Below are positions 1-64,000 of a stretch of 64,000 nucleotides of DNA, piece after piece. Below the pieces are notes generated by a model. The model made no database searches. It was not told where the DNA came from and worked only from the letters and a program-made list of their open reading frames with translations. Every line of letters begins with the position of its first letter. Position 1 is the stretch's first letter. The DNA is from Polychytrium aggregatum (Eukaryota; Chytridiomycota; Chytridiomycetes; Polychytriales), in the NCBI RefSeq assembly GCF_025602895.1, contig NW_026516314.1:62001-126000 (forward strand), in the 5' to 3' direction. The position numbers were made by a program, and so were the translations under genes.

Positions 1-2820
1 CGAACCCGCGCGGTCGTGACTTGCAGGCGACTGCAGGAGTGCATGCCTCGCCCCACTTGAGCTCGGCCGTCGCTTCTGGATCGGCGCCGTCGGGTCGAAA
101 GTCCCACACCAGCAGATAGACCTGTCCCATCTCGACCTCCGAGGCCGACTCGACTGTGCACATGATATAGCTGCCACTCGAGTCCATCGTGACGTCCGTG
201 ATGACCTCGGTCGGCTTGATGTACGTTCCAGCGGTATGCAGGTAGGAGCTGCTTTCGCTGAGTCGGTAGAGCAAACGGCCTTCGCAAATGTCCCATACGC
301 AAATCTGAGGCCGCCATCCACAGCACCGAGGGACAATCAGAAAGCGTAAGAATATGCTACGGGGCAAATCACGATGCAGCTCCACCGTGTGGCAGTCGTT
401 CACACATCGTGCCGTCGTTGGGCAGCACTTTGCACCCTCCCCTAACGGTGCTGCTGCAACTCCAACTGTCAAGCGCATGCCAGTCTGGAGTAGCTTGGAG
501 TAGCTTGGCGACCGAGCAAGACTGTGCCTCTTTCTGCGCCAGCAAATCCGGCTCTCCAAAAACAGCAGCAACAGCGACAAGCAACAGAGCCAAACCAACC
601 TCGTTCCATCGAATGCCGCGAGTCACCAGAATGGAGTTGTAGAGCGATAGTACTGTTGGATACGCTGACGAATCCAGCTCTTCCCGAAAGTGGCTCGAGG
701 GCTCCATAAGCACACGAATGTGCTCGCCAGGCTTTGTCGATACAACCAGGAATGTCGTGTTCTGGCAATCGGTAGAACGAGATGCGATGTGAGAGCCATT
801 GCAGGCCATCCATTACTCCTGCCCACTGCCCATGGTGAGTTGTGTATCAGCATCAGCGAGCGCTCTCACCTCGAATCCGCAGACAATGTTGGTCCCCCAG
901 AAATCAATCTTGACCTCCTTGGCGAGAATCGACCGGTCGATCTGATCTTCATGTAGCTTCAGGTCGATTTGCTTCAGACACGTCTTTGTGCCGATATCCC
1001 AGATGCAGATGATGTTGTCGTTGCTGTAGGTCACGAATACCTCCTCGTGCACGGCAACGTCCAGACAATCGACACCCGGGAAGTAGCCGATGCACATCCT
1101 CTTCGACAGGTCCCAGACCCGGACGTCGTGGTCCTCGGCTCCGGTCACGGCAATATTGCGCTGGTTCGTCGACAGGCAGATCAGTGCCGCCATGTGGCCC
1201 GAGAGGTATTCTGGTGTGTGGCCGTTCACTTCGCAGACCGCGAGATTGGTATCCGAGATCCAGCACAGGTATTTGCCGCAAAGCCGAAGGTTGACTGCGT
1301 ATCCACTACAATCATCCCGCAACATCCGAGGGCGATGCAGAGGGTTCGTTGACGGGATATGGACGGACGCGGAAAAGCAGCCGTCAGCGATACATCATAT
1401 CGCGACGAGGTGTTTTGCAGCCAGCAACATGGCTCGCCGACCCAGCAGCATCCACTCTTCTTTGCACACCAGCATCCGCCAACGCACGATAAAGCCGCGA
1501 GCAGAGCACATCATGGGATCGGCATCCTGATCCGTCGCCCATGAACCGTGATCGCCACGATGCCGGTGCCAGCGCTGCCCGCCACCGACTGCAGGCCCAA
1601 TCCAGTACTATGCCGCATCCTTGCTCGCATCTGCTGCCATCGACTCGTACCTGGTTGCCTGAGTAGGCTGCCCGCATTGGAGCACGTAGCGGCGACGATC
1701 ACGCTTCACTCCGCGGGCACGACATCCAACGTCTGCCCGCAAATTGCCACCCTTTCGATTCATCTGCCGCTGCGGACTTGTCTGCCGTTGGTGCTGCCAA
1801 AGTGCGCCGTCGTGATCCTGGCGATGGACATCTCGCTGCTGCTGAGAGTCATTCATCAGATGACGTCGATACGACTCCTTGTAGTCCATCACGATCATGA
1901 ATCGATAGTTGCCACAGTACACGTTCCAAAACTGCTCGTAGATGTCCTTCCACCGGAGGGTATTGTCGATGAAATATCCGGCCCAGGGGCGCTTTTCGGG
2001 CACAAACGAATGCCCGCTGGCTCGGCTGGCTCGGCCTGCCCGGCTTTGCTTCTTGTCCGAGAGCGAGAGGGACTGTGTCTCGGCGACGATATGGCTCAGC
2101 TCTGTATGCGCTCGCGGCTCCGACTTGGAGATGGCAGAGTGAGGGTTGATGCTGAGGATGTGGTTGTCGTTGACCAGCGTCAGCCAGCGAGACTCGGTCA
2201 GCGTTCGCCAGAGCAGTTGCTCGTACTGCAGGATCAAGCGATGGGTTCGTCGGTTGGTCTGCATCATCTTGCAGAGGGTCTGGCCGTCCAAATAAAGCAT
2301 GATCCGAAGCAAGATATCGTCGGGCAGTTGCGTATCCTGAGCGCGCAAGAATGGCATTGGTGCAGGGGATTGACGGTCAGTCCACAGCAGGCACTGTCGC
2401 TCGTCATAATGCTCCTGTGGCCTGCGCTGGTGCTGCTCGACGGGCTGCTCCATCGAGCCAAACTTTCGGCTGTTCCCAGAGATCCTGGCCACCGAATACG
2501 GCCAAGCTCTCGATGCTGCCTCCTTGGCTTCCCCCGATTCCGCCCGCTGCGTGATCGCAGCTGACATTCAGCCCAGTGGCTTGAGCCACGCCAGGTCAAG
2601 CCAGTCCAAAAGCTCGATGCCTTGCCGACTCCGCCCTTACCTCGTCGTATGGATCGGCTATTTGCAGGGTGGCCTTCATTTTACGGATGTAATCTTGAAG
2701 CACAGTGAGCTTTGCACCTGGCGCCAAGCTCTCATGGTATAGCGTCTGCTCCATTGTCTCTACAAGCGAGGCAAGAGTCTGGTTGTCGGCTGTCGTCGAT
2801 GGGGATCGACAGCTCATCAT
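1..2820 (-). CDS. F-box/WD40-repeat protein (3' end beyond window)
   Basis: Reads right to left. The start is taken at the ATG ending at 2820 (context gccgccATG); the open frame above it has no other ATG. Exon 1 (2641-2820) ends at a GTAAGG donor. An F-box follows from about 2336 down (LPDDILLRIMLYLDG, then KMMQTNRRTHRLI), so the protein probably recruits a Skp1-Cul1 ubiquitin ligase. WD40-type blades appear at about 1325-870 (DHDVRVWDLSKRM, NDNIICIWDIGTK), in a further exon at about 805-603, and at about 320-1 (QICVWDICEGRLL, YLLVWDF). These would form the substrate-binding propeller. Seen: F-box, two to three WD blades, GTGAGA donor below 870. Not resolved: exon borders between 2336 and 1325, and the C-terminus, which lies left of base 1. 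Substrate cannot be told. Confidence is high for the class, low for exact exons. Confidence 0.75.
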
Positions 2821-3491
2821 GGCGGCGATGTTGGTGTTGGCGCCGGTGTCGGTGTCGGTGTCGATGTCGATGTCTATAGTGATCGCAAGCACGGACGGGA
2901 GCGATTTCTTCAGATGGGATGGCGCGGCAAGATGCAGATATGCAGGGGATGCGGAATGAGGAGAAATGGGAGCGCAAACGCTGCAAGCCCTCCGAAACGG
3001 CTCTGCTCCAGGGAGGCGAAGAAAGGGTGCAAGGAGAAGAAAGGGCGGAGCGGGGAGGGCCAGCGGGAGGACAGCGCCAGCGACAAGATTGCGATCGAAT
3101 CATCCCGTGCTCCCCCGTTTTGGGCATGCATCGAACTGCAGCCGGCACTCGGTTCACATGAAGGCCGACATCTGCACTGCCGACATCTGCACAGCAGACT
3201 GCATCAACGCAAACAATCTATTCAATCTCCTTGGCGATAGCGGCGGCCTCGGCGACAGAGCGAGGCAGTGGTCGGATATCGGGAGCGACGCGGCTGGACG
3301 GCAAGGACAAACGAACGTGGTGGACATGGAGGAAAAGGGATGGGAGCATCGGTCGACATGGAGACATACGCAGCCACAAATCAAGACCATCGATCAGTCT
3401 ACGCCGAGCAGGTCGCTTCCGTCGACTTGGGTCGATGATGCTTGTCCTCCAGCCATCCATGGAACGGCGTTCACATCCGCACCAGCACGGC
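2821..3491. other. Intergenic: 5' side of F-box/WD40 gene and 3' side of flavin reductase gene
   Basis: No gene is supported here. It holds a hexamer run (GGTGTC/GATGTC, 2845-2874) just upstream of the F-box gene ATG, and a direct repeat of CCGACATCTGCAC near 3164-3190. The unresolved last exon of the flavin reductase-like gene, if it exists, would lie in 3390-3490. Confidence 0.5.
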
Positions 3492-5034
3492 TTACCTGCG
3501 TTTGGCCTTGGCGCTGCGGATGTGCTCTTTGGAATAGAACCTGCCGATGTAACCCTGGTCCTCCAGGAACGGATATCGCTTCAGGAAGTCGAGAAAGTCT
3601 TCCTGGGTAGCCCTCGTGGTAGCCGAGCGGGATTGACCGTCGTCTTGTGTGCGCTCGGCGCTGATGATCAAATGAAGCATGTCGACGTAGAACTGCGTGA
3701 TGGTGTCGTTGTAGCCGTGCGTGATGAGATGCTGGTTGGCAGCGTTGTACTTTTGGATGCCCTCTCTGTGCGTTGATCAGGAGGTGGGTCGTCAGCATCA
3801 CCGAGACAAGACATTATGTGGGCGACGGCGCTGCATCGGCTGGAGTATCTCGAAGATGGGGGTGGGCCCATCAGGCCCTTACCGAATGAGTGGATAAGCG
3901 TCATTCTTGCTCTCTGCTTCTTGGAGATAGATCCATGCCATCCTAACATGCCGAGAGGGGATTGCGTTGAGTCGATGGAGCATGGACACCGCAGCGATCG
4001 ACCCGCAGCGATCGATCGAGGGGGCGGACCTCCTGCTCAAGCAATCATCATAGTGCTTGGATGTGGGCCGACCGCGACTGGATCGCCTACCTGAGATGGG
4101 CCCGGTGTGTCCACTCGTTGAACGATAGCCAGCCCTCCTCGAATGCTCTCATAAAGACCTCGTCGCCGACGCTGCGAAACGAGCCCTCGTAATGCAGCAG
4201 CGGATCGCCCTTGCAGTCGAGGTCTCGGACGCCGCCGACTCCAGGAATGACCTTGACGACTTCCCCATACCACACTTCATGGTCGCCCACGACCTGGGAG
4301 GTGAACGACTTGCACACGAGCGATCCCAGGCAGCCCATCAGGATCAGGTTGCGGTCTGATTCAAAGTAGTGCGGGAATGGCGCAAAGTCGCTCTGGGTCG
4401 ACGGCGACGAGAACGTGAGGGCATGAGACACCTGCTCCTTGGAGAGGACATTGACGACAAAGTTGTTGGATCGCTTCAAGATGGCCGACGTCTGTGACGG
4501 CACGCGGATGCTGAACGAGACAATCGCTGGCGAGAGCGAGACCGAGGTGAAGGAGCTGCACGTAATGCCTCGATGGCCGGCCGCTTCATTCGGATCGTTG
4601 CTTGAGGGCTCGGTGGTCACGACCACAACTGGCTCCGATCGACGGGCAGACATAAGAGGCCATCAGAGCGAGTCATAGCGTTCCAAGTATCCAGATGCGA
4701 GGCTGAGCCGGGGATCGGATGCGGGGATCGGCGCGATGGGATCGAAAGCAGATTGCGGGAAGCGAGCAAGCTTGCCTCAACGGCATCGGTCCGAGGATTC
4801 GAGCCGATGGCCAAGCAAGTCGCAATCGATTTCTGCATCTCCAGACAGCTCTCCGTCTGTACCTGGGAAGGGAACTCTTCTCATCAGCGCCCGGAGTTCC
4901 TTGCCCAGAGGGCTGATAGGCGCTGGAGCCACAGACCCGGCCATGCGTGCGCTGACGCTGGACCGGATGCTGCCGGAAAGGAGCTGTGTGGGCAGTCGCT
5001 GCAGCATCGTCCGGGCGAAGACAGAACGGATCAT
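3492..5034 (-). CDS. Flavin reductase-like (FMN-binding split barrel) protein, probable mitochondrial
   Basis: Three exons fit in phase: 4863-5034, 4091-4628 and 3496-3765, about 326 residues. Splicing exon 1 to exon 2 rebuilds LMRRVPFPVVVVTTEP, the first strand of the flavin-reductase-like domain. It is followed by GITCSSFTSVSLSPAIVSFS, the FMN-binding part of the split barrel. Exon 3 carries a C-terminal extension (EGIQKYNAANQHLITHGYN, then FLDFLKRYPFLEDQGYIG) seen in fungal members. The N-terminus is rich in Arg/Ser and lacks acid residues (MIRSVFARTMLQRLP), as in a mitochondrial presequence. Family role: FMN-dependent reduction with NAD(P)H; the substrate is unknown. Oddity: the exon 3 reading frame ends in AGG TAA, where the same bases form a GTAAGC donor, so either the gene stops at 3492 or a short last exon follows. 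The gene shares strand with the homeobox gene 345 bases upstream. Confidence 0.75.
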
Positions 5035-5378
5035 GGCTCCCGAGTCGGTGCGTTCCAGGCCGATCCGGTGGCAGGGATCGAAGCAGAGAGTGCTGCGGCT
5101 CGATTTCGGCGAGCGGATGTGCTGAAGCAGCCCGCAGCCACCAACCAGGCCCAGGGTGGGCACAATGGGCACGATGCCTGGAGTCCCCACCGCGGGCACT
5201 GCGGACCAGAGATTGCTGTGGATGGTTGCTGCATGCTCGTGCTGTATTCAGGGACGGGAATCACAAACGAAGACCCTGGCTCCAGTCCCTCAAAAGCGAT
5301 CCACATTGGCTCTTGCGTCGGCGACATCAAGCCCAAAGTGTCCGACTCCATCTTGTATATGTAGACTCCACTCCGCCG

Positions 5379-6649
5379 TCAAATGCAATCCTCAATCGAG
5401 CGCGACTCGGATTTCTTGCGCTTCTTTGGCTTTTTCTTGAGAAGTCGCCGGCGGCTGTTGATGAACCAGCTGGAGGCAAGATGATGCCAGCCGTTGAAGC
5501 GACAAACGACATGCAATCGCGAGTAAGCACATGGGCACCGATTGGCACATTACGGACACACTGTCGACACATCACGGACACACTGTGGCGAGTACTCGTT
5601 GCATCGTGGTCTACGTACTCATTGATCTGTTGGATACTCAGCCCCGTGCCATTTGCGAGTCTGTTCTTCTCCGAATCGCTTGGATATGGGTGGTCATGAT
5701 GCTCCATCAGCCACGATGTGAGGATGGCCCTGGCTTCGTCGGAGTGATTCGGGCGCTGGCGCCGAGTGTTCTTGGTCGCTTGGGCTCGAGGAGGAGGAGG
5801 CTTCTTGGATGTCTTGCTCGATGATTTCGACTCTCCGGGCCTCTTGAAAGGCGCCGGCTGATAAGGCTGATTTACTGCAACTGAACTCGGGTCTTTGGAG
5901 GCATCTTGGGTGTTGATGATGATGGTGGATTCCGAGTGGACCGAGGAAGCATCATCCGAGTGGCTCAATGCGGTGTTAATTGGAACAGAGTTGCTCGGCT
6001 CTGGGGGACAAGGGAGTCGAGCTTCGGTCCAAACGGGGTTACCTGAGTACCGCTCGCTGTCGGTGATGCTGGGTGCGATAAAGAGCGGGGTACCGTCGAT
6101 ACTAGATGCCAGATTCAAGGATTGGACCTGTCCAGACAGGTAGCGGCTCACGCAGCTGGAGCTGCTGGACAGCACCGACGCTTGAGCCAAGTGCACGATA
6201 GCGGCCCCAAAGACTTTCTCCTTCTCGATTTCCATCCAACAGATGGTCAGTACATCAGCCATGATGTTGGCCATGAGGGTGATGCGTTGCTGGAGCCGCG
6301 GTGGCCACGGATCTCTGCTAATGCAAAAGGAGCAGTCGGGAGCCGAGAGCAGACCAGCGTCGCAGCAAAGCTGGCAGTGCGTTGGCGATGCAAGGACCGA
6401 GCGACGGAGGGAGCCGAGATGCTTGCCGGCTTTTTGACAGAGGTCCGTGAGCCAGACCACAACTTGTTTGAGTCCGTCAATGCTGTGTTTGGCAGACATG
6501 ACTATGGCGAGCTTGCGCCAATACAGCATTGTAGCGACGATGCTACTGAGGTAGCTTTCCGAATCGCTGAGCGCCGGGAGAGCCACTTTGGCCCCATGTA
6601 GAGAGGCGTCGTCAGGGGCATCCGGCAAAGCCGAGATATTGTCGAGCAT
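5379..6649 (-). CDS. TALE-class homeodomain transcription factor
   Basis: Exon 1 runs 6649-5619 and exon 2 5469-5379 (TGA). Joining them at GTACGT...CAG gives QQINDWFINSRRRLLKKK, the recognition helix of a homeodomain with the Ile typical of TALE proteins. Upstream is a three-residue loop-extension signature (HPYPSDSEKNRLANGTGLS), also TALE. The homeodomain is near the C-terminus and is followed by a Lys/Arg-rich end (KKKPKKRKKSESRS), a likely nuclear signal. The N-terminal ~270 residues hold Cys pairs and helices and look like fungal mating-type/homeodomain regulators, but no named domain was recognised. A Ser/Lys-rich linker precedes the homeodomain. About 375 residues if no further intron; a possible 54-base intron near 6040-5990 cannot be excluded. 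Expected role: sequence-specific DNA binding, often as a dimer. Targets unknown. Confidence 0.85.
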
Positions 6650-6785
6650 TCTATCTGATGCTGAGGCGGCAGGACGGCAATCGAGGAACGGGCAAGAGCC
6701 AGAGATATATGGCTGGTCGGTGACAGGTTTCGCCGATCGACTTGACCTCGATCATCTGTCAACCCAGTTCTGTCGAGCCGAAACC

Positions 6786-6845
6786 GTCATGCTAGTCGTG
6801 CCTTGAGAATCCTGTCATACCAGTCGTGCCTTGAGAATCCTGTCA
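6786..6845. repeat. 28-base tandem repeat, two copies
   Basis: Unit begins GTCATGCTAGTCGTGCCTTG. Copy 1 spans 6786-6813, copy 2 spans 6814-6841 with two changes, and a third copy starts at 6842 and breaks off. Confidence 0.8.
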
Positions 6846-7309
6846 TGCCGGATATTTCGTTCGCGTCCTTTGGCCGAGATGCTCCCACGCAGCTATCGCC
6901 GTGCCAGTTGAGTTTCTTTGGAGCAGCGAGTCGAGTCGCCACCTAAACCACGCTGAAGCGGAACGGCGATTCTGTCGCTGATATTTCGGCCTGTCCAATG
7001 AACTACGGAGGTGCCACCCGAAGAATCCCTCAAGTCGTCGATGCTTCCGGCCTCGCGGCTGCTGTGGAAGGGAGGGGTCATGCCGCCATCTCGGTCCACC
7101 CCCGCGGATGGCATGGTTCGCTCGCTCCGGCCATGCTGATGCCACTCAAGGTCCAGCCCTCCAGCGAAAGGAGGGGTGCCGCTGCTGCTTGCTCTTGTGT
7201 CTGAGGAGTTTCACGGAGCGATCGGCGCACCACCCGGCCTCCGTCTGTGCTGCACATCGATTCGTCAGCGATGGCCGGCGAGGGGTTGGCGTGGGGAGCT
7301 GCCAGATGG

Positions 7310-7353
7310 GTATTGGGCATTGGGCATTGGATATTGGATATTGGGTATTGGCG
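7310..7353. repeat. 9-base tandem repeat (GTATTGGGC / ATATTGGAT)
   Basis: Five imperfect 9-base units around the core ATTGG. The same core builds the cleaner array at 11664-11746. Confidence 0.75.
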
Positions 7354-7743
7354 TTTGCATTGGACTGGGGGGCTGGCCGGGGGCAACATGGGTGGGCCGT
7401 CAGCTGCTGCCCTCGACATGGGCGCTCCGGGGACAGACGGGTCTGCATCCTTCATGGGCCTCTGCTTGGGTGGCAGCCGCCGGCCTGGCGAGCGATTTTT
7501 GCTGCAGCCACGGCCCCGTTGCATTGGTGCATCGGATGACCCCGTCGCCCGGTGGTCGCAGACGCTATGGTTGTGCTGCTGCTGTTCCCGCCAGCGATTC
7601 GTTGCACGGCATCGCCGGGGACTCACCCCCAGCATGTACTTGACAACGGACACCCGCACCCACCCGCCAGGCTCTGCTCGGTCAGCCGCCAGCAAGGCGC
7701 CTGCACCACAGATCCTGTGGCCCCGATACGACCTGCGCAACCG

Positions 7744-7776
7744 CCGATGTGCTTGCCGATGTGCTTGCCGATGTGC
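7744..7776. repeat. 12-base tandem repeat (GATGTGCTTGCC)
   Basis: Two full copies and one partial copy, intergenic. Confidence 0.7.
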
Positions 7777-8100
7777 CCGCCAGCAAGGCGGCAAAGATCG
7801 GGGAAGGTCTTGTGAGCGGCAGTCTGGCTGCGCTGCTCCCAGCCGCCTTTCCCTGCCTTGCGCTTTGGTTGCAGAAGCAGCTGCGATTGTTGTCCAGCGA
7901 GCAGTGCGCCTGTCCATGTGGGTGCTTCGAAGCAGCCGCTTGGTGCAGCAGATATGGACGGCGCATCACATGGCCGCAACACCAACGAAAAAAAGAGAAA
8001 GAACTGCCGGGGTGGCGCGAAGGAGAAAGGAGCCACGAACATGCTGCAGCTCGAGTTCACCCGAGAGGCTCTGATCGGCAGCCCGGGCACATCTGCAAAG

Positions 8101-8107
8101 TATAAAA
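8101..8107 (+). promoter_or_regulatory. TATA box of the Reeler-domain gene
   Basis: TATAAAA, 107 bases upstream of the ATG at 8208, in the right orientation. Confidence 0.6.
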
Positions 8108-8207
8108 GTCGTTCACTGGGCAGCCGACAGCGTCCTCGGCACCGGCACCTCCAGCAGCAGCTTGACTCTCCCAGGCCCAAAGACCCCATCGCTCACGACC
8201 TCGCGCC

Positions 8208-9371
8208 ATGTTCTGCACCAAAGTGTTCTCTGTCCTGCTCGCTGCGCTCTTTGCGCTCCAGGTCCATGCCTACCCCAACGGCTCCCCCGTCTGCGACTTT
8301 GGCAACGGCACCGAAGTCGCTGAGCCAATGCGCATGCAAGTCCAGGCGCCTATCTTTGCGTAAGTGCCCTCCTGCGACGACGGAACTCGTTGCGGGCTTG
8401 CGTAGCTGTGCAATCAACGACTGCTGAACTACTCGGGTGCGGTCAGCCACAATGGCCTCAGATGAACGGCAGCAGCCGCCATGCTGCCATGCTGCCATGC
8501 TGCCATACTACCATGCTACCATGCTACCATGCTGCCATGCTGCTGCCAACGATCCCTGATTGTTTGGCCATGTCCCCACCCCGCACATCCAGCCTGTCCT
8601 CGTCCTCGGCCGCCTATACCCCCGGCTCGGCTCTGAACATCACCCTCAAGAGTACCACCAACAACTCGGCCGCGTTCTTCACCGGCATCCTGCTCTATGC
8701 GGTCGCTGGGGACGGCTCCCGCGTCGGTACTTGGCAGCTCTCGTCCGGTTACAAGACTCTGTCGCAGTGCGACTCGACCAACGCTACCCTGACCCACTCC
8801 AACAACAAGAACAGACCCTCCGGCACCACTCTGCGCTGGCGGGCTCCCGCCTCGGCCGTCGGTAGCGTCACCTTTGTTGGTGTCATTGTCGTTCCCAACT
8901 CGCTTCTGCCTCCTCTCCACGCTCGTGCCGCTGCCCAACAGTCCGACATGAACGTTGAGGTCCTTGCCAACTTTACTCTGGCTGGTAAGCGTTGATGTTC
9001 GAATAGTCTCGCCCGAGCCATCTGGTTGGACTTGGGAGTTTACTGTCTTGCTGTGACAGAGCCTAACTCAAATGCCATTGCACTGACAATCGACTCGACT
9101 CTCTCATGCTCGTAACCGACCCATCCTTGCCTCCAATTCACCTTCCATCAACGTCGCTGCAACTGTTTATCTCCACGATGCCATCGCGGTCGATCAATCT
9201 GCATCGGCCACAAACACCCATGAAGGTCCCAGCTCGCCCTCTTCCTCCGGCTCCCCCAGCCCTTCCAGCACTGCCAAGGCCGCCAGCGCTGCCGCTGGCT
9301 TCCAGACGACCACCGCCTTGATCTATGCCCTTGCGATTTCTATGACCTTTGCTTTGTACTTTGTTCAGTAA
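8208..9371 (+). CDS. Secreted Reeler-domain protein, probable GPI anchor
   Basis: Exon 1 (8208-8359) encodes a signal peptide (VFSVLLAALFALQVHAYPN) followed by the first Cys of a Reeler domain. Exon 2 (8593-8984) continues in phase (SAAYTPGSALNITLKS, ILLYAVAGDG, GTTLRWRAP, VTFVGVIVVP), the usual Reeler beta-sandwich order, with N-glycosylation sites. The last exon, best fit 9226-9371, is Ser/Pro-rich and ends in a hydrophobic tail (TTALIYALAISMTFALYF), as for GPI attachment or a C-terminal membrane helix. Total about 230 residues. The 3' intron (8985-9225, 241 bases) is the least certain; a small extra exon near 9060-9112 is possible. Reeler domains occur in reelin, insect defence proteins and cell-surface redox proteins. 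Here a cell-surface role is inferred; no ligand is known. Confidence 0.75.
8477..8547. repeat. 8-base minisatellite (ATGCTGCC/ATGCTACC) in Reeler gene intron 1
   Basis: About eight near-identical units lie wholly within intron 1 (8360-8592). Confidence 0.85.
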
Positions 9372-9743
9372 ACCTAACCTCCCCGGGACACTGGACCTCT
9401 CGCTATTCTATGATCCTGTTGTCTATGAGCACATCCTCCTCGGGACGAGGATGGTAAATATCGAAATGTAATACATGAACGCGACTGCATTGTGCAGGTC
9501 AGTGGCCAATAGCCAATGGTCAATGCCTGATCGCTGACAGTTGATGGCCAAAAACTCGGTTTGCAATGTTGCGAAGCCGTCCTTGATCGCACAGCGAACG
9601 CAGAAACCCCTCGATGACCCTTCTGGCGTGGAAGCCGACTGTCCGTTGTGTCTGGCCGATGCTGAACCGAACAGTAAAGTGTGAATCGCAGCCTGCGACC
9701 TCCTTCCAGAGTCCCAACCAAATGATTTCGCCACCCCTTGTCG

Positions 9744-10806
9744 TCAGCTCAGGAGCTCCTCGATCCGAATCCGGTCCTTGTCGGTATAGATCTTGCCCAG
9801 TCTGATCTTGCCATGCTTTCGATCCAAATGCTCCTTCAGACGAATGGCATCGATGGAGTTGGGCTGTCCCTCCACCAAGAACTGCAACTCGGATTCCTGC
9901 AACGAACGGGGACAGGACGACTTAGACACGAGTGGAGGGCCACATCATCCCGAGCCATACCGTTGATGCTCCAATACCGCTCCTGCTCGTACGTCATCCG
10001 CTTCTGCCCAGCTGCTGTCGATGGTCCAAACTTACCCTGGCTGCAATCGCTCGTTCAATCTTGCCTTTCATCCGATCCACGGCCTTCTTGGCTCCCAGCG
10101 TCCCTGCCTTGCCCTCCTCGCCAGTGCAGACGAGCACGCCTTGCTTTCGTCGCTCCCATCGCTTCAGCACGCTGCTGACCCATTCGTTGGTTGCCTTGCG
10201 CTCCGCAACTTCCCACGAGCGCGCCCGTCGCTCCGAGTCGTTGATCTGCTTGGCGCACGGCGGTGCGGGCGGCTGGTAGGCCAGGTACTTTGCCTTGGTG
10301 AGTGGATCCAGGTTTTGGAACCTTCGCCGTCCGATGCGATTCGGGGAGAATGACGATCCATCGCTGAGAGGGAACGGGCGGTATTTTGCGCTATCGAGTG
10401 AATCGATCATATTGTTGTCGGTTTTGCCCTGAGTTTTGCTGTCCCCCTCGGTTTGCGGCGACTGGGATCGACCCAGACCGGCGGCCATTGCCGAGGATGC
10501 CGCCTGGCCGTCACCTTGCCCCAAGGGCCCGCTCTTGAGTGGCGGCAGAGTGCCGGCCGGGTCTCCGCTTGCGAGTTCGCTGAGCTCATTCCTTCTCTGT
10601 CTCAATGCAATTGCTCGCTGAAATCGATTTGACAACAACGCTGGGATGTGCGTGGTGATCGAGGGCGGCAGGGCATAGTGATACTCGCTCTCGGGACGAG
10701 CTTGGGTTTGCGTTTTGCTGTTCGGAGATACCTTGGGCACCAGATCGGCCGCAGGCAGCTCCGAGGGAAACAGGGACGGCGTTCGATTTGCTCCGCGGGA
10801 CGGCAT
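9744..10806 (-). CDS. Unrecognised protein, charged, three or more exons
   Basis: The ATG ends at 10806. Exon 1 (10036-10806) encodes a 257-residue Pro/Ser- then Lys/Arg-rich segment (IGRRRFQNLDPLTKAKYLA, RSWEVAERKATNEWVSSVLK) and ends at a GTAAGT donor. A short exon follows at about 9998-9957 (KRMTYEQERYWSIN). The next coding stretch, about 9911-9744, reads ESELQFLVEGQPNSIDAIRL, then GKIRLGKIYTDKDRIRIEEL, and stops at TGA. The splice phase into this last exon does not fit: the phase-correct frame instead gives a different open reading that runs to 9520. Both frames look coding-like in part, so the 3' end is unsettled. No domain was recognised; the C-terminal part is helical and highly charged. 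Function unknown. Confidence 0.55.
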
Positions 10807-11899
10807 CGAGTAGAGTCAGATCTTCCAAAGAGAGGATAGCCATGGGAATGGGAATCAATCGATAGACTGCATGACGACCCGGTGCTCGATAACGCAACTT
10901 GCAGATACCTCCGTTCGTTGCGCACAGCCTCTACCGTGATTATACCACTGTATCAAGCAGTGGCGGATTAGTCACATACCAGGCAAAACCGATCGGGGTG
11001 CGGTGCCGATGGATGCGAGAGGAAAGGGTGAACTGGTGGCTGTTGGGAGAAAGGCGGCTGCTCTCCGTCGTCACGCACTGGTGATTTGCCTTCGTCTCGG
11101 AAGCCGAGTTTTGGCTGGATGCAACGGGCTGGTGGGAATGGACTGGGTCCTCGCTCGATCGACTGAAGGTCCCTGCTAGTCTTGCTCGTCGGGTTGTCTG
11201 CGACAATCGCTCCGGTGCGGCATCACTCGAATTCCAGAGTTTGGACGTCAGCGCCACTGGGCCGGTGGATTCCAATCAGATGTTGCAGGGGCTGGGTGGC
11301 GATTGGGAGGGCCACGATATTGTTGGGTCGTAACAGTTGCTACAAAATAGATTTCTTTGGATGCTGCTGAGAGCGAGGCAAGTCCACTCATTCCCTCTGC
11401 TCTGTTGATGATTATTGTTTCAGACTGAACGAGAAGAGTGTATGGCATTGTGAGATGGATGGGATCTGGTGGATCACCCCATAGCTCAAAGGGTTCACTG
11501 CCATCATTGCAAAGGAAGTGAGAGATGGGTGGAGGGACGGAATGCTGGGGTCGTGGGAGAGGGAAAGGAAATGCCAAGCTCTGCTGGCGGCGCATTCAAT
11601 GTTGCAGCGATAGGCCGCACACCATATGAATCAATCGAAGAAAATGGGACACCGCTGGTTTGTATATTGGATGTATTGGATGTATTGGATGTATTGGATG
11701 TATTGGATGTATTGGATGTATTGGATGTATTGGATGTATTGGATGCCAAATACAACATCGCCGCTTCATCGGAACCATTGTGGAATATCACTGTCGGTAC
11801 CATGGTGTCTGGGATGGATGATGGCGGCGCAATTTGCGTGGCTGACCGTTTGCATGTTCAGTATCGGAATGTGATGGTTTGGGAGTGGTACTCAGTGGA
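10807..11899. other. Intergenic, 1.1 kb, with a perfect 9-base minisatellite
   Basis: Nothing gene-like was supported. The sequence AATGGGACACC at 11642 resembles the left boundary of the mobile-element fragments described at 28 kb, but the match is short. Confidence 0.5.
11664..11746. repeat. 9-base tandem repeat (GTATTGGAT), about nine copies
   Basis: Nearly perfect array; as a multiple of three it keeps all frames open, which produces meaningless repetitive peptides on both strands. Confidence 0.95.
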
Positions 11900-13459
11900 T
11901 CACGGCCACTTGCCGAGATGCTTGAGGCTGTCTATGGCACCTCGATGATCCTGGTAAGCAGACTTGCGATACCAGAAGACGGCAGTTTCCCTGTCTTCGG
12001 GGACACCAAATTCGCTTTCAAAGCACACGGCAAGAGTATACTGTCCGTATCGATTGCCCTCCTCGGCCGACCTGCGGAGCCACTCGACTGCTTTGGTGAA
12101 GTCCTCGGTGACTCCATGTCCATAGAAACGGCACGCACCAACCATCCACTGTCCGTAGGAATTGCCTTGGTAGGCAGACTTGGTGTACCACTCGAATGCC
12201 TTCGAGTCGTCCTCTGGTACACCCTGGCCACGGTAGTAGCACTCTCCAATCCAAAACTGGCTGTCGCTATGGCCTTCGTTGGCGAGCTGTTCGAAGTCAC
12301 CAGCTGCCTTTTCCCGGTCCCCAGTGGTTCCGAATCCAAGGTGCAGACATGCAGCCATCAGGTGCCTGCAGAGCCAGTCTCGCTCCGATCCCAGCCGACA
12401 CAACTCAAAGAACTTGCGAGATGTGGGCGAGTCGGATAAAGTCGAATCACCAGCCAGACATTCCGACTCTCCGAACTTGAACTCATGCGATTTGTTCACT
12501 CGAATGATCTCGATGCCCTTCTGCTTGTCCTGGACAGTACCCCGGCCGAGGTAGTGCATCCACCCAACCATGTGAGTGGCGATGGGTTTGAGGACAGGGT
12601 TGTTGGACCTGGTGCCAACTTCCTGCCAGTGGTTGAAGGCAACTTCGTCGCTCTGTTCGACATCGTGGCCGATGAACGAGAGCCATGCTCGGAGGAGCTC
12701 GATGTGGAGTCGACCATCTTCACTGCCCTGATCCGCAGGCTTGGAGTACCACTCGATGGCGGTAGTGAAGCTCTGATCGACACCTTCACCATACTGATAG
12801 CAACTTCCGAGAGCAATTTGGGCCTGAGAGATTCCGCGATCTGCAAGACCCCGATACAGCTCGACAGCCTTGGTGTGGTCTTGGCTGATTCCAACTCCGC
12901 TGCGATAACACTCGGCCAGTCGGAACTGTGCCATAGGATGGCTTGTGTTGGCGGCGTTCTCCAAATGGCGGAAGATTCGCTGGCGGATAGCCTCTGATTT
13001 GTCTGCAGACTGATCGATAGCGAGATCGACTTGAAGGATCCGTGCCAAAAAATACGATGATGATGGGTTTCCTTGGTCTGCTTGATTATTCAACCAGGAT
13101 CGGTTCGCTGTCACTTGATCCTTGCAATGAAGCGAGATGGCAATCTGGTCACTTGGTGTGAGGCCGATTCGCATCTGTCCGTCTGGATTGCACAGTCCTT
13201 CCTTCTGACACCAGGTGTGGAGGCGAGGCACCTTGGAGCTCAGGAGAGGGCGGGTGCGCTTGCACACTCGGAGCAGGGTCTTGATGGTGCTGTGATCGAG
13301 GGCGATCTGGAAACTGTCGTTGAAGCACACGATTGTGAAGATATCTGGGCTGTGTTGGAGTGGGAGCTGGGTGATATCGGGCATCGACGAGGTTGCTCTG
13401 GCTTCAGCTTGGCTTTGGTGAGTGGCAGATGATGCCGTGTTTGAAGCAGACTCGATCAT
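11900..13459 (-). CDS. SEL1-repeat protein
   Basis: A single open exon from the ATG ending at 13459 (MIESASN) to the stop at 11900-11902, 519 residues. The first ~160 residues carry no recognised domain. From there on the protein is built of SEL1 (TPR-like) repeats of about 36 residues: PMAQFRLAECYRSGVGISQD, AQIALGSCYQYGEGVDQS, SQFWIGECYYRGQGVPEDD, YGQWMVGACRFYGHGVTED, YGQYTLAVCFESEFGVPED, about seven in all, one degenerate in the middle. SEL1 repeats form a helical solenoid used as a protein-protein scaffold (ERAD, chitin synthase regulation, signalling). No signal peptide, so probably cytosolic. The repeats resemble those at the C-terminus of the kinase-like protein at 52-54 kb. The partner is unknown. 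Confidence 0.85.
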   Translation of the reverse strand: MIESASNTASSATHQSQAEARATSSMPDITQLPLQHSPDIFTIVCFNDSFQIALDHSTIKTLLRVCKRTRPLLSSKVPRLHTWCQKEGLCNPDGQMRIGLTPSDQIAISLHCKDQVTANRSWLNNQADQGNPSSSYFLARILQVDLAIDQSADKSEAIRQRIFRHLENAANTSHPMAQFRLAECYRSGVGISQDHTKAVELYRGLADRGISQAQIALGSCYQYGEGVDQSFTTAIEWYSKPADQGSEDGRLHIELLRAWLSFIGHDVEQSDEVAFNHWQEVGTRSNNPVLKPIATHMVGWMHYLGRGTVQDKQKGIEIIRVNKSHEFKFGESECLAGDSTLSDSPTSRKFFELCRLGSERDWLCRHLMAACLHLGFGTTGDREKAAGDFEQLANEGHSDSQFWIGECYYRGQGVPEDDSKAFEWYTKSAYQGNSYGQWMVGACRFYGHGVTEDFTKAVEWLRRSAEEGNRYGQYTLAVCFESEFGVPEDRETAVFWYRKSAYQDHRGAIDSLKHLGKWP

Positions 13460-13679
13460 GCTGGCCAAGTTGACGGAGACAGGAGGGAGGCAAGTGGGCG
13501 ATGGAGATGGACATGAGACAGAGAGGCATGTTGTGGCGAAGCAAGCCTGGCTCGATCCGATGGCTTGCTGGCTGGATTCATTGTTACTCGCAGCGCTGCC
13601 ACATGCATTGAATATGAATCAAGCATGAAGTCGAAAGTGGAATCGAACACCGCATTCTCGGCATACAAGTATGTGCCTC

Positions 13680-13911
13680 ATATATTCCATATCAGACCTA
13701 CCGGATCCATCTTGGCAACCACCTCTGCTTCGAACAGCCAGTCCTCATTGCCCACACTCGGAAGGATGTCAAGGTCAAATCCGAGATCAATGTCGTCACA
13801 AGGACACCGAACAGCCCACCGACTCCCCGAACTCCAAGACCATCACCCTGCCCCGCACCACAGTGCCCTGCCATGATGGCCCATGAAAGATGATGAAGTG
13901 TCAAAGGCGAG
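13680..13911 (+). pseudogene. Possible coding remnant
   Basis: One frame reads LGNHLCFEQPVLIAHTRKD then VKVKSEINVVTRTPNSP, and ends in TGA at about 13911. Composition and codon use look coding, but no start, splice partner or known domain was found. It may be a broken exon of an older gene or part of an unmodelled upstream exon. Weak call. Confidence 0.25.
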
Positions 13912-14098
13912 ATTGTGTGCTGGATTGACCAGAGTTGAGTGCATTGCCACCCGGCTCCAACCTGGATCCACCCTGGCTCCATTTGGCTTCACTGGCAAGT
14001 TGATTCCCCAAAACTGGTGGCGTCTCCCAGCCTTCTCTTTCCCCCTCGCCTTCTGTCAATCTGCCTTCCATTGACATCGCCTGTCCTGAGACTCTGCA

Positions 14099-17000
14099 AT
14101 GTCGGGAGGTGAGTGTCGCATCGTGGCAGGATGGTGGACACTTTCACAGCAGCTGACTGGTGGCTTGCCCTGAACAGACGACTTTGATGCTTTCCTCAAA
14201 CGATATGGACTGGAGAGAAACAGGCAATGTCTGCTGGACAACGAATACGACACCATCGACTCGGTAGGTGCTGATGAGGTGGTGGAGTGTGGTCGTTGCC
14301 CAGTGGCTGATCACCTTAACGATACAGATTCTTCGGATGTCCGAGTCCGAGATGAATCAAATTGGGCTGAAGCTTGGGGCCATCAACAAGATCAAGTTTG
14401 CTCAGCACGATTATCTCAAGCAATCCACAGCCACAACAACTCCTGTTGCCCCTCCAATCGTTGCCATCTCTACCTCGACCCTCACTCCTGCCTCCACCGA
14501 GCGAGAATACAACCCGCCTGTCCTCAATCCCGAGTGGACTTGCACCAACGGCTTCCATATCCACGACATCTTCATCAGGTTTGTTGGTGGCGCTTGTTGT
14601 TGCCCGTGATCCATTCACATCCGTCTCGCATCCATCTCATCGATATCGCATCCATCCAGCTATCGTGTGGCCAGTGAGGAGGTGACTGCTGTCAAACTCC
14701 ACTCGGCCCTCAGTGTTAGCCGTGTCGGCGAGCAGCACCCCTCCCATGTCTACCTGGACGCCCGATGCCTCGAGAACGGACTGGACTGGGAGGATGGTTT
14801 CATGAACGGCCTGGCCAACTCCAAGGTCATTGTGCTCCTCCTTTCCGAGGCTGGACTCGAGAGAACCAAGACTGCTGGCACCCGCCCAGACAATCAATTC
14901 CTCGAGGTGAGTGTCGTCGATCCAGTCCAGCACCACCATCACCATCCACTCGCCATCTACTCACCAATGATCCTGTCCCAGATCGAACTGGCTCTGAAGC
15001 AGATGAAGGAGACCCAGAACACCCGCTCACCCGTCCAGATCCTGCCGATCCTCATCAAATCAAGTGTAATGATCAACGGCACCAAGTACACCAGAGACTG
15101 GTTCCCCAACAAGAACGACTTTCCCGATGCCATCCACTGCCACAGAGCCAGTCCCTCCAACCTGCACCAGATCAGCCCTCCCCTCACTGTGCGCCAGACT
15201 CTCGAGGAGTTGCTCAAGCTGCAGGCGCTGATTGCTGCCGACGACTATGCCGTCACCAAGTGAGTGTGTCTGTGTCCGACTTACTGATGGCATCCGTCTC
15301 ATCAATCAGTCAGTTGATGCAGACCATCCAGATGCTGACTCACACATCCACAGACTCGTCCCCGAGATCCGCGAGACTTGGAAGAAAACCAACCTCGTTG
15401 CCACCGTGCCAACTTATCTCCCGACTGGATCGACTGTCCTCACTGCCAACGAGAACCACGCCCTGCGACTCCTCCTCAGTCCCATCGACTCGGCCCTGGA
15501 CAGACGAGCACTCGAGAAGCTGTTTGTCGAGGGCACCCGCCAATGGCTGTTCGACCAAACCACCGACTGGGTCAACCAGGACACCACCGACACTGTCCTG
15601 TGGGTCAATGCCGTTGCTGGAGTGGGCAAGTCTGTCGCTGCCGCCCAGATCGCCAACATCCTCCAGGCAAACGCACAGTTGGTGGCAGCGCTGTTCCTCA
15701 AGTACAACGACACCCGCAAGAACAACCCTCGATCGGTGCTGAATACTATCGCATACGGTCTGTGCAAGTGGTACTCGCCGATCGGCCTCAAGCTGCTCGA
15801 TGCTGGCCACACCAAGGACAGTCTCGACAAGATGAGCATCAACGATCTGTTCAAGGCCGTGATTGAGGATCCACTCGCGGCTGTCGGTGGCTACAAACCA
15901 CAGGAAGCGATCGTGATCATGGTGGATGGACTGGACGAGTGTCATCCCCGCGACGAGATCCTCGGGTTCCTGGCCAGTGGACTGCAGCGACTGCACACGA
16001 AGCATCCGTGGCTCAAGTTACTGCTGACATCCCGACCCGAGGACGACATCAAGGCAGCATTCGATGGAGTCCCGACCAAGACAATCGAACCCTCGAGCGA
16101 GGAGAACATCCGTGATCTCGAGGTGTACATCCACCACCGACTGCTAGTGCACGGCACTCTCATTGACTCGGACCGCACCGAGGCAGTCGCCATCCTGCTG
16201 GACCAGTCCAAGACATTCGTGTGGATCAACCTGATCCTCAACACTGTCGACGCAGCATCCAAGGACGGCCCAGTGACACTCGCCACGATCAAGGACATCA
16301 ACGACAGCGCTGCCGATGTCGGGCAGCTGTACCACAAGACATTCGCCAAGATCCACTCGCAGTCGAGCCACCTGGCCGAGCTGGTCACGGTGGTGTCGGC
16401 AATCGCCACAGCCCAGTCGATCCTGACCCCGCAGATCATCGCCGATGTGTTTGGACTCGAGATCGGCGTCGTTCGCGAGTGTCTCAAGAGCCTCAGTCTG
16501 GTCCTCGATCCAGGCGCCAATGGACTGGGTCCTCGAGACAGCCAGTCCACCAACACCGAGGTCAAGTTCAACCACAAGTCGGTGGCGGACTATCTCCTCG
16601 GCGATGCATCGACTGGCCATCCGTGGCATGTGTCGACCTCGTTCCACACGGTGTTTGCCAAGGGATGTCTCGGCGAGATCCTCTCGCACGACCCAGTGAT
16701 CAACATCTGCGACATCTACGACTTTCACGACAACACCCCAGACCTCGAGGACAGGGTCGCAGACAAGATCACACCATCACTGCGATACAGCGTCGCCCAC
16801 TGGATCACACACTTTGTGTGGTGTGTGGAAGGAGTGGCCGAGTCGAGTCCGGTGTGGCAGTTGACTGAGATGGTTGATGTGGCAGCGGTGCTCACTCGGT
16901 TCGTCAAGACGCATGTGTTCTTCTGGCTCGAGTGTGGGTCGCTCACACATGTGGTCAAGCCGATCATCGAGCAACTGGCTGTGCTCCGAGGAGTGATCGC

Positions 17001-18687
17001 CAAGGCACCCAGCACCATCGTCGACGACACCACAAAGGAACTGGTCAAGGACACGTATCGATTCATCCGCGAGTTTGCCGATCCGATCATCAAGAGTGCA
17101 CCACAGGTGTACAACTCGGGGTTTGCATTCACACCGAAGGAGACGGCGATCTACAGGGCATATGCCAACCAACTCGAGGACAAGATTCCGTTCCTGGTCA
17201 CGGCTGGTCCAACACCCACCTGGGAACCGTGTGAGATGACACTCACTGGCCACACCTGGGATGTAGTATCGGTGACGATCTCACTTGATGCCAAGTGGAT
17301 TGTCTCCGGCTCCGGTGACAAGACAATCAAAATGTGGGATGCAACCACTGGCCAGCTGAAGAACACTCTCAACGGACACACAGCCGGTGCGCTCTCCGTG
17401 GCGATCTCGCCCGACGGCAAGTGGATTGCATCTGGCTCTGATGACAGCACCATCAAGGTATGGGATTCCGCCACGGGCGAGGTGATGCACACCCTTGAGG
17501 GACATACCGACCCAGTAAACTCCTTGGCGATCTCACCTGATGGCAAGTGGATTGCATCGGGCTCCAATGATATGACCATCAAAGTATGGGACATCTTTTC
17601 TGGCGAGCTCATGCGCAACATCACGGAGCACCAAGATTTTGTAAATTCGGTGGCTTTCTCGCCCGACGGCAAGTGGATCGCCTCTGGTTCTCGTGACAAG
17701 ACCATCAAGGTATGGGACCCCACCACGAGTGAGGTGAAGCACACCCTCGAAGGACATACCGACCCAGTAAACTCCATAGCCATTTCATATGATGGCAAAT
17801 ATCTCGTCTCGGGCTCAAGTGACGAGACTGTCAAGGTGTGGGATATCACCACACATCAATTGAAACTCGCTCTCGACGGACACTCAGGCGGTGTGAACTC
17901 CATGGCCATCTGGCCCGACGGCGAGTGGATCGCCTCCGGCTCGACTGACAAGACCATCAAAGTGTGGGATGCCTCCACGGGCCAGCTGAAGCACACCCTC
18001 GAGGGACACACTGACACTGTAAATTCCGTGGCCATCTCCCCCGATGGCAAGTGGATTGCGTCCTGGTCATTTGATAGAACAATCAAAATCTGGAACACAA
18101 AACAATGGAATTTGACTGACAACATCAATGTCGAATGGTATCCTTGCCAGAGCCACGGTCAGCCAACAACCTGTTATGCTGCGAATGGGAAATTTTCGGC
18201 TGATGGATCATCTCTCAGTGGAGTGTTTAGCCTATATTATCAAGGGCAATCAGGGACTGAATATTTGGAGAAGAAGATTTACTGCTGGCTACGGAATGGG
18301 AAATTGACAAGCATAAACTCAGATGAGCCACATTCCTTTGTCGCGGCATCCGGGTCATCCACTTTGGTCGATTGGATTGATAATGACCAAGCAAACAGGT
18401 TCCAGTGGATCCGACATGGTCCATACATCCTCCATATTCCATACTCCCTCCTCAACTCCCGATATTGCTTCTCTACAAAATTCGGGGGTTTGATTGCGAT
18501 GAGCAACGTTTTCCCGGTCCGGCCCCTTGTTATCCTGGTAAGTCCATATATCTTCCAATACTCTTCTCAGTTTTTGACTAACATCCTTGCCCCACAGCCA
18601 ATATACATCAGCACGCAAGAGATCCATGCCGAAGTTGCGAAATGCAAGGAGAGTGGAGTACAAACAATCCAGCGCTTGTTGCAATGA
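14099..18687 (+). CDS. SAM-TIR-NACHT-WD40 protein (NLR-like STAND ATPase)
   Basis: Seven exons fit in phase: 14099-14108, 14178-14263, 14328-14578, 14660-14906, 14982-15259, 15354-18537, 18598-18687; 1381 residues. Residues ~3-62 resemble a SAM domain (DDFDAFLKRYGLERN, then ILRMSESEMNQIGLKLGAIN). Residues ~108-290 form a TIR-like domain: FISYR strand split by an intron, CLENGLDWEDGF, VIVLLLSEAGL, and DNQFLEIELAL carrying the Glu where TIR NADases have their catalytic Glu. A NACHT ATPase follows: Walker A AVAGVGKS near 379 and Walker B IVIMVDGLDEC near 480. After a helical ~400-residue middle come seven WD40 repeats (~916-1209), each 42 residues, then a ~170-residue tail without recognised domain. 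Family knowledge: NACHT-WD40 proteins in fungi (HET-E type) sense ligands with the propeller and trigger cell death; a TIR effector would act on NAD+ or signal by assembly. That role here is inference. The last 60-base intron is optional: retaining it keeps the frame. Confidence 0.88.
17230..18111 (+). repeat. Seven 126-base coding repeats (WD40 blades)
   Basis: Each unit encodes one 42-residue blade of the form LEGHTDPVNS...DGKWIASGS...TIKVWD. Units 3 and 5 share an almost identical block (GGACATACCGACCCAGTAAA), as expected when blades are exchanged by recombination. Confidence 0.85.
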
Positions 18688-18774
18688 TGCGGAGCACCGT
18701 TCATTCTGTATTGTCGCCAAGTCCTCTTGATTGTTTTTTTTTTTTGTTTACGGTAGTTGTATATTCAGGAATAT

Positions 18775-19420
18775 TCAACAAGCCATCAGTACCATGCGGT
18801 ACCCTGCAGTGGGCGTACAAGCAGGCTCACACACCCCTGTTGCGGCTCTCGCCGACTCTCCAGCCCACAAGGTGGACCATGGGGTGATCACTTCCTCCAA
18901 GAGGTCCCAGAGGAACTCGCATGTCTCCGGGTCCCGCTCGAGGCCCCTTACTCTGGCCATGGGAGCTCCGCTCCGGGATCTCCTCAAAGCCCATTGTTGG
19001 GGTCGCTGTCATGGCCTCGTGCCGCTCAGCGCCCCAGTCGCTCTGTCACTGCTCGGTGTGGGGAGAGGGCTGCCTCTCCTGCTGGTCGTTGGGAATGGTG
19101 TGTCTCCGAGTCCGAGGTCGTCGTCCGAGACCAGGTCTGGACTCAGGTCGGCATCGTCGATCAGATCGATGCTTGGTATTGTGTCCGAGAGCAAGTCGAC
19201 ACTCTGGTCGCTCTGCCAATCCCTTCCGTGGCTGGGCAGGTCGTCGTCGATGTTGGTAAGGAAGGAAAAGTCCAGATCTCTCTCCAGATCCAGGTCCCAG
19301 TATGGCACCGAACTCATTTCGGAGCTCAGGTCTGTTGAGTCGTCGTCGGTCAGTCGGAGTCGCTCCAGTCGTGCCAGCACCTCTCCGTGTGTGTTGGAGG
19401 GGGTTTGTTACATTCGTCAA
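18775..19420 (-). CDS. Hypothetical acidic protein or element-derived fragment
   Basis: On the minus strand the frame at 19380-19009 encodes an Asp/Ser-rich stretch (SSVPYWDLDLERDLDF, SFLTNIDDDLPSHG, SIDLIDDADLSPDLVSDD). In another frame, 18987-18775 reads ETCEFLWDLLEEVITPW. They could be two exons of one gene or parts of a decayed element. No domain is recognised. The location, between the NLR-like gene and degenerate mobile-element DNA at 19.7 kb, favours an element remnant. Confidence 0.3.
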
Positions 19421-19689
19421 CTTAATATAGTCAGACTGCCTATCAGGTCCAATAGGTTGGTATCCTGAACGTTATGTCCATAGGCAAGCCTATCTACTCT
19501 TGCTGCGGCTTGCGCTCTCAGCTACCCATAAGATAATCGATCATGGGATCGAATCCCGCATTCTCGCCATCCAGGGTCAGATGTACACTTTACACATTAC
19601 AAATGGGACACATTCCCTATCCCATATGATAGCGAAGTATGCGATGTGCTTGCGTCAAGCAAAGCCACAAGAAATAAAACAGATTACTT

Positions 19690-19970
19690 TGGCAGCCTCC
19701 GAGTGAAGACCGCCGGTCGCTCTCCGGTCTCCACAATCGACCTGCACACTGTCTCGGAGTGCCAGCGATGGATGGTGCTCTTGGACACACTGAATATTGA
19801 AGCAACCTTACGCAGGCTATGGATGAGGTCGTAGCATCGCAATGCGGCGGTGCTCTTGGACACACTGGCGAATGGTCATGGCCAGCGCGCGATAACATTG
19901 GGTAACAAAATATTCGATGAATGGTCAAAACCCAGGTGTCCCGTTTTTAATTGGATTAACTGTAAAGTGT
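19690..19970 (-). mobile_element. Degenerate transposon fragment with helix-turn-helix remnant
   Basis: Minus-strand translation gives LRKVASIFSVSKSTIHRWHS, a helix-turn-helix of the type found at the N-terminus of transposases and some TnpB/Fanzor-like proteins; a stop follows at about 19703. A second partial copy of the same segment (GTGTCCAAGAGCACC) sits ~60 bases away, showing internal duplication. Bases 19870-19960 match 61283-61365 (shared GAATGGTCAT[A/G]GCCAGCGCG, then TTGGGT.ACA), so this is the same repeat family as the zinc-ribbon fragments elsewhere. Both frames carry stops; inactive. Confidence 0.55.
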
Positions 19971-20336
19971 ATTGACAGCCGAGAATAGCCGCGAGAGCAT
20001 TGGTTGCAGCCACCAAACCTGGCTGGATCCTGTCCTCGCTCTCCGCCGAGACGCACCGAGAGGCGCCGAGAGCGGCCGCGAGACGCCGCAGCGAGATGCC
20101 GATCCCCGTTGGCCTCGCTTCGCTGTTTTCGCTCTTTCGCCCCATCTCTGCTTTCTATCGCTTTCGTCATCACGCATTCGTCATCGCAGCTGCCGTTTCA
20201 GCCGCCGTCGCATCACTCCCACTGCTTCCGCACTCGCCTGCTCTCCCGACGACTCTGCCGATCGATCAGCTGCGCTCCAGCGCCGTCCCCTTCCATCCGC
20301 CACCCGCTCGGTCCTAGTTCGCCTGAATCGCCCGCC

Positions 20337-21146
20337 ATGGATCCCGCCTTTCAGTCCGATGTCGAGGCCGACCTCAACTCCTCCTTCAAGGCTGCGGCCC
20401 TGGCCCTGACCACGCTCTACAAAGACTCGCTCAAGCACAGCAAAAACTCTTACAACCAGGGCTACTCGCAGTGTCTCCGGGACATTATGACGTTTGCATC
20501 GCAGCAAAGCCACCGCCTTCCAAACACCAACACCCACGTCATCAACGTCGCCGATCTCGTGGCCTTCATGACGGCTAGGGACAGCGAGCTGCAGAGCTTG
20601 CATCAGGGCTCTCCTTCGCAGCGCCGCTCGCACCCCGCCCCTCACGTCTCTGGTAACTCGGCCGACACCCTTCCGCCCTCCAGCCTTAGCGCCCCCGTGC
20701 CGCCATCCCAGCCGGCGGCCCAGTCAATGCCGACCCCCAGCCCGCCGAAACCGTCGCCCGTGGAGCACCACCCTAATACTTTTTGCCCGCCGTCAACTTC
20801 GTTCACCTTCACCAGCACTGTAACGGCCGTCGATCCCTCCATCCCAGGCATCCCACTTATCCCAATGACCCAGGCCATCTTCCATCCGCCGACACCGCCC
20901 GTGGGCTCGACCGAATCCAGCACACAATCTGTTCTGGGCCACAACCAGATGATGGAGCATGCCATGGACGATGGCCATTCGGACACAGGATATCCGCACC
21001 ATGGTGAACTCAAACGGCGCTGGAACCCAGAGTTTACTGCCTTTGGCCGCTCGCTGGGCCTGGATGAGCAAGCATACAAGACACTCATTGGAGATCCGTC
21101 ACCCAAGCGTCAAAAATGGCGACGGGACGACCGCATGTCAGACTGA
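20337..21146 (+). CDS. HAPSTR1 (C16orf72)-like protein
   Basis: Start at the ATG at 20337 (GCCATGG context); the open frame above it is Pro/Arg-rich leader sequence. 269 residues, single exon. The N-terminal helix AAALALTTLYKDSLKHSKNS, with NQGYSQCLRDIMTFA and a VADLVAFMTAR segment, follows the order of the conserved core of human HAPSTR1 (LYKES, then a paired-Gly helix, then DLISFL). The C-terminal GDPSPKRQKW resembles the DSPTHKRNR end of that family. The middle is Ser/Pro-rich and disordered. In animals HAPSTR1 is a nuclear stress-response adaptor of the ubiquitin ligase HUWE1; the same role here is an inference from the match by eye. Confidence 0.65.
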   Translation: MDPAFQSDVEADLNSSFKAAALALTTLYKDSLKHSKNSYNQGYSQCLRDIMTFASQQSHRLPNTNTHVINVADLVAFMTARDSELQSLHQGSPSQRRSHPAPHVSGNSADTLPPSSLSAPVPPSQPAAQSMPTPSPPKPSPVEHHPNTFCPPSTSFTFTSTVTAVDPSIPGIPLIPMTQAIFHPPTPPVGSTESSTQSVLGHNQMMEHAMDDGHSDTGYPHHGELKRRWNPEFTAFGRSLGLDEQAYKTLIGDPSPKRQKWRRDDRMSD

Positions 21147-22713
21147 ATCCGCTTCGGCGCCCGGAAACACCCAGGACGCATGCGTGGATCTCATCCCGCA
21201 CGCATGCTCCGATTCGTTTGGGGGATGAGCGCATCAACGAAACCTGTGTCTGCATGAGCGTTTCCGTATGCTAAGCACGGCAAAGCACTTCACGTCGATT
21301 CGCGGCGTTGGATCGATCAACTCAACGGCCGAAGATGGTGCCGCTGCCTTCCGATCTTGGTCGTTTGGACGAACCAGCTGCTCAAGACACACGGACAAGC
21401 GACGGACCTATGCCCGATAGATGGGCCATTTTGTCGCTCTCGTTTCGGAGACGACTCGGATCTTTTGCGCATCAAGATGGTCGTCTCGCTGCGTTGGCCA
21501 CTGTCGCTTGGCTCGCCTGGGGTCTGCTGCCACCTAGCTGCATACACTCTGGGACACTACGGCCCGCACAGTCATCACTGTCGCCACAACTTGTCATGGT
21601 TGCTCTCCCAACACATCGTCGCTCAACGCCAGTGGTTTCGTTCTCTCATTCGATCTGCCGGGTCTGCCCAGATCTCGTCTGCCCTCCGTCTTGCTGGACC
21701 TAATGCCGCCTTGGCTTGACCCCCCCCCCCTGCACCTCCCGTTTCTATCATGCCTGTCTGTCCAGCAAGTATGTTCAGCCACTCTATCCCTCGTTTGCAC
21801 CATAAGCCTTTTTCTGTTTGCATAGTGCATATCTGCACTGGTCGATATTTACAATATAGACTCATGGCAATGCTGCGGCTCCCGAGCTGTCCTGGCCGTC
21901 CTGGCCGCCCTGATCTCCATCGACGCATCCTCGGCAATTGTTTCGGGCAAAGGCCGAGTGATTGGGGCTCCAACATCGAAGGCAACAAGCGGTGCCGTCG
22001 AATCCAATAACGCATTTTGCTCGCCTGCGTTTCGCTGACCCGCATTGCTTGCTCGCTGCATCATCCGTCCACATCCACATTCATCAACAGAGCTCTGCTC
22101 GCCTCCTCGCCATCCAGGCTCGCACCCCCCCCCGCATCCGCTGGATTCCGCCGCGTCAGCGCCGGCTCACCCGATCTCCTGGTGCTGGCTCAGCCGTCGG
22201 AGCCCTCGTTGTTGGCTCTTTCCCGCATCTCGCCGAGTCGGTCCTTTATCGTCCTGCAGCGTCGCTGCTTACTGCATATCCACCGCAGGTTCCGCTCGCC
22301 AGATCTGAACCAGGCGTGCAGTTTTCTTTTATTCGGTCTGTCGCATCTGACCCTGCAAGCAATCGTTTGCTGGACCCGCTTTGCCATGGCAATCCGTCGG
22401 CTTTGTCGGCCCAGGCGTCCCCTGGCGCTCTCCTGGCCTCTCCAGGACAATGCGCTGGCTGGGCTAACTCGCTTGCCTCTCGTCCCCCATATCAATAGAC
22501 AGCGGTGCAGTTCCAAGTCTCGGCCGCATCCGCATTGCCCTCGACCACACAGGCCATCCCGTTTCTCCAGCCAGTCCGGCCGCGCTTGCCAGAGTCGCAA
22601 GTTGCTCCCATCGCTTGTTCGGCCCCTCGTCTCATCAATCGATTCCTGTCCTTGATCCTCTGATCCTTAAACCCTGCTCTTGCATCTAATCCGCTGCGGC
22701 TCCCATCCACCCC
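21147..22713. other. Intergenic, 1.57 kb, 3' of HAPSTR1-like gene and 5' of RasGEF gene
   Basis: No supported gene. Contains an uninterrupted C tract at 21720-21730 and a shorter one near 22128. The 500 bases before 22714 are C-rich, as in a leader or promoter. Confidence 0.45.
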
Positions 22714-25700
22714 ATGTCTTATGTCACAAAGCGATGTCCTCGCTGCCGAGGCAATGGCCGAATCCATCCCGTCGATACTACTTTTGAGTGTACGTTTTTG
22801 CCGACGTGTCCGCACTGCGTCAAATGCAACAACTGCATCAACGGCCGGATCGTCGGTGGAGGTGACAGCGATTCACCGACTCGGCCCGTCTCTGTCCGGT
22901 CGCCCTCGAGACCCGTAAGCAACTTCATCCCGACCGATTCGCCTGGCCAGGCCCCAATTGCAAGCAGCAATCCGGGCGTGGCTGCCACCAGCCCTGGTCC
23001 TGCTGCCGTGCCGGCCGAATCATCCGCAAACCCTTTGATATCGGCCCCTCCGAGCTTAAGCCTGCTGCCAGAGGCGCCCGTTCTGCTCCCGAAAGCACCA
23101 TCCAAGGACAAAACCCCGGTCGAGATCGATTTCCGGTCGGCCCTGGCTCGTAAACGCAGGGACCGTGAAAAGTCGGGCCAGTCGCAAGCAGACGACCCCA
23201 GGGCATTTCCCCACGACGAGCCGAGCCAGCTTTCGGCCTCTCCCGCACCTGCGTCGACCGATACCTCGGCCGCAGAGGCCAGCTCGTCCCGGGCCGGGTC
23301 TGTCTCTGTGTCTGAATCTCCTGGCTCGTCCTCAGCGATCCCAAGCCATGTGCGGGTCGCGATGCCACGATCGTCCTCTCGCCGGAGTATCGACGAAGGG
23401 CTATCGACCCTCAACCAGGAGCAGGAACGGCTGAATCGGTTTGTAGCTGAAGAACTGGCGACCCCGGTTCAGGCCAAATTGGCTGCCTCGCCCGGTCCCC
23501 AATGCGCCTTGCCTCCGACCGAAGCGCCTGCTGAGACTCCAACCCCGACCACAACTCGTGCGCCTGCAAGTGGCTCCGAGCCCTCGGGCCAGACGGAGCT
23601 CGTATCAGTCAAGCACGACGATGCCGAGCCCTCCAAGAGTCCCTCACAGATCGAAGCAGAGGCAGACGCTATCAAATCGCAGGCCAGCACAACCGCTCCG
23701 GCGCCTTCCATCCGATGCTCGCCAGATATGATTGCGACTGTTGAAACTGCTGATACCGCTGATACCGTCGCTATTGCCAGTGTACCAACCGCTCCGGATC
23801 AATTCATTGCCATTGCAGCGCCAGTGGTTTCGCCCAACGCTATCGCACTCGCAGACATCATGCCCCCATTCGAAATCACACCAATCGAAGTCGCTGTCAC
23901 AGTTGATGTTGTGATGGCCAGCCCTCGTCACTCAAACGCATCCAGCACCCTTGCTGCCTTGATTCCACCCTCACTGCTAGCTCGCCGACAGAGCAGCATC
24001 AAGGACCGCATCGGCGACTTGGTCATGTCGGGGCTATCGCCATCAAACATCTCACCGCCCGGTGCCCAGTCAAACACCCACTACCGCTCGATCGAGGCGC
24101 TGCATGACACAGCCCTGACCTCGAAGCACAAGTCTGTCTTTGAGGAAGTGCCGGGAGATCCACAGCTGGCCAACAAGCAGGCTGCTGAGGTGCCGGGCGC
24201 GCAGCACGATCCGAGTATCGAGAGATCAAGTGTGCATCAAGACAAACCAAGCCCCGAGAGGCCCAGCATCCACCCCGACAAGCCCATCTCGGGCCTCAAA
24301 AAGCACTTGAGTCTATCCCACATGGCCGCCTTTTCGCACGAGCCTACAGCAACGGGTGTCTCTCCCCCTGGCTCTGCAGCCTCTGCAGTCTCTGCATCGA
24401 TGCGGCGCCGGAGCGGCGAGCTGTCCTCGACCCCAGTTTCGCCAGAGGTCGGCACCGGTACCGGTACTGTCGGCGTCAAAAAGTCCACCAAAGACTTTTT
24501 AGGGTTCGGTACGCGGCACGCCAAACGGCCGGACGAATCCATGCGGCTCCGGACTGGCATGAGCACCTCTCATGGTGACATATCCAAGTTGGTGGCGTCG
24601 ACGACAAGCACCATCCCGCTGTCACCCACCCGCAGCATCTCGACGAATGCAGGAACCCCGTCAATACCTGGCCCCCAGATTACGACGATCCCCTTGGCAA
24701 CGGGCGACTCGTCTACTGCCATCGGCCTGCGCAAAGGCCGAAAGGGGCAGTATTCGACCCAGAGCATCAACTCACTCAACTCGGGCGCGGCATCGGGAGC
24801 GGCCTCGACTGCGAGCATGGCAAGTGGCCAGTCCAACGGTAGCATCAATGGTGATGCACCGGCAGGTACGTTGAGTCCAGACGCCACCGTGGACCTATCC
24901 ACGGACCTAGTCTCAGAGGAGCAAATGCGGCAGCCCTGATTCTGTGGTTGATTGTGTAGTCGATTCTGCGGTTGATTGTGTGGTTGATTGTGTGGTCAAT
25001 TCCAGCCCATGATAGATTCACACACTTTAATTTGTCCATAGTGCCGATCAAAAAGGCTTTCAAGAACTTCCGCGAGTGGCACTCGAGCTTGGTTCTTGGT
25101 AAGTGGACAATCCAGCATGTCAAATTGACTCGCTCGGCTATTGTCTAACAGCCAGTTGCCCACCACTCTGTTCCACAGACTCTGCACATCGACCAGAGCA
25201 GGTTTGTGTTGCCCGTGGCTCGTGCGTCTATCTGGATCTGCTTTGAACTATCGGGGGAGCTCGTCTGGGCTGGAGTGCATCTGTAGCATGGCTGAGTGGC
25301 AACCCCCCCCCTTGAATCAATGCGATTGACTGACCATCCACCTTTCGGAATCTTGCCCTTAGGAAGAATACACCTTTCCTGTTAATATTATGCTCAAGAC
25401 GCTGTTTGGAACAAAGACATCGCACGGTAGGTCCCAGTGGCTCAACTTCAGTACTCAAGTTTGGTCGAAAGCTCCGATTCCGCCCCGCCTTCTCGGAAAA
25501 GCAATTAAACGCATCATTAATCCGTAGATCCAGCCGATCGCATGTCCTGGGCAGCCCGATGCGTCCACACTTCTCGCCAGGCCGGACTCTGGGGCCAGCA
25601 GCAACAGGACGCCATATCACCTGGCACGGGGCTATCCGAGCTTGGTATGTTGGCGTGACGGTATATCGACGCTGCTTCCCAATAGTCAGAACTGTATGAT

Positions 25701-28060
25701 TTTCAAGGCTGACGTGCCTTTGGTCGTGATCATGATCAGATGCCAATCCGGAGGCCGAGATCCGCTATCGTGTGCTCGATATCTTCCAGGGTAAGCAGAT
25801 GAATTGAGTGCGCTAGTTAGCATCGATCATAGGCGCTGTGTAATTCTGTTGGTAGAGTTCCGAATGGAGGCAACTTTGCTCAAAGCGAAACTACTGCGCT
25901 CGTGTCTGGTTCGGTATCAAATATGCAGACGGCAAGCTCGACAAGATCAAATACGAAGAGATGGATGGGCTGCTCTATGTCAGCAGCGGCACGGCATATG
26001 CCTTGTTGGATGCGCTGATCTTTCCTCTGTCGCAAGGTACGCCGTGAATCGGTGGACATTTCCCATATCGCGAGCCATCAAACTGTTATGTCGTTGACTC
26101 GCTGCCAGTGTTCCGATCGCTGACTCATGGCGCTTTGACGACTAATCCGTGGCTCACTCGCTGGCCCACTTGTCACTGGTGACGCATTTGTCACGCTTGT
26201 TGCATCGCTCCACGCTTGCATCCAGATATGGGATATTCTGAGGTCTTTTTGGCCTCGTATCGCTTCTTCATGTCTCCTCGGACGCTACTCAACTCGCTTG
26301 TCGAATGGTACAACGTTGACCTCGACGAGGACGCAAGCTCGTCGCAGCACCAGTTCCTGAAAAAAAATCGCCGTCAAATCCAGGGACGAGTCGCCAAGAT
26401 CCTGCTTCACTGGATCAAGAAGTTCTGGCACGATTTCACCACCTCCAAGATCCTTCTGAGGGAGCTGACGATCCTTGTCGACCAGATCTCGCAGACATCC
26501 TTTGGAGATGGACAGAAGATCACACAGGCGATTCGCGAGCAGGTGCGTGCCCATACTGACCGTGACACACACATACTGGTTGGCGCATGCTATGAAGCAC
26601 ATAGCGAGCAGGTTTTATGCAGGCCTGTGTGCGATAGTCGGGCTCGCTGCGACCGATGAGGCTTCATATTTACTGATTACGTATCGATTACATGCACTGC
26701 TGTGCCCGCGGGCGCCGATCTCCACAGAGATTGGCTTGGTTCACGGCGCAGTATATCGCCCCCTTTCCGATGAAGCCCAGCGGCCCATCCAGCGGGAACA
26801 TGCCCCTGATCAGCGATTCCCAGAGCGCGCGGCAGTACATTGCCAACCTGGAGCCTGAAGACCTGGCCCTGAACCTCACTACCATCGAGCGCTTCTACTT
26901 TGGCCAAGTGACGCCGTCAGCCTATCTCCACGTACTTCACCGACCTGTTCCGCAAGCTGGCGCGGGATTGGATCCATCGCTCCGGGTCCTGGTGGATTAT
27001 ATCACCTGGTTCAGCTCCGTCTCGACGCTTGTGTCCAACTATGTGGGTCTCGAAGATGGGTCCAAGAAACGCGGCAAGGCCATCAAAAAGTTTATCAAAA
27101 CAGCAAAGGTGTGTTCTGTGATAAGGGCCACTTCCTTGGGCAATCGATCTGGTCTGTACTCGTCGCTCACCTAGTAGTCCGAACCGCGTATATAATGTCA
27201 GGAATGCAAGAAACTCCAAAACTACAACACGATCTTTGCCATCATCCATGGCCTCAAGCGCCCGTGGATCGTAAAGCTCTCGGGTGCATGGGAGTCGCTG
27301 TCGACCAAGCATCTGGATACCTTCCGGGACCTGGACTCGCTTATGGATCCAACGCGTGGATTCCACAACTACTGGCTGGAGCTTGGAAGCGCCAAGGTCC
27401 CTCTTGTGCCGTGCTTTGGTAGGTCTCTGGCGAGTTACACTGTCCACCAGACTGGCTCATTGGTCAACGGTGTCGTACTGGCTGCTGGCTATGCGCTGGC
27501 CTTCGAGCGACCATGCGCAAAAGTCCGCGCGTACGTACACTGGCAGCAATCATGTGTTGTTCCCAAAATGCCCATTGCCCCCCCCCAATACCAGACCTGC
27601 ACGAGCTGACAGATACTGCGTTCAATACCTGTTTCAAGCGCTGCATATGCACGAGCTGATCGATGCGTTCGAGGAGCACTTGACCTACGAAGAACCCCAG
27701 TCGCCTGCCGCCCCAGTAACACCGTCATCACTCGGAACCCCGGCCTCATCGATCGCGCCGGACTCGCTGACGGACGACCGCGATTTGATTCGCATCCTGA
27801 ACTTTAACAAGTTCTATGTCATGTACGAGATCATCACGGACCTCGAAATTTATCGCAACACAGCCTATCCGAAATTGACGGACTCGGATGTTGCCGGACT
27901 GGTGCTGGCATGTGTGCGCGAGCTGTCTGCGGCGGAGGTGTTTGGACCGGCTGGAGAAGACCCGACGCTGTCGGCCAGCCACAAATCAGCGCTTAAATCA
28001 GGCAGCATCAATCTGAAGGAAAAGAAGCGGGAATCGGCGACTACAGCATTTCCAAAATGA
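22714..28060 (+). CDS. Ras guanine-nucleotide exchange factor with N-terminal zinc ribbon
   Basis: The ATG at 22714 opens an exon to 24865. It encodes Cys pairs (CPRC, CPHC, CNNC) within the first 50 residues, then ~660 residues of Ser/Pro/Ala-rich disorder. Its GTACGT donor joins in phase to 25042-25098 (VPIKKAFKNFREWHSSLVL). Further exons: ~25179-25201, 25363-25426, 25740-25790, ~25850-26036 (VWFGIKYADGKLDKIKYEEM, LLDALIFPLSQ), 26226-26542 (RasGEF-N: FLASYRFFMSPRTLLNSL), 26728-27108 and 27202-27418 (catalytic CDC25 core: FIKTAKECKKLQNYNTIFAI, HGLKRPWIVKLSGAWE), then a last part to TGA at 28058 (ILNFNKFYVMYEIITDLEIY). The RasGEF promotes GDP release from Ras and so would act upstream of cAMP/MAPK signalling. 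The junction into the ~25850 exon is out of phase in my model, and the small exon after 27418 is unresolved. The transposon fragment starts two bases after the stop. Confidence 0.85.
24940..25003. repeat. 12-base tandem repeat (GGTTGATTGTGT) in RasGEF intron 1
   Basis: About five imperfect units lying between the donor at 24866 and the acceptor at 25041. Confidence 0.8.
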
Positions 28061-28445
28061 AATGGGACACCCCGTTTTTGACCAGGACAGTGTTTTTTTC
28101 TGGAATATGAATACACACCCACTCATCGCATTCATGGCCAAGCACAGCACCATCTTGATATCGAGAAACCACACTTTGTCCGGAGCTGTGCAAGCTGCCA
28201 TACGCTGTGGGATCGAGACATTAATGCCTCAAGGAACATGATTTCGGTATGTCAGTCGATCATCGCCCATGGAGATCGACCGGGTATATTCAAGACTGTG
28301 CTCCCGAAACCAACCAAAACCACTCGATTGCCAACCAAGACGGGAAACAATCTCACGGCCTGCCCGCTGGGGCCTACAGTCAGTCAGCGGGTTTCAGACA
28401 TCTGAAGCCAGGAAGTGACTGTCCCGTTTCTTTCTGGACCGACTG
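28061..28445 (+). mobile_element. Truncated TnpB/Fanzor-like element, 3' end
   Basis: The frame from about 28080 to TGA at 28403 reads FFLEYEYTPTHRIHGQ, then CASCHTLWDRDINASRNMIS, then GIFKTVLPKPTKTTRLP. CxxC followed by W-DRDINAxRNM is the zinc ribbon and last RuvC motif of TnpB (IS605 OrfB) and its eukaryotic relatives, the Fanzor proteins. The N-terminal nuclease body is missing and no ATG fits, so this copy is dead. The left boundary (ATGGGACACCCCGTTTTTGA) and right end (ACTGTCCCGTTTCTTTCTGG, 28419-28438) recur in the other fragments. It begins immediately after the RasGEF stop codon and so may supply that gene's 3' UTR. Confidence 0.7.
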
Positions 28446-29169
28446 TACCAAGTCATGATGGACAACGCCGACCAGCTCTGCAGCCGGAGTTGGACGTCCT
28501 GCCCTCCCCCTGTCGAGCCTGTCTCAATACAAAGAGCACTTTTAGCACGAGCAAAAAACATCCGCCTGAAGCGTTGCGGCAATGCTGCCATCGCCATTCG
28601 GGACAATGCGCCGTGTGGGAACCGCTCGCTTTCGTCTTGAGCGAGATTGGGCTTTGTTGTGTCTTGGTCACGTGGATGCTCTTCGCAGGAAGCGATTTTC
28701 TTGCTGGGCGATGTCCATCCACTGCAATCTGCCCTCTGTCGAGTGCAACGACGCCATGTCCATCAGGTAGGCTCCGCAAGCTCTTTTGTTCATGCATTGG
28801 TGGACAGGAATGCTTCTCCGATAAGGCCACTGGCACTGACGATGGCAACGCTGGCGCTGCGGATCACCCAGAGACTTCATCGATCACCGGAAAAAGTCGG
28901 GCCTATCATGGTGGGTAGATCCGAGCGGATATGCTCATTTGATGCTGCAAGAGGGTGGGGCTGCATCGGTCAACATGAGCTCAGTCTGACCAGGTGCTGC
29001 TCATGTCGCCGAGGGATTGTTGGACTTGGAAGGGCGCTCGTATCGGCCGGTGCTGACCCGGATCGAGCCCGCTGCGGATTATCGAACTGATTCGATTGGA
29101 AATCTGATTTTGCGCCCTCTCTGCTCTCCCACCCATCGTCTGCTATGGACGCTCGATCCAAATCGGCAG
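28446..29169 (+). other. Unresolved, probably 5' exons of the Lys/Ser-rich gene
   Basis: Scattered coding-like stretches are present, e.g. AAHVAEGLLDLEGRSYRPVL (about 28997-29056), but no consistent ATG-exon chain or domain could be fixed. The gene at 29170-29960 needs upstream exons, and this is the only room for them. Confidence 0.3.
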
Positions 29170-29960
29170 GGACGACTTCAATGCCATCCGAGCCAAGAAG
29201 GATGACAGCGACTTCAATGAAGACCAGATGATAAAGGTGAGTGTTTGGCCGGCGAGGTGATACTGGGCCGCTGGCCTGAATCGTTGGATATCACGATAGA
29301 TCTCTCTCGTGACACTATCGAGCGGTTTGAACGGCCCTGTTGCCGGACTGTCGTACTGAGGCTCCTGCCGATCCATAGTATCGAAAGAAACTGGACCAGG
29401 AACGGCAGGCCAAGCTGGACTCGCGGGCCAAGGAGAAGAAAGAAAAGTCCAAGAAGAGCAAGAAGAAGAAGGACAAGGACAGGGACCAGAAGAAGAAAAA
29501 ATCCAGTAGCAGCAGCAGCACCAAGAAGCGAAAGAAGCACGACAGTAGCGACGACTCGAGCGACGACTCGAGCGATGACGAGCGCCGCGAGCGACGGCAT
29601 GGCAGCTCGGATTCGGACGATGAGCCCCGCAGACGAAAGCAGCGAGAGGCCGCTGACGACTCGGACGAGCACCAGAGACGCAGAGATGCTGTCGAGTCTG
29701 CTGATCGCCGCGATCGTCGAGAGCACAACGACGAGCAGAGCCACAGGAGCCCCAGGGACGACGGTGCTGGCACTGAAGCAGGGCGGTCTCGACACAGTCA
29801 TGATGAGCACCGCCGTCACGACGACCACGACCGTCGTCAACATCACGGGCACGACGGACAACATGGCGATCGCCATGACAAAAGCGAACCGTCCAGGCGC
29901 GATGACCCGATAGACAAGAGCCACTCGAGCCGAAAGAACTCCCCGAACGATCGTCAATAG
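29170..29960 (+). CDS. Lys/Ser/Asp-rich nuclear-type protein (C-terminal part)
   Basis: Two exons are clear: ~29170-29236 (DDFNAIRAKKDDSDFNEDQ) and 29379-29960 (TAG), joined in phase at GTGAGT...ATAG. The second encodes a coiled Lys/Glu helix (KKLDQERQAKLDSRAKEKK), then poly-Lys, a poly-Ser run, KKRKKHD, and a long Arg/Asp/His/Ser mixed-charge tail. Such low-complexity RS/KD tails are usual in splicing and chromatin proteins, so a nuclear, RNA-related role is likely, but no family is identified. The N-terminus is not resolved. Confidence 0.6.
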
Positions 29961-30686
29961 CAAGCGCGGTCGTATATCTCCAGCCGAGCGACCCCATCTC
30001 TGGCGCAGCTGGCGCTCCGGATACGAATGAAGCTGTTGCCAGTCTGCACACTGGTCCGCTGCTGGCACAGCAGTTTGGTGGTGTTCTGCACCTTGGCCTA
30101 CCAAGTCTGTGCCAACGGTGCCGACGGACATGGCGCTGCCGATTCAAAGCGTGAAGCATCTTCGTGTCGCTGCAGCGACGACAGACCCACAGCCTGGGGC
30201 AAGGCCGGATCAGAGTGCACTATCACGCTACTCTCGGTCCCTGAGAACCCGCACCGTTGTCGCTGGGGTTCGTGCACACTTTCTGGGGCGGGTCAGGCCT
30301 CCTCAATATATTGATAATCCATCAGTGGGCATTATCGAATAGCGGCTTCATGGACTCGTCATCGCATGTGCCAGCTGGCGCAAGGCATCGTCTATGTCGC
30401 CATAAGCATCGCTCCGAGGCGCCGCAGTCCGAGTGCTGATCGCTGTGGCTGTTCACACAAGCACAAGCGGCGGGAGCATGTTTCCAGAAACCCAATGCTC
30501 TGCAAACTTCTCAGGATGGTAGAGATGACACTCGAGGGTACCCAGAGAGCCAGAGACATGGTGACGATGTACCAAGGAGGATTTGTATTGCAACATCCGA
30601 CCATCACGCAGACAAATGCTCCTTGATTGCAACTCGCAGATTGTAATGGTGTCGGGGATGCAAGTGGCAGGTTCGCACCGGATGCA
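29961..30686. other. Intergenic between convergent genes
   Basis: Separates the 3' ends of the Lys/Ser-rich gene (+) and the proteasome gene (-). No gene, repeat or element was seen. Confidence 0.5.
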
Positions 30687-32003
30687 TTAGCCCTCCCAGA
30701 AGGTGGGCAGCTGGTTTCCAGGGACAAAAATGCGCTCGACCCCTCCCTCGGTTATTACCGCCAAGCGAATACAGCCACCGGACGAGCCATCTCTTGACAT
30801 TGCCAGCGCGATCGCTAGTGCCGTCGGTTGAGCCCAGAAACAAGCAGAGACGTCATCGGCGATGCATCCGTCGACAATGACGAGGAGTGGGTGTCAGAAT
30901 CAGATTGTGCTCGCACAGCGGGTATACAGGGGCTCTGCTTCTGGAATGCGGCTCAAGCCGAGTCCACAGACCATGCGCTCGACACACCAAAGTGCACCGG
31001 AAACAGAGGTGCACTGTCTGGCTTATCAAAGCAACTTCGATCTCGCATATGGGCTTACCGCTCTTGGTGAACTCGATGGCCTCTTCCCGGGTGAAGCCGT
31101 CTCGGTAGTGGGCATCGCAGTAGCCATAGATGTAGGTCGAGCCCGATCCACCAATCGCAAAGGGGCCCTTGTGCAGCGAGCCGCCCAGCGGAATCGAGTA
31201 GACGCTTGGCCCGTCATGCTTGTCCCAGCCGCCGACGATGATTCCAGCAGAAAGACTGTCCTTGTTTTGATAGACAATGTCCTTGAATAGTCTGGCGGCC
31301 GTCTCGACACGAGGGGCCTCGCCGTGCTGGACACTGGGTCAATCAAGTCCGAGAGGGGTCGATGAGCTGGGCTGGCTGGCCATTTTTGCACCCACCACCG
31401 TTCAGCCTGTGACTCGGCTGATCCTGGCGACCAGCCCAGCGAGCATAAATATCCGAGCGACGTACGTGTAAATTTGAAGGTAGTAGTGGATGATGTCGGC
31501 GATGGCTTGGGTGTCGGCTGCACTTCCACTGCGGCAACAGAAGATGCGATCGTGGATTGGTGTCAACTTGTCGGTGACTCTGTTTGCTACAAGGCCATGG
31601 AATGGGGGATACGGGTGAGTCGGAGCTCTCGGCTGCAGCGACGATCGGATCTGCACAGCCCTCGCCCAACGATTCGAAGCCAACGGCTCGGCGCAAGCAG
31701 AAAGGACCAGCTCGGTCGATGCCGGTGCGGTGCCTACCGATATAGGAGCCCATCGTGGTTCTCGAGTCAGCGCCAACAATGACACCGTCTTTGTACTGGA
31801 CCGCCATGATGGTGGTCTTGAATAATCGGCACAGGACAGGTTAGGTCAGCGCGAGCTCGGCGATATCTTTGGGCTGGCGGATCAACAGCCAGGCGATGTG
31901 CGCCTGCAAAATGAGCGACTGCTTTGGTTCACGATGCTGAGGAACACGGGGCGCGGGACACACTTACTCCCAGGTTCATCTCTCCGGGCTTCAAACGCTC
32001 CAT
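30687..32003 (-). CDS. PRE3: Proteasome subunit beta-1 (caspase-like active subunit)
   Basis: Five exons fit exactly: 31968-32003, 31738-31816, 31466-31586, 31059-31333, 30687-30814; 212 residues. Exon 1 encodes the 12-residue propeptide [12 protein letters not shown]. Exon 2 starts with the catalytic Thr1 ([19 protein letters not shown]), so the autocleavage site falls at the intron. Asp17 (GADSR) and Lys33 (VTDKLTPI) of the catalytic triad are present, followed by [31 protein letters not shown] and [14 protein letters not shown]. The beta-1 type (Pre3/PSMB6) is chosen over beta-2 and beta-5 by these signatures. It works in the 20S core, cleaving after acidic residues. The propeptide is shorter than the usual 19 or more residues, as far as the ATG at 32003 shows. 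Confidence 0.95.
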
Positions 32004-32534
32004 CTTGATCTCGCTTGCTGGTAGGGTGCGGTGTCGGTGTCGGTGTTGAGCCGGTGTTGAGTCGGTGTTGAGCCGGTGTTGAGTCGGTGTTGATGCGCAA
32101 GACAGAGGCCGTTCGATGATCAGGCAGCCAGGACGCATCTGGCCACGTCCGCGAGCGAGCCAGGGTCGCAAACGTGGGTGCACGTGACTCGACCCATGCT
32201 GTGGCGCTGCTCCGGCCAGGTGTGGCGATGCGCCCTGTGGTTGTGGGCAGAGCCAGAGCGCCCTGTGGTTGTGGCAAGGGCAGAGCGCCCATCGAAACAG
32301 CAAGCATGTTCAATGAGCTACTGAGACCCGATTTCGATTTTATTTGAGCAAATGGGGGGCCATGTTCGGTCAACTTTGTCATGTTGAACAGCGCGCCAAA
32401 GGAGGTGAAGCTAAGGGTGCTGTGAGATCAGGTCCATTGGCGAGCCGAGATAGCAAACGGCAGTCTCAGTGTCCAGGACTACAAAGCTCGCTGTGATCGA
32501 ATACAATGAGCCTCTGGATGGTCTGTACTTGCAA
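32004..32534. other. Intergenic: proteasome beta-1 promoter and GPCR 3' flank
   Basis: Holds a 12-base minisatellite (32030-32093) about 30 bases upstream of the PRE3 ATG and a 28-30 base direct repeat (GCGCCCTGTGGTTGTGG) at about 32230-32290. No gene was seen. Confidence 0.55.
32030..32093. repeat. 12-base tandem repeat (CGGTGTTGAGTC) in the PRE3 promoter
   Basis: About five units; lies just upstream of the PRE3 start codon on the minus strand. Confidence 0.85.
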
Positions 32535-35500
32535 TTAGAACTTGATGAGATCCTTCAAGGACTCGGCAGTGTCCTCGTGCAGCTCAAACAAGTAGCGCTG
32601 GGCACCTGTGCCAAGACTCCACATGGCATAGCCTTTTCTGGTCTTGTGGAGCTTCCGGGTGGATTCGGTCGAAATCGAGGTGACCTGCAGATCGGCGGTC
32701 ACAGAGGAGCGCGACACATCAAACACCTGGCTGTTTTTGAGTCGGATGTCGGCCGATGAGCTCCTCGCATCAGGAGGACTCTGTGTACGGATGAGGGACG
32801 AGTGTTTTAGTGATGCAGGGACGGAAGGGGCAGCGAATGCAGCGTGAGCACAACGTGCCAGTCGAGTTCCCAGCGATTCCTCCAAGCGATGCCTTTCCCA
32901 GCGATGCTGGATACAGAGATTTCAACAGCGGGAACAACACAGCACATCTCTTTGGCATCTGTCCGGCCCTCCCGGTGCTGCCTGAATCATACCGTGTGCG
33001 TAAACACCAAGGTATTGTTGTCAACGACGTAGAGGTGGCAGTTGACGAGAACTTCGGTGCGGCCGCCACTGATGGTCTGCTTGTATAGCGTCACCGAGGG
33101 CAGGCAAGCCACAGGGCGCAACAGCTCGTCTTTGTACTTGCGAGCACTTCCGTTACCCCGAGTTCCGGTTTTGAGGGCTGTGGTGGTGCTCATTACTCCA
33201 GCCTTGGAATCAGCGGCTTTGACTCCAATGCTGGGATCGACTCTCAGGAGCGAAACCATGACAAATGGGATCAAGAGCGGCATGGCTGCGATGGCCATGA
33301 GGAAGTAGTAGACGAAGAACAAAGAAATGCCCGGTAGCATCATCATGAATATCGACAGCAGCAGGTAGACCACCGTCAGATTCCTGCGTATTCAAAATCA
33401 GAAGCAAAAATCGTAAGTCGACTCTGGAGATCTTCTTGACTGCCTTGACTGCCTTGACTGCCTTGACTGCCTTAATGGACTTTGCGGCTTGCGCCAATCG
33501 AGACATGCACCGCAGCAAAACCTACACGGCAGACACCAGGACAAACTTTGTATCGTATCTGCAGTTTGCAAGCAAATAGCGTGAGAGACAGCATGGTTGC
33601 TGTGTGAGCCTCGGTATCCGAATCACGCCAGCATCGGCGTCAGACTTTCCAAGGATTTCTTACGCATAACATTTGGCATTGCGGGTCTGGAAGGCGAGGA
33701 CACTGGCCAAAATAAGCCAGGCAAGATTGAAGACCAAGTAGAGCAGCGACACCATCATTTCTGTCGTCGGGTCCGTTCCCGCACAAGTCACGTAGATGTC
33801 GAACTCGGTCTGGTAGATGTGCAGCGCATACGGGACCATACTGCCAGTCATTTCTCTTCCAACCGAAATAAGCTGGTATTGGAATGGTGTTGTCGGGCAC
33901 GATTGGAAAAGCAATCAAGCCAGTCAGACGGTGGTGTTCCCTGGTGCATCTTAGCAAGCCACGCAGTCCTCAACATCAAAGGATTGCCGATACTGCAATA
34001 TGAGGGGCGAGCACGGTGTGCAACACTGTGTTGAGCTATTACCACATCCATTATAAACGTCGCCGAGCAAATAAATACGGGCAGGAGTGTTGGAAGCTTG
34101 GTTTCTTTGAGAGTATGTGACTTCGACGTTTGCAGATATCCTAGCCGCATTTGACATGTAAGTCTGTTGGACCAGGAATGCATCCAAGCAGATCGGGGGG
34201 AATATTGGCTTGGAGCTTACGTATAGTCCTCGAGAGAAGACACCTGTGCAGAGTTTGGCATATCAGTCAATTGAACTGGTAGATTCTCATCTTTGCGCTG
34301 TAGTATGGCGAGAGGCATCTTACCCATGCACGAAGGACATCATGAGATTGACCCAGAAGTAATACTCAACGATGCAGTTCCTCCTTGTCGGCACGCCAAT
34401 CTCGGTAATCACGCAGATCATACACAAGATAATGTAGGCGTTCGCTGGCGAGCCAGGGATATCACGTCAGAAGCATGGCATCTTCATACAGGGACCGTTT
34501 CCATGGGATATGGGCTGGCGGCAAGCCAACTGGCTCACAAGTAATGCGGCAACTCACCAAAGAACAGATAGAGCAAATTGAAATACTTCATTGTCTCGCT
34601 GCTTGTCACGGTGAGGAAGACTGCGTATATGAACAGTGATGCACAGGCAACGATGATTATCACGGCGATCGTTGTGAGGGCAGTGGCCCCGCTGCTTCCC
34701 CACTGGACGTTGAGGTAGTTGTACGGCGGATAGTCTGTCGGCAGCTTCAAAAGCGGCGAGGAAGTGTTCGTGACCGACGTCCCAAAGGTCGTCGTGTTCA
34801 TAAAATAGATCTCGCAGCTTTCAGGCATGAAGTTGTCGACAGTGACATAAGCTTCGACCGTGTCGGTTATGTTTCCCATATTCAGTGTCTGTACAACATT
34901 TAGAAAGTCAGGTTTGTGATTCAGCTGAAACAAACCGCCTTGTGGTAGGATCTTACCTCGCTGTGGACCGAAAAAGTTCTTGTGGGGCGTTCATAAGTGT
35001 CAGTATGATCGTGAAATCTGTCAGCGTACGTTGCAGTGACTCACCCAGTAACACGGTTTCCGAACGCTGGGACGTAAATGAAGAGTAAGAACACCGGTGA
35101 GTGGTAAGAACATGTGGGGCAAGCCAACATTCCGAAACTCGCTGTAGAGCGGCTCGACAAGTGTACGCACAGTCATAATCCAGGACTCCGGAGGCGCCAC
35201 TAAAGGTCAAGTTCAAGAATGATTCTGTGGACAGCTGGCTCGACGTCAACGTGTTGTTTGCTATGATGCTGAAGCTGACGCCAGATTTGAGAAGCTTGGA
35301 GTTATGAAACCAGGTTCGACCGTACCAGCGTTAGTTGTGAGCACATAGCAGCAACAGAACGATAATGAGCTTGCTCGATACACATGCCAGAGACCGGGAG
35401 TGTACTCACTCGATCAAACGCCTTAGCGGCTGTCATAACACAGTCGTATGTGAGACTGGGGCGGTAGATATAAAAGTATGAGAATACATTCGTCACATGG

Positions 35501-38082
35501 TTGGTGGGCGTTGCTGCGAATCGATGTGTGGCATACGATAATACGTACACTGCGACCGGGAGCAGGTTCACTTCGGGAAATCCAAGTGCGCTGACTGAGT
35601 TGTTGTACTCAATGAACGAAGGCCGTGTTGGATCCACAGTCTCGGGGCCGTATCTACGCCATACGTAGAGTGATGTGAGATCAGTGCTCTCGATGCAGCG
35701 GGACTGTCAATCCATACAAGAGCTCGGCTATACAAACGCGCCACAGCAGAATTATCTTACGCATAAAAGTTCCTGCACCATTCGGCGATATCGGTTTGGG
35801 TGGTGAGTGGTGAGTGGTGAGTACCGGATCTGAATACATCGCAATAGATGCTGTAGACCAGTGCAACACTTCCTTACATATTGATCCCGCTGTGGAGTAC
35901 GAAAAATGGTCAGAATACTTTGGCTTGAATCAAAGTCGAGCAACAAGCCGCAAGTCTCGTTGAATGCGGAGGCGGCTCAAGAAATATGTGATTTTGGTAT
36001 CGATGCACACTCACTAGTCGCGCACGTAGGTTCCATTGATTGGTCCGCCTGCTTGAGGCACCAAAGTTGTGTTGAAATTTGTATAAAAGTTGACGGACTC
36101 GAGCAGGGTGTTGACATCCGAGTTCATAAGGCCCTCATGAGTCAACCATGTGTATTGTGGTGCGTCCAGACCGTACCTATCAATGTATTCGGTGGAATGT
36201 AGTCAGCCGGATCAGCAGCCCCAAGCCACTCGGGCTCTCAGCGTCCGATGCGCATTCGGGTCGTGCTTACTTCTTGCCCTGGGAGTATTCGCGATAGTGA
36301 CATGGAAATGTGTCGTTTAAGCATGTAAGTGATTTTGGATGCCGCCATGGTGTCAGTGCAGCCAAGTTATCAAGTCGAGCGCTGGTAGCAGTCCTTACAT
36401 AGAGATAGGATACCGTGGCGGGGAGGATAGAGCACATGCAGACGATCACCCGGACGTTGGAGTTTTTAACGGTTTTCAGCTGAGCTGTGTAGTCCGATGT
36501 GGTTGCTCCTTGTGATGCAATCGTTACTTGCGGATACACATTGAGCCCGAGGATTCCGGCCTGGTCCAGAAACCCAGGCAGAAAAGTTGGTCCGACTGGA
36601 TCAGAAACCGGGTCCTGAGGTCGGAATCGCGGTTAGTTGAGTTTGTGTTCATACGTGGCAGACTGATGCACGGACAACGAGATACCGAACTGCAACCATC
36701 ACGGCGATTCGACGGAGGCCCATGTTGTAGAGCCAAACGGCCATCGCTAGAATCGGAAATCAAACGAACATTCAGCTCTTTCGTCACTCTACGAGGGAGT
36801 GGCTTGCAACAGATCGCACTCGCAAGTCACTCAAGATGCAGTGCTATGATCTTATTTCCATTTCCACGCCTATGTCATGGGAATGTGCAGGAATGCGTGG
36901 GCCCTGGAGCGGTGGGCATGCCGTGAATGTGGGCCAACCCACCTCGACCCTTGAGCTCGGCCTGAGGAATGGTGCGATAGAAAGTTGGGTATGTCTGTCG
37001 ATTTTGGAGCTACACGAAACATGGGTGAGATCAAGGGCCGTCTTGATATCGACGGCGTACGTTCTCAGGTTGAAGTGCATCGCATTTGGGCTCACTCACC
37101 GAGCTGTCCGAAATAATAGGCGAACACATCTAGAGTGGCGCCAGATCCGCATCAATAACCATATTTCTCGAGCGGCCAAGCTCCGAGCGTACCGATCGAC
37201 GTTTGCGTGCACTCTCCTTTCATGTGGGCTCGGCTCCAAGATACACACCGGAACATTCTGAACTCCAGCCCAAAGCGCCTCCATCTTCACAGAGTCACCC
37301 GCCACGATCGAATCTCCGATGAGTAGATTGGCGCCCGAGTTGACCAGTGCGCGTGCAGCCATGAGCTATCAGAGAGTAAGGCGGTTTCGATGAGCGAATG
37401 TGCATGCTGTCGAGGGTGCCAACCAGCATTGGGGTGATGAGCTGGGAGGAGGCAGTGGGATGTACATACGCCCTGTGCCGTGTTTCCAAGCGAGCCGTAG
37501 GTATTGGCTGTATAGCCGACCAAACGCTGTGGAGGTGCCAAAGCAGCCGGATGTGAGACATGGTTTTGGTCAGGGGATCCACGGCCGGGTCAAGAGAGCC
37601 AAAGCTGCGCCAGACTCGTATCGATGCAGCCTTGCTAATCGTCTTACGATGCCAGGGAGGATGTCGTCCCTGCGAGCCAGGTCAATGGAGACGCGTGTGA
37701 GCGCAAATCACCGCGGGACCAAGCACAGGACAGTCCAAGGGGCATACCTGGTGTTGATGACATTGATCGCCGCCTGCATCCCAGCTTGCCTGGAGGAAGG
37801 TCCACCGGGTCAGCATCGTCTCGTGAGCACAGATGCATATTATCACCCGTTCAGGCACGGCAGAGGCATTTGCGCCGCAGCTTACATGAGCTGTGCCTCC
37901 AGGGACGTATACCACACATAGTAGGCGTATTGGGGTGGAGCATTTACGCCGATGAGACTGAAGAAGGCCATCGAGCCGATCTTGAGGACCTGCGTGCTGT
38001 TGGTGACATTCTTGCAGCGAACGAGTGTGCACAAGAGTGCGAAACAGAGTGCCCCGTAGAGGGTCCCGTTATGCAGTCGCAT
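32535..38082 (-). CDS. Class C G-protein-coupled receptor with type-1 periplasmic-binding ectodomain
   Basis: About 20 small exons on the minus strand. Exon 1 (38082 down to about 37886) encodes a signal peptide (LYGALCFALLCTLVRC) and the first strand of the ligand domain (IGSMAFFSLIG). Successive exons give MQAAINVIN, DDILPGI, RLVGYTANTYGSLGNTAQG, LMAARALVNSGANLLIGDS, PIISDSS, TYPTFYRTIPQAELKGRG, MAVWLYNMGLRRIAVMVAV, LGLNVYPQVTIASQGATTSD, LTYDCVMTAAKAFDR and LLKSGVSFSIIANNTLTSSQ: the order of an ANF-receptor/Venus-flytrap domain. The 7TM core follows (ALTTIAVIIIVACASLFIYA, ANAYIILCMICVITEIGV, LPTLLPVFICSATFIMDVV, MMVSLLYLVFNLAWLILASV, LPGISLFFVYYFLMAIAAMP), then a cytosolic tail to the stop at 32535. 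This is the metabotropic glutamate/GABA-B plan, so a small-molecule (amino acid or related) ligand is likely but unidentified. Not every exon border was fixed; one near 36620 is out of phase in my model. Confidence 0.8.
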
Positions 38083-38912
38083 CTTCGCAGGTTGAAGCTA
38101 ATTATGCCGTGTCAAATGTATCAGATCGAACCAAGAGGGGACCGGGGTGGAGAGTGCGGTGGACCGTGGAGAAAAGTGGGCCGAAGAGAGAGTGGGACCG
38201 CCGGAGCGAGCAGCGCCCTCATCGTGCGCAGGTCCGATTGGCAAGGGTGCTGCGAGTGGGTATGTGCGATATGGCATCGCTCCTATGAAGAGGACGTCAG
38301 TCGGGCACTGTCGACGAGGGCCTTCCAAAGGGACATATGTACCACCTTGAGAAGTGATTGGGGGTGACAACTCTATCCACTGCCGCCATCGACACTGCTC
38401 AAGATGCAACGGATCACGTCTCTCGCAATGACAGGCCATACCAACGGAATACGCACCCACCAAGCACCAAAACAGACACAGGATCGAAGGTGGATCGACC
38501 CGCACGCGTGGTGCCCAGGAGGACCTGTGGGCATTCGCGATCCCAGAGAGCGGGGTGACCGCGTCCGAGTCACCACTGCTCTCGTGCCCTGGTCAGGTGC
38601 CGGCGTGCCGTCGCTGCGCACACACGTGAGCTGCGCAGCACGCGTTTCCTTGTGCCGGGGCCTTGTTGCGGCGTGCGCGTGTGCGCGCGTGACGCCTGGC
38701 CAATCGCCGGGCCCGTCCCTTCTGCGCCCGCGCCGGCTCTTTGGCCACCCTCAAAAACCCTGTGGGACCAGCCTGTTCGGCCGAAAACCTGCCCGCTCTT
38801 GCCTGCTCTTGCCTGCTCTTGCCTGCTCTTGCCTGCTCTTGCCTGCTCTTGCCCGCTCTTGCCTGCCAACCCATCATCTGCACGTCCCTCGTCTCGGCTC
38901 GATCTGCCTCTC
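38083..38912. other. Divergent promoter region between GPCR (-) and peroxidase (+)
   Basis: 830 bases, no gene supported. The 10-base repeat at 38790-38866 lies about 50 bases before the peroxidase ATG. Confidence 0.5.
38790..38866. repeat. 10-base tandem repeat (TGCTCTTGCC), eight copies
   Basis: Nearly perfect; two units have CGCTCTTGCC. It lies in the peroxidase 5' flank or leader. Confidence 0.95.
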
Positions 38913-41434
38913 ATGGACAAGTACCACAAACACCATAGCCACTCTGGCGCCGGCTCGGCGTTCTCCCTGCGCACTCTGCGAAAGTCAACCCTGTTCAAGC
39001 TCGCGGCCGCGGCAGCCATCCTCTATGTTGGTCGCTCAATCTTCTTCTCCCCGTCCACCGACTCGTCCTCCCGGCTGCAGATGCTTGCCGAAGAGCCCGT
39101 CTCGGAGGTTGTTCAAAGTAGGCCTCCCCCGACCAAACAGTCGCCACCATCTTCGTCGCAGCTCTTGCTTGTCCTTCACGATGACCAGCAATCTGCATCC
39201 TCCTCCAACGCTGCCACAACGATTTCTCCCCCCAAATCACTGACGTGCATGTTCATTTCTGGCACCTCAAGGCCCTGGGGAATACGTTCCTGACCTGGAT
39301 ATCCTCGAAGACATGCTCGTTGGTACGCTCGACCTGCCAGGCCGGATCTTGGGTCGCCCGCTGCTCTGCCATGGCCTCGCTGCTCACTCACCGTCATCTC
39401 CAACCAGACCCCACCAGCTCGCACGGACCCACGCCGTTTCTCCAGTCGATTAGGTAGCGATGCTTGCGTTGGTCTCGTTCGGAGATGGAGCCAATGGGAC
39501 CGCCGCCACCCGAAGGCCGCACTGCCATTTGTCGTCTCTGCTGACATGCTGCCTCTCCCCGCCATCCTCCCAGGATCTGTATGTGGCACGATGACGGACC
39601 CAGCGACGGAACGGGCGGCGATAACCCCTCGCTCTCCGTTGGTGCACACATGACCGCTGCCGCCGAGTGGGTGAGTGTTTGGTTGCGTATTACCGAGGCT
39701 AAGACGCTCGCAATGCCGCTGGAGAGACTTGTCGCAGACGACAAGCCGAGATGGACAAGCGTTGTTATCGCCCTGTGGCACGCAATCGCTCATCATGGCA
39801 ACGACTGGGTCGTCTCCTAACCGTGCTCCCACACCCACCATCGCCAGGTACGAACCGCCTTCCACGACGCCGCGACATACAACAAGAACGATCGGTCTGG
39901 GGGGCTCGATGGCTCTGTTCAGTTTGAAGGAACTCGAGAAGAGAACCTGAGCAACCTCAAGGACTCGGGCGTTCCGTTCAACGTCGAGTTCTTCCGACAG
40001 TACATGGCCCCGGGTGTCTCTCGTATGTATGCCGAGCTGTCCGTACAAGCATGGTGCGGCAATCATATCAGGGTCGCTCCATTGCCGCTCCATTGCCGCT
40101 CCATTGCCGCTCCATTGCCGCTCCATTGCCGCTCCATTGCCGCTCCAAGACGGCGCCTGTCGGGTGATTGCTGTGCTGTATGCTGACTGCCGATTGCTAT
40201 GATCAATGTGCCGACGCATTCAAATGTCCAGTCGCCGACATTATTGCCTTGGCCGCCGTCGCCTCCGTCAAGGTCTGCAGCGGGCCCGCTGTTCCCTACA
40301 AGTACGGGCGAGTCGACGCCACCGCCGCCAACGAGCCCAATCTGGTTCCGCTCGAGACAGAGCATGTCGACAAGCAGATGGACAAGTTTGCGCGCATGAA
40401 CTTTACCAAGGAGGAGGCCATTGCCATGGTGGCCTGTGGCCACACGCTTGGCCGTGTGCATCACCACAACAAGCCCAAGCTCGTTCCCAGCAACAAGTAC
40501 TACACTGGCTTCTTTGATGACAGCTATGCTCGGTTTGATAACAACATTGCCAAAAACTACGTAAACGGCGGCGGCAACATTGTGAACCCCCTGGCCAACC
40601 CGGACGGTCCTCGAGAGCTCGGCGCCATGTCAGATGCCGATCTCTTTGCTTCTGACAAGAACGTGACAATCAAGAGGTGGGATCTTGAGTCGAAAGCACT
40701 GTCCAGCTTGCCGTAGTCTTGGCTCATGACTAACTTGATTATGGCGGACGGACTCGGCTCTTTCTATGCTCCTTTGCATTGCAAATCTCCGCCAGACTTG
40801 CCAAATCGTCGACATACTTTGCGGCCACCTGCCAGAGGGTCTTTGACAAAATGATCAACGGCATGACCAACTTCAAAAACCCCAAGCAAAAGACGCTCCA
40901 GGGCCCAATTCGTTTCCGGACCCTGCGTCTGCCTTACTACGACTGGTCCCTGGACCCGTCGAGCTCCACCTTGAAGGGATATGTCAAGTACTTTTCATCC
41001 AGCATCCCGAACAACGAAATCATCCGCCTCGAGATCTTTTACACCGATGCCAAGATGGGCAAGATCGTGAAGGCCCTGGACCTCATTGCCGGCGATAACT
41101 GGAAGCCGCCGGTCTATTCGATGGAAACAACCCCGGTCTGGGGACTGACGACGCAGATTCCGGTGTCGTTCACGTTCGATGCAGCCCATGGCGTGGTAAG
41201 TTGGGCGGCATAGCGGTCATGCGGCGGGTGGTCTTCTGGAACGAGGGTATGCGGTGTGTCGCTGTCGACGATGGCTCTAGTCATGTCCAATGTGCTAACC
41301 TCGCTGCCTCCGTATGCCTTCTGCAGCAATACGTCTTTGCCCGCTCACACGCAGCCGACGGCACCGTCGCCTGGTCCAACTCGTCCATCACTGGCAAGGG
41401 CAGCTACGCTGCATCTATTCCGCCCCTAATCTAA
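38913..41434 (+). CDS. Membrane-anchored haem peroxidase (plant/fungal peroxidase superfamily)
   Basis: The ATG at 38913 opens exon 1 (to 39117), with a His-rich cytosolic start and one hydrophobic helix at residues ~29-47 (LFKLAAAAAILYVGRSIFF), a signal anchor. A short exon 39272-39322 (EYVPDLDILEDMLV) follows. Later exons give WHDDGPSDGTGGDNPSLSV, then the distal haem site RTAFHDAATYNKNDRSGGLD (about 39848-40020), DIIALAAVASVKVCSGP, YKYGRVDAT, and the proximal-His helix VACGHTLGRVHHH (about 40428-40465). Exon 40796-41195 and the last exon 41327-41434 (TAA) add a ~170-residue C-terminal beta-rich domain with no name. It should oxidise substrates with H2O2 at the cell surface or in the secretory route. 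Two junctions are unclear: into the WHDD exon (phase) and into the exon starting near 40180 (no AG visible). Confidence 0.8.
40076..40147. repeat. 11-base minisatellite (CATTGCCGCTC) in a peroxidase intron
   Basis: Six near-perfect units, between the GTATGT donor at about 40022 and the next coding exon. Confidence 0.95.
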
Positions 41435-41914
41435 TCTAATCTAATTCCACGCCTCCCCCGGCCTTTGCACTGTGGCAGCGGCGCTCGATTGCCCCGCTTG
41501 TTCGTCCCTCTCTGCTATGAGCTGCCCGAGATGTCCAGCGTGTTTGGATGGATGAGACGATGTGTCCCGCTGCTCATTCAACGCGCTGTGGCCGTATTCC
41601 TTGTTTTGTGTTTCCCAGCAACAGGCACCGGCTGGATCCAGGCCCGCCCCGGCTCCAGCCACTTTGTCCACGTGACGATGATCGGGGAAATTCTCCGATT
41701 GGTCGATCGCGGCGCGCAGCACACTCGTTTTTCTGCTCCAGCCGGCTCGAGTGCACTCGAGCCAGGTGTCGGTGCGGCGCCTCGCTCGCGAGATAAATCC
41801 GTCGGTGCTCGCCATTCTCTTTCTGCCCTCCCTTTCGAATCTCGCTGTTCAACTTCGAGCGAAGCCTTCACTGTCCCCGATTTCCCTCGGTTATCAACAG
41901 AACATCTCTCCAAA
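41435..41914. other. Promoter and leader of the uS15 gene
   Basis: 480 bases between two genes on the same strand; no further gene. The last ~90 bases are pyrimidine-rich, as is common in ribosomal-protein gene leaders. Confidence 0.5.
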
Positions 41915-42886
41915 ATGGGTCGCATGCACGCTCCTGGCAAGGGTATCTCCTCCTCTGCCCTCCCCTACCGCCGCACTCCCGCCTCCTGGGTCAAGACCAC
42001 CCCCGATGAGGTCATTGAGCAGATCCTGAAGCTCTCCAAGAAGGGTCTCACTCCCTCCCAGATCGGTGTCATTCTCCGGTGAGCTCCCGTGTGCAATTAG
42101 AGAGGCCGATTGGGTGGTCTTTTGCTCCGGGAGACGGACAGGACTCGACTGGACCGGACTGGACTGGATCTCAAACCAGAACGCGGGACCAGCCCGATTC
42201 GGCAGGATTTGGATACGGAACCTTTGGACGAACAGAGGCTCCCCGACCTGGTGGTCTGGCAGAGCTTGAACGTGGCTCGTCCTAATCGACCGATGCGCTT
42301 CTGTTGCGACTCTGCTCCTCAGTGACTCCCACGGCATTGCCCAGGTCAAGTCCGTCACCGGTAACAAGATCCTCCGTATCCTCAAGTCCAACGGTGTCGC
42401 CCCCTCCATCCCCGAGGATCTTTACCACCTGATCAAGAAGGCCATCCAGGTCCGCAAGCACCTCGAGAAGTTCCGCAAGGACATGGACTCCAAGTTCCGT
42501 CTCATTCTGATCGAGTCCCGTATCCACCGTCTTGCCCGCTACTACAAGACCGCCGGCCAGCTCCCTCCCAACTGGAAATAGTATCCTTTTTGAATAACCG
42601 CGCGGTTCCTTGCCGCCGCTGCCTGATTGCTGTCTGCCGCCTGATGATGCCTGCATCTGCTGTTGCCACTGCTGCTTCATGCATGCCTCTGATCAGAGCG
42701 CTGCTGGGGCCCACCTCTATCATCGGTCGTTATTGGACATTACGTGAGATGAATCTGCCTTGGCCCGGCCCCCCGGTGCTGGGGCGATTACAGGCTTGCT
42801 AATCGTCGACTTCCTTAACTCAGCACTCACCTTTCTCTTCAATCAACTCTAGCGAGGCCGCCACTGCCTCCACCCTCATTGCCTAA
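41915..42886 (+). CDS. RPS13: 40S ribosomal protein uS15 (S13)
   Basis: Three exons in phase: 41915-42078, 42323-42580, 42853-42886; 151 residues, the same length as the human protein. The sequence is highly conserved: [58 protein letters not shown]. Reading past the second exon gives an early TAG; splicing TA|GTATCC to CTCTAG|C instead restores the family's C-terminus ([11 protein letters not shown], compare YESSTASALVA in animals), which proves the third exon. Component of the small subunit, contacting helices near the platform. Its 3' end faces the 3' end of the minus-strand gene at 43049. Confidence 0.97.
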
Positions 42887-43048
42887 GCGGCGACGAGTGC
42901 GCCGGCTCGGGAATCGCCCGCTGCTTCCTGTAGCCCGAAGGAGAACGCCATGGCTTCCGAGCGATATTGTATTCAATAAAGCAAAGGAGCGTACATTCGC
43001 AACCCCTGGGATCCTTGCATTTGTTCCCTCGCATCGCCGATCTGTGGC

Positions 43049-44122
43049 TCACAGATACATGCGGTCGTATTTGCTGTCGTCGGTGCTGTGGCTGGACTGG
43101 ACGACGGGCGTGGCTGCGGCGCTCTCTGCGGAGAACGACAGCCCCAGAAGCTGACACAGCGAGTCTGAGAACTGGCGGATCTGTTGCGGTTGGGAGTGCC
43201 GCGCGAGGGAAGCATTTGTTATCGGTGCCGAACAGCTGCTGTGGTTGCGAGTGTGCATATATATATATGCTCAGTCTGGCGCACATACCTCCTCCGTTCC
43301 ATAGCGAGCAGACGGCCGCTCGCGCTTCGTCGGCAGAATCAGGCCTCCGACCTGGAGCCCCTGTGTCTCGAGCGCCTGGACGATGTGCAGCGCAGTATGG
43401 TCGTTGACATCGGCGCTTGTCTTGAGCACAGGAAGATTCGCTGTCGCCGTGGGCACCGGCACCGTTGGCAAAAGCGCCGTTGGCGGTGAGTTCATTGACA
43501 ATATGTCACTTGGCCAGCGCCATCTGAACACAGACAATCACTCATTGCCGCACCCGCTTGGCGAGCTGCATGGTTGTTGCGCTGATCATTCTCACCTTCG
43601 GCAGGATATCCGTTGAGCGAGAAAAAGTGGGGCTTGGACGGATGCGAGGCAACATCGACGGCAGCGACGACAAGCACCCGTTTGGCTCCGTGCTTGTGCA
43701 GGAAGCGAGCTAACGACACTGCAAAGTGCGGTGCCTTTCCGGAAGCAATCTTGGCGGAGACCGAGACCAGCGAGACCTGCGTGGACAGACAACAGCAGCC
43801 GCCCGCTTGAGCACCCTACGACCGTTTGATGCGCTGCAGAGGCGATGCGGCCGAGTCAACAGGGACATGCGCGGAGCAGACGTACATGGATCGACGATCC
43901 CTTGCTGACGGTGGTGATTTGGATGGGGCCCTCGACCTCCTCAAAGCCGCACCAGGTGTATTCGGCGGCATATGTCCGGACTGCCTGGGGATCGTCGATC
44001 TCCCGGAGCAAGCGATATGTGCCGGCAAGGTCGTTGAAGGCCACGACGACAAATTCATCGAGACCAGGCACAGCCTGTGCGGACGGGCACGGGACAAGAT
44101 CCAGCAGCAGTCGGGAATCCAT
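43049..44122 (-). CDS. Unrecognised protein; weak resemblance to a proteasome-assembly chaperone fold
   Basis: Exon 1 (43886-44122, ATG ending at 44122) reads MDSRLLLDLVPCPSAQ, then GLDEFVVVAFNDLAGTYRLL. Exon 2 (43596-43776) joins in phase: VSLVSVSAKIASGKAPHF, LARFLHKHGAKRVLVVAAVD. A later exon, about 43510-43295, reads ADVNDHTALHIVQALETQGL, and the last part to 43049 reads SQPQQIRQFSDSLCQLLGLS. Alternating strands with LHKHGAKRVLVV and a conserved-looking dimer of such units recall PAC1/PAC2-type chaperones, but this is a guess from secondary structure. Splice phases into and out of the third exon do not agree in my model. An AT microsatellite (43258-43268) sits in the last intron. Confidence 0.5.
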
Positions 44123-44593
44123 GGTAACAGAACGGTGATAGATCGGAGGCAAGGCGAGGCAAGGCAAGCGAGGCAAGGCAAGCGAGGCAAGGCAGGGCGA
44201 TGCGGGGCGGGGCGGGGGCGACAGATCCTGGGGTCTCGGCGGAAATAGTCAAGGCAGCAGTGTGCTGATGAACAAAAGTCAACCCAGAGCAGAGCCAGCC
44301 TGGTCCAGAACAGGCAACGCCGATGCAGGAATGCCCCAAGCCGGGGTGGCCTGGTCGATTGGTGCTGCGCACATGCCCAGCTGCGCAGCGCCCATGATTT
44401 CTCGGCTCTGTCGGGTTCATCCCGGCCACAGGTCCTCGGCCCGATCTGCGTCGTTGGGGGGAGGGGAGCCTGCGCTCGTCAAGCACGCATCAGACACCCA
44501 CCAGGCGCCCCTCGAGCGTTTCGGCTGGAGCCGCTGCTTCGAGTAACTCCCCGACCGCTGCATCGAGTACCTCCCCGACCGCTGCATCCCGCG
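44123..44593. other. Divergent promoter region with G-rich and 25-base repeats
   Basis: Holds a purine/G-rich repeat (GGCAAGCGAGGCAA, 44148-44220) and a 25-base duplication (44538-44587) ending six bases before the AONS ATG. Confidence 0.6.
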
Positions 44594-46100
44594 ATGGCCA
44601 TGTCGCCAAACGGCTCCCGATCCATGTCCAAGCTCGATGATGCCCTCCATGCCGTCCTCCTGAAACGAGCCGAGAGCGGCCTCTTGCGCGCACTGATCGA
44701 GCCGCCCAAGATCGACTTTGCTTCGAACGACTATCTGTCGCTCGCCCGCAACCCGTCCATCCATGCCAGGGTCCTTCGGTTGCAGCAAGATTCATTCAAC
44801 CGCAGCCCTGCCCCATCGCCCCCTTCCGGCGGATCGACAGGCTCACGTTTGCTTTCCGGAAACTCGGCGACGGCTTCCTTGCTTGAAGGCCATCTTGCTC
44901 GGTTCCACCAAGCACCCGCGGCCCTGCTCTTCAATTCTGGATACGATGCCAATCTTTCGCTCTTTGCAACGCTGCCCCAGCCCGGCGACTACATCATCAT
45001 CGACTCTCTCATCCACGCCTCTGTCCACGACGGATGCAAAATCTCCAGAGCCAAGCAAGTTCTGCAGTTTGCCCACAACTCTGCTGCCGATCTCCGGCGC
45101 CAGATCGACGCCATCCTCGCCCACCACGGCCGCCAAACCTCGACAATGCCCAACATCGTTGTCGGCGTCGAGAGCCTATATTCAATGGACGGCGATACGG
45201 CTCCGCTCCGTGAGCTCGTCGAGGTCTGCGAGTCCTTCACCAACGTCCATTTGATTGTGGACGAGGCGCATGCGACCGGGTGCTATGGACCCAGCGGCGA
45301 AGGGCTTGTTGTGCAGCTCGGTCTCCAGGATCGCATCTTTGCGAGGCTCCACACCTTTGGCAAGGCAGTTGGATGTCATGGAGGTGAGCATCGTTCGTTG
45401 TACCTGCGTCCGGTACCTGCATCCGGTACCTGAGATTCGCATATTAACGCAATCCGTGTCGTGCCTATTTTCCACCGTGTCCACAGCCGTTGTTGTCGGT
45501 TCGCCGATCCTGAAGGAGTACTTGATCAACTACGCCCGGCCATTGATCTACTCGACGTTCATGTCCCATCACAATCTGCTCGCCATTCGATGCGCATACG
45601 ACTATCTGGAAGAGCATGCCTCCGAGGTAACGCCGCACAGGGTGCTGATGACGAGATTGCGGCTGTCGCTCTCGATAACTACTGTCCATCATGCGATCTG
45701 GTGGGCTGCGGCTTTGCCTCGTTCGCCCCTGGATCTCTGACCGGTCTGACACCGTTCTATTCAGCTCCAGAGTCGGCTCCACAACCTGATCCGTGAATTC
45801 AGAGAATGTATCCAAGCCACAGCCATCCCACCGCATTACATCCTCCCTTCCGATAGTCCCATCCAGGGCATCATTGTTCCTGGAAACGCCGAGTGCTCAT
45901 CGGTTTGCACCCAGCTGCAAGGCCTCGGCTTTGATGTTCGGCCCATTCGCTCCCCAACAGTCCCCAAGGGCGAGGAGCGTCTGCGCATCTGTCTTCACCT
46001 CCACAACGATTCGGCCCAGATCCATCAACTGGTGCGGGCTCTCTCTCAGATCCTGGCCCGTACCAACTCTCCGAGGCCAGTGCCGCGGTCGAAACTCTAG
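44594..46100 (+). CDS. 8-amino-7-oxononanoate synthase-like PLP enzyme (alpha-oxoamine synthase)
   Basis: Three exons in phase: 44594-45383, 45487-45626, 45765-46100 (TAG); 421 residues, normal for the family. Signatures in order: DFASNDYLSLARNP near the start, GSTGSRLLSGNS, ALLFNSGYDANLSLFATLP, DEAHATGCYGPSGEG (cofactor ring contact), HTFGKAVGCHGA with the Schiff-base Lys, and RPLIYSTFMSHHN. The family joins an acyl-CoA to an amino acid with loss of CO2. AONS (BioF) makes the second intermediate of biotin synthesis; KBL, ALAS and SPT are relatives. BioF is preferred from length and the SNDYL motif, without a mitochondrial presequence as in ALAS. No other biotin gene is nearby. Peroxisomal or cytosolic location cannot be decided; the C-terminus ends in Ser-Lys-Leu, a classical PTS1 signal, which favours the peroxisome. 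Confidence 0.88.
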
Positions 46101-46169
46101 CTTGCCATGCGGCCTCTGTCAAGTCGATCGAACCCATAGAGTCCAATACATAGCACGTTCACGCATGAG

Positions 46170-46570
46170 CCTGAGGAAGGTCAATGCTTTTGCTCAGAAA
46201 CGTGGGAAGGCTTGATGACAGCATATTCAGAACGAAACGGGACAGAGCGTCCCTGAGTTTCCGCGGTGGGAAGGCCATCGGATTGCACTCTTGTCTTTGT
46301 TGGCCATGCAGCGACTTGGTTGGTTATGAGGGAGGTATCGTCTTGAGGAACTCGATCAATCTCCTGTGACGATGGACCGGCATGCATTCGGGACTCTGGA
46401 TGACTCCATGGCTTCTCGACATCAAGATCGTTGGGTGACTCGAGTCGCTTGGCTTCCAGTCTCGCTGAACACACAGGTTGGTCATGATAGGATGGGCAGT
46501 GCGTGTACCCAGGACCGGAAAATGGGAAGGCCCGGACTCAAAACAAGGTGTCCTGTTTCAACATGGGTGC
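46170..46570 (-). mobile_element. Truncated TnpB/Fanzor-like element fragment
   Basis: Minus strand: FSGPGYTHCPSYHDQPVCSA, RLEAKRLESPNDLDVEKPW, matching the other copies (CSQC replaced by CSAR here). The right end (CTGTCCCGTTTCGTTCTGAA, about 46229-46248) matches that of the copies at 28.4 and 60.9 kb. Stops and a lost Cys mark it as dead. Confidence 0.6.
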
Positions 46571-46972
46571 GCTGAGTGTTGGGCCGGGTGTGCATCGCAG
46601 CTTGCTGCTCCCGGTATCGGCACTGATGTGCTGGGCTGTTCCCCACAATGCTGGACTGCTAGAGCTCAACCGACGTCACCGAATCAGACCCGCTCCCGCT
46701 GGCCAACACCCGACTCTATCAAACTTGACGCCAGACCATCGACCGACTCCACTGCTTCCTGTCGAGCGATCGAATCCTCCGAGATCGTTCATCGGATATC
46801 GGCTGGGATATCCCGACGTTGAGTCGCGTCGAACTGCACCGCTGTTCCCAGGCCCGGTGCCCAAATCAACTGCATCCAGCTGTTGCATCGAGCAACTGTG
46901 TCAGACTCTATCATTTCCCTCTCTTGGAAGCAATATCTTATCCAGACCGCGACCCCCCGCTAACATATAGCC

Positions 46973-49156
46973 ATGCCCCCCAAGAAGAAAGGAAAGGGTA
47001 AAAAGTCCGGCGGTGGCAAGAAGAGGCGGAAGAGCTCAGGCATCCGAATGAAAGGAAAGCCGCTCACGGCCGAGCAAGCGTCGACTTTGATGACATATTT
47101 GCTGTAAGTTCCCGAGTCGGTATCGACGCCGGGATGCCTTGCCGGTGGACTTGGGGGGGGGTCGGCAACATCATTCAGGGCTACGACCGAGAAGGACATG
47201 CAACTTTACATTATGTTCCTTTCGCTTTTAGAGTCGAGTCTCGGAAACAGTCGATTGCGCTCTACAAAGAATGGTGTCATGAGGAGTAAGCCCAGCGCAC
47301 CGTCCTTGCACACCCACAGCGTAGTTGGCTACAATATCGCCGCCATCATCCCAGCCGTAGTTCGTTTCTGAGCCCGTCAAGTGTGGGATAAAACTCGCCG
47401 CACGGAACTTGGCGGAGCTGATCAATTGTTGAGCCTTGTTCTTGTGCTTGCACTCGACACAGAAAGGAGACAATGCGTCGGCTACGATCGAAGCTCAAGC
47501 ACATACAACAGGATCAGGTAATCGCTTGAACCCAGATCGAATCGATTCTCTGTGTCTCGGCGCACTTGCTAGACTTTGTCCAGAGAGGCTATCCATGTGT
47601 TTCCCGCCATGCTCAAGTTCCAGCTGCTTGTGCATATCACTGACTGGATAATGAACATCTGGGTGGCGTCTGGCCGCAACAGTACGAAACCATCAAGAGC
47701 ACCGTCGATGCCACCGAGACGCTGGACAGTCGCATCATCACCACCGAGAGCGAGCAGGAGCAGCTTCCCGAGATGTCGATCGACAGGAAGCTCGCCCGGC
47801 AGCGCGATGAGATTGAAGGTAAGCCGCGCTACGAAGCAGCCAACCAGGGGCTAAATGCTTGACCAGTATGCTGAATCGACAGCATTCATAACTGGCCCGG
47901 ACAACCCAGAGCTCCAGGCCACCCTGGATCGCCTGGAAGAGGAAATGAGCAAGATCAAGCTCAACAACGAAGACATGACCCGCTTCCAGAACGAGGGCGG
48001 TGCACTGCAGCTGGAAACAGTCCTGTCCCAGCTCAAGGAAGACGCCCTCTCTGCCCGTGACCGCCACGAGGCGGAGGTTGAGAGTCTCAAGAAAAAGCAT
48101 GAGAACAGCTTGATATCCACTGATAAGCGGGCCGAGCGCATCATCGAGGACCTCGAGACGGTGGCTAGCAAGGTGAGCGAATGGCACCACATGCATTGCG
48201 AAAGCTTGGGTCTGTCTGGGAGTGATGAGCATAAGTAGGTTCTTTGCTTGGCCCCAGTAAAATGCGGTCGCCAGAGGCGCTGGTCCGAAGCGAGTCGACC
48301 ATGCCATGCGATGTGCATATCCGGGATACACCAGAGCATGCATTGCTGACCACCCTGTCGCTCTTTCTCGGCGTAGCACGTCATGGGAGACATCCCGGAC
48401 CCAATTGTGACCATGGTGCGCAAGAATCGGCAGCTCAAAGCCAACTTGATCACCATTCGCCAAGAAGAGATTGAGCTGAAAAGGAAACTCCAGGGCCTCG
48501 AACAGGAGAACATGACCCTTGTCGAGCGGAGTATACAGGTCGACTGGAACATGCTCTACGGAGACGACGGCAGTCTCGAATTTGGCGTCCCAAGCTCCTC
48601 CGAGTGCGACAGTGATCACAGCCCGGAGGAGCTTAGCGACGACAATGACGATCAACCCGATGCACAAAGTCTGCCATCGAACCCTGCCCGCTGTAAGCCA
48701 ACTGCTGAAAACGATGTCGACGAGCCCTCGGTTCACGATCCCTGCACACACAGTCGCGGGAGCGCCAAGCGAGTCCGCTTTAACCAAGTCCCTGACCCCA
48801 CCCCGGAGGAGCCTCAGCCCGACCAACGAGAGCCCGCTCGCCCCACGCATCCGTCTGGGCGAGTTCTGGCTCCGCTTTCGTCCTTTACCTCGTCGACGTT
48901 CGCTTTACCGACAGTCCAGAGTCGGACGACCTTACTTCCACTACCATCAAACCTCGATCTTGCCATGAAAGAAGTCATCTCGCTTGAGATGGCTCGCCGG
49001 AAGAAGCAAACTGAGCAAACAGGGGTCAACGGAATGGCAGTGCGTCTCGGCAAGCTGGACTTGGAACTTGGCGGTCCGCCGAGATACTACTCCAAGCTTG
49101 TCAATACCTATCCATACCCGCCCATGCCGGCGATTTCTCCTGTCAAGAACAAATGA
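46973..49156 (+). CDS. Coiled-coil protein, possibly basal-body/flagellar (BBOF1/DUF4515-like)
   Basis: The ATG at 46973 starts a Lys-rich leader (MPPKKKGKGKKSGGGKKRRK). Exon 1 ends at 47103 and joins in phase to 47179-47285 (LATTEKDMQLYIMFLSLLE). Further exons contain MRRLRSKLKHIQQDQ (about 47473-47517), STVDATETLDSRIITTESEQ (about 47690-47815), a long coiled coil at about 47866-48172 (LDRLEEEMSKIKLNNEDMTR, ARDRHEAEVESLKKKHENS) and a final exon to TGA at 49156. That last exon has more coiled coil (LKRKLQGLEQENMTLVERS), an acidic stretch and a Pro-rich tail (YPYPPMPAISP). The Lys-rich start plus DUF4515-like coil resembles BBOF1 and related ciliary proteins, which would suit a zoosporic fungus. 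The match is by eye and the middle exons are not all fixed. Confidence 0.6.
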
Positions 49157-49363
49157 GTGGCGGCACCGCAGACCGACTGCCCGTATCGTCAACTGCCCAT
49201 AAGCGTCGTGTCTGACGGTGTATCCTTGGTCACTGGAGTCACAAAATCGAAGGGAGCATCCCATTTCAAGTCAGCAGTCAATTTTGTCCTAGATCTTGAC
49301 CACACTCCTAGCACACAGCGACCATGCATTGGGATTTTGTCCGAGGAATATGGCGGAGGTAAT

Positions 49364-49432
49364 GAACATGGTGGATGTGATGGATGTGATGATCATGGTG
49401 GATGTGATGGATTTGACGGAGGAAATGGATGA
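49364..49432. repeat. GATGGTGGATGTGATG-type short tandem repeat
   Basis: Imperfect 9- and 15-base units built on GGATGTGATG, directly 5' (on the plus strand) of an element fragment. Confidence 0.7.
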
Positions 49433-49529
49433 AATGAACGTATTCCAGTCGAGAACATTGCGTTGTCTTGATTTGAACACACTCATTCTTGGGGGGCAGG
49501 TCATTCAAGTAGTACCCCCCCCGCCTGGA

Positions 49530-49950
49530 GAAGGAAAAATGCAGGGACAATACTCGTTTTCGCTCTGGTTTCAGAGGCCTGAACCCCGTTGAACTTCCGT
49601 AGGTTCCAACGATCAAACCGTGCGATTGATTTTGTTGGTTTGGGAAGCATGGTCTTGAATATGCCTGTGGCGACCATCAATTGACATACTGAGATCATGT
49701 TGGTGGTTGCGTTGGTGTGGGAGTGGTGCATACATCGGAACATCCGAGCACCTCTGTGGTCTCTCGATATCAATATACTCGGGTGGTTCGAGTCGCTTGG
49801 TTTCCAGGCACTGTGAGAATACTGTTTGGGCATGGTTGCGATGGGCGGTGGGTATTCACGTTCCAGAACAAAAAATAGTCCTGGCCAAAGTAGAGTGTCC
49901 CCGTTCCAAAATGGGTATGCAAGAAAGCGGAATTGATCGAGTTTGGGTGA
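49530..49950 (-). mobile_element. Truncated TnpB/Fanzor-like element fragment
   Basis: Minus strand: WNGDTLLWPGLFFVLEREYP, then, across a frame change, SQCLETKRLEPPEYIDIERP, then NATTNMISVCQLM and GIFKTMLPKPTKS. The last two parts align with NASRNMISVCQS and GIFKTVLPKPTKT of the copy at 28 kb. Frameshifts separate the blocks, so it is inactive. Confidence 0.65.
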
Positions 49951-50039
49951 CACTCCTATTTCGTCGAGGACAAGCCGTTGCGACAGCACTCAAAGCTGGA
50001 ACGCACGAGGCAATCAGCTGAAGTTTTCAGAAGCCACTT

Positions 50040-50260
50040 CAACATGCCCAAAGTGGAGAGGGCTCCCTGTTCCTGAGCCAGGGTTGTCGTTGTGGCCTGG
50101 ATCGTGAATACACTCCCATCCATCATGACCAATCAATGTGCCAAGGAAATGGGAGTCGGAGCGACCGGAGAAGGTCGAGTGTCTTGATATCAAGAATAGT
50201 TCGCACGAAGCTATTCAAATGCCGGATGCATACAGCCACACCCTCACATCGCAACATCCA
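50040..50260 (+). mobile_element. Truncated TnpB/Fanzor-like element fragment
   Basis: Plus strand: LDREYTPIHHDQSMCQ and, in the same frame, SVLISRIVRTKLFKCRMH, aligning with LEREYPPPI... and SILISRDHRGARMFRCMH read from the copy at 49.5-49.95 kb. It therefore forms an inverted pair with that copy, about 100 bases apart. Confidence 0.55.
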
Positions 50261-50503
50261 TGCCAGTCAACCAGGTGCGTTCGAGTTCTGGCTGGGTGAC
50301 ACATGTCCCGAAACAGCAGGTCTGTATGAGGACGGTATCATCAAACGACACCATGTGGACGGAATCAACAAGCAAGCAGCACATCGCCCCTCAAATACCC
50401 CCACTGTCGCCTCTGCTCCGCGTCGTCTCGCCTCTCAGATCGGCCTCGGTCTGTCTCCCATCTGCGGCCTGTCTCCATCCGCCACGCCGGCTTCAATCGA
50501 AAC

Positions 50504-51197
50504 TATGAGAATCATACCTGGTCGAGGAGGACCTCGCTCGCTTCGACCTGCTCACCATCCTGGTCACAAGTCTATCGAGTCCCTGGAAGGCATACCGAAA
50601 GTCCTTCCCTTGGTCACATGGGTTAACCCCAGTAAATCCATTCGACTGACTTGGCTCCATGGACTGTCAAATGTGCCAATGCTGCTTGAGCTAGACATTC
50701 CAACCGATATCGAAGGCATCGTGGATGTTCCCGAGGAGCTCCCGTCTCTCACCAAGCTCACAATATCCTCGCACATGCCCCACAACATCTTGAACCAACT
50801 CCCAACAATGTCAAAGCTCAATCATCTCGTCCTCTCAACTCAATTTGTGAGCCTGGCCGATCTGCATGTGAATCAAAGCTCCCTCACAGTCCTCGACTTG
50901 CAAGATTGCTGCGAATTGAAGTCGTTGGATGACATTCCCTCGTATCCCAAGCTCGAGATTCTTTACGTCCCTCGATCGATAAAGAGAGTCAGCGGACTCG
51001 TCGACAGGCTTCCCTCTCTCAAGACACTGCACTTGGACTCAAGTATGAGGCCATCACATCATTCCCTGCTGGTTGACACGTTTGGCCGATATGCTGGCTC
51101 TTTCAGACTTCGAAAGGTGATTTCCGGGCTTCCGAAGGGATGCCGAGTGGTGTTCAGCGATTCGGTCGAGTACACCTTTGGCCGATTCTTGAGGTAG
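50504..51197 (+). CDS. Leucine-rich-repeat protein
   Basis: The frame to TAG at 51195 encodes LRRs of about 22-24 residues: LTWLHGLSNVPMLLELDIP, PEELPSLTKLTISSHMPH, LPTMSKLNHLVLSTQFVSL, LTVLDLQDCCELKSLDDIP, YPKLEILYVPRSI, LPSLKTLHLDSSM. The start is uncertain: the first in-frame ATG with a sensible position is 50504, but the frame stays open back to 50136, through the transposon fragment. About 230 residues from 50504. LRR solenoids bind proteins; this one has no F-box or other domain visible. In a second frame at 50513-50600, VEEDLARFDLLTILVTSLSS looks coding, so a frameshift or a missed intron near 50600 is possible. Confidence 0.55.
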
Positions 51198-52027
51198 CTC
51201 GGCATGGAGCTGCTCAATGTCATGTGCTTCTTTCTCCAGGTTGTGTACTCGATACTCTCCATTCCACTCCGTTTCGGTTTGTTTCTTCTAATTCAAATTT
51301 CTATCTCCTACTTCCAATATCTCACTTCATCCGATCAGATTGTGTGATATTCGTACTGGAGGACGGCTCTGGTGCTGTGGTGTGAGATGATCCTGCTTTG
51401 TGGTTGCCGAACCCGAAGCGAGTCCAAATCCCTCATAATCTATGACAGTCCACACACCGCACTTGGCCATGGACTCAATCGAGAGCAGACACCAGTTGTC
51501 GTGGACATCCTGGGGCACTGCCTTCTCCCGCATTCTCGCTGGTGGATCTCCGTGAGTGATGATGGTACATTGCAAGGAGCAGTCCACCCAGACCCCAACG
51601 AGATAACTGTGGTGTCCTCGATGCACACCCACCCATCGCCACCATGATCGAGTATCCGTGGAAGCAGCACATGAGAAATGACAGAGGATCGAAAGCACGC
51701 ACCACACTCCTGCATTGCACGTCAATGCCAGTCGAGACCATGCTCCCGAATCCAACGCCACGTCCAACCGATCATTGTGAGGAATTGCTGACGCGATTGT
51801 CCTTCTTTGCTCCCAATGAGCTCTTTGTGCTGTCCAATCCGGGCTGCCATCCAGTATCACGTGGCTATGCGCAGTACAAACAACGCGCTCTCGTGCGCGC
51901 TTGTTTCAGAGTCGCGCTCCCAAATCGAGCAGTGCCATTTGCCTGTGATACAGCCGCTTGCCATGTCGGGTGTCGATAAATCCTGGCCGCTGTTCCATCA
52001 CCATCGCCCTCCAGGTTTCTTTCCACG
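51198..52027. other. Intergenic, 0.83 kb
   Basis: Open frames overlap on both strands but none has splice continuity or a domain. Nothing could be supported. Confidence 0.45.
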
Positions 52028-54025
52028 ATGCCCGTGCTCGAAACTGCCGCTGCCGTCGCTGCTATCGCTGCACTCGCTCAGCATTCCAGTGGCTCCTTCC
52101 AAGGCCTCGCCCAAGTTGCCAAGACCCTCTTCACCGCTGTCCAGTAGGCGGATGAGAATCAAAAGTCGTGGGAATTCCTGGTCAATCCTTCCTGCGATAT
52201 TTTGCTCACTCTCTCCCGGTCTCGGACAAATGCGCCTGGGTTCGCCGAGCAAGCGGACAAGCTCACTACCTTCTTCAACACTATCCGTGACTATTACACC
52301 AACGAGGTCCAGTCCCTCCACAAGGTCCTGCGAGTCTTCAAATCGGACAAGATCCGCCGCCGAATCGAGCAGTACTGTCGACAACTCGATTGCCTCTGTC
52401 AGAATGTCGCCCTGGAACTGACCATCGACAGCAACAATCGTCTCAATGACGCAGACCTCCGCCGAACCCTGCAACAAGACGAGAACCAGAACAAGACTCA
52501 GATCAATGAACTGGCTTCTCTGACGCAGCAGAACCCCGCCATGGCTTTGCAGTGGCTCAACATCCCAGTGAATGGGCAGCAAGACCAGCAGCGGCACCAG
52601 GGAGCCGCGGCGCTTGAGGAGCTCCGGGATGACAGCTCAACCAGTGCCGATTGGAAGAACAAGGCCATCATCCCCCTTCTCGAGACGCTGAAAAGAACAT
52701 CTCCTGCCGCCGAGTCCGCCCAACCTGAAAGCTGGCGCATTTTCCCAGCCTCCATCATCAACCGCTCCGCTGAACCCATCTTTTCTGGTGGCTTTGGTGA
52801 TGTTTACACTGCCACGTTGAAAAGCGCCTGCGTTGCCGTGAAGCAATTCCGACGCAGCTTCCTGGATAATGAGATTGCCGAGTTCCGCAAAGAGATTGGG
52901 ATCTGGCATCAACTGAGCCACAAGCACATCCTCACACTCTGCGGCGCCTGCGACACTGCGGAGAAGCCCTTCATTGTCTCCCCATTCATGAAAAACGGCA
53001 CCCTCAAATCGCACCTGGGTGGGTCCTCCCATCGCTCCCTCAACGAGAAGCTTCGCTTGATGAGCGAGGCGGCTTCAGGCATGGCGTATCTCCACAGCAA
53101 GAGCATCATCCACGCGAACCTGAAATCCTCCAACGTCCTAATTGGACCAAGCTTTGAAGCGCTGATTTGTGACTTTGGCATGTCCCGCATCAAAGAAATC
53201 TCGTCATCGTCGACCTCTCGCACACCTGCCACACCCATGGACGGAACGCTGATGTACAAGGCCCCGGAGATGTTCCAGGCTACCAATCTGAAGCGTGCCT
53301 CCCCTGCCATCGACGTCTACGCCTTTGCCATTCTCTGCTGTGAGGCACTCAAGAATTGTAGCGCCATATTCTTGGCCACACAGAAAATTGAACGTGATGT
53401 CCCCAATGGCACGCGGCCCCGCCGGTTCGATGGAGTGCCTGACCCACTGTGGGCACTGATCACCGAATGCTGGGACCAAGATCCAACCAAACGCCCAGCC
53501 TTTGAAGTGGTATCCTCTCGGGTGAGCGCCATCAGATATGAAGCAGCCGCAGGAGATCCGGAAGCGCAGTTCACCATTGGAAAATCGGTTTACTTTGACG
53601 CGAAGAGCTACCCCGATGCCTTCGAGTGGTACACCAAAGCCGCCAATCAAGGGCATGCGCAAGCCCAGTACATCCTCTCCGAATGGTACCACTATGGCTT
53701 CTTTGTTACCCAGGACGATGCCAAAGCCGCAGAGTGGTGCATCAAGGCCGCGAAGCAGGGACATGCAAAAGCCCAGTACAAAGCCGGCGAGTACTGTGAG
53801 TATAGCGTTGGTGTCACCAAAGACGATGCCAAAGCCGCCGAGTGGTACATCATGGCCGCGGAGCAGAAATATGCAAAAGCTCAGTACAAAGCCGGCGAAT
53901 GTTACAAAAAAAGCAAAGGTGTTATGAAGAATATCGAGACTGCTCGATACTGGTACAGAATGGCTGCTGACCAGGGCTATGTGTCCGCCCAGTCCGCACT
54001 CGATCAGCTCCCTGACAACCAATGA
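52028..54025 (+). CDS. MLKL-like: helical-bundle + pseudokinase + SEL1 repeats; in-frame TAG at codon 40
   Basis: From the ATG at 52028 the frame reads LETAAAVAAIAALAQHSSGS, then LAQVAKTLFTAVQ, TAG (52145-52147), and continues in the same frame (ADENQKSWEFLVNPSCDILL) to TGA at 54023. Residues 1-~170 are all helical and look like the four-helix N-terminal domain of MLKL/RPW8-type proteins (LHKVLRVFKSDKIRRRIEQY, CLCQNVALEL). Residues ~245-520 are a TKL-type kinase fold: GGFGDVY near 254, VAVKQF near 271, CDFGMS near 382 and APE near 412. The catalytic loop is HANLKSSN instead of HRDLKxxN, so the base Asp is gone and activity is doubtful. Four SEL1 repeats end the protein (YTKAANQGHAQAQYILSEWY, KAAKQGHAKAQYKAGE). 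A signalling or membrane-disrupting role is inferred only from architecture. The TAG cannot be removed with a plausible intron. Confidence 0.8.
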
Positions 54026-54594
54026 TCCCGCAATTTCCTCCCATCCGATCGACTTTTGGTGCTTTCACAATGACGATTACATTCTCGGATTATTTTATGC
54101 TACTCACACCCACGGGCACAACGAGACTAGTGCCTTTTGTTTATGTAGCTCATCCTTGTGTTTCAGTTTGAAACCATCGGTGCCTGATCGGTGTCTGGTC
54201 GGCGCATGATTGGCGCTCGCAGTTCGGGATCTCAGGGTTGTTTGGAAAGCAGAACGACAGATAAGAAGATCGATTTCTTTCGTCTTTTGACTGGACAATT
54301 GTCTCGATATGGCGGGTGATGTGGCTGCACTCGAGGTGCATAGCTCCGAAGATGTATTCCTTATGCCTCGGAACACTTCCGTAGCTTCCGAGTGAGGGTA
54401 ATGGCAACGCGTGATGCTCTTGGGCAACAAATGTGTGGTTCTAGGTCCATAAGGCCTGTAATTTTCCGGGAGGCTGTGATTGAATCGCTAGTGTCGGAGG
54501 GTTCATTCCCATGCGCTCTCGCCTCCAAACCTCAAGTCGGGCTTCCTTCCTCCCGTCGCATCCATCGAGTGGGCTGTCTGTGCCTCAAACGGCG
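54026..54594. other. Intergenic, 0.57 kb
   Basis: 3' flank of the kinase-like gene and 5' flank of the PstS-GPCR gene. No feature was recognised. Confidence 0.5.
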
Positions 54595-57500
54595 ATGAGT
54601 GCTCCCGCGACCCACATGCCCTTCCGCCCTGTGCTCGTGCTGTGGTCCATCTCACTCATCTTGGGGATCGCGGGTAGGCGACTTTCTTTGCTCCTCCGAG
54701 ATGCCATCAATGATCGCCCCTGATACTGATCCCACCGTCCGGCCTCAGGCGCATGGGAGCAGATTGACCCCGCGCTCGTTGGGGTCGGGGCCACCTTTCC
54801 AGCGTCGCTATACTCGACGCTTGCCCAAGTATACTCTGAGTACGACAGCGTGTGGAGCTACACATTCACCGGTACGAGCTCTGGTGCAGGCCGAACCGCC
54901 CTCATCTCGGGTGCACCCAACTTGACTTGGGCCGCCTCGGACACCATTCCGCCAAACACTTCGTTCATTGGCCCTGGAGGCACCCTTGGACAGCTGGTTC
55001 CCATTCCATCAGTTATCGGGTGAGTCCTGAGCTTCCGGGCGTAGCCAGGGATGCAGTCAGTGACGGGCCAGGGATGCAGCCCGAGGTGGAGTCAGAGATG
55101 CAGTCCGACGGAGCCGACGCGCATTGGTCTCATTTTTTCCTTCCTTTCCCTCGGTTACAGTGGCATTGCCGTGGTCTACCACCTCAACATAACCAACCTT
55201 GTTCTTACTCGGCAGAATGTTGCCGACATCTTCACGGGAAAAATCGCTGCCTGGAACGACTCGCGGCTCGTCCAGAATAACCCTGCGCTGGCGAGTATCA
55301 GCGCGCCGATCCAGACAATCGTGCGGAGCGGCTCGTCTGGAACGACTTCCAACTTCCTCTGCGCCCTGGGGTCATTCGATCCAACCCTCAACCTCCCCTC
55401 CATGCCTACTTATCCCCTTTCCTCATGGGGATCGGCCAGCCAGCCTTTCTTTGGAACCACAAACACCATGGTCTCCAATACCATCCAAGTGAGCCCGTAC
55501 ACGATCGGATACGTGGACTATTCCGATGCATCCAGCACGCTGGCGTCGCTAGGATCTAGCCAGAGCATGTACTCGATTGCTCGCATTGTGAATCGGAACG
55601 GAGATGTCGTTATGCCTTCAATTGGGGCATTTCAGGTAAAGATCCTGCTGCTCATGCTCTCCAGCCCAAGCTCCAATGATGATCCCGGCCAGCCCCGATC
55701 CCAATCGAGTGCATGACTGTTGACGAGCCTGTTGCTCCATCAGACCGCCCTTTCAATACCGCCGGCCCAGAATCTGTCGTCGGTGCCGCACTTCTCGGAC
55801 GACGTTGCAAGCATTGTGCAATCGCTCTATATCGACTCGAGCGTTCCGGGAGCATACCCGCTGTTGGCGCCAACATATGTGTTTCTGCGCCAGGATTCGG
55901 ATATTTATGGCGTCGCCGAGCCAAAGATTCGAGCGACGCTTCGGTTCATATTCTGGATGATATTCGGAGGTACTGAGCTGGTAAGCAGGGCAGTGTTGCG
56001 GCCGTGGTGCCGTTCGCCAGGCTCTGCAACACGGATCAGTGTCCGTGACGATCCACACCCTGTTCCACGCACTTGATACACCATGCAGCTCAGTAACGCA
56101 CTCGTCGACAGCTGCCCTCGCCACGACCGACGGCCTCGCCCTCCACCGAAGCCATCTTCACGCAAAATCAGTTTGTTCACTTCCAAGACCGCACCCTGCT
56201 GGCTTTTGCTTACGACGCCCTCAAACTCGTTACCCATGGTGGGGTCGCTCTCTTTGATCCCCGCTCGCCCTGCAACCCAGCCTTTGATGCAAATGGCAGC
56301 TACGTCAGCGCCAACTCGTGCAAGCACGGGTACTGTGTCGTTGACGGGCCCTTCCAGGATGCCTCAGTCGCTCAGTGTATCTGCGACGTGGGCTTCTACA
56401 ACAACGAGCACACTGACTGCTCCGAGCCCGCCGAGCCCTTCATGGTGCTCTTCTCGGGGTATCATGCATTCAACTGCGGAGTCATCGCCCTGCTTTTGGC
56501 CGCGGGGCTATGTAACAGCGCCATACTAGTCCTCCTGATTGTGTGGAAGGACAAGCCCGACATCCGAGCCATTTCGCCAAACTGCTGCTACATCATCGTG
56601 GTTGGATGCCGTAAGAATCGAATCGATGGCTGATTTGATGTCCTTCGCACCGAGCAGGAACGCGTCTAAAGAGCACATCCGTTGACATAGTGTGTTGCCG
56701 GGTCCCTGGAATATCATGATTTCCCATCGAGCTGACAAGGCCTGTGCACTTCCGTCAAGTCCTTGGTCAGGTCGGCGCACTCTTCTATTCAGCCGAGCCG
56801 AGCAGCATGGTATGCACAGCCCGCATCTTCTTCCCCGTTGCTTCTTTCTCCTCCGTCTTCAGGCAAGTCCAAAGGCAGTCATAGTCCTTGCATTGCGGCC
56901 GGATTGAGCCACTGGGAACCCCCAGATGCTCGAGTCGATCCAGGGCCACTGCTCCGCTGCTGACACTGCCTCTGATCATCGCACTGCTCCCGCCACTCAG
57001 CATGCTGCTAATGAAGTCTCTGCGCATATACATGATATTCGAGAACAAGCGAATGCGTATCTTCAAGACCCCCGACTGGAAACTCATGCTTGGGACAGCG
57101 TTCGTCGTTGCTATCGAGTTGGTCATCTGCACCTTCTGGGTTGTCTTTGAGCAGCCAAAGGTTCAGGTGGAAGGCAGTCTCTATATTTTGACTTGCAGCA
57201 CTCCTTCGGGATCGACGAATGTACCCGAGGTGCTCCTCTACGTGCTCAACGGAGGCATTATGGCAGGATGCGTCTTTGCGGCCTACCTCACCAAGAATGC
57301 CCATCGGCGCTTCCAGGAATCCAAGGCCATTGGGCTCTGCAGCTATCTGGTGCTCATCACCCTTCTATTGTGTTTGCCCATCGCCTATGCGCTCACAAAC
57401 GATCCCGAGTCCTATGCGCTCTATGCTATCGGGCGAGCTACTCTGTCGTGCGTGGTGATTGTGGTCTCGTTGCTGGTGCCGCTGGTGCTCTTCAGCGGTC

Positions 57501-58120
57501 GCCTCATCCGCACCCTCTTCAACCAGCAGAGCGAGCTCGAGCCTCGCTCCCAGGTCAGTTCTCCGAAAGCAACCAGCGAATCTGACCAGGCGAGTCAGGG
57601 CATGGCTGCCACAAACCTCTTTGCCTTTGGCTACGACTGCAGTCTCCGAGGCTTCAAGTTCGGTGGTGCCTGGGTGTCATCCACGGTGCTGGTCTTCACG
57701 AGTCTAGATCTGATCGAGTTCCGGGAGCCGAGGATTGATGGATGCGTCCAAGCCAGCTTCCGCTTCTCGTCTTGCCAATGCAGACCCTGCGAGACGACCA
57801 AGGATCCTGATTCAGAGCAGGGGGCGACGAGGAGCATCTGGCTTCGACACAACAAGACTCTCTTCACACTCGAGTTTGTCTCCAAGAGAAGTGCAGAGCT
57901 GTTCCTCGAGAATTATGCCAGTGCCAGATCCCGACCAAGCGTCGTTTTGGGCCGACTGCAGCACGATTCAATGATGGCGTCGGACGATGTGGCGGACATG
58001 GCCACACACAAGCCCGAGGAGACGATCCTGGCGAGATTCAGAACCGACAACCGGCCCATGCCGGGAGCCAGCCCCACGTCCGGTCTAGCCGGCATCATCG
58101 GTTCGGCCCTTGACTCCTAA
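54595..58120 (+). CDS. PstS-like phosphate-binding ectodomain fused to class C GPCR
   Basis: Seven exons in phase: 54595-54673, 54749-55019, 55161-55635, 55744-55980, 56112-56610, 56760-56862, 56944-58120; 946 residues. Residues 1-26 are a signal peptide. Residues 27-354 match PstS-type phosphate-binding proteins: VGVGATFPASLYSTLAQVY, FTGTSSGAGRTALISG, WAASDTIPP, NVADIFTGKIAAWNDSRL, IVRSGSSGTTSNFLCALG, IGYVDYSDA. A Cys-rich EGF-like linker follows (SCKHGYCVVDG, CICDVGFYNN). Then come seven membrane helices of the 7tm_3 type (GVIALLLAAGLCNSAILVLL, LLTLPLIIALLPPLSML, LMLGTAFVVAIELVICTFWV, LCSYLVLITLLLCLPIAYAL, LSCVVIVVSLLVPLVLFSG) and a ~200-residue cytosolic tail. The intron after 56862 has a GC donor (AG|GCAAGT). 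Predicted role: sensing extracellular phosphate or a similar anion and signalling through a G protein. Ligand identity is inference. Confidence 0.85.
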
Positions 58121-58994
58121 GGCGGCGCATGATGCGTCCGGCCATACACTCGCCCGGCTGAAACCAAGACTGGCTATTCAGACACTCCGTGGGAACTGTC
58201 TTGACACGGAGGCCGCCAAAGGCACCGAGTGCCAAAAATCAGGGACGGAGCAGGACTGACCAATGCTGCAAATACATACTGCAACCACGATGCAACAACC
58301 TAGAATCCTCGATGTAGGTGCCCGGCGATCCCCGATGCGGCCAGCGGGAAATGCGGGGGTCTTTCTTGGCGATGGGAACGTCTTCCTTCCGTCGCCAGTG
58401 ATTCCCCAGACGGAGGAGCTGTCTCCCCGGCTGCCCCTCGCCGTCCTCTGGCTGGCCAAGGCACTCCCCAGCGACCCCCCTCGCCTTCCCCGGACCTGTC
58501 TGCCCGTTCCCGTCCGTTCCCGCCTGGCGGCCGCCCTGTCTGCGGGTCCGGGCACATGGCCTTGGTGATTTCCCCCAAGTCGCCCGCGACACAGCCGTGC
58601 CACAGCCGTGCCACACCTTGCTGCCCACCAGCCTCCCCCCGCCCTTCCGGCCTTGTTTTCACAGCAGGAAAGTCGCGGGTCTGTCCCAGACTTCCTTAAT
58701 TAGCAGGGTAGGTTGCTTCCCGCGGGAGCCTGCTAACCTGGGGAAGCAGGGATCTGCTGTGAAAAAAATTCCCCCCCCCCTTTTCATCACGGGCGCTGGC
58801 CTGCATCCAATCCTGCGCAACCTGGCTCATCGATGCTTGGCATATATATATGTTGCTATCCGCCGCAGCTGCCCTCGGTATCCATTCTCTGCACCCCCCG
58901 CCTCCACAGCGTTCGTCCGCCTTCCCCATCAGCGTTGCGTACCTCTGCATCTGCATTTCTCCATCCTCACTCGTGTCTGCCATTCGCTGTCATC
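58121..58994. other. Intergenic with PQ-loop gene 1 promoter
   Basis: GC-rich, no gene. Contains an inverted-repeat-like pair around 58680-58760 (CTTCCTTAATTAGCAGG / CCTGCTAACCTGGGGAAG). Confidence 0.45.
58843..58850 (+). promoter_or_regulatory. TATA box of PQ-loop gene 1
   Basis: TATATATA, 145 bases upstream of the ATG at 58995; the paralogue has one at the same distance. Confidence 0.55.
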
Positions 58995-60400
58995 ATGGTC
59001 GAGTTGTCTGATTTCCTTGGCGTGTTCTCCATCCTCTGCTGGGTCGTTGTCATTGCCCCGTAAGTAGTGCTGGACCAGCCCGGCCCCTTGGCTGTGGTCG
59101 TGGCCGTCTCGACCCTGCATGCCCATGTGTCTCTGCCGCCTTGCCTGTCGGCGTGTCGTGTGAATCTGCATGTCGTTTGCCTGTCTGCAACCCATGAGTG
59201 CCCTACACGCCATGGGTGTGTTGCGTCTAAAGACTCTGTCTATCGCTATCGTTACTTACAACATGCACCTCCGACCATGCTTTTGGCGCTCGTCCGAACA
59301 TTCCAACCCATCCACTCGACCCGTCATCTGGACCCACCTTCTCGATCCCATCTCCTTGATTCCCACACATCCGCCTCCGTGAACGCCACCGTCCCCACCA
59401 CCCTGTCCCTCGAACCACACAGCCAAGTGGTCGTCAACTACCGCCGCAAATCCGGCGAGGGCGTGTCGGAGATCCTGCTATTCATGTGGCTGCTTGCCGA
59501 CTTGTTCTCGCTCGTGGGATCCGTCCTCAACAATCTCTTCTACACCGTCATCCTGCTGGCCATCTACCACCTCGTCACGGACTCGATCCTGACCTTCCAG
59601 CTGTTCTTCTACCGGTACCGCAACCGACGCCTGAACCCTGCTCAGAACGGGCTCGCCGCCTCGGACCTCGAAAAGTCCAAGCCCGATACCTCGTCGTCTG
59701 CGCTCGTGGACCATGAGGTCGAGGGCTCGGAAGAACACTCGGACCCCAAGACCAGCGACTCGGACCTCGTCGAAGAGCCCCGCGCTGCCTCCGGCATGCC
59801 CACCCGGATGCTGGTCTGGACGGGCCTTCTGGCCCTCAACTTTGCCATGCATTCGTATTCCGCCCAGAGCAGCCTGTCGGCATCCTCGGGCTTCTCGGGT
59901 CGAGTCTTTGCGGTCGATGCGGACACGAGTGCCAGCTCGGTCTCCGGGCCCACCTGGCAAAGCATTGTGGCCGATGTCACGGGCTACATATCGGCAGCTC
60001 TCTATCGTGAGTACCAGCCGATTGTCTGTTGTCCTGCCCCGTCTTGCCCCTCCTTACCCTGGTCTGCACGGCCTGCACGGTCTGCATGGTGCAGAGCCTT
60101 GGTGGCCATACCGCTTACCTTTGCTTCTCTCTGTCCCATCCCGCCATTGTAGTCCTCTCCCGTGTTCCTCAAATCGTCAAAAACTACCGAAACAAGTCAT
60201 GCCAGGGACTATCGATCCTCATGTTTGTCTTCTCCGTCCTCGGCAACGGCACCTATGGCGCCTCCATCATTTGCTACTCGACCGAGTCGTCCTATCTCAT
60301 CAAAAATGCCCCCTGGATCCTCGGCGCAATCGCCACCCTCCTGCTGGACTTTGTCATCTTTGCCCAGTTCTACATCTATCGCGCCAGCCCCAGTGCCTAG
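58995..60400 (+). CDS. PQ-loop repeat transporter, paralogue 1
   Basis: Three exons in phase: 58995-59059, 59423-60006, 60153-60400 (TAG); 298 residues. The first PQ loop spans the first splice site (VIAPQVVVNYRRKSGEGVS) and the second lies in exon 3 (RVPQIVKNYRNKSCQGLS). Helices: ILCWVVVIAP, EILLFMWLLADLFSLVGSVL, LFYTVILLAIYHLVTDSILT, MFVFSVLGNGTYGASIICY, ILGAIATLLLDFVIFAQFYI. A ~100-residue charged, disordered loop separates the two halves. This matches the YPQ1/PQLC2 group, lysosomal/vacuolar exporters of basic amino acids, related to cystinosin. Substrate and vacuolar location are inferred from family. It sits 2.4 kb upstream of a close paralogue in the same direction. Confidence 0.9.
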
Positions 60401-60424
60401 GCAGCAATCCCAGTCGCTGTCCTT

Positions 60425-60466
60425 GTCCTGGTCTGGTCCTGGTCTGGTCCTGGTCTGGTCCTGGCC
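60425..60466. repeat. 11-base tandem repeat (CCTGGTCTGGT)
   Basis: Three to four units, in the 3' flank of PQ-loop gene 1. Confidence 0.85.
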
Positions 60467-60929
60467 ATCCGAATTGCGCCGCCGGCATAGTCTCGCCGTG
60501 GCAGTAATACGACCTGCCCAAAGCGTTTGCCGGCCCAGGCCATCGTCCTCCCCGATGCACTCGGCTCTCAGTGCCACGACCGCGATGGAGCCTGCATACC
60601 CGAAACACCCTCCTCTGGCATGTTTGCTCAACTCGAGCCCCTTGGCTTGACTGAGCGACCGGCTCGACGACAGAGCTTAGCCGCAGAGCTCCAACTTCTA
60701 TCCAAGTTTTGTTCCTTTCTATGGCACCCTGGCTGACACTTGGAGGCTCTCTTGCGCTGCTACGGCCGCGCCGGATCCCCGGGCCATCTTGCATTCTATG
60801 CCACCCATGTAAACACTGTACTTTTCTACTGGACTCGATAGCGTCCCATCCCGAATCAAATATAGCTTGTTGGCAAGCAAAATCCGAGTCCTGCATATCA
60901 GCGCAGGTGGGGCGAGGGAAGGCTGTAGA

Positions 60930-61375
60930 GTCAGTCCGGAAAGAAACGGGACAGTCCTTCTCTGGCATCAGCGATGCAAGTCTGCTGATCTGTAAGCTCC
61001 AGTGGGCAAGCCGTGCAATTGTTTCTCGTCCTGGTTGGCAATCTCTTTGTGTGGTGCATTCACTCGATGTGGGAGTGTGATGCACTTACTCGACCCTCTG
61101 GACAGTTCCATGGTGCATCGATATCAATATACTCGGCCTTCTCGAGTCGCTTGGCTTCCCGGCACTGTGAGCACACCTGGAGATCGAGTCGCTTGAATCG
61201 CCGTGGCTGGCTGGTGCCTTTCGCTTGCGGGGAGCCATCTGGGCGAGAAAGCGTCCTTGATTCAGATCCAGAAACACATCACTGAATGGTCATAGCCAGC
61301 GCGCGATGCGTTGGGTGACAGCATTCAACAACGACCAAAATCCGGAGTCTCCCATTTGTATTGGACATACATATG
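60930..61375 (-). mobile_element. Truncated TnpB/Fanzor-like element fragment, best zinc ribbon
   Basis: Min strand, upstream part: FLDLNQGRFLAQMAPRKRKA. Then, one frame over: FKRLDLQVCSQCREAKRLEK and EYIDIDAPWNCPEGRVS. CSQC and NCPE give the first Cys pair and half of the second of a TnpB/Fanzor zinc ribbon. The right end (ACTGTCCCGTTTCTTTCCGG, about 60937-60956) is nearly identical to that at 28.42 kb. Bases 61283-61365 match 19870-19960. Frame changes and stops make it inactive. Confidence 0.65.
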
Positions 61376-62852
61376 TATGTGTCCACTGCCAACACCGAGA
61401 CCAGACCAGGCACGCGAGATGCAACTGATGGGACGCGTCGCACAAGATGATCAGTTGCGATGCCCGCGTCCAGGGCAGATATATTTCAAGACCACGGCCC
61501 AAGACTCCAGGCGGATGCGAACGCAACATCTGCTCGCGGTGCGCTGGCATCTCAATACGCCTGTCCTGTCGGTGGCATCTGACACTCGCCCTCCCCTGAT
61601 GCCAATCGATACCAAGCCCGACATGCTCACCACAAGCCGCTGAACGCTGTATGCGTCAAGTCCGCTCTCTGGTCGAGTTGCGACCTGGCCGGCAACACCA
61701 ACAAGAGCAGCTGGATGGACAACATATCGTCTCGGTGCTTGTCGTCGTCGGCAATCAGCACCACGATCGCCGACCAACGGCCGCCCGCCCGATCTCGCAG
61801 CAACACATCGATCCCCTATCGATTCCCCATCGATGCCACATCCATCCGCATCATCGTGCGTGCATCCGCATCCGCATCCGCAGCAGCAACGGAGTCGCCG
61901 GCATCGGATCCCGCACGCACGCCGGGACGGCATCGTGCTCGGCGCACATCATTGGACGGCAGGAGATCGGGCAGCAAGCTTTTCGTTTGGCCGAACGGGA
62001 TTGCGATGCGGGAAGGGCAGCCTTGCGACATCACACATCTTTGCTGCCGCTCAACCGTCGTCGCCCAACAATTTTTTTTTCCTCCTCCCGCCGACCAACA
62101 CCTCCACCCAAGCACCCGACACCATGCGAAATCGTCGTGGTCTTTTTTTTTCTCAAGCCTTGTCGGATCAGCTGTCCTTGTCCTCAAGCTCCACCCCTCG
62201 GCCGCGCTGCCGGCGCCTTTGCTGCATGTATCCCTGCGCAGCAGCCCATGTCCTCGCCGCTCAGCAGACACCGGTCCTGGCCAGGACAGCAAGGCCCATC
62301 TCACCCGGCGGCCTTGCCAGAAAGCGATTGAATCGGGACTCTACACCGGACGCAGCACGGAGACGACATCGACTCGGGCGTGGGAATCACATCGTCAGCA
62401 GGAACGGTGCGCCCGTCCGCATTGCAGTTGCGACACCAAGTCGCCAGCCCGACAAGCGATGCGCACACCATGCGCACAACGCAAGCACTTGCACGAGCGA
62501 GCTGCTCCAATCGCGGACTGGTCGTTCCTGGCCCTTCCCACCTTGCCATTTATGGCACATGTTGGGGGCTCAACATCGGCACCTGCGTCCTCCCTGCCAA
62601 TGCGTCGTGCCGCTGAGGGGGGGGTGGAAGGGTGACAGACAAACCTTTGCGCCCTGCCCGGGTGGGTTCCCGCACGCGCCAGCCCAACTTCTCTGGGTAT
62701 ATATCGGCCCAATTCCCTCGTCAGATCGGTGTCTCCAGTGCCAGCCTTTGCTCTTCCAAGTTTGAGCATCCACTCCTCCAGAGATCTGCTCAGTTTTTGT
62801 CACCCGTCTCCCCGACCCGCGCTTGTCATTCCCACCGCACCATATCGCCGAC
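61376..62852. other. Intergenic, 1.48 kb, with PQ-loop gene 2 promoter
   Basis: Several long open frames overlap on both strands through GC-rich DNA (His/Arg/Ala-rich peptides), none with a domain or splice continuity. Two T tracts (near 62071 and 62144) and a short G tract (62619-62626) are present. Confidence 0.45.
62698..62704 (+). promoter_or_regulatory. TATA box of PQ-loop gene 2
   Basis: TATATAT, 149 bases upstream of the ATG at 62853. Confidence 0.55.
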
Positions 62853-64000
62853 ATGGTTCAGCTCTCGGAAATCATGGGCTTCTGTTCCATCGGTTGCTGG
62901 ATCGTTGTGATTGCTCCGTAAGTTGTCGGCACTCAGTAGCGCTTGTCAATCAGGGGTTGATGGACTTTGCGCCTCCTGAGTCACTCGTGGCGCAAGTCCG
63001 GGCTGAGTGAGATTACGATCCAGTCCCAAATGCGGCTGGGCGGTAGACAGGAGAAGCTCTCGCCGATTCGCACAGCCCGGGATGCATTCCATTCATCCGT
63101 TCTCACGCCTCCTCGGCCCTCTCCATGCACTGCATACTGCATATGCACACACAGCCAGCTCGTCGTCAACTACAGACGCAAGTCCGGCGAAGGACTGTCG
63201 CTGACGTTCCTGCTGCTGTGGCTCTTTGCCGATCTGTTCTCCCTGACCGGCGCCATCCTCAACAACCTCTTCTACTCCGTCATCCTGCTGGCGGCCTACT
63301 ATACCTTGATCGACTTGATCCTGATGGCCCAGTGGTACTACTACCGCTCGGATCTCTTCAAGCGCTCCCGTCGCCACCGCCATCGTCGAGCCAGCGTTGC
63401 CAAGCACCTGGATCCCGAGCACGGCTTGGGCTGCAGTGCCGCAGACACCAGTTCTGGTGACCGCAAGCTGGCTGACGAGACCAAGACCAAGACTGCTGTA
63501 CCTGGTGCGGCTGCCATCGACGACAGAGACGACGCCATTACCCTGGTCGATGAAAAGCCCAATCCCGTCAAGTCGACTGCCCAATCGGCCGGGCGGATGC
63601 TCCTGCTGATGGGCCTGGTGGCCGTGAATGTCTACGGCATGTCCGCTGTCTCGGCTGTCTCGGTCAGCTCCGCGACGGGCTTCTCTGGACGGGTCTTTGC
63701 TGCAGAGTCCGCGCCAGCGCCTGCTCAGACGGAGCACCTGATTGGCGACATCATGGGATACGTTTCCGCCGTGCTGTATGGTGAGTGGTTGCTCGATCCC
63801 CGTCTCTTGAATGAAAGCGGGCCCATTGGCTGCTCTTGCCCGCATGTCGCTGTTGCGCACGTCCTGGTCTCTCTGCATATCCAGCAACTGTGGACTGCTG
63901 CATCGACCGTCCGACTGTGACTGACGTGACTCGCCCGGCTCTCTCCAGTCTCTTCGCGTGTCCCGCAGATCGCCAAGAACTTCAGAGAGCGCTCCTGCGA
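62853..64000 (+). CDS. PQ-loop repeat transporter, paralogue 2 (3' end beyond window)
   Basis: Exons 62853-62917, 63155-63780 and 63949 to beyond 64000, with exon 1 and splice phases identical to paralogue 1. First PQ loop: VIAPQLVVNYRRKSGEGLS; second: RVPQIAKNFRERSC, where the window ends. Helices match paralogue 1 closely (FLLLWLFADLFSLTGAILNN, LFYSVILLAAYYTLIDLILM). The middle loop is His/Arg-rich near its start (SRRHRHRRAS) and differs from the paralogue, so the loop has diverged fastest. Same predicted vacuolar amino-acid transport role; which paralogue prefers which substrate cannot be told. Confidence 0.88.

Follow-up and report, generated by a model that had tools for sequence, protein, structure and literature searches.

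The analyzed stretch of Polychytrium aggregatum DNA (64,000 nucleotides, hereafter the window) contains a gene whose sequence predicts a new form of receptor, HNWD-like in its layout but with a SAM domain and a SARM1-like TIR replacing HET, and this gene belongs to a sizeable, variable family that accounts for the majority of the NACHT places detected in the genome. The preliminary description had taken it for a fungal NLR with SAM and TIR; the domains do lie in one protein, although the gene has to be placed within this family. The components are not new in themselves, since some NLRs of Chytridiomycota reportedly carry TIR and SAM_Ste50p is listed among fungal NLR N-termini, while the portion of that source cited here does not name SAM and TIR in one NLR, nor an expansion with variable WD40 arrays (PMC9815663). 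Our literature search did not find the SAM-TIR-NACHT-WD40 combination or its scale described. Flagellar and fungal markers in the genome fit the early-diverging fungus suggested previously, here apparently a zoosporic one. We put forward tentatively, as a possibility that we hold a little below even, that a flagellated fungus of an early branch maintains an enlarged, still-changing recognition repertoire in which a SARM1-like TIR NADase is mounted on NACHT-WD40 and the arrays change in an HNWD-like manner.

The features of the window gene are as follows.

14099–18687, + strand: SAM-TIR-NACHT-WD40 gene, seven exons, 1381 aa, defined by splicing, Pfam and introns common to relatives
14180–14405, + strand: SAM domain (SAM_2), residues 5–58, exons 2–3, with intron 14264–14327 inside
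14544–15257, + strand: TIR domain (TIR_2) plus C-terminal extension, residues 105–290, exons 3–5
14904–14906, + strand: Glu198, last codon of exon 4, aligned with the Glu of SARM1 HKEIVTAL
15431–15464, + strand: edge of the shared NACHT homology, where DNA matches start
15532–16035, + strand: NACHT-type ATPase core (NPHP3_N), residues 351–518, 100.8 bits in Pfam
15613–15633, + strand: Walker A VAGVGKS, intact, read from the sequence
15919–15942, + strand: Walker B MVDGLDEC, intact, read from the sequence
17242–18123, + strand: WD40 array, seven units of 42 residues (126 nt), with seven WD40 stretches in Pfam
18124–18687, + strand: C-terminal tail, containing intron 18538–18597

In the spliced model the exons lie at 14099–14108, 14178–14263, 14328–14578, 14660–14906, 14982–15259, 15354–18537 and 18598–18687, and all six introns (60–94 nt each) are bounded by GT-AG. 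Splicing gives a single in-phase open frame whose one stop is at its end, in agreement with the seven in-phase exons originally proposed. Two introns (14579–14659 and 14907–14981) interrupt the TIR-coding part, and the FISYR motif is split over exons 3 and 4. The edge of the NACHT homology was set by the 26 of 45 DNA matches that begin at query bases 1333–1366, with 40 of 112 candidates scored.

When the whole protein was searched against Pfam, WD40 scored 292.3 bits over its seven stretches and NPHP3_N, a NACHT-like ATPase model, far exceeded its cut-off of 24.8 bits. The best 25 of the 60 families listed were, NPHP3_N apart, all of the WD40 or propeller type, and SAM and TIR were therefore scored on separate pieces. 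SAM_2 then matched residues 5–54 of a 104-aa N-terminal piece (21.5 bits, cut-off 20.5) and TIR_2 matched a 213-aa piece (31.4 bits, cut-off 28). The HMM search suggested in the preliminary description thus recovered all four domains, on pieces or on the whole protein, and the intact Walker motifs and seven blades were likewise borne out. A Walker A and B ATPase, a repeat sensor and an N-terminal effector/adaptor are present on one chain, as in NLR or NACHT STAND proteins, and by this domain content the product is predicted to be a STAND/NLR-type receptor. No HET domain was found in the N-terminal pieces up to an E-value of 1 in Pfam, and a HET search of this genome gave 0 matches, as it did in the control genomes. 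The NACHT piece gave no phmmer match in PDB up to E 0.01 and none in PADLOC, and Rfam gave none on the window.

Since the junction between TIR and NACHT falls across intron 5 (15260–15353), the gene model could in principle be wrong and join two adjoining genes, one encoding SAM and TIR and the other NACHT and WD40. We aligned residues 1–400 of the window protein with 40 loci from this genome, rows that take in haplotype copies and so are not 40 independent genes. Introns recurred at residue 198 in phase 0 (39/40 loci), at residue 291 in phase 2 (38/40), at residue 116 in phase 2 (38 of the 39 rows spanning it) and at residue 32 in phase 0 (all 32 rows spanning it), an agreement far beyond chance. 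The junction intron at residue 291 measures 60–169 nt, and in 28 of its 38 occurrences its length is not a multiple of 3. Two loci, C165 and C375, lack it altogether, and there the end of the TIR and the start of the NACHT are within one stop-free stretch, covering residues 189–394 and 190–394, respectively. These findings, with introns that differ in length but return at matching positions and in matching phases, indicate that SAM, TIR and NACHT very likely belong to a single transcript, and we rejected a separate SAM/TIR gene as highly improbable.

The SAM score of the window protein is barely above the cut-off (a 64-aa piece reached 23.4 bits), and the SAM assignment hence rests on the family. 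SAM_2 was matched by all 17 members of set A2, chosen from the 40 rows, with E-values of 0.1 or below, and the A2 profile recovered SAM domains from PDB with E-values down to 8e-13; a chance match was rejected on these grounds. The types closest to the profile were the Caskin and Eph-receptor SAMs, and the SAM of SARM1 was the weakest of the 27 PDB SAM matches listed (0.009). In 8 of the 40 rows no SAM was visible, and a SAM profile run on these eight loci reached a best E-value of 0.025, so the family does not depend on having a SAM. A genome search with SAM_1 found seven places, none of them at NACHT places; the SAM of the family is intron-split.

For the TIR, we built a profile (A1) from 15 of the 40 rows, leaving out both copies that lack the Glu, three copies with a frameshift or stop in or near the piece, and close duplicates; all 15 members matched TIR_2 with E-values of 0.1 or below. 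SARM1 ranked first among solved structures, with 17 entries at E-values from 1.5e-5 to 0.003, followed by tir-1 (0.18) and TcpB (0.39), so that the comparison with SARM1 drawn earlier is supported by the nearest solved TIR. The matches came from the family profile alone, as the window TIR by itself gave none in PDB with phmmer. In the hmmsearch alignment, the family Glu (window E198, in DNQFLEIELAL) is paired with the Glu of SARM1 HKEIVTAL, which we take to be the catalytic Glu, and this agrees with the NADase position assigned to it before. Because A1 was selected without the Glu-lacking copies, the invariance of the Glu within it carries no weight; what counts is that the Glu is present in 37 of the 40 rows. 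It is replaced by Gln in C57 (275 kb) and by Gly in C66 (32 kb), and in C9 and C79 the TIR is interrupted after FIS. Together, the profile and the aligned Glu suggest that the family TIR is SARM1-like and may possibly cut NAD. A structure model of the intron-retained window frame, made from a single sequence without an alignment, had a mean pLDDT of 31.5, too low for any reading of the fold. A TIR of another family in this genome matched Cat1 and another TIR, as a single sequence and thus not like for like. A close prokaryotic source was rejected, within a scope limited to close relatives, since none of the 104 pattern stretches given by the A1 profile on genome contigs was confirmed by tblastn.

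With both haplotypes counted, a related TIR lies just upstream at no fewer than 88 of the 101 NACHT places of the genome (106 matches minus 5 second pieces), and on the TIR side there are at least 93 places among the matches listed. Of the 13 NACHT places counted as lacking a TIR, C358 at 220 kb has one by splice alignment, and further TIR_2 matches lie close to those on C90 (280 kb), C320 (9 kb) and C223 (603 kb). The NACHT model also matched 9 of 14 prokaryote control genomes, so the weakest NACHT places may be other ATPases. Among pairs limited to a TIR pS of 0.02–0.5, mean pN/pS was 0.36 for the TIR core (83 pairs), 0.34 for SAM (46 pairs) and 0.76 for the linker that separates the two (67 pairs); the values for SAM, TIR and NACHT are in the purifying range. 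Between the window gene and C112, C57, C59 and C361, pS was 0.73–0.77 in the TIR and 0.17–0.30 in the NACHT (residues 335–460), a pattern indicating that genes with old TIRs have traded NACHT segments with one another.

WD40 units were sought at 15 loci and found at 13, with none at C373 and C179; the statistics cover 74 units from 12 loci, counting both the window and its other haplotype, C212, and leaving out C375 (a near-copy of C165) and units with identity to the consensus below 22/42. The window locus has seven units and C212 has nine (+252 nt), and the C373/C135 pair has one versus six (630 nt). Overall, the unit number differs in 2 of 6 haplotype pairs and is equal in 4, and a four-residue code differs in 4 of 6; both flanks were compared for the window/C212 pair only, and the other five pairs were assigned from 97.6–99.8% identity and could be recent duplicates. 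Across 92 within-locus pairs, pN was 0.473 at repeat positions 7, 9, 25 and 27 versus 0.135 elsewhere, with pS of 0.489 versus 0.398, and the four positions rank 2, 6, 1 and 8 of 42 in variability; 19 "free" positions were hand-picked. As pooled pN/pS is about 1 at the four positions, positive selection is not proven. The window units are 50–67% identical to each other, with none of 21 pairs at 80%, and mean unit identity over the measured arrays ranges from 44% to 71% (highest in C146); in C235, 5 of 45 pairs reach 80% or more. In the Podospora HNWD genes, according to the parts of these papers cited here, strong selection falls on codons 7, 9, 25 and 27 (PMC1805685) and units are 80–100% identical within a gene (PMC12222747). 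Unit identity here is below that range, indicating that recent concerted evolution is visible in some copies only.

We consider it probable that the gene encodes a receptor in which the propeller would bind a variable partner, be it a protein of a parasite, a protein of another individual or a guarded host protein. Binding would release the NACHT for nucleotide exchange and oligomerization, which would crowd the N-terminal SAM and TIR, with SAM strengthening or steering the assembly, and the crowded TIR would then cleave NAD+, leading to cell death or a nucleotide signal. The repertoire would be renewed as WD40 units are gained and lost, as a few repeat positions change, and as genes that differ in their SAM-TIR ends swap NACHT segments. 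The domain content, the Glu and the haplotype-variable WD40 array are read from sequence, and partner binding, oligomerization and NAD+ cleavage are deduced from them.

An alternative that we regard as unlikely is that the TIR is only a scaffold, recruiting TIR or SAM proteins after NACHT oligomerization as MyD88-type TIRs do, without NAD+ cleavage. Many animal TIRs are scaffolds, the adjoining SAM would suit recruitment, and the Glu is lost in C57 and C66 with no frameshift mark in the aligned part. Nonetheless, the NADase SARM1 is the only solved TIR matched at E <0.01, and the Glu is widely retained although the agreement of A1 members with the window TIR falls as low as 45%. In the C57 copy, moreover, the lysine of Walker A is gone as well (DMS in place of GKS), which is what one would expect if this copy were losing all function. 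Less likely still is a reading of the copies as, for the most part, a repeat family in decay, driven by recombination and of little current function. Seven of the 40 rows carry a frameshift mark within the aligned part and the C212 frame is broken by a 17-nt insertion near 16368, which suggests that some members are in decay or were misassembled; the interrupted TIRs of C9 and C79, the single-unit array of C373 and the moderate identity of most WD40 units point the same way. However, 33 of the 40 N-terminal coding sequences are without frameshift or stop (C9 and C79 only because the aligner read their interruption as introns), SAM, TIR and NACHT evolve under apparent purifying constraint, in-phase introns are kept, and the window copy is one open spliced frame.

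It is also rather doubtful that the role of the family is to tell self from non-self among individuals, in the manner of HNWD, rather than defence against parasites. WD40 change does peak at the HNWD positions, and units are gained and lost. On the other hand, this seems to be a zoosporic fungus, and in such fungi thalli are mostly unicellular and hyphal fusion is not routine, leaving little occasion for heterokaryon incompatibility. A review, in the part cited here, also takes the view that most fungal NLRs have no part in allorecognition (PMC12881547). If the receptor reading favoured above and its expanded repertoire are correct, this way of building repertoires would have arisen before hyphal fusion and the HET domain, or independently of them, and its first use would be defence and not incompatibility. 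The gene set allows the question of whether fungal NLRs serve allorecognition or immunity to be asked outside hyphal fusion, with WD40 arrays that vary between haplotypes as a direct readout.

HET is used by many Dikarya NLRs and has long been proposed as a distant relative of TIR, and here a TIR_2-type TIR sits in the position that HET has in many of them. The HNWD genes of Podospora anserina (het-e, het-d and het-r; HET-NACHT-WD40) likewise combine a TIR-related N-terminal effector, a NACHT and a WD40 array, and share with the present family unit-number polymorphism and a variability peak at the same four positions, as far as the cited parts describe them (PMC1805685, PMC2873952, PMC12222747). 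The window gene differs in having SAM and then TIR_2 in place of HET, in the lower identity of its units (50–67% versus 80–100%), in its many more copies, and in its zoosporic host as opposed to a filamentous ascomycete. SARM1/TIR-1, the animal ARM-SAM-SAM-TIR NADase, resembles it in carrying SAM and TIR on one chain, and among PDB entries the TIR profile matches it best, with the two Glu residues paired; in contrast, the window protein has one SAM, nearer to those of Caskin and Eph receptors, places SAM ahead of TIR at the N-terminus of an NLR, and has NACHT-WD40 and no ARM. Plant TIR-NB-LRR receptors similarly place a TIR effector before their STAND ATPase and repeat sensor, whereas here the ATPase is of the NACHT type, the sensor is WD40 and a SAM leads. 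Thoeris ThsB, a bacterial TIR of phage defence that has no STAND or WD40 part, gave a weak TIR match (PADLOC, E 0.0008).

Tail alignment was tried on the window and six other loci. None was obtained for C135, and the phase-0 tail intron of the window was also placed in C212, C386, C146, C235 and C82, where the alignments of the last four are low-scoring and C146 and C235 show further doubtful introns.

The seven-exon model of the preliminary description stood, its exons splicing in phase into 1381 residues across GT-AG introns of 60-94 nt. Pfam searches recovered each proposed domain: a SAM at the N-terminus (SAM_2, 21.5 bits against a cut-off of 20.5, N-terminal piece), a TIR (TIR_2, 31.4 bits against 28, TIR piece) and, with the whole protein, a NACHT (NPHP3_N, a NACHT-like ATPase model, 100.8 bits against 24.8) followed by seven WD40 stretches. 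Walker A and Walker B of the NACHT are both intact, as had been read. A structure model made from a single sequence with introns retained had a mean pLDDT of 31.5. The window lies at C16:62001-126000 of a 64.7-Mb assembly of 418 contigs, in which near-identical locus pairs are common, as expected when both haplotypes are held. Three neighbouring features were noted:

11900-13618, minus strand: Sel1-repeat reading frame (173.7 bits), divergent from and directly upstream of the NLR gene
52148-54025, plus strand: one frame joining a protein kinase and Sel1 repeats
56885-58120, plus strand: 7tm_3 domain, class C GPCR type, rare among fungi outside early-branching lineages

Judged by similarity, the gene is one member of a family and not a single gene. 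Searching the genome with residues 1-394 gave 190 matches, and the NACHT model gave 106, merged to 101 places with both haplotypes counted; at least 88 of the 101 are preceded on their own strand by a family TIR no more than 2.5 kb away. In a splice-aware alignment of residues 1-400 to 40 loci of this genome, both haplotypes among them, the greater part of the SAM was alignable in 32 rows; on the other eight a SAM profile reached a best E of 0.025, with two control loci at 1e-12 or better. A HET domain search of the genome found none, a weak negative since control genomes gave none either. Radial-spoke matches, numerous Chitin_synth_2 matches (a model with hits in four of the 14 prokaryote control genomes as well) and 27 Zn2Cys6 matches together point to a zoosporic fungus, either chytrid or blastoclad. 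In the text available, one study mentions earlier reports of TIR in Chytridiomycota NLRs and lists SAM_Ste50p among NLR N-termini (PMC9815663), and another found no NLRs in chytrids (PMC4986451); the open-licence PMC text searched, seen in part, held no description of SAM-TIR-NACHT-WD40 or of such an expansion. Further TIR_2 and NACHT places at C90:280-282 kb and C223:602-603 kb (L002, L007), whose NACHT is weakly alignable to that of the window, may represent a second TIR-NACHT family. At C179:600-614 kb, two copies (L025, L029) about 12 kb apart point away in opposite directions and share the same short deletion before the Walker A lysine.

The alignment also provides strong comparative evidence that SAM to NACHT is one coding frame. 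Intron position and phase are kept at residue 32 in all 32 rows that span the site, at residue 116 in 38 of the 39 that do, at residue 198 in 39 of 40 rows and at residue 291, the TIR/NACHT junction, in 38 of 40. The argument rests on this recurrence, on the variable length of intron 291 (60-169 nt, with 28 of 38 lengths not divisible by three), and on the two rows lacking it (C165, C375), where the TIR end continues into NACHT in one open stretch. Mean pN/pS between related copies was 0.34 for the SAM (46 pairs), and 0.36, 0.32 and 0.25 for the TIR core, TIR extension and NACHT start (83 pairs each), with the linker above all of these at 0.76 (67 pairs). The N-terminal CDS is free of frameshifts and stops in 33 of 40 rows, among which C9 and C79 count only since the aligner treated the break in their TIR as introns; both members of this pair (L014, L021) carry a ~440-base interruption directly after FIS.

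When a profile built from the TIRs of 15 diverse family members was searched against PDB sequences, the first 17 matches were all SARM1 entries (E 1.5e-5 to 0.003); next came a cell adhesion protein, matched three times by chance (0.1), then tir-1 (0.18), a chain with no label beyond 'putative uncharacterized protein' (0.23), a SARM1/tir-1 chimaera (0.39), TcpB (0.39) and another TIR (0.72); the window TIR alone gave no PDB match. The SAM profile retrieved Caskin-1 (8e-13), SHIP2 and Eph-receptor SAMs, with the SARM1 SAM last of 27 (0.009). These match orders uphold the proposed SARM1 likeness for the TIR and not for the SAM, which shows no special likeness; the gene thus has a SARM1-like TIR, yet is no SARM1. 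The Glu assigned to the NADase position, E198, does align in the profile alignment with the Glu of SARM1 HKEIVTAL, which we take to be catalytic E642. It is kept in 37 of 40 rows, the exceptions being C57 at 275 kb (Gln), C66 at 32 kb (Gly) and an ambiguous C179 row. The C57 copy (L058, 274-276 kb) has also lost the Walker A lysine (DMS), and its NACHT retains 87-88% identity to that of the window. The TIR of another family in this genome, searched as a single sequence with no profile, matched Cat1 (0.008) and another TIR instead.

Among DNA matches to 14099-16400, 26 of 45 start at query bases 1333-1366, just upstream of NACHT (40 of 112 candidates scored). Against the window, loci on C112, C57, C59 and C361 have a TIR pS of 0.73-0.77, near saturation, and a NACHT pS of 0.17-0.30 (residues 335-460) and 0.19-0.32 (461-618); the contrast is small for C165 and C358 (0.66-0.69 in TIR, 0.51-0.64 in NACHT). 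Protein-level selection would not by itself be expected to depress NACHT pS this far; the probable cause is therefore exchange or conversion of NACHT segments between genes that differ in their SAM-TIR ends.

The WD40 arrays invite comparison with the HET-NACHT-WD40 (HNWD) genes of Podospora, in which, in the text available, positive selection acts strongly on codons 7, 9, 25 and 27, and codons 8 and 26 are conserved (PMC1805685). HNWD-type units are classed by seven positions in the accessible part of a further source (PMC12222747), which, shifted by five for numbering, would be 5, 6, 7, 9, 25, 27 and 34. Variability was ranked over 92 within-locus unit pairs sharing 72% or more DNA identity; positions 25, 7, 6, 34, 35, 9, 5 and 27 came out highest, in that order, and these eight include all seven of the shifted positions. 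The chance of four random positions ranking as high as 7, 9, 25 and 27 was 0.00035 over all 42, and 0.0098 among 19 judged free by hand. At these four, pN was 0.473 against 0.135 elsewhere, and pS 0.489 against 0.398. They thus appear diversified; positive selection is not proven, since pooled pN/pS is about 1 there. The window units are 50-67% identical to one another (none of the 21 pairs reaches 80%), and mean unit identity across the loci measured is 44-71%, whereas HNWD units are described as 80-100% alike in the portion seen (PMC12222747). Pairs at 80% or more occur in C235 (5/45), C146 (2/28), C386 (1/28) and C212 (1/36), so that recent unit duplication is visible only in places. Variability at the same positions is therefore a likeness to HNWD and lower unit identity a difference; because HET is absent and the units are less alike, the window gene would work alike in part, yet is no member.

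What sequence comparison shows is the architecture with its motifs conserved, SAM, TIR and NACHT under purifying selection, and a haplotype-variable sensor. In the mechanism we propose, the WD40 propeller would bind a ligand, the NACHT would then oligomerise, the SAM-TIR ends would be crowded together and the TIR could cleave NAD+, with death or a signal as the outcome.

The window array comprises seven 42-residue units (17242-18123), and that of C212, the other haplotype of this locus, nine, with an insertion of exactly 252 nt between flanks 99% identical to the window. The C212 frame is broken by a 17-nt insertion near 16368; if this insertion is not an assembly error, the functional allele may be that of the window. 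Directly upstream of the gene, 13401-13800 is 92-94% identical to C212, against ~99% in flanking bins, and C212 has a 46-nt insertion in the matching region; further low-identity patches lie at 16001-16200 (94.5%) and 16601-16800 (91.5%). These divergent patches look like conversion from other copies. Among six pairs taken as haplotypes, unit number differs in two (window/C212, 7/9; C373/C135, 1/6, where 630 nt equals five units), only the residues at the four key positions differ in two (C235/C32, C9/C79), and unit number and code are both equal in two (C82/C372, C165/C375). In C235/C32, a pair 99.5% identical, the array matches itself at a 378-nt offset (three units), and the recognition positions of a single unit are not the same in the two, WYRK against RTRK.
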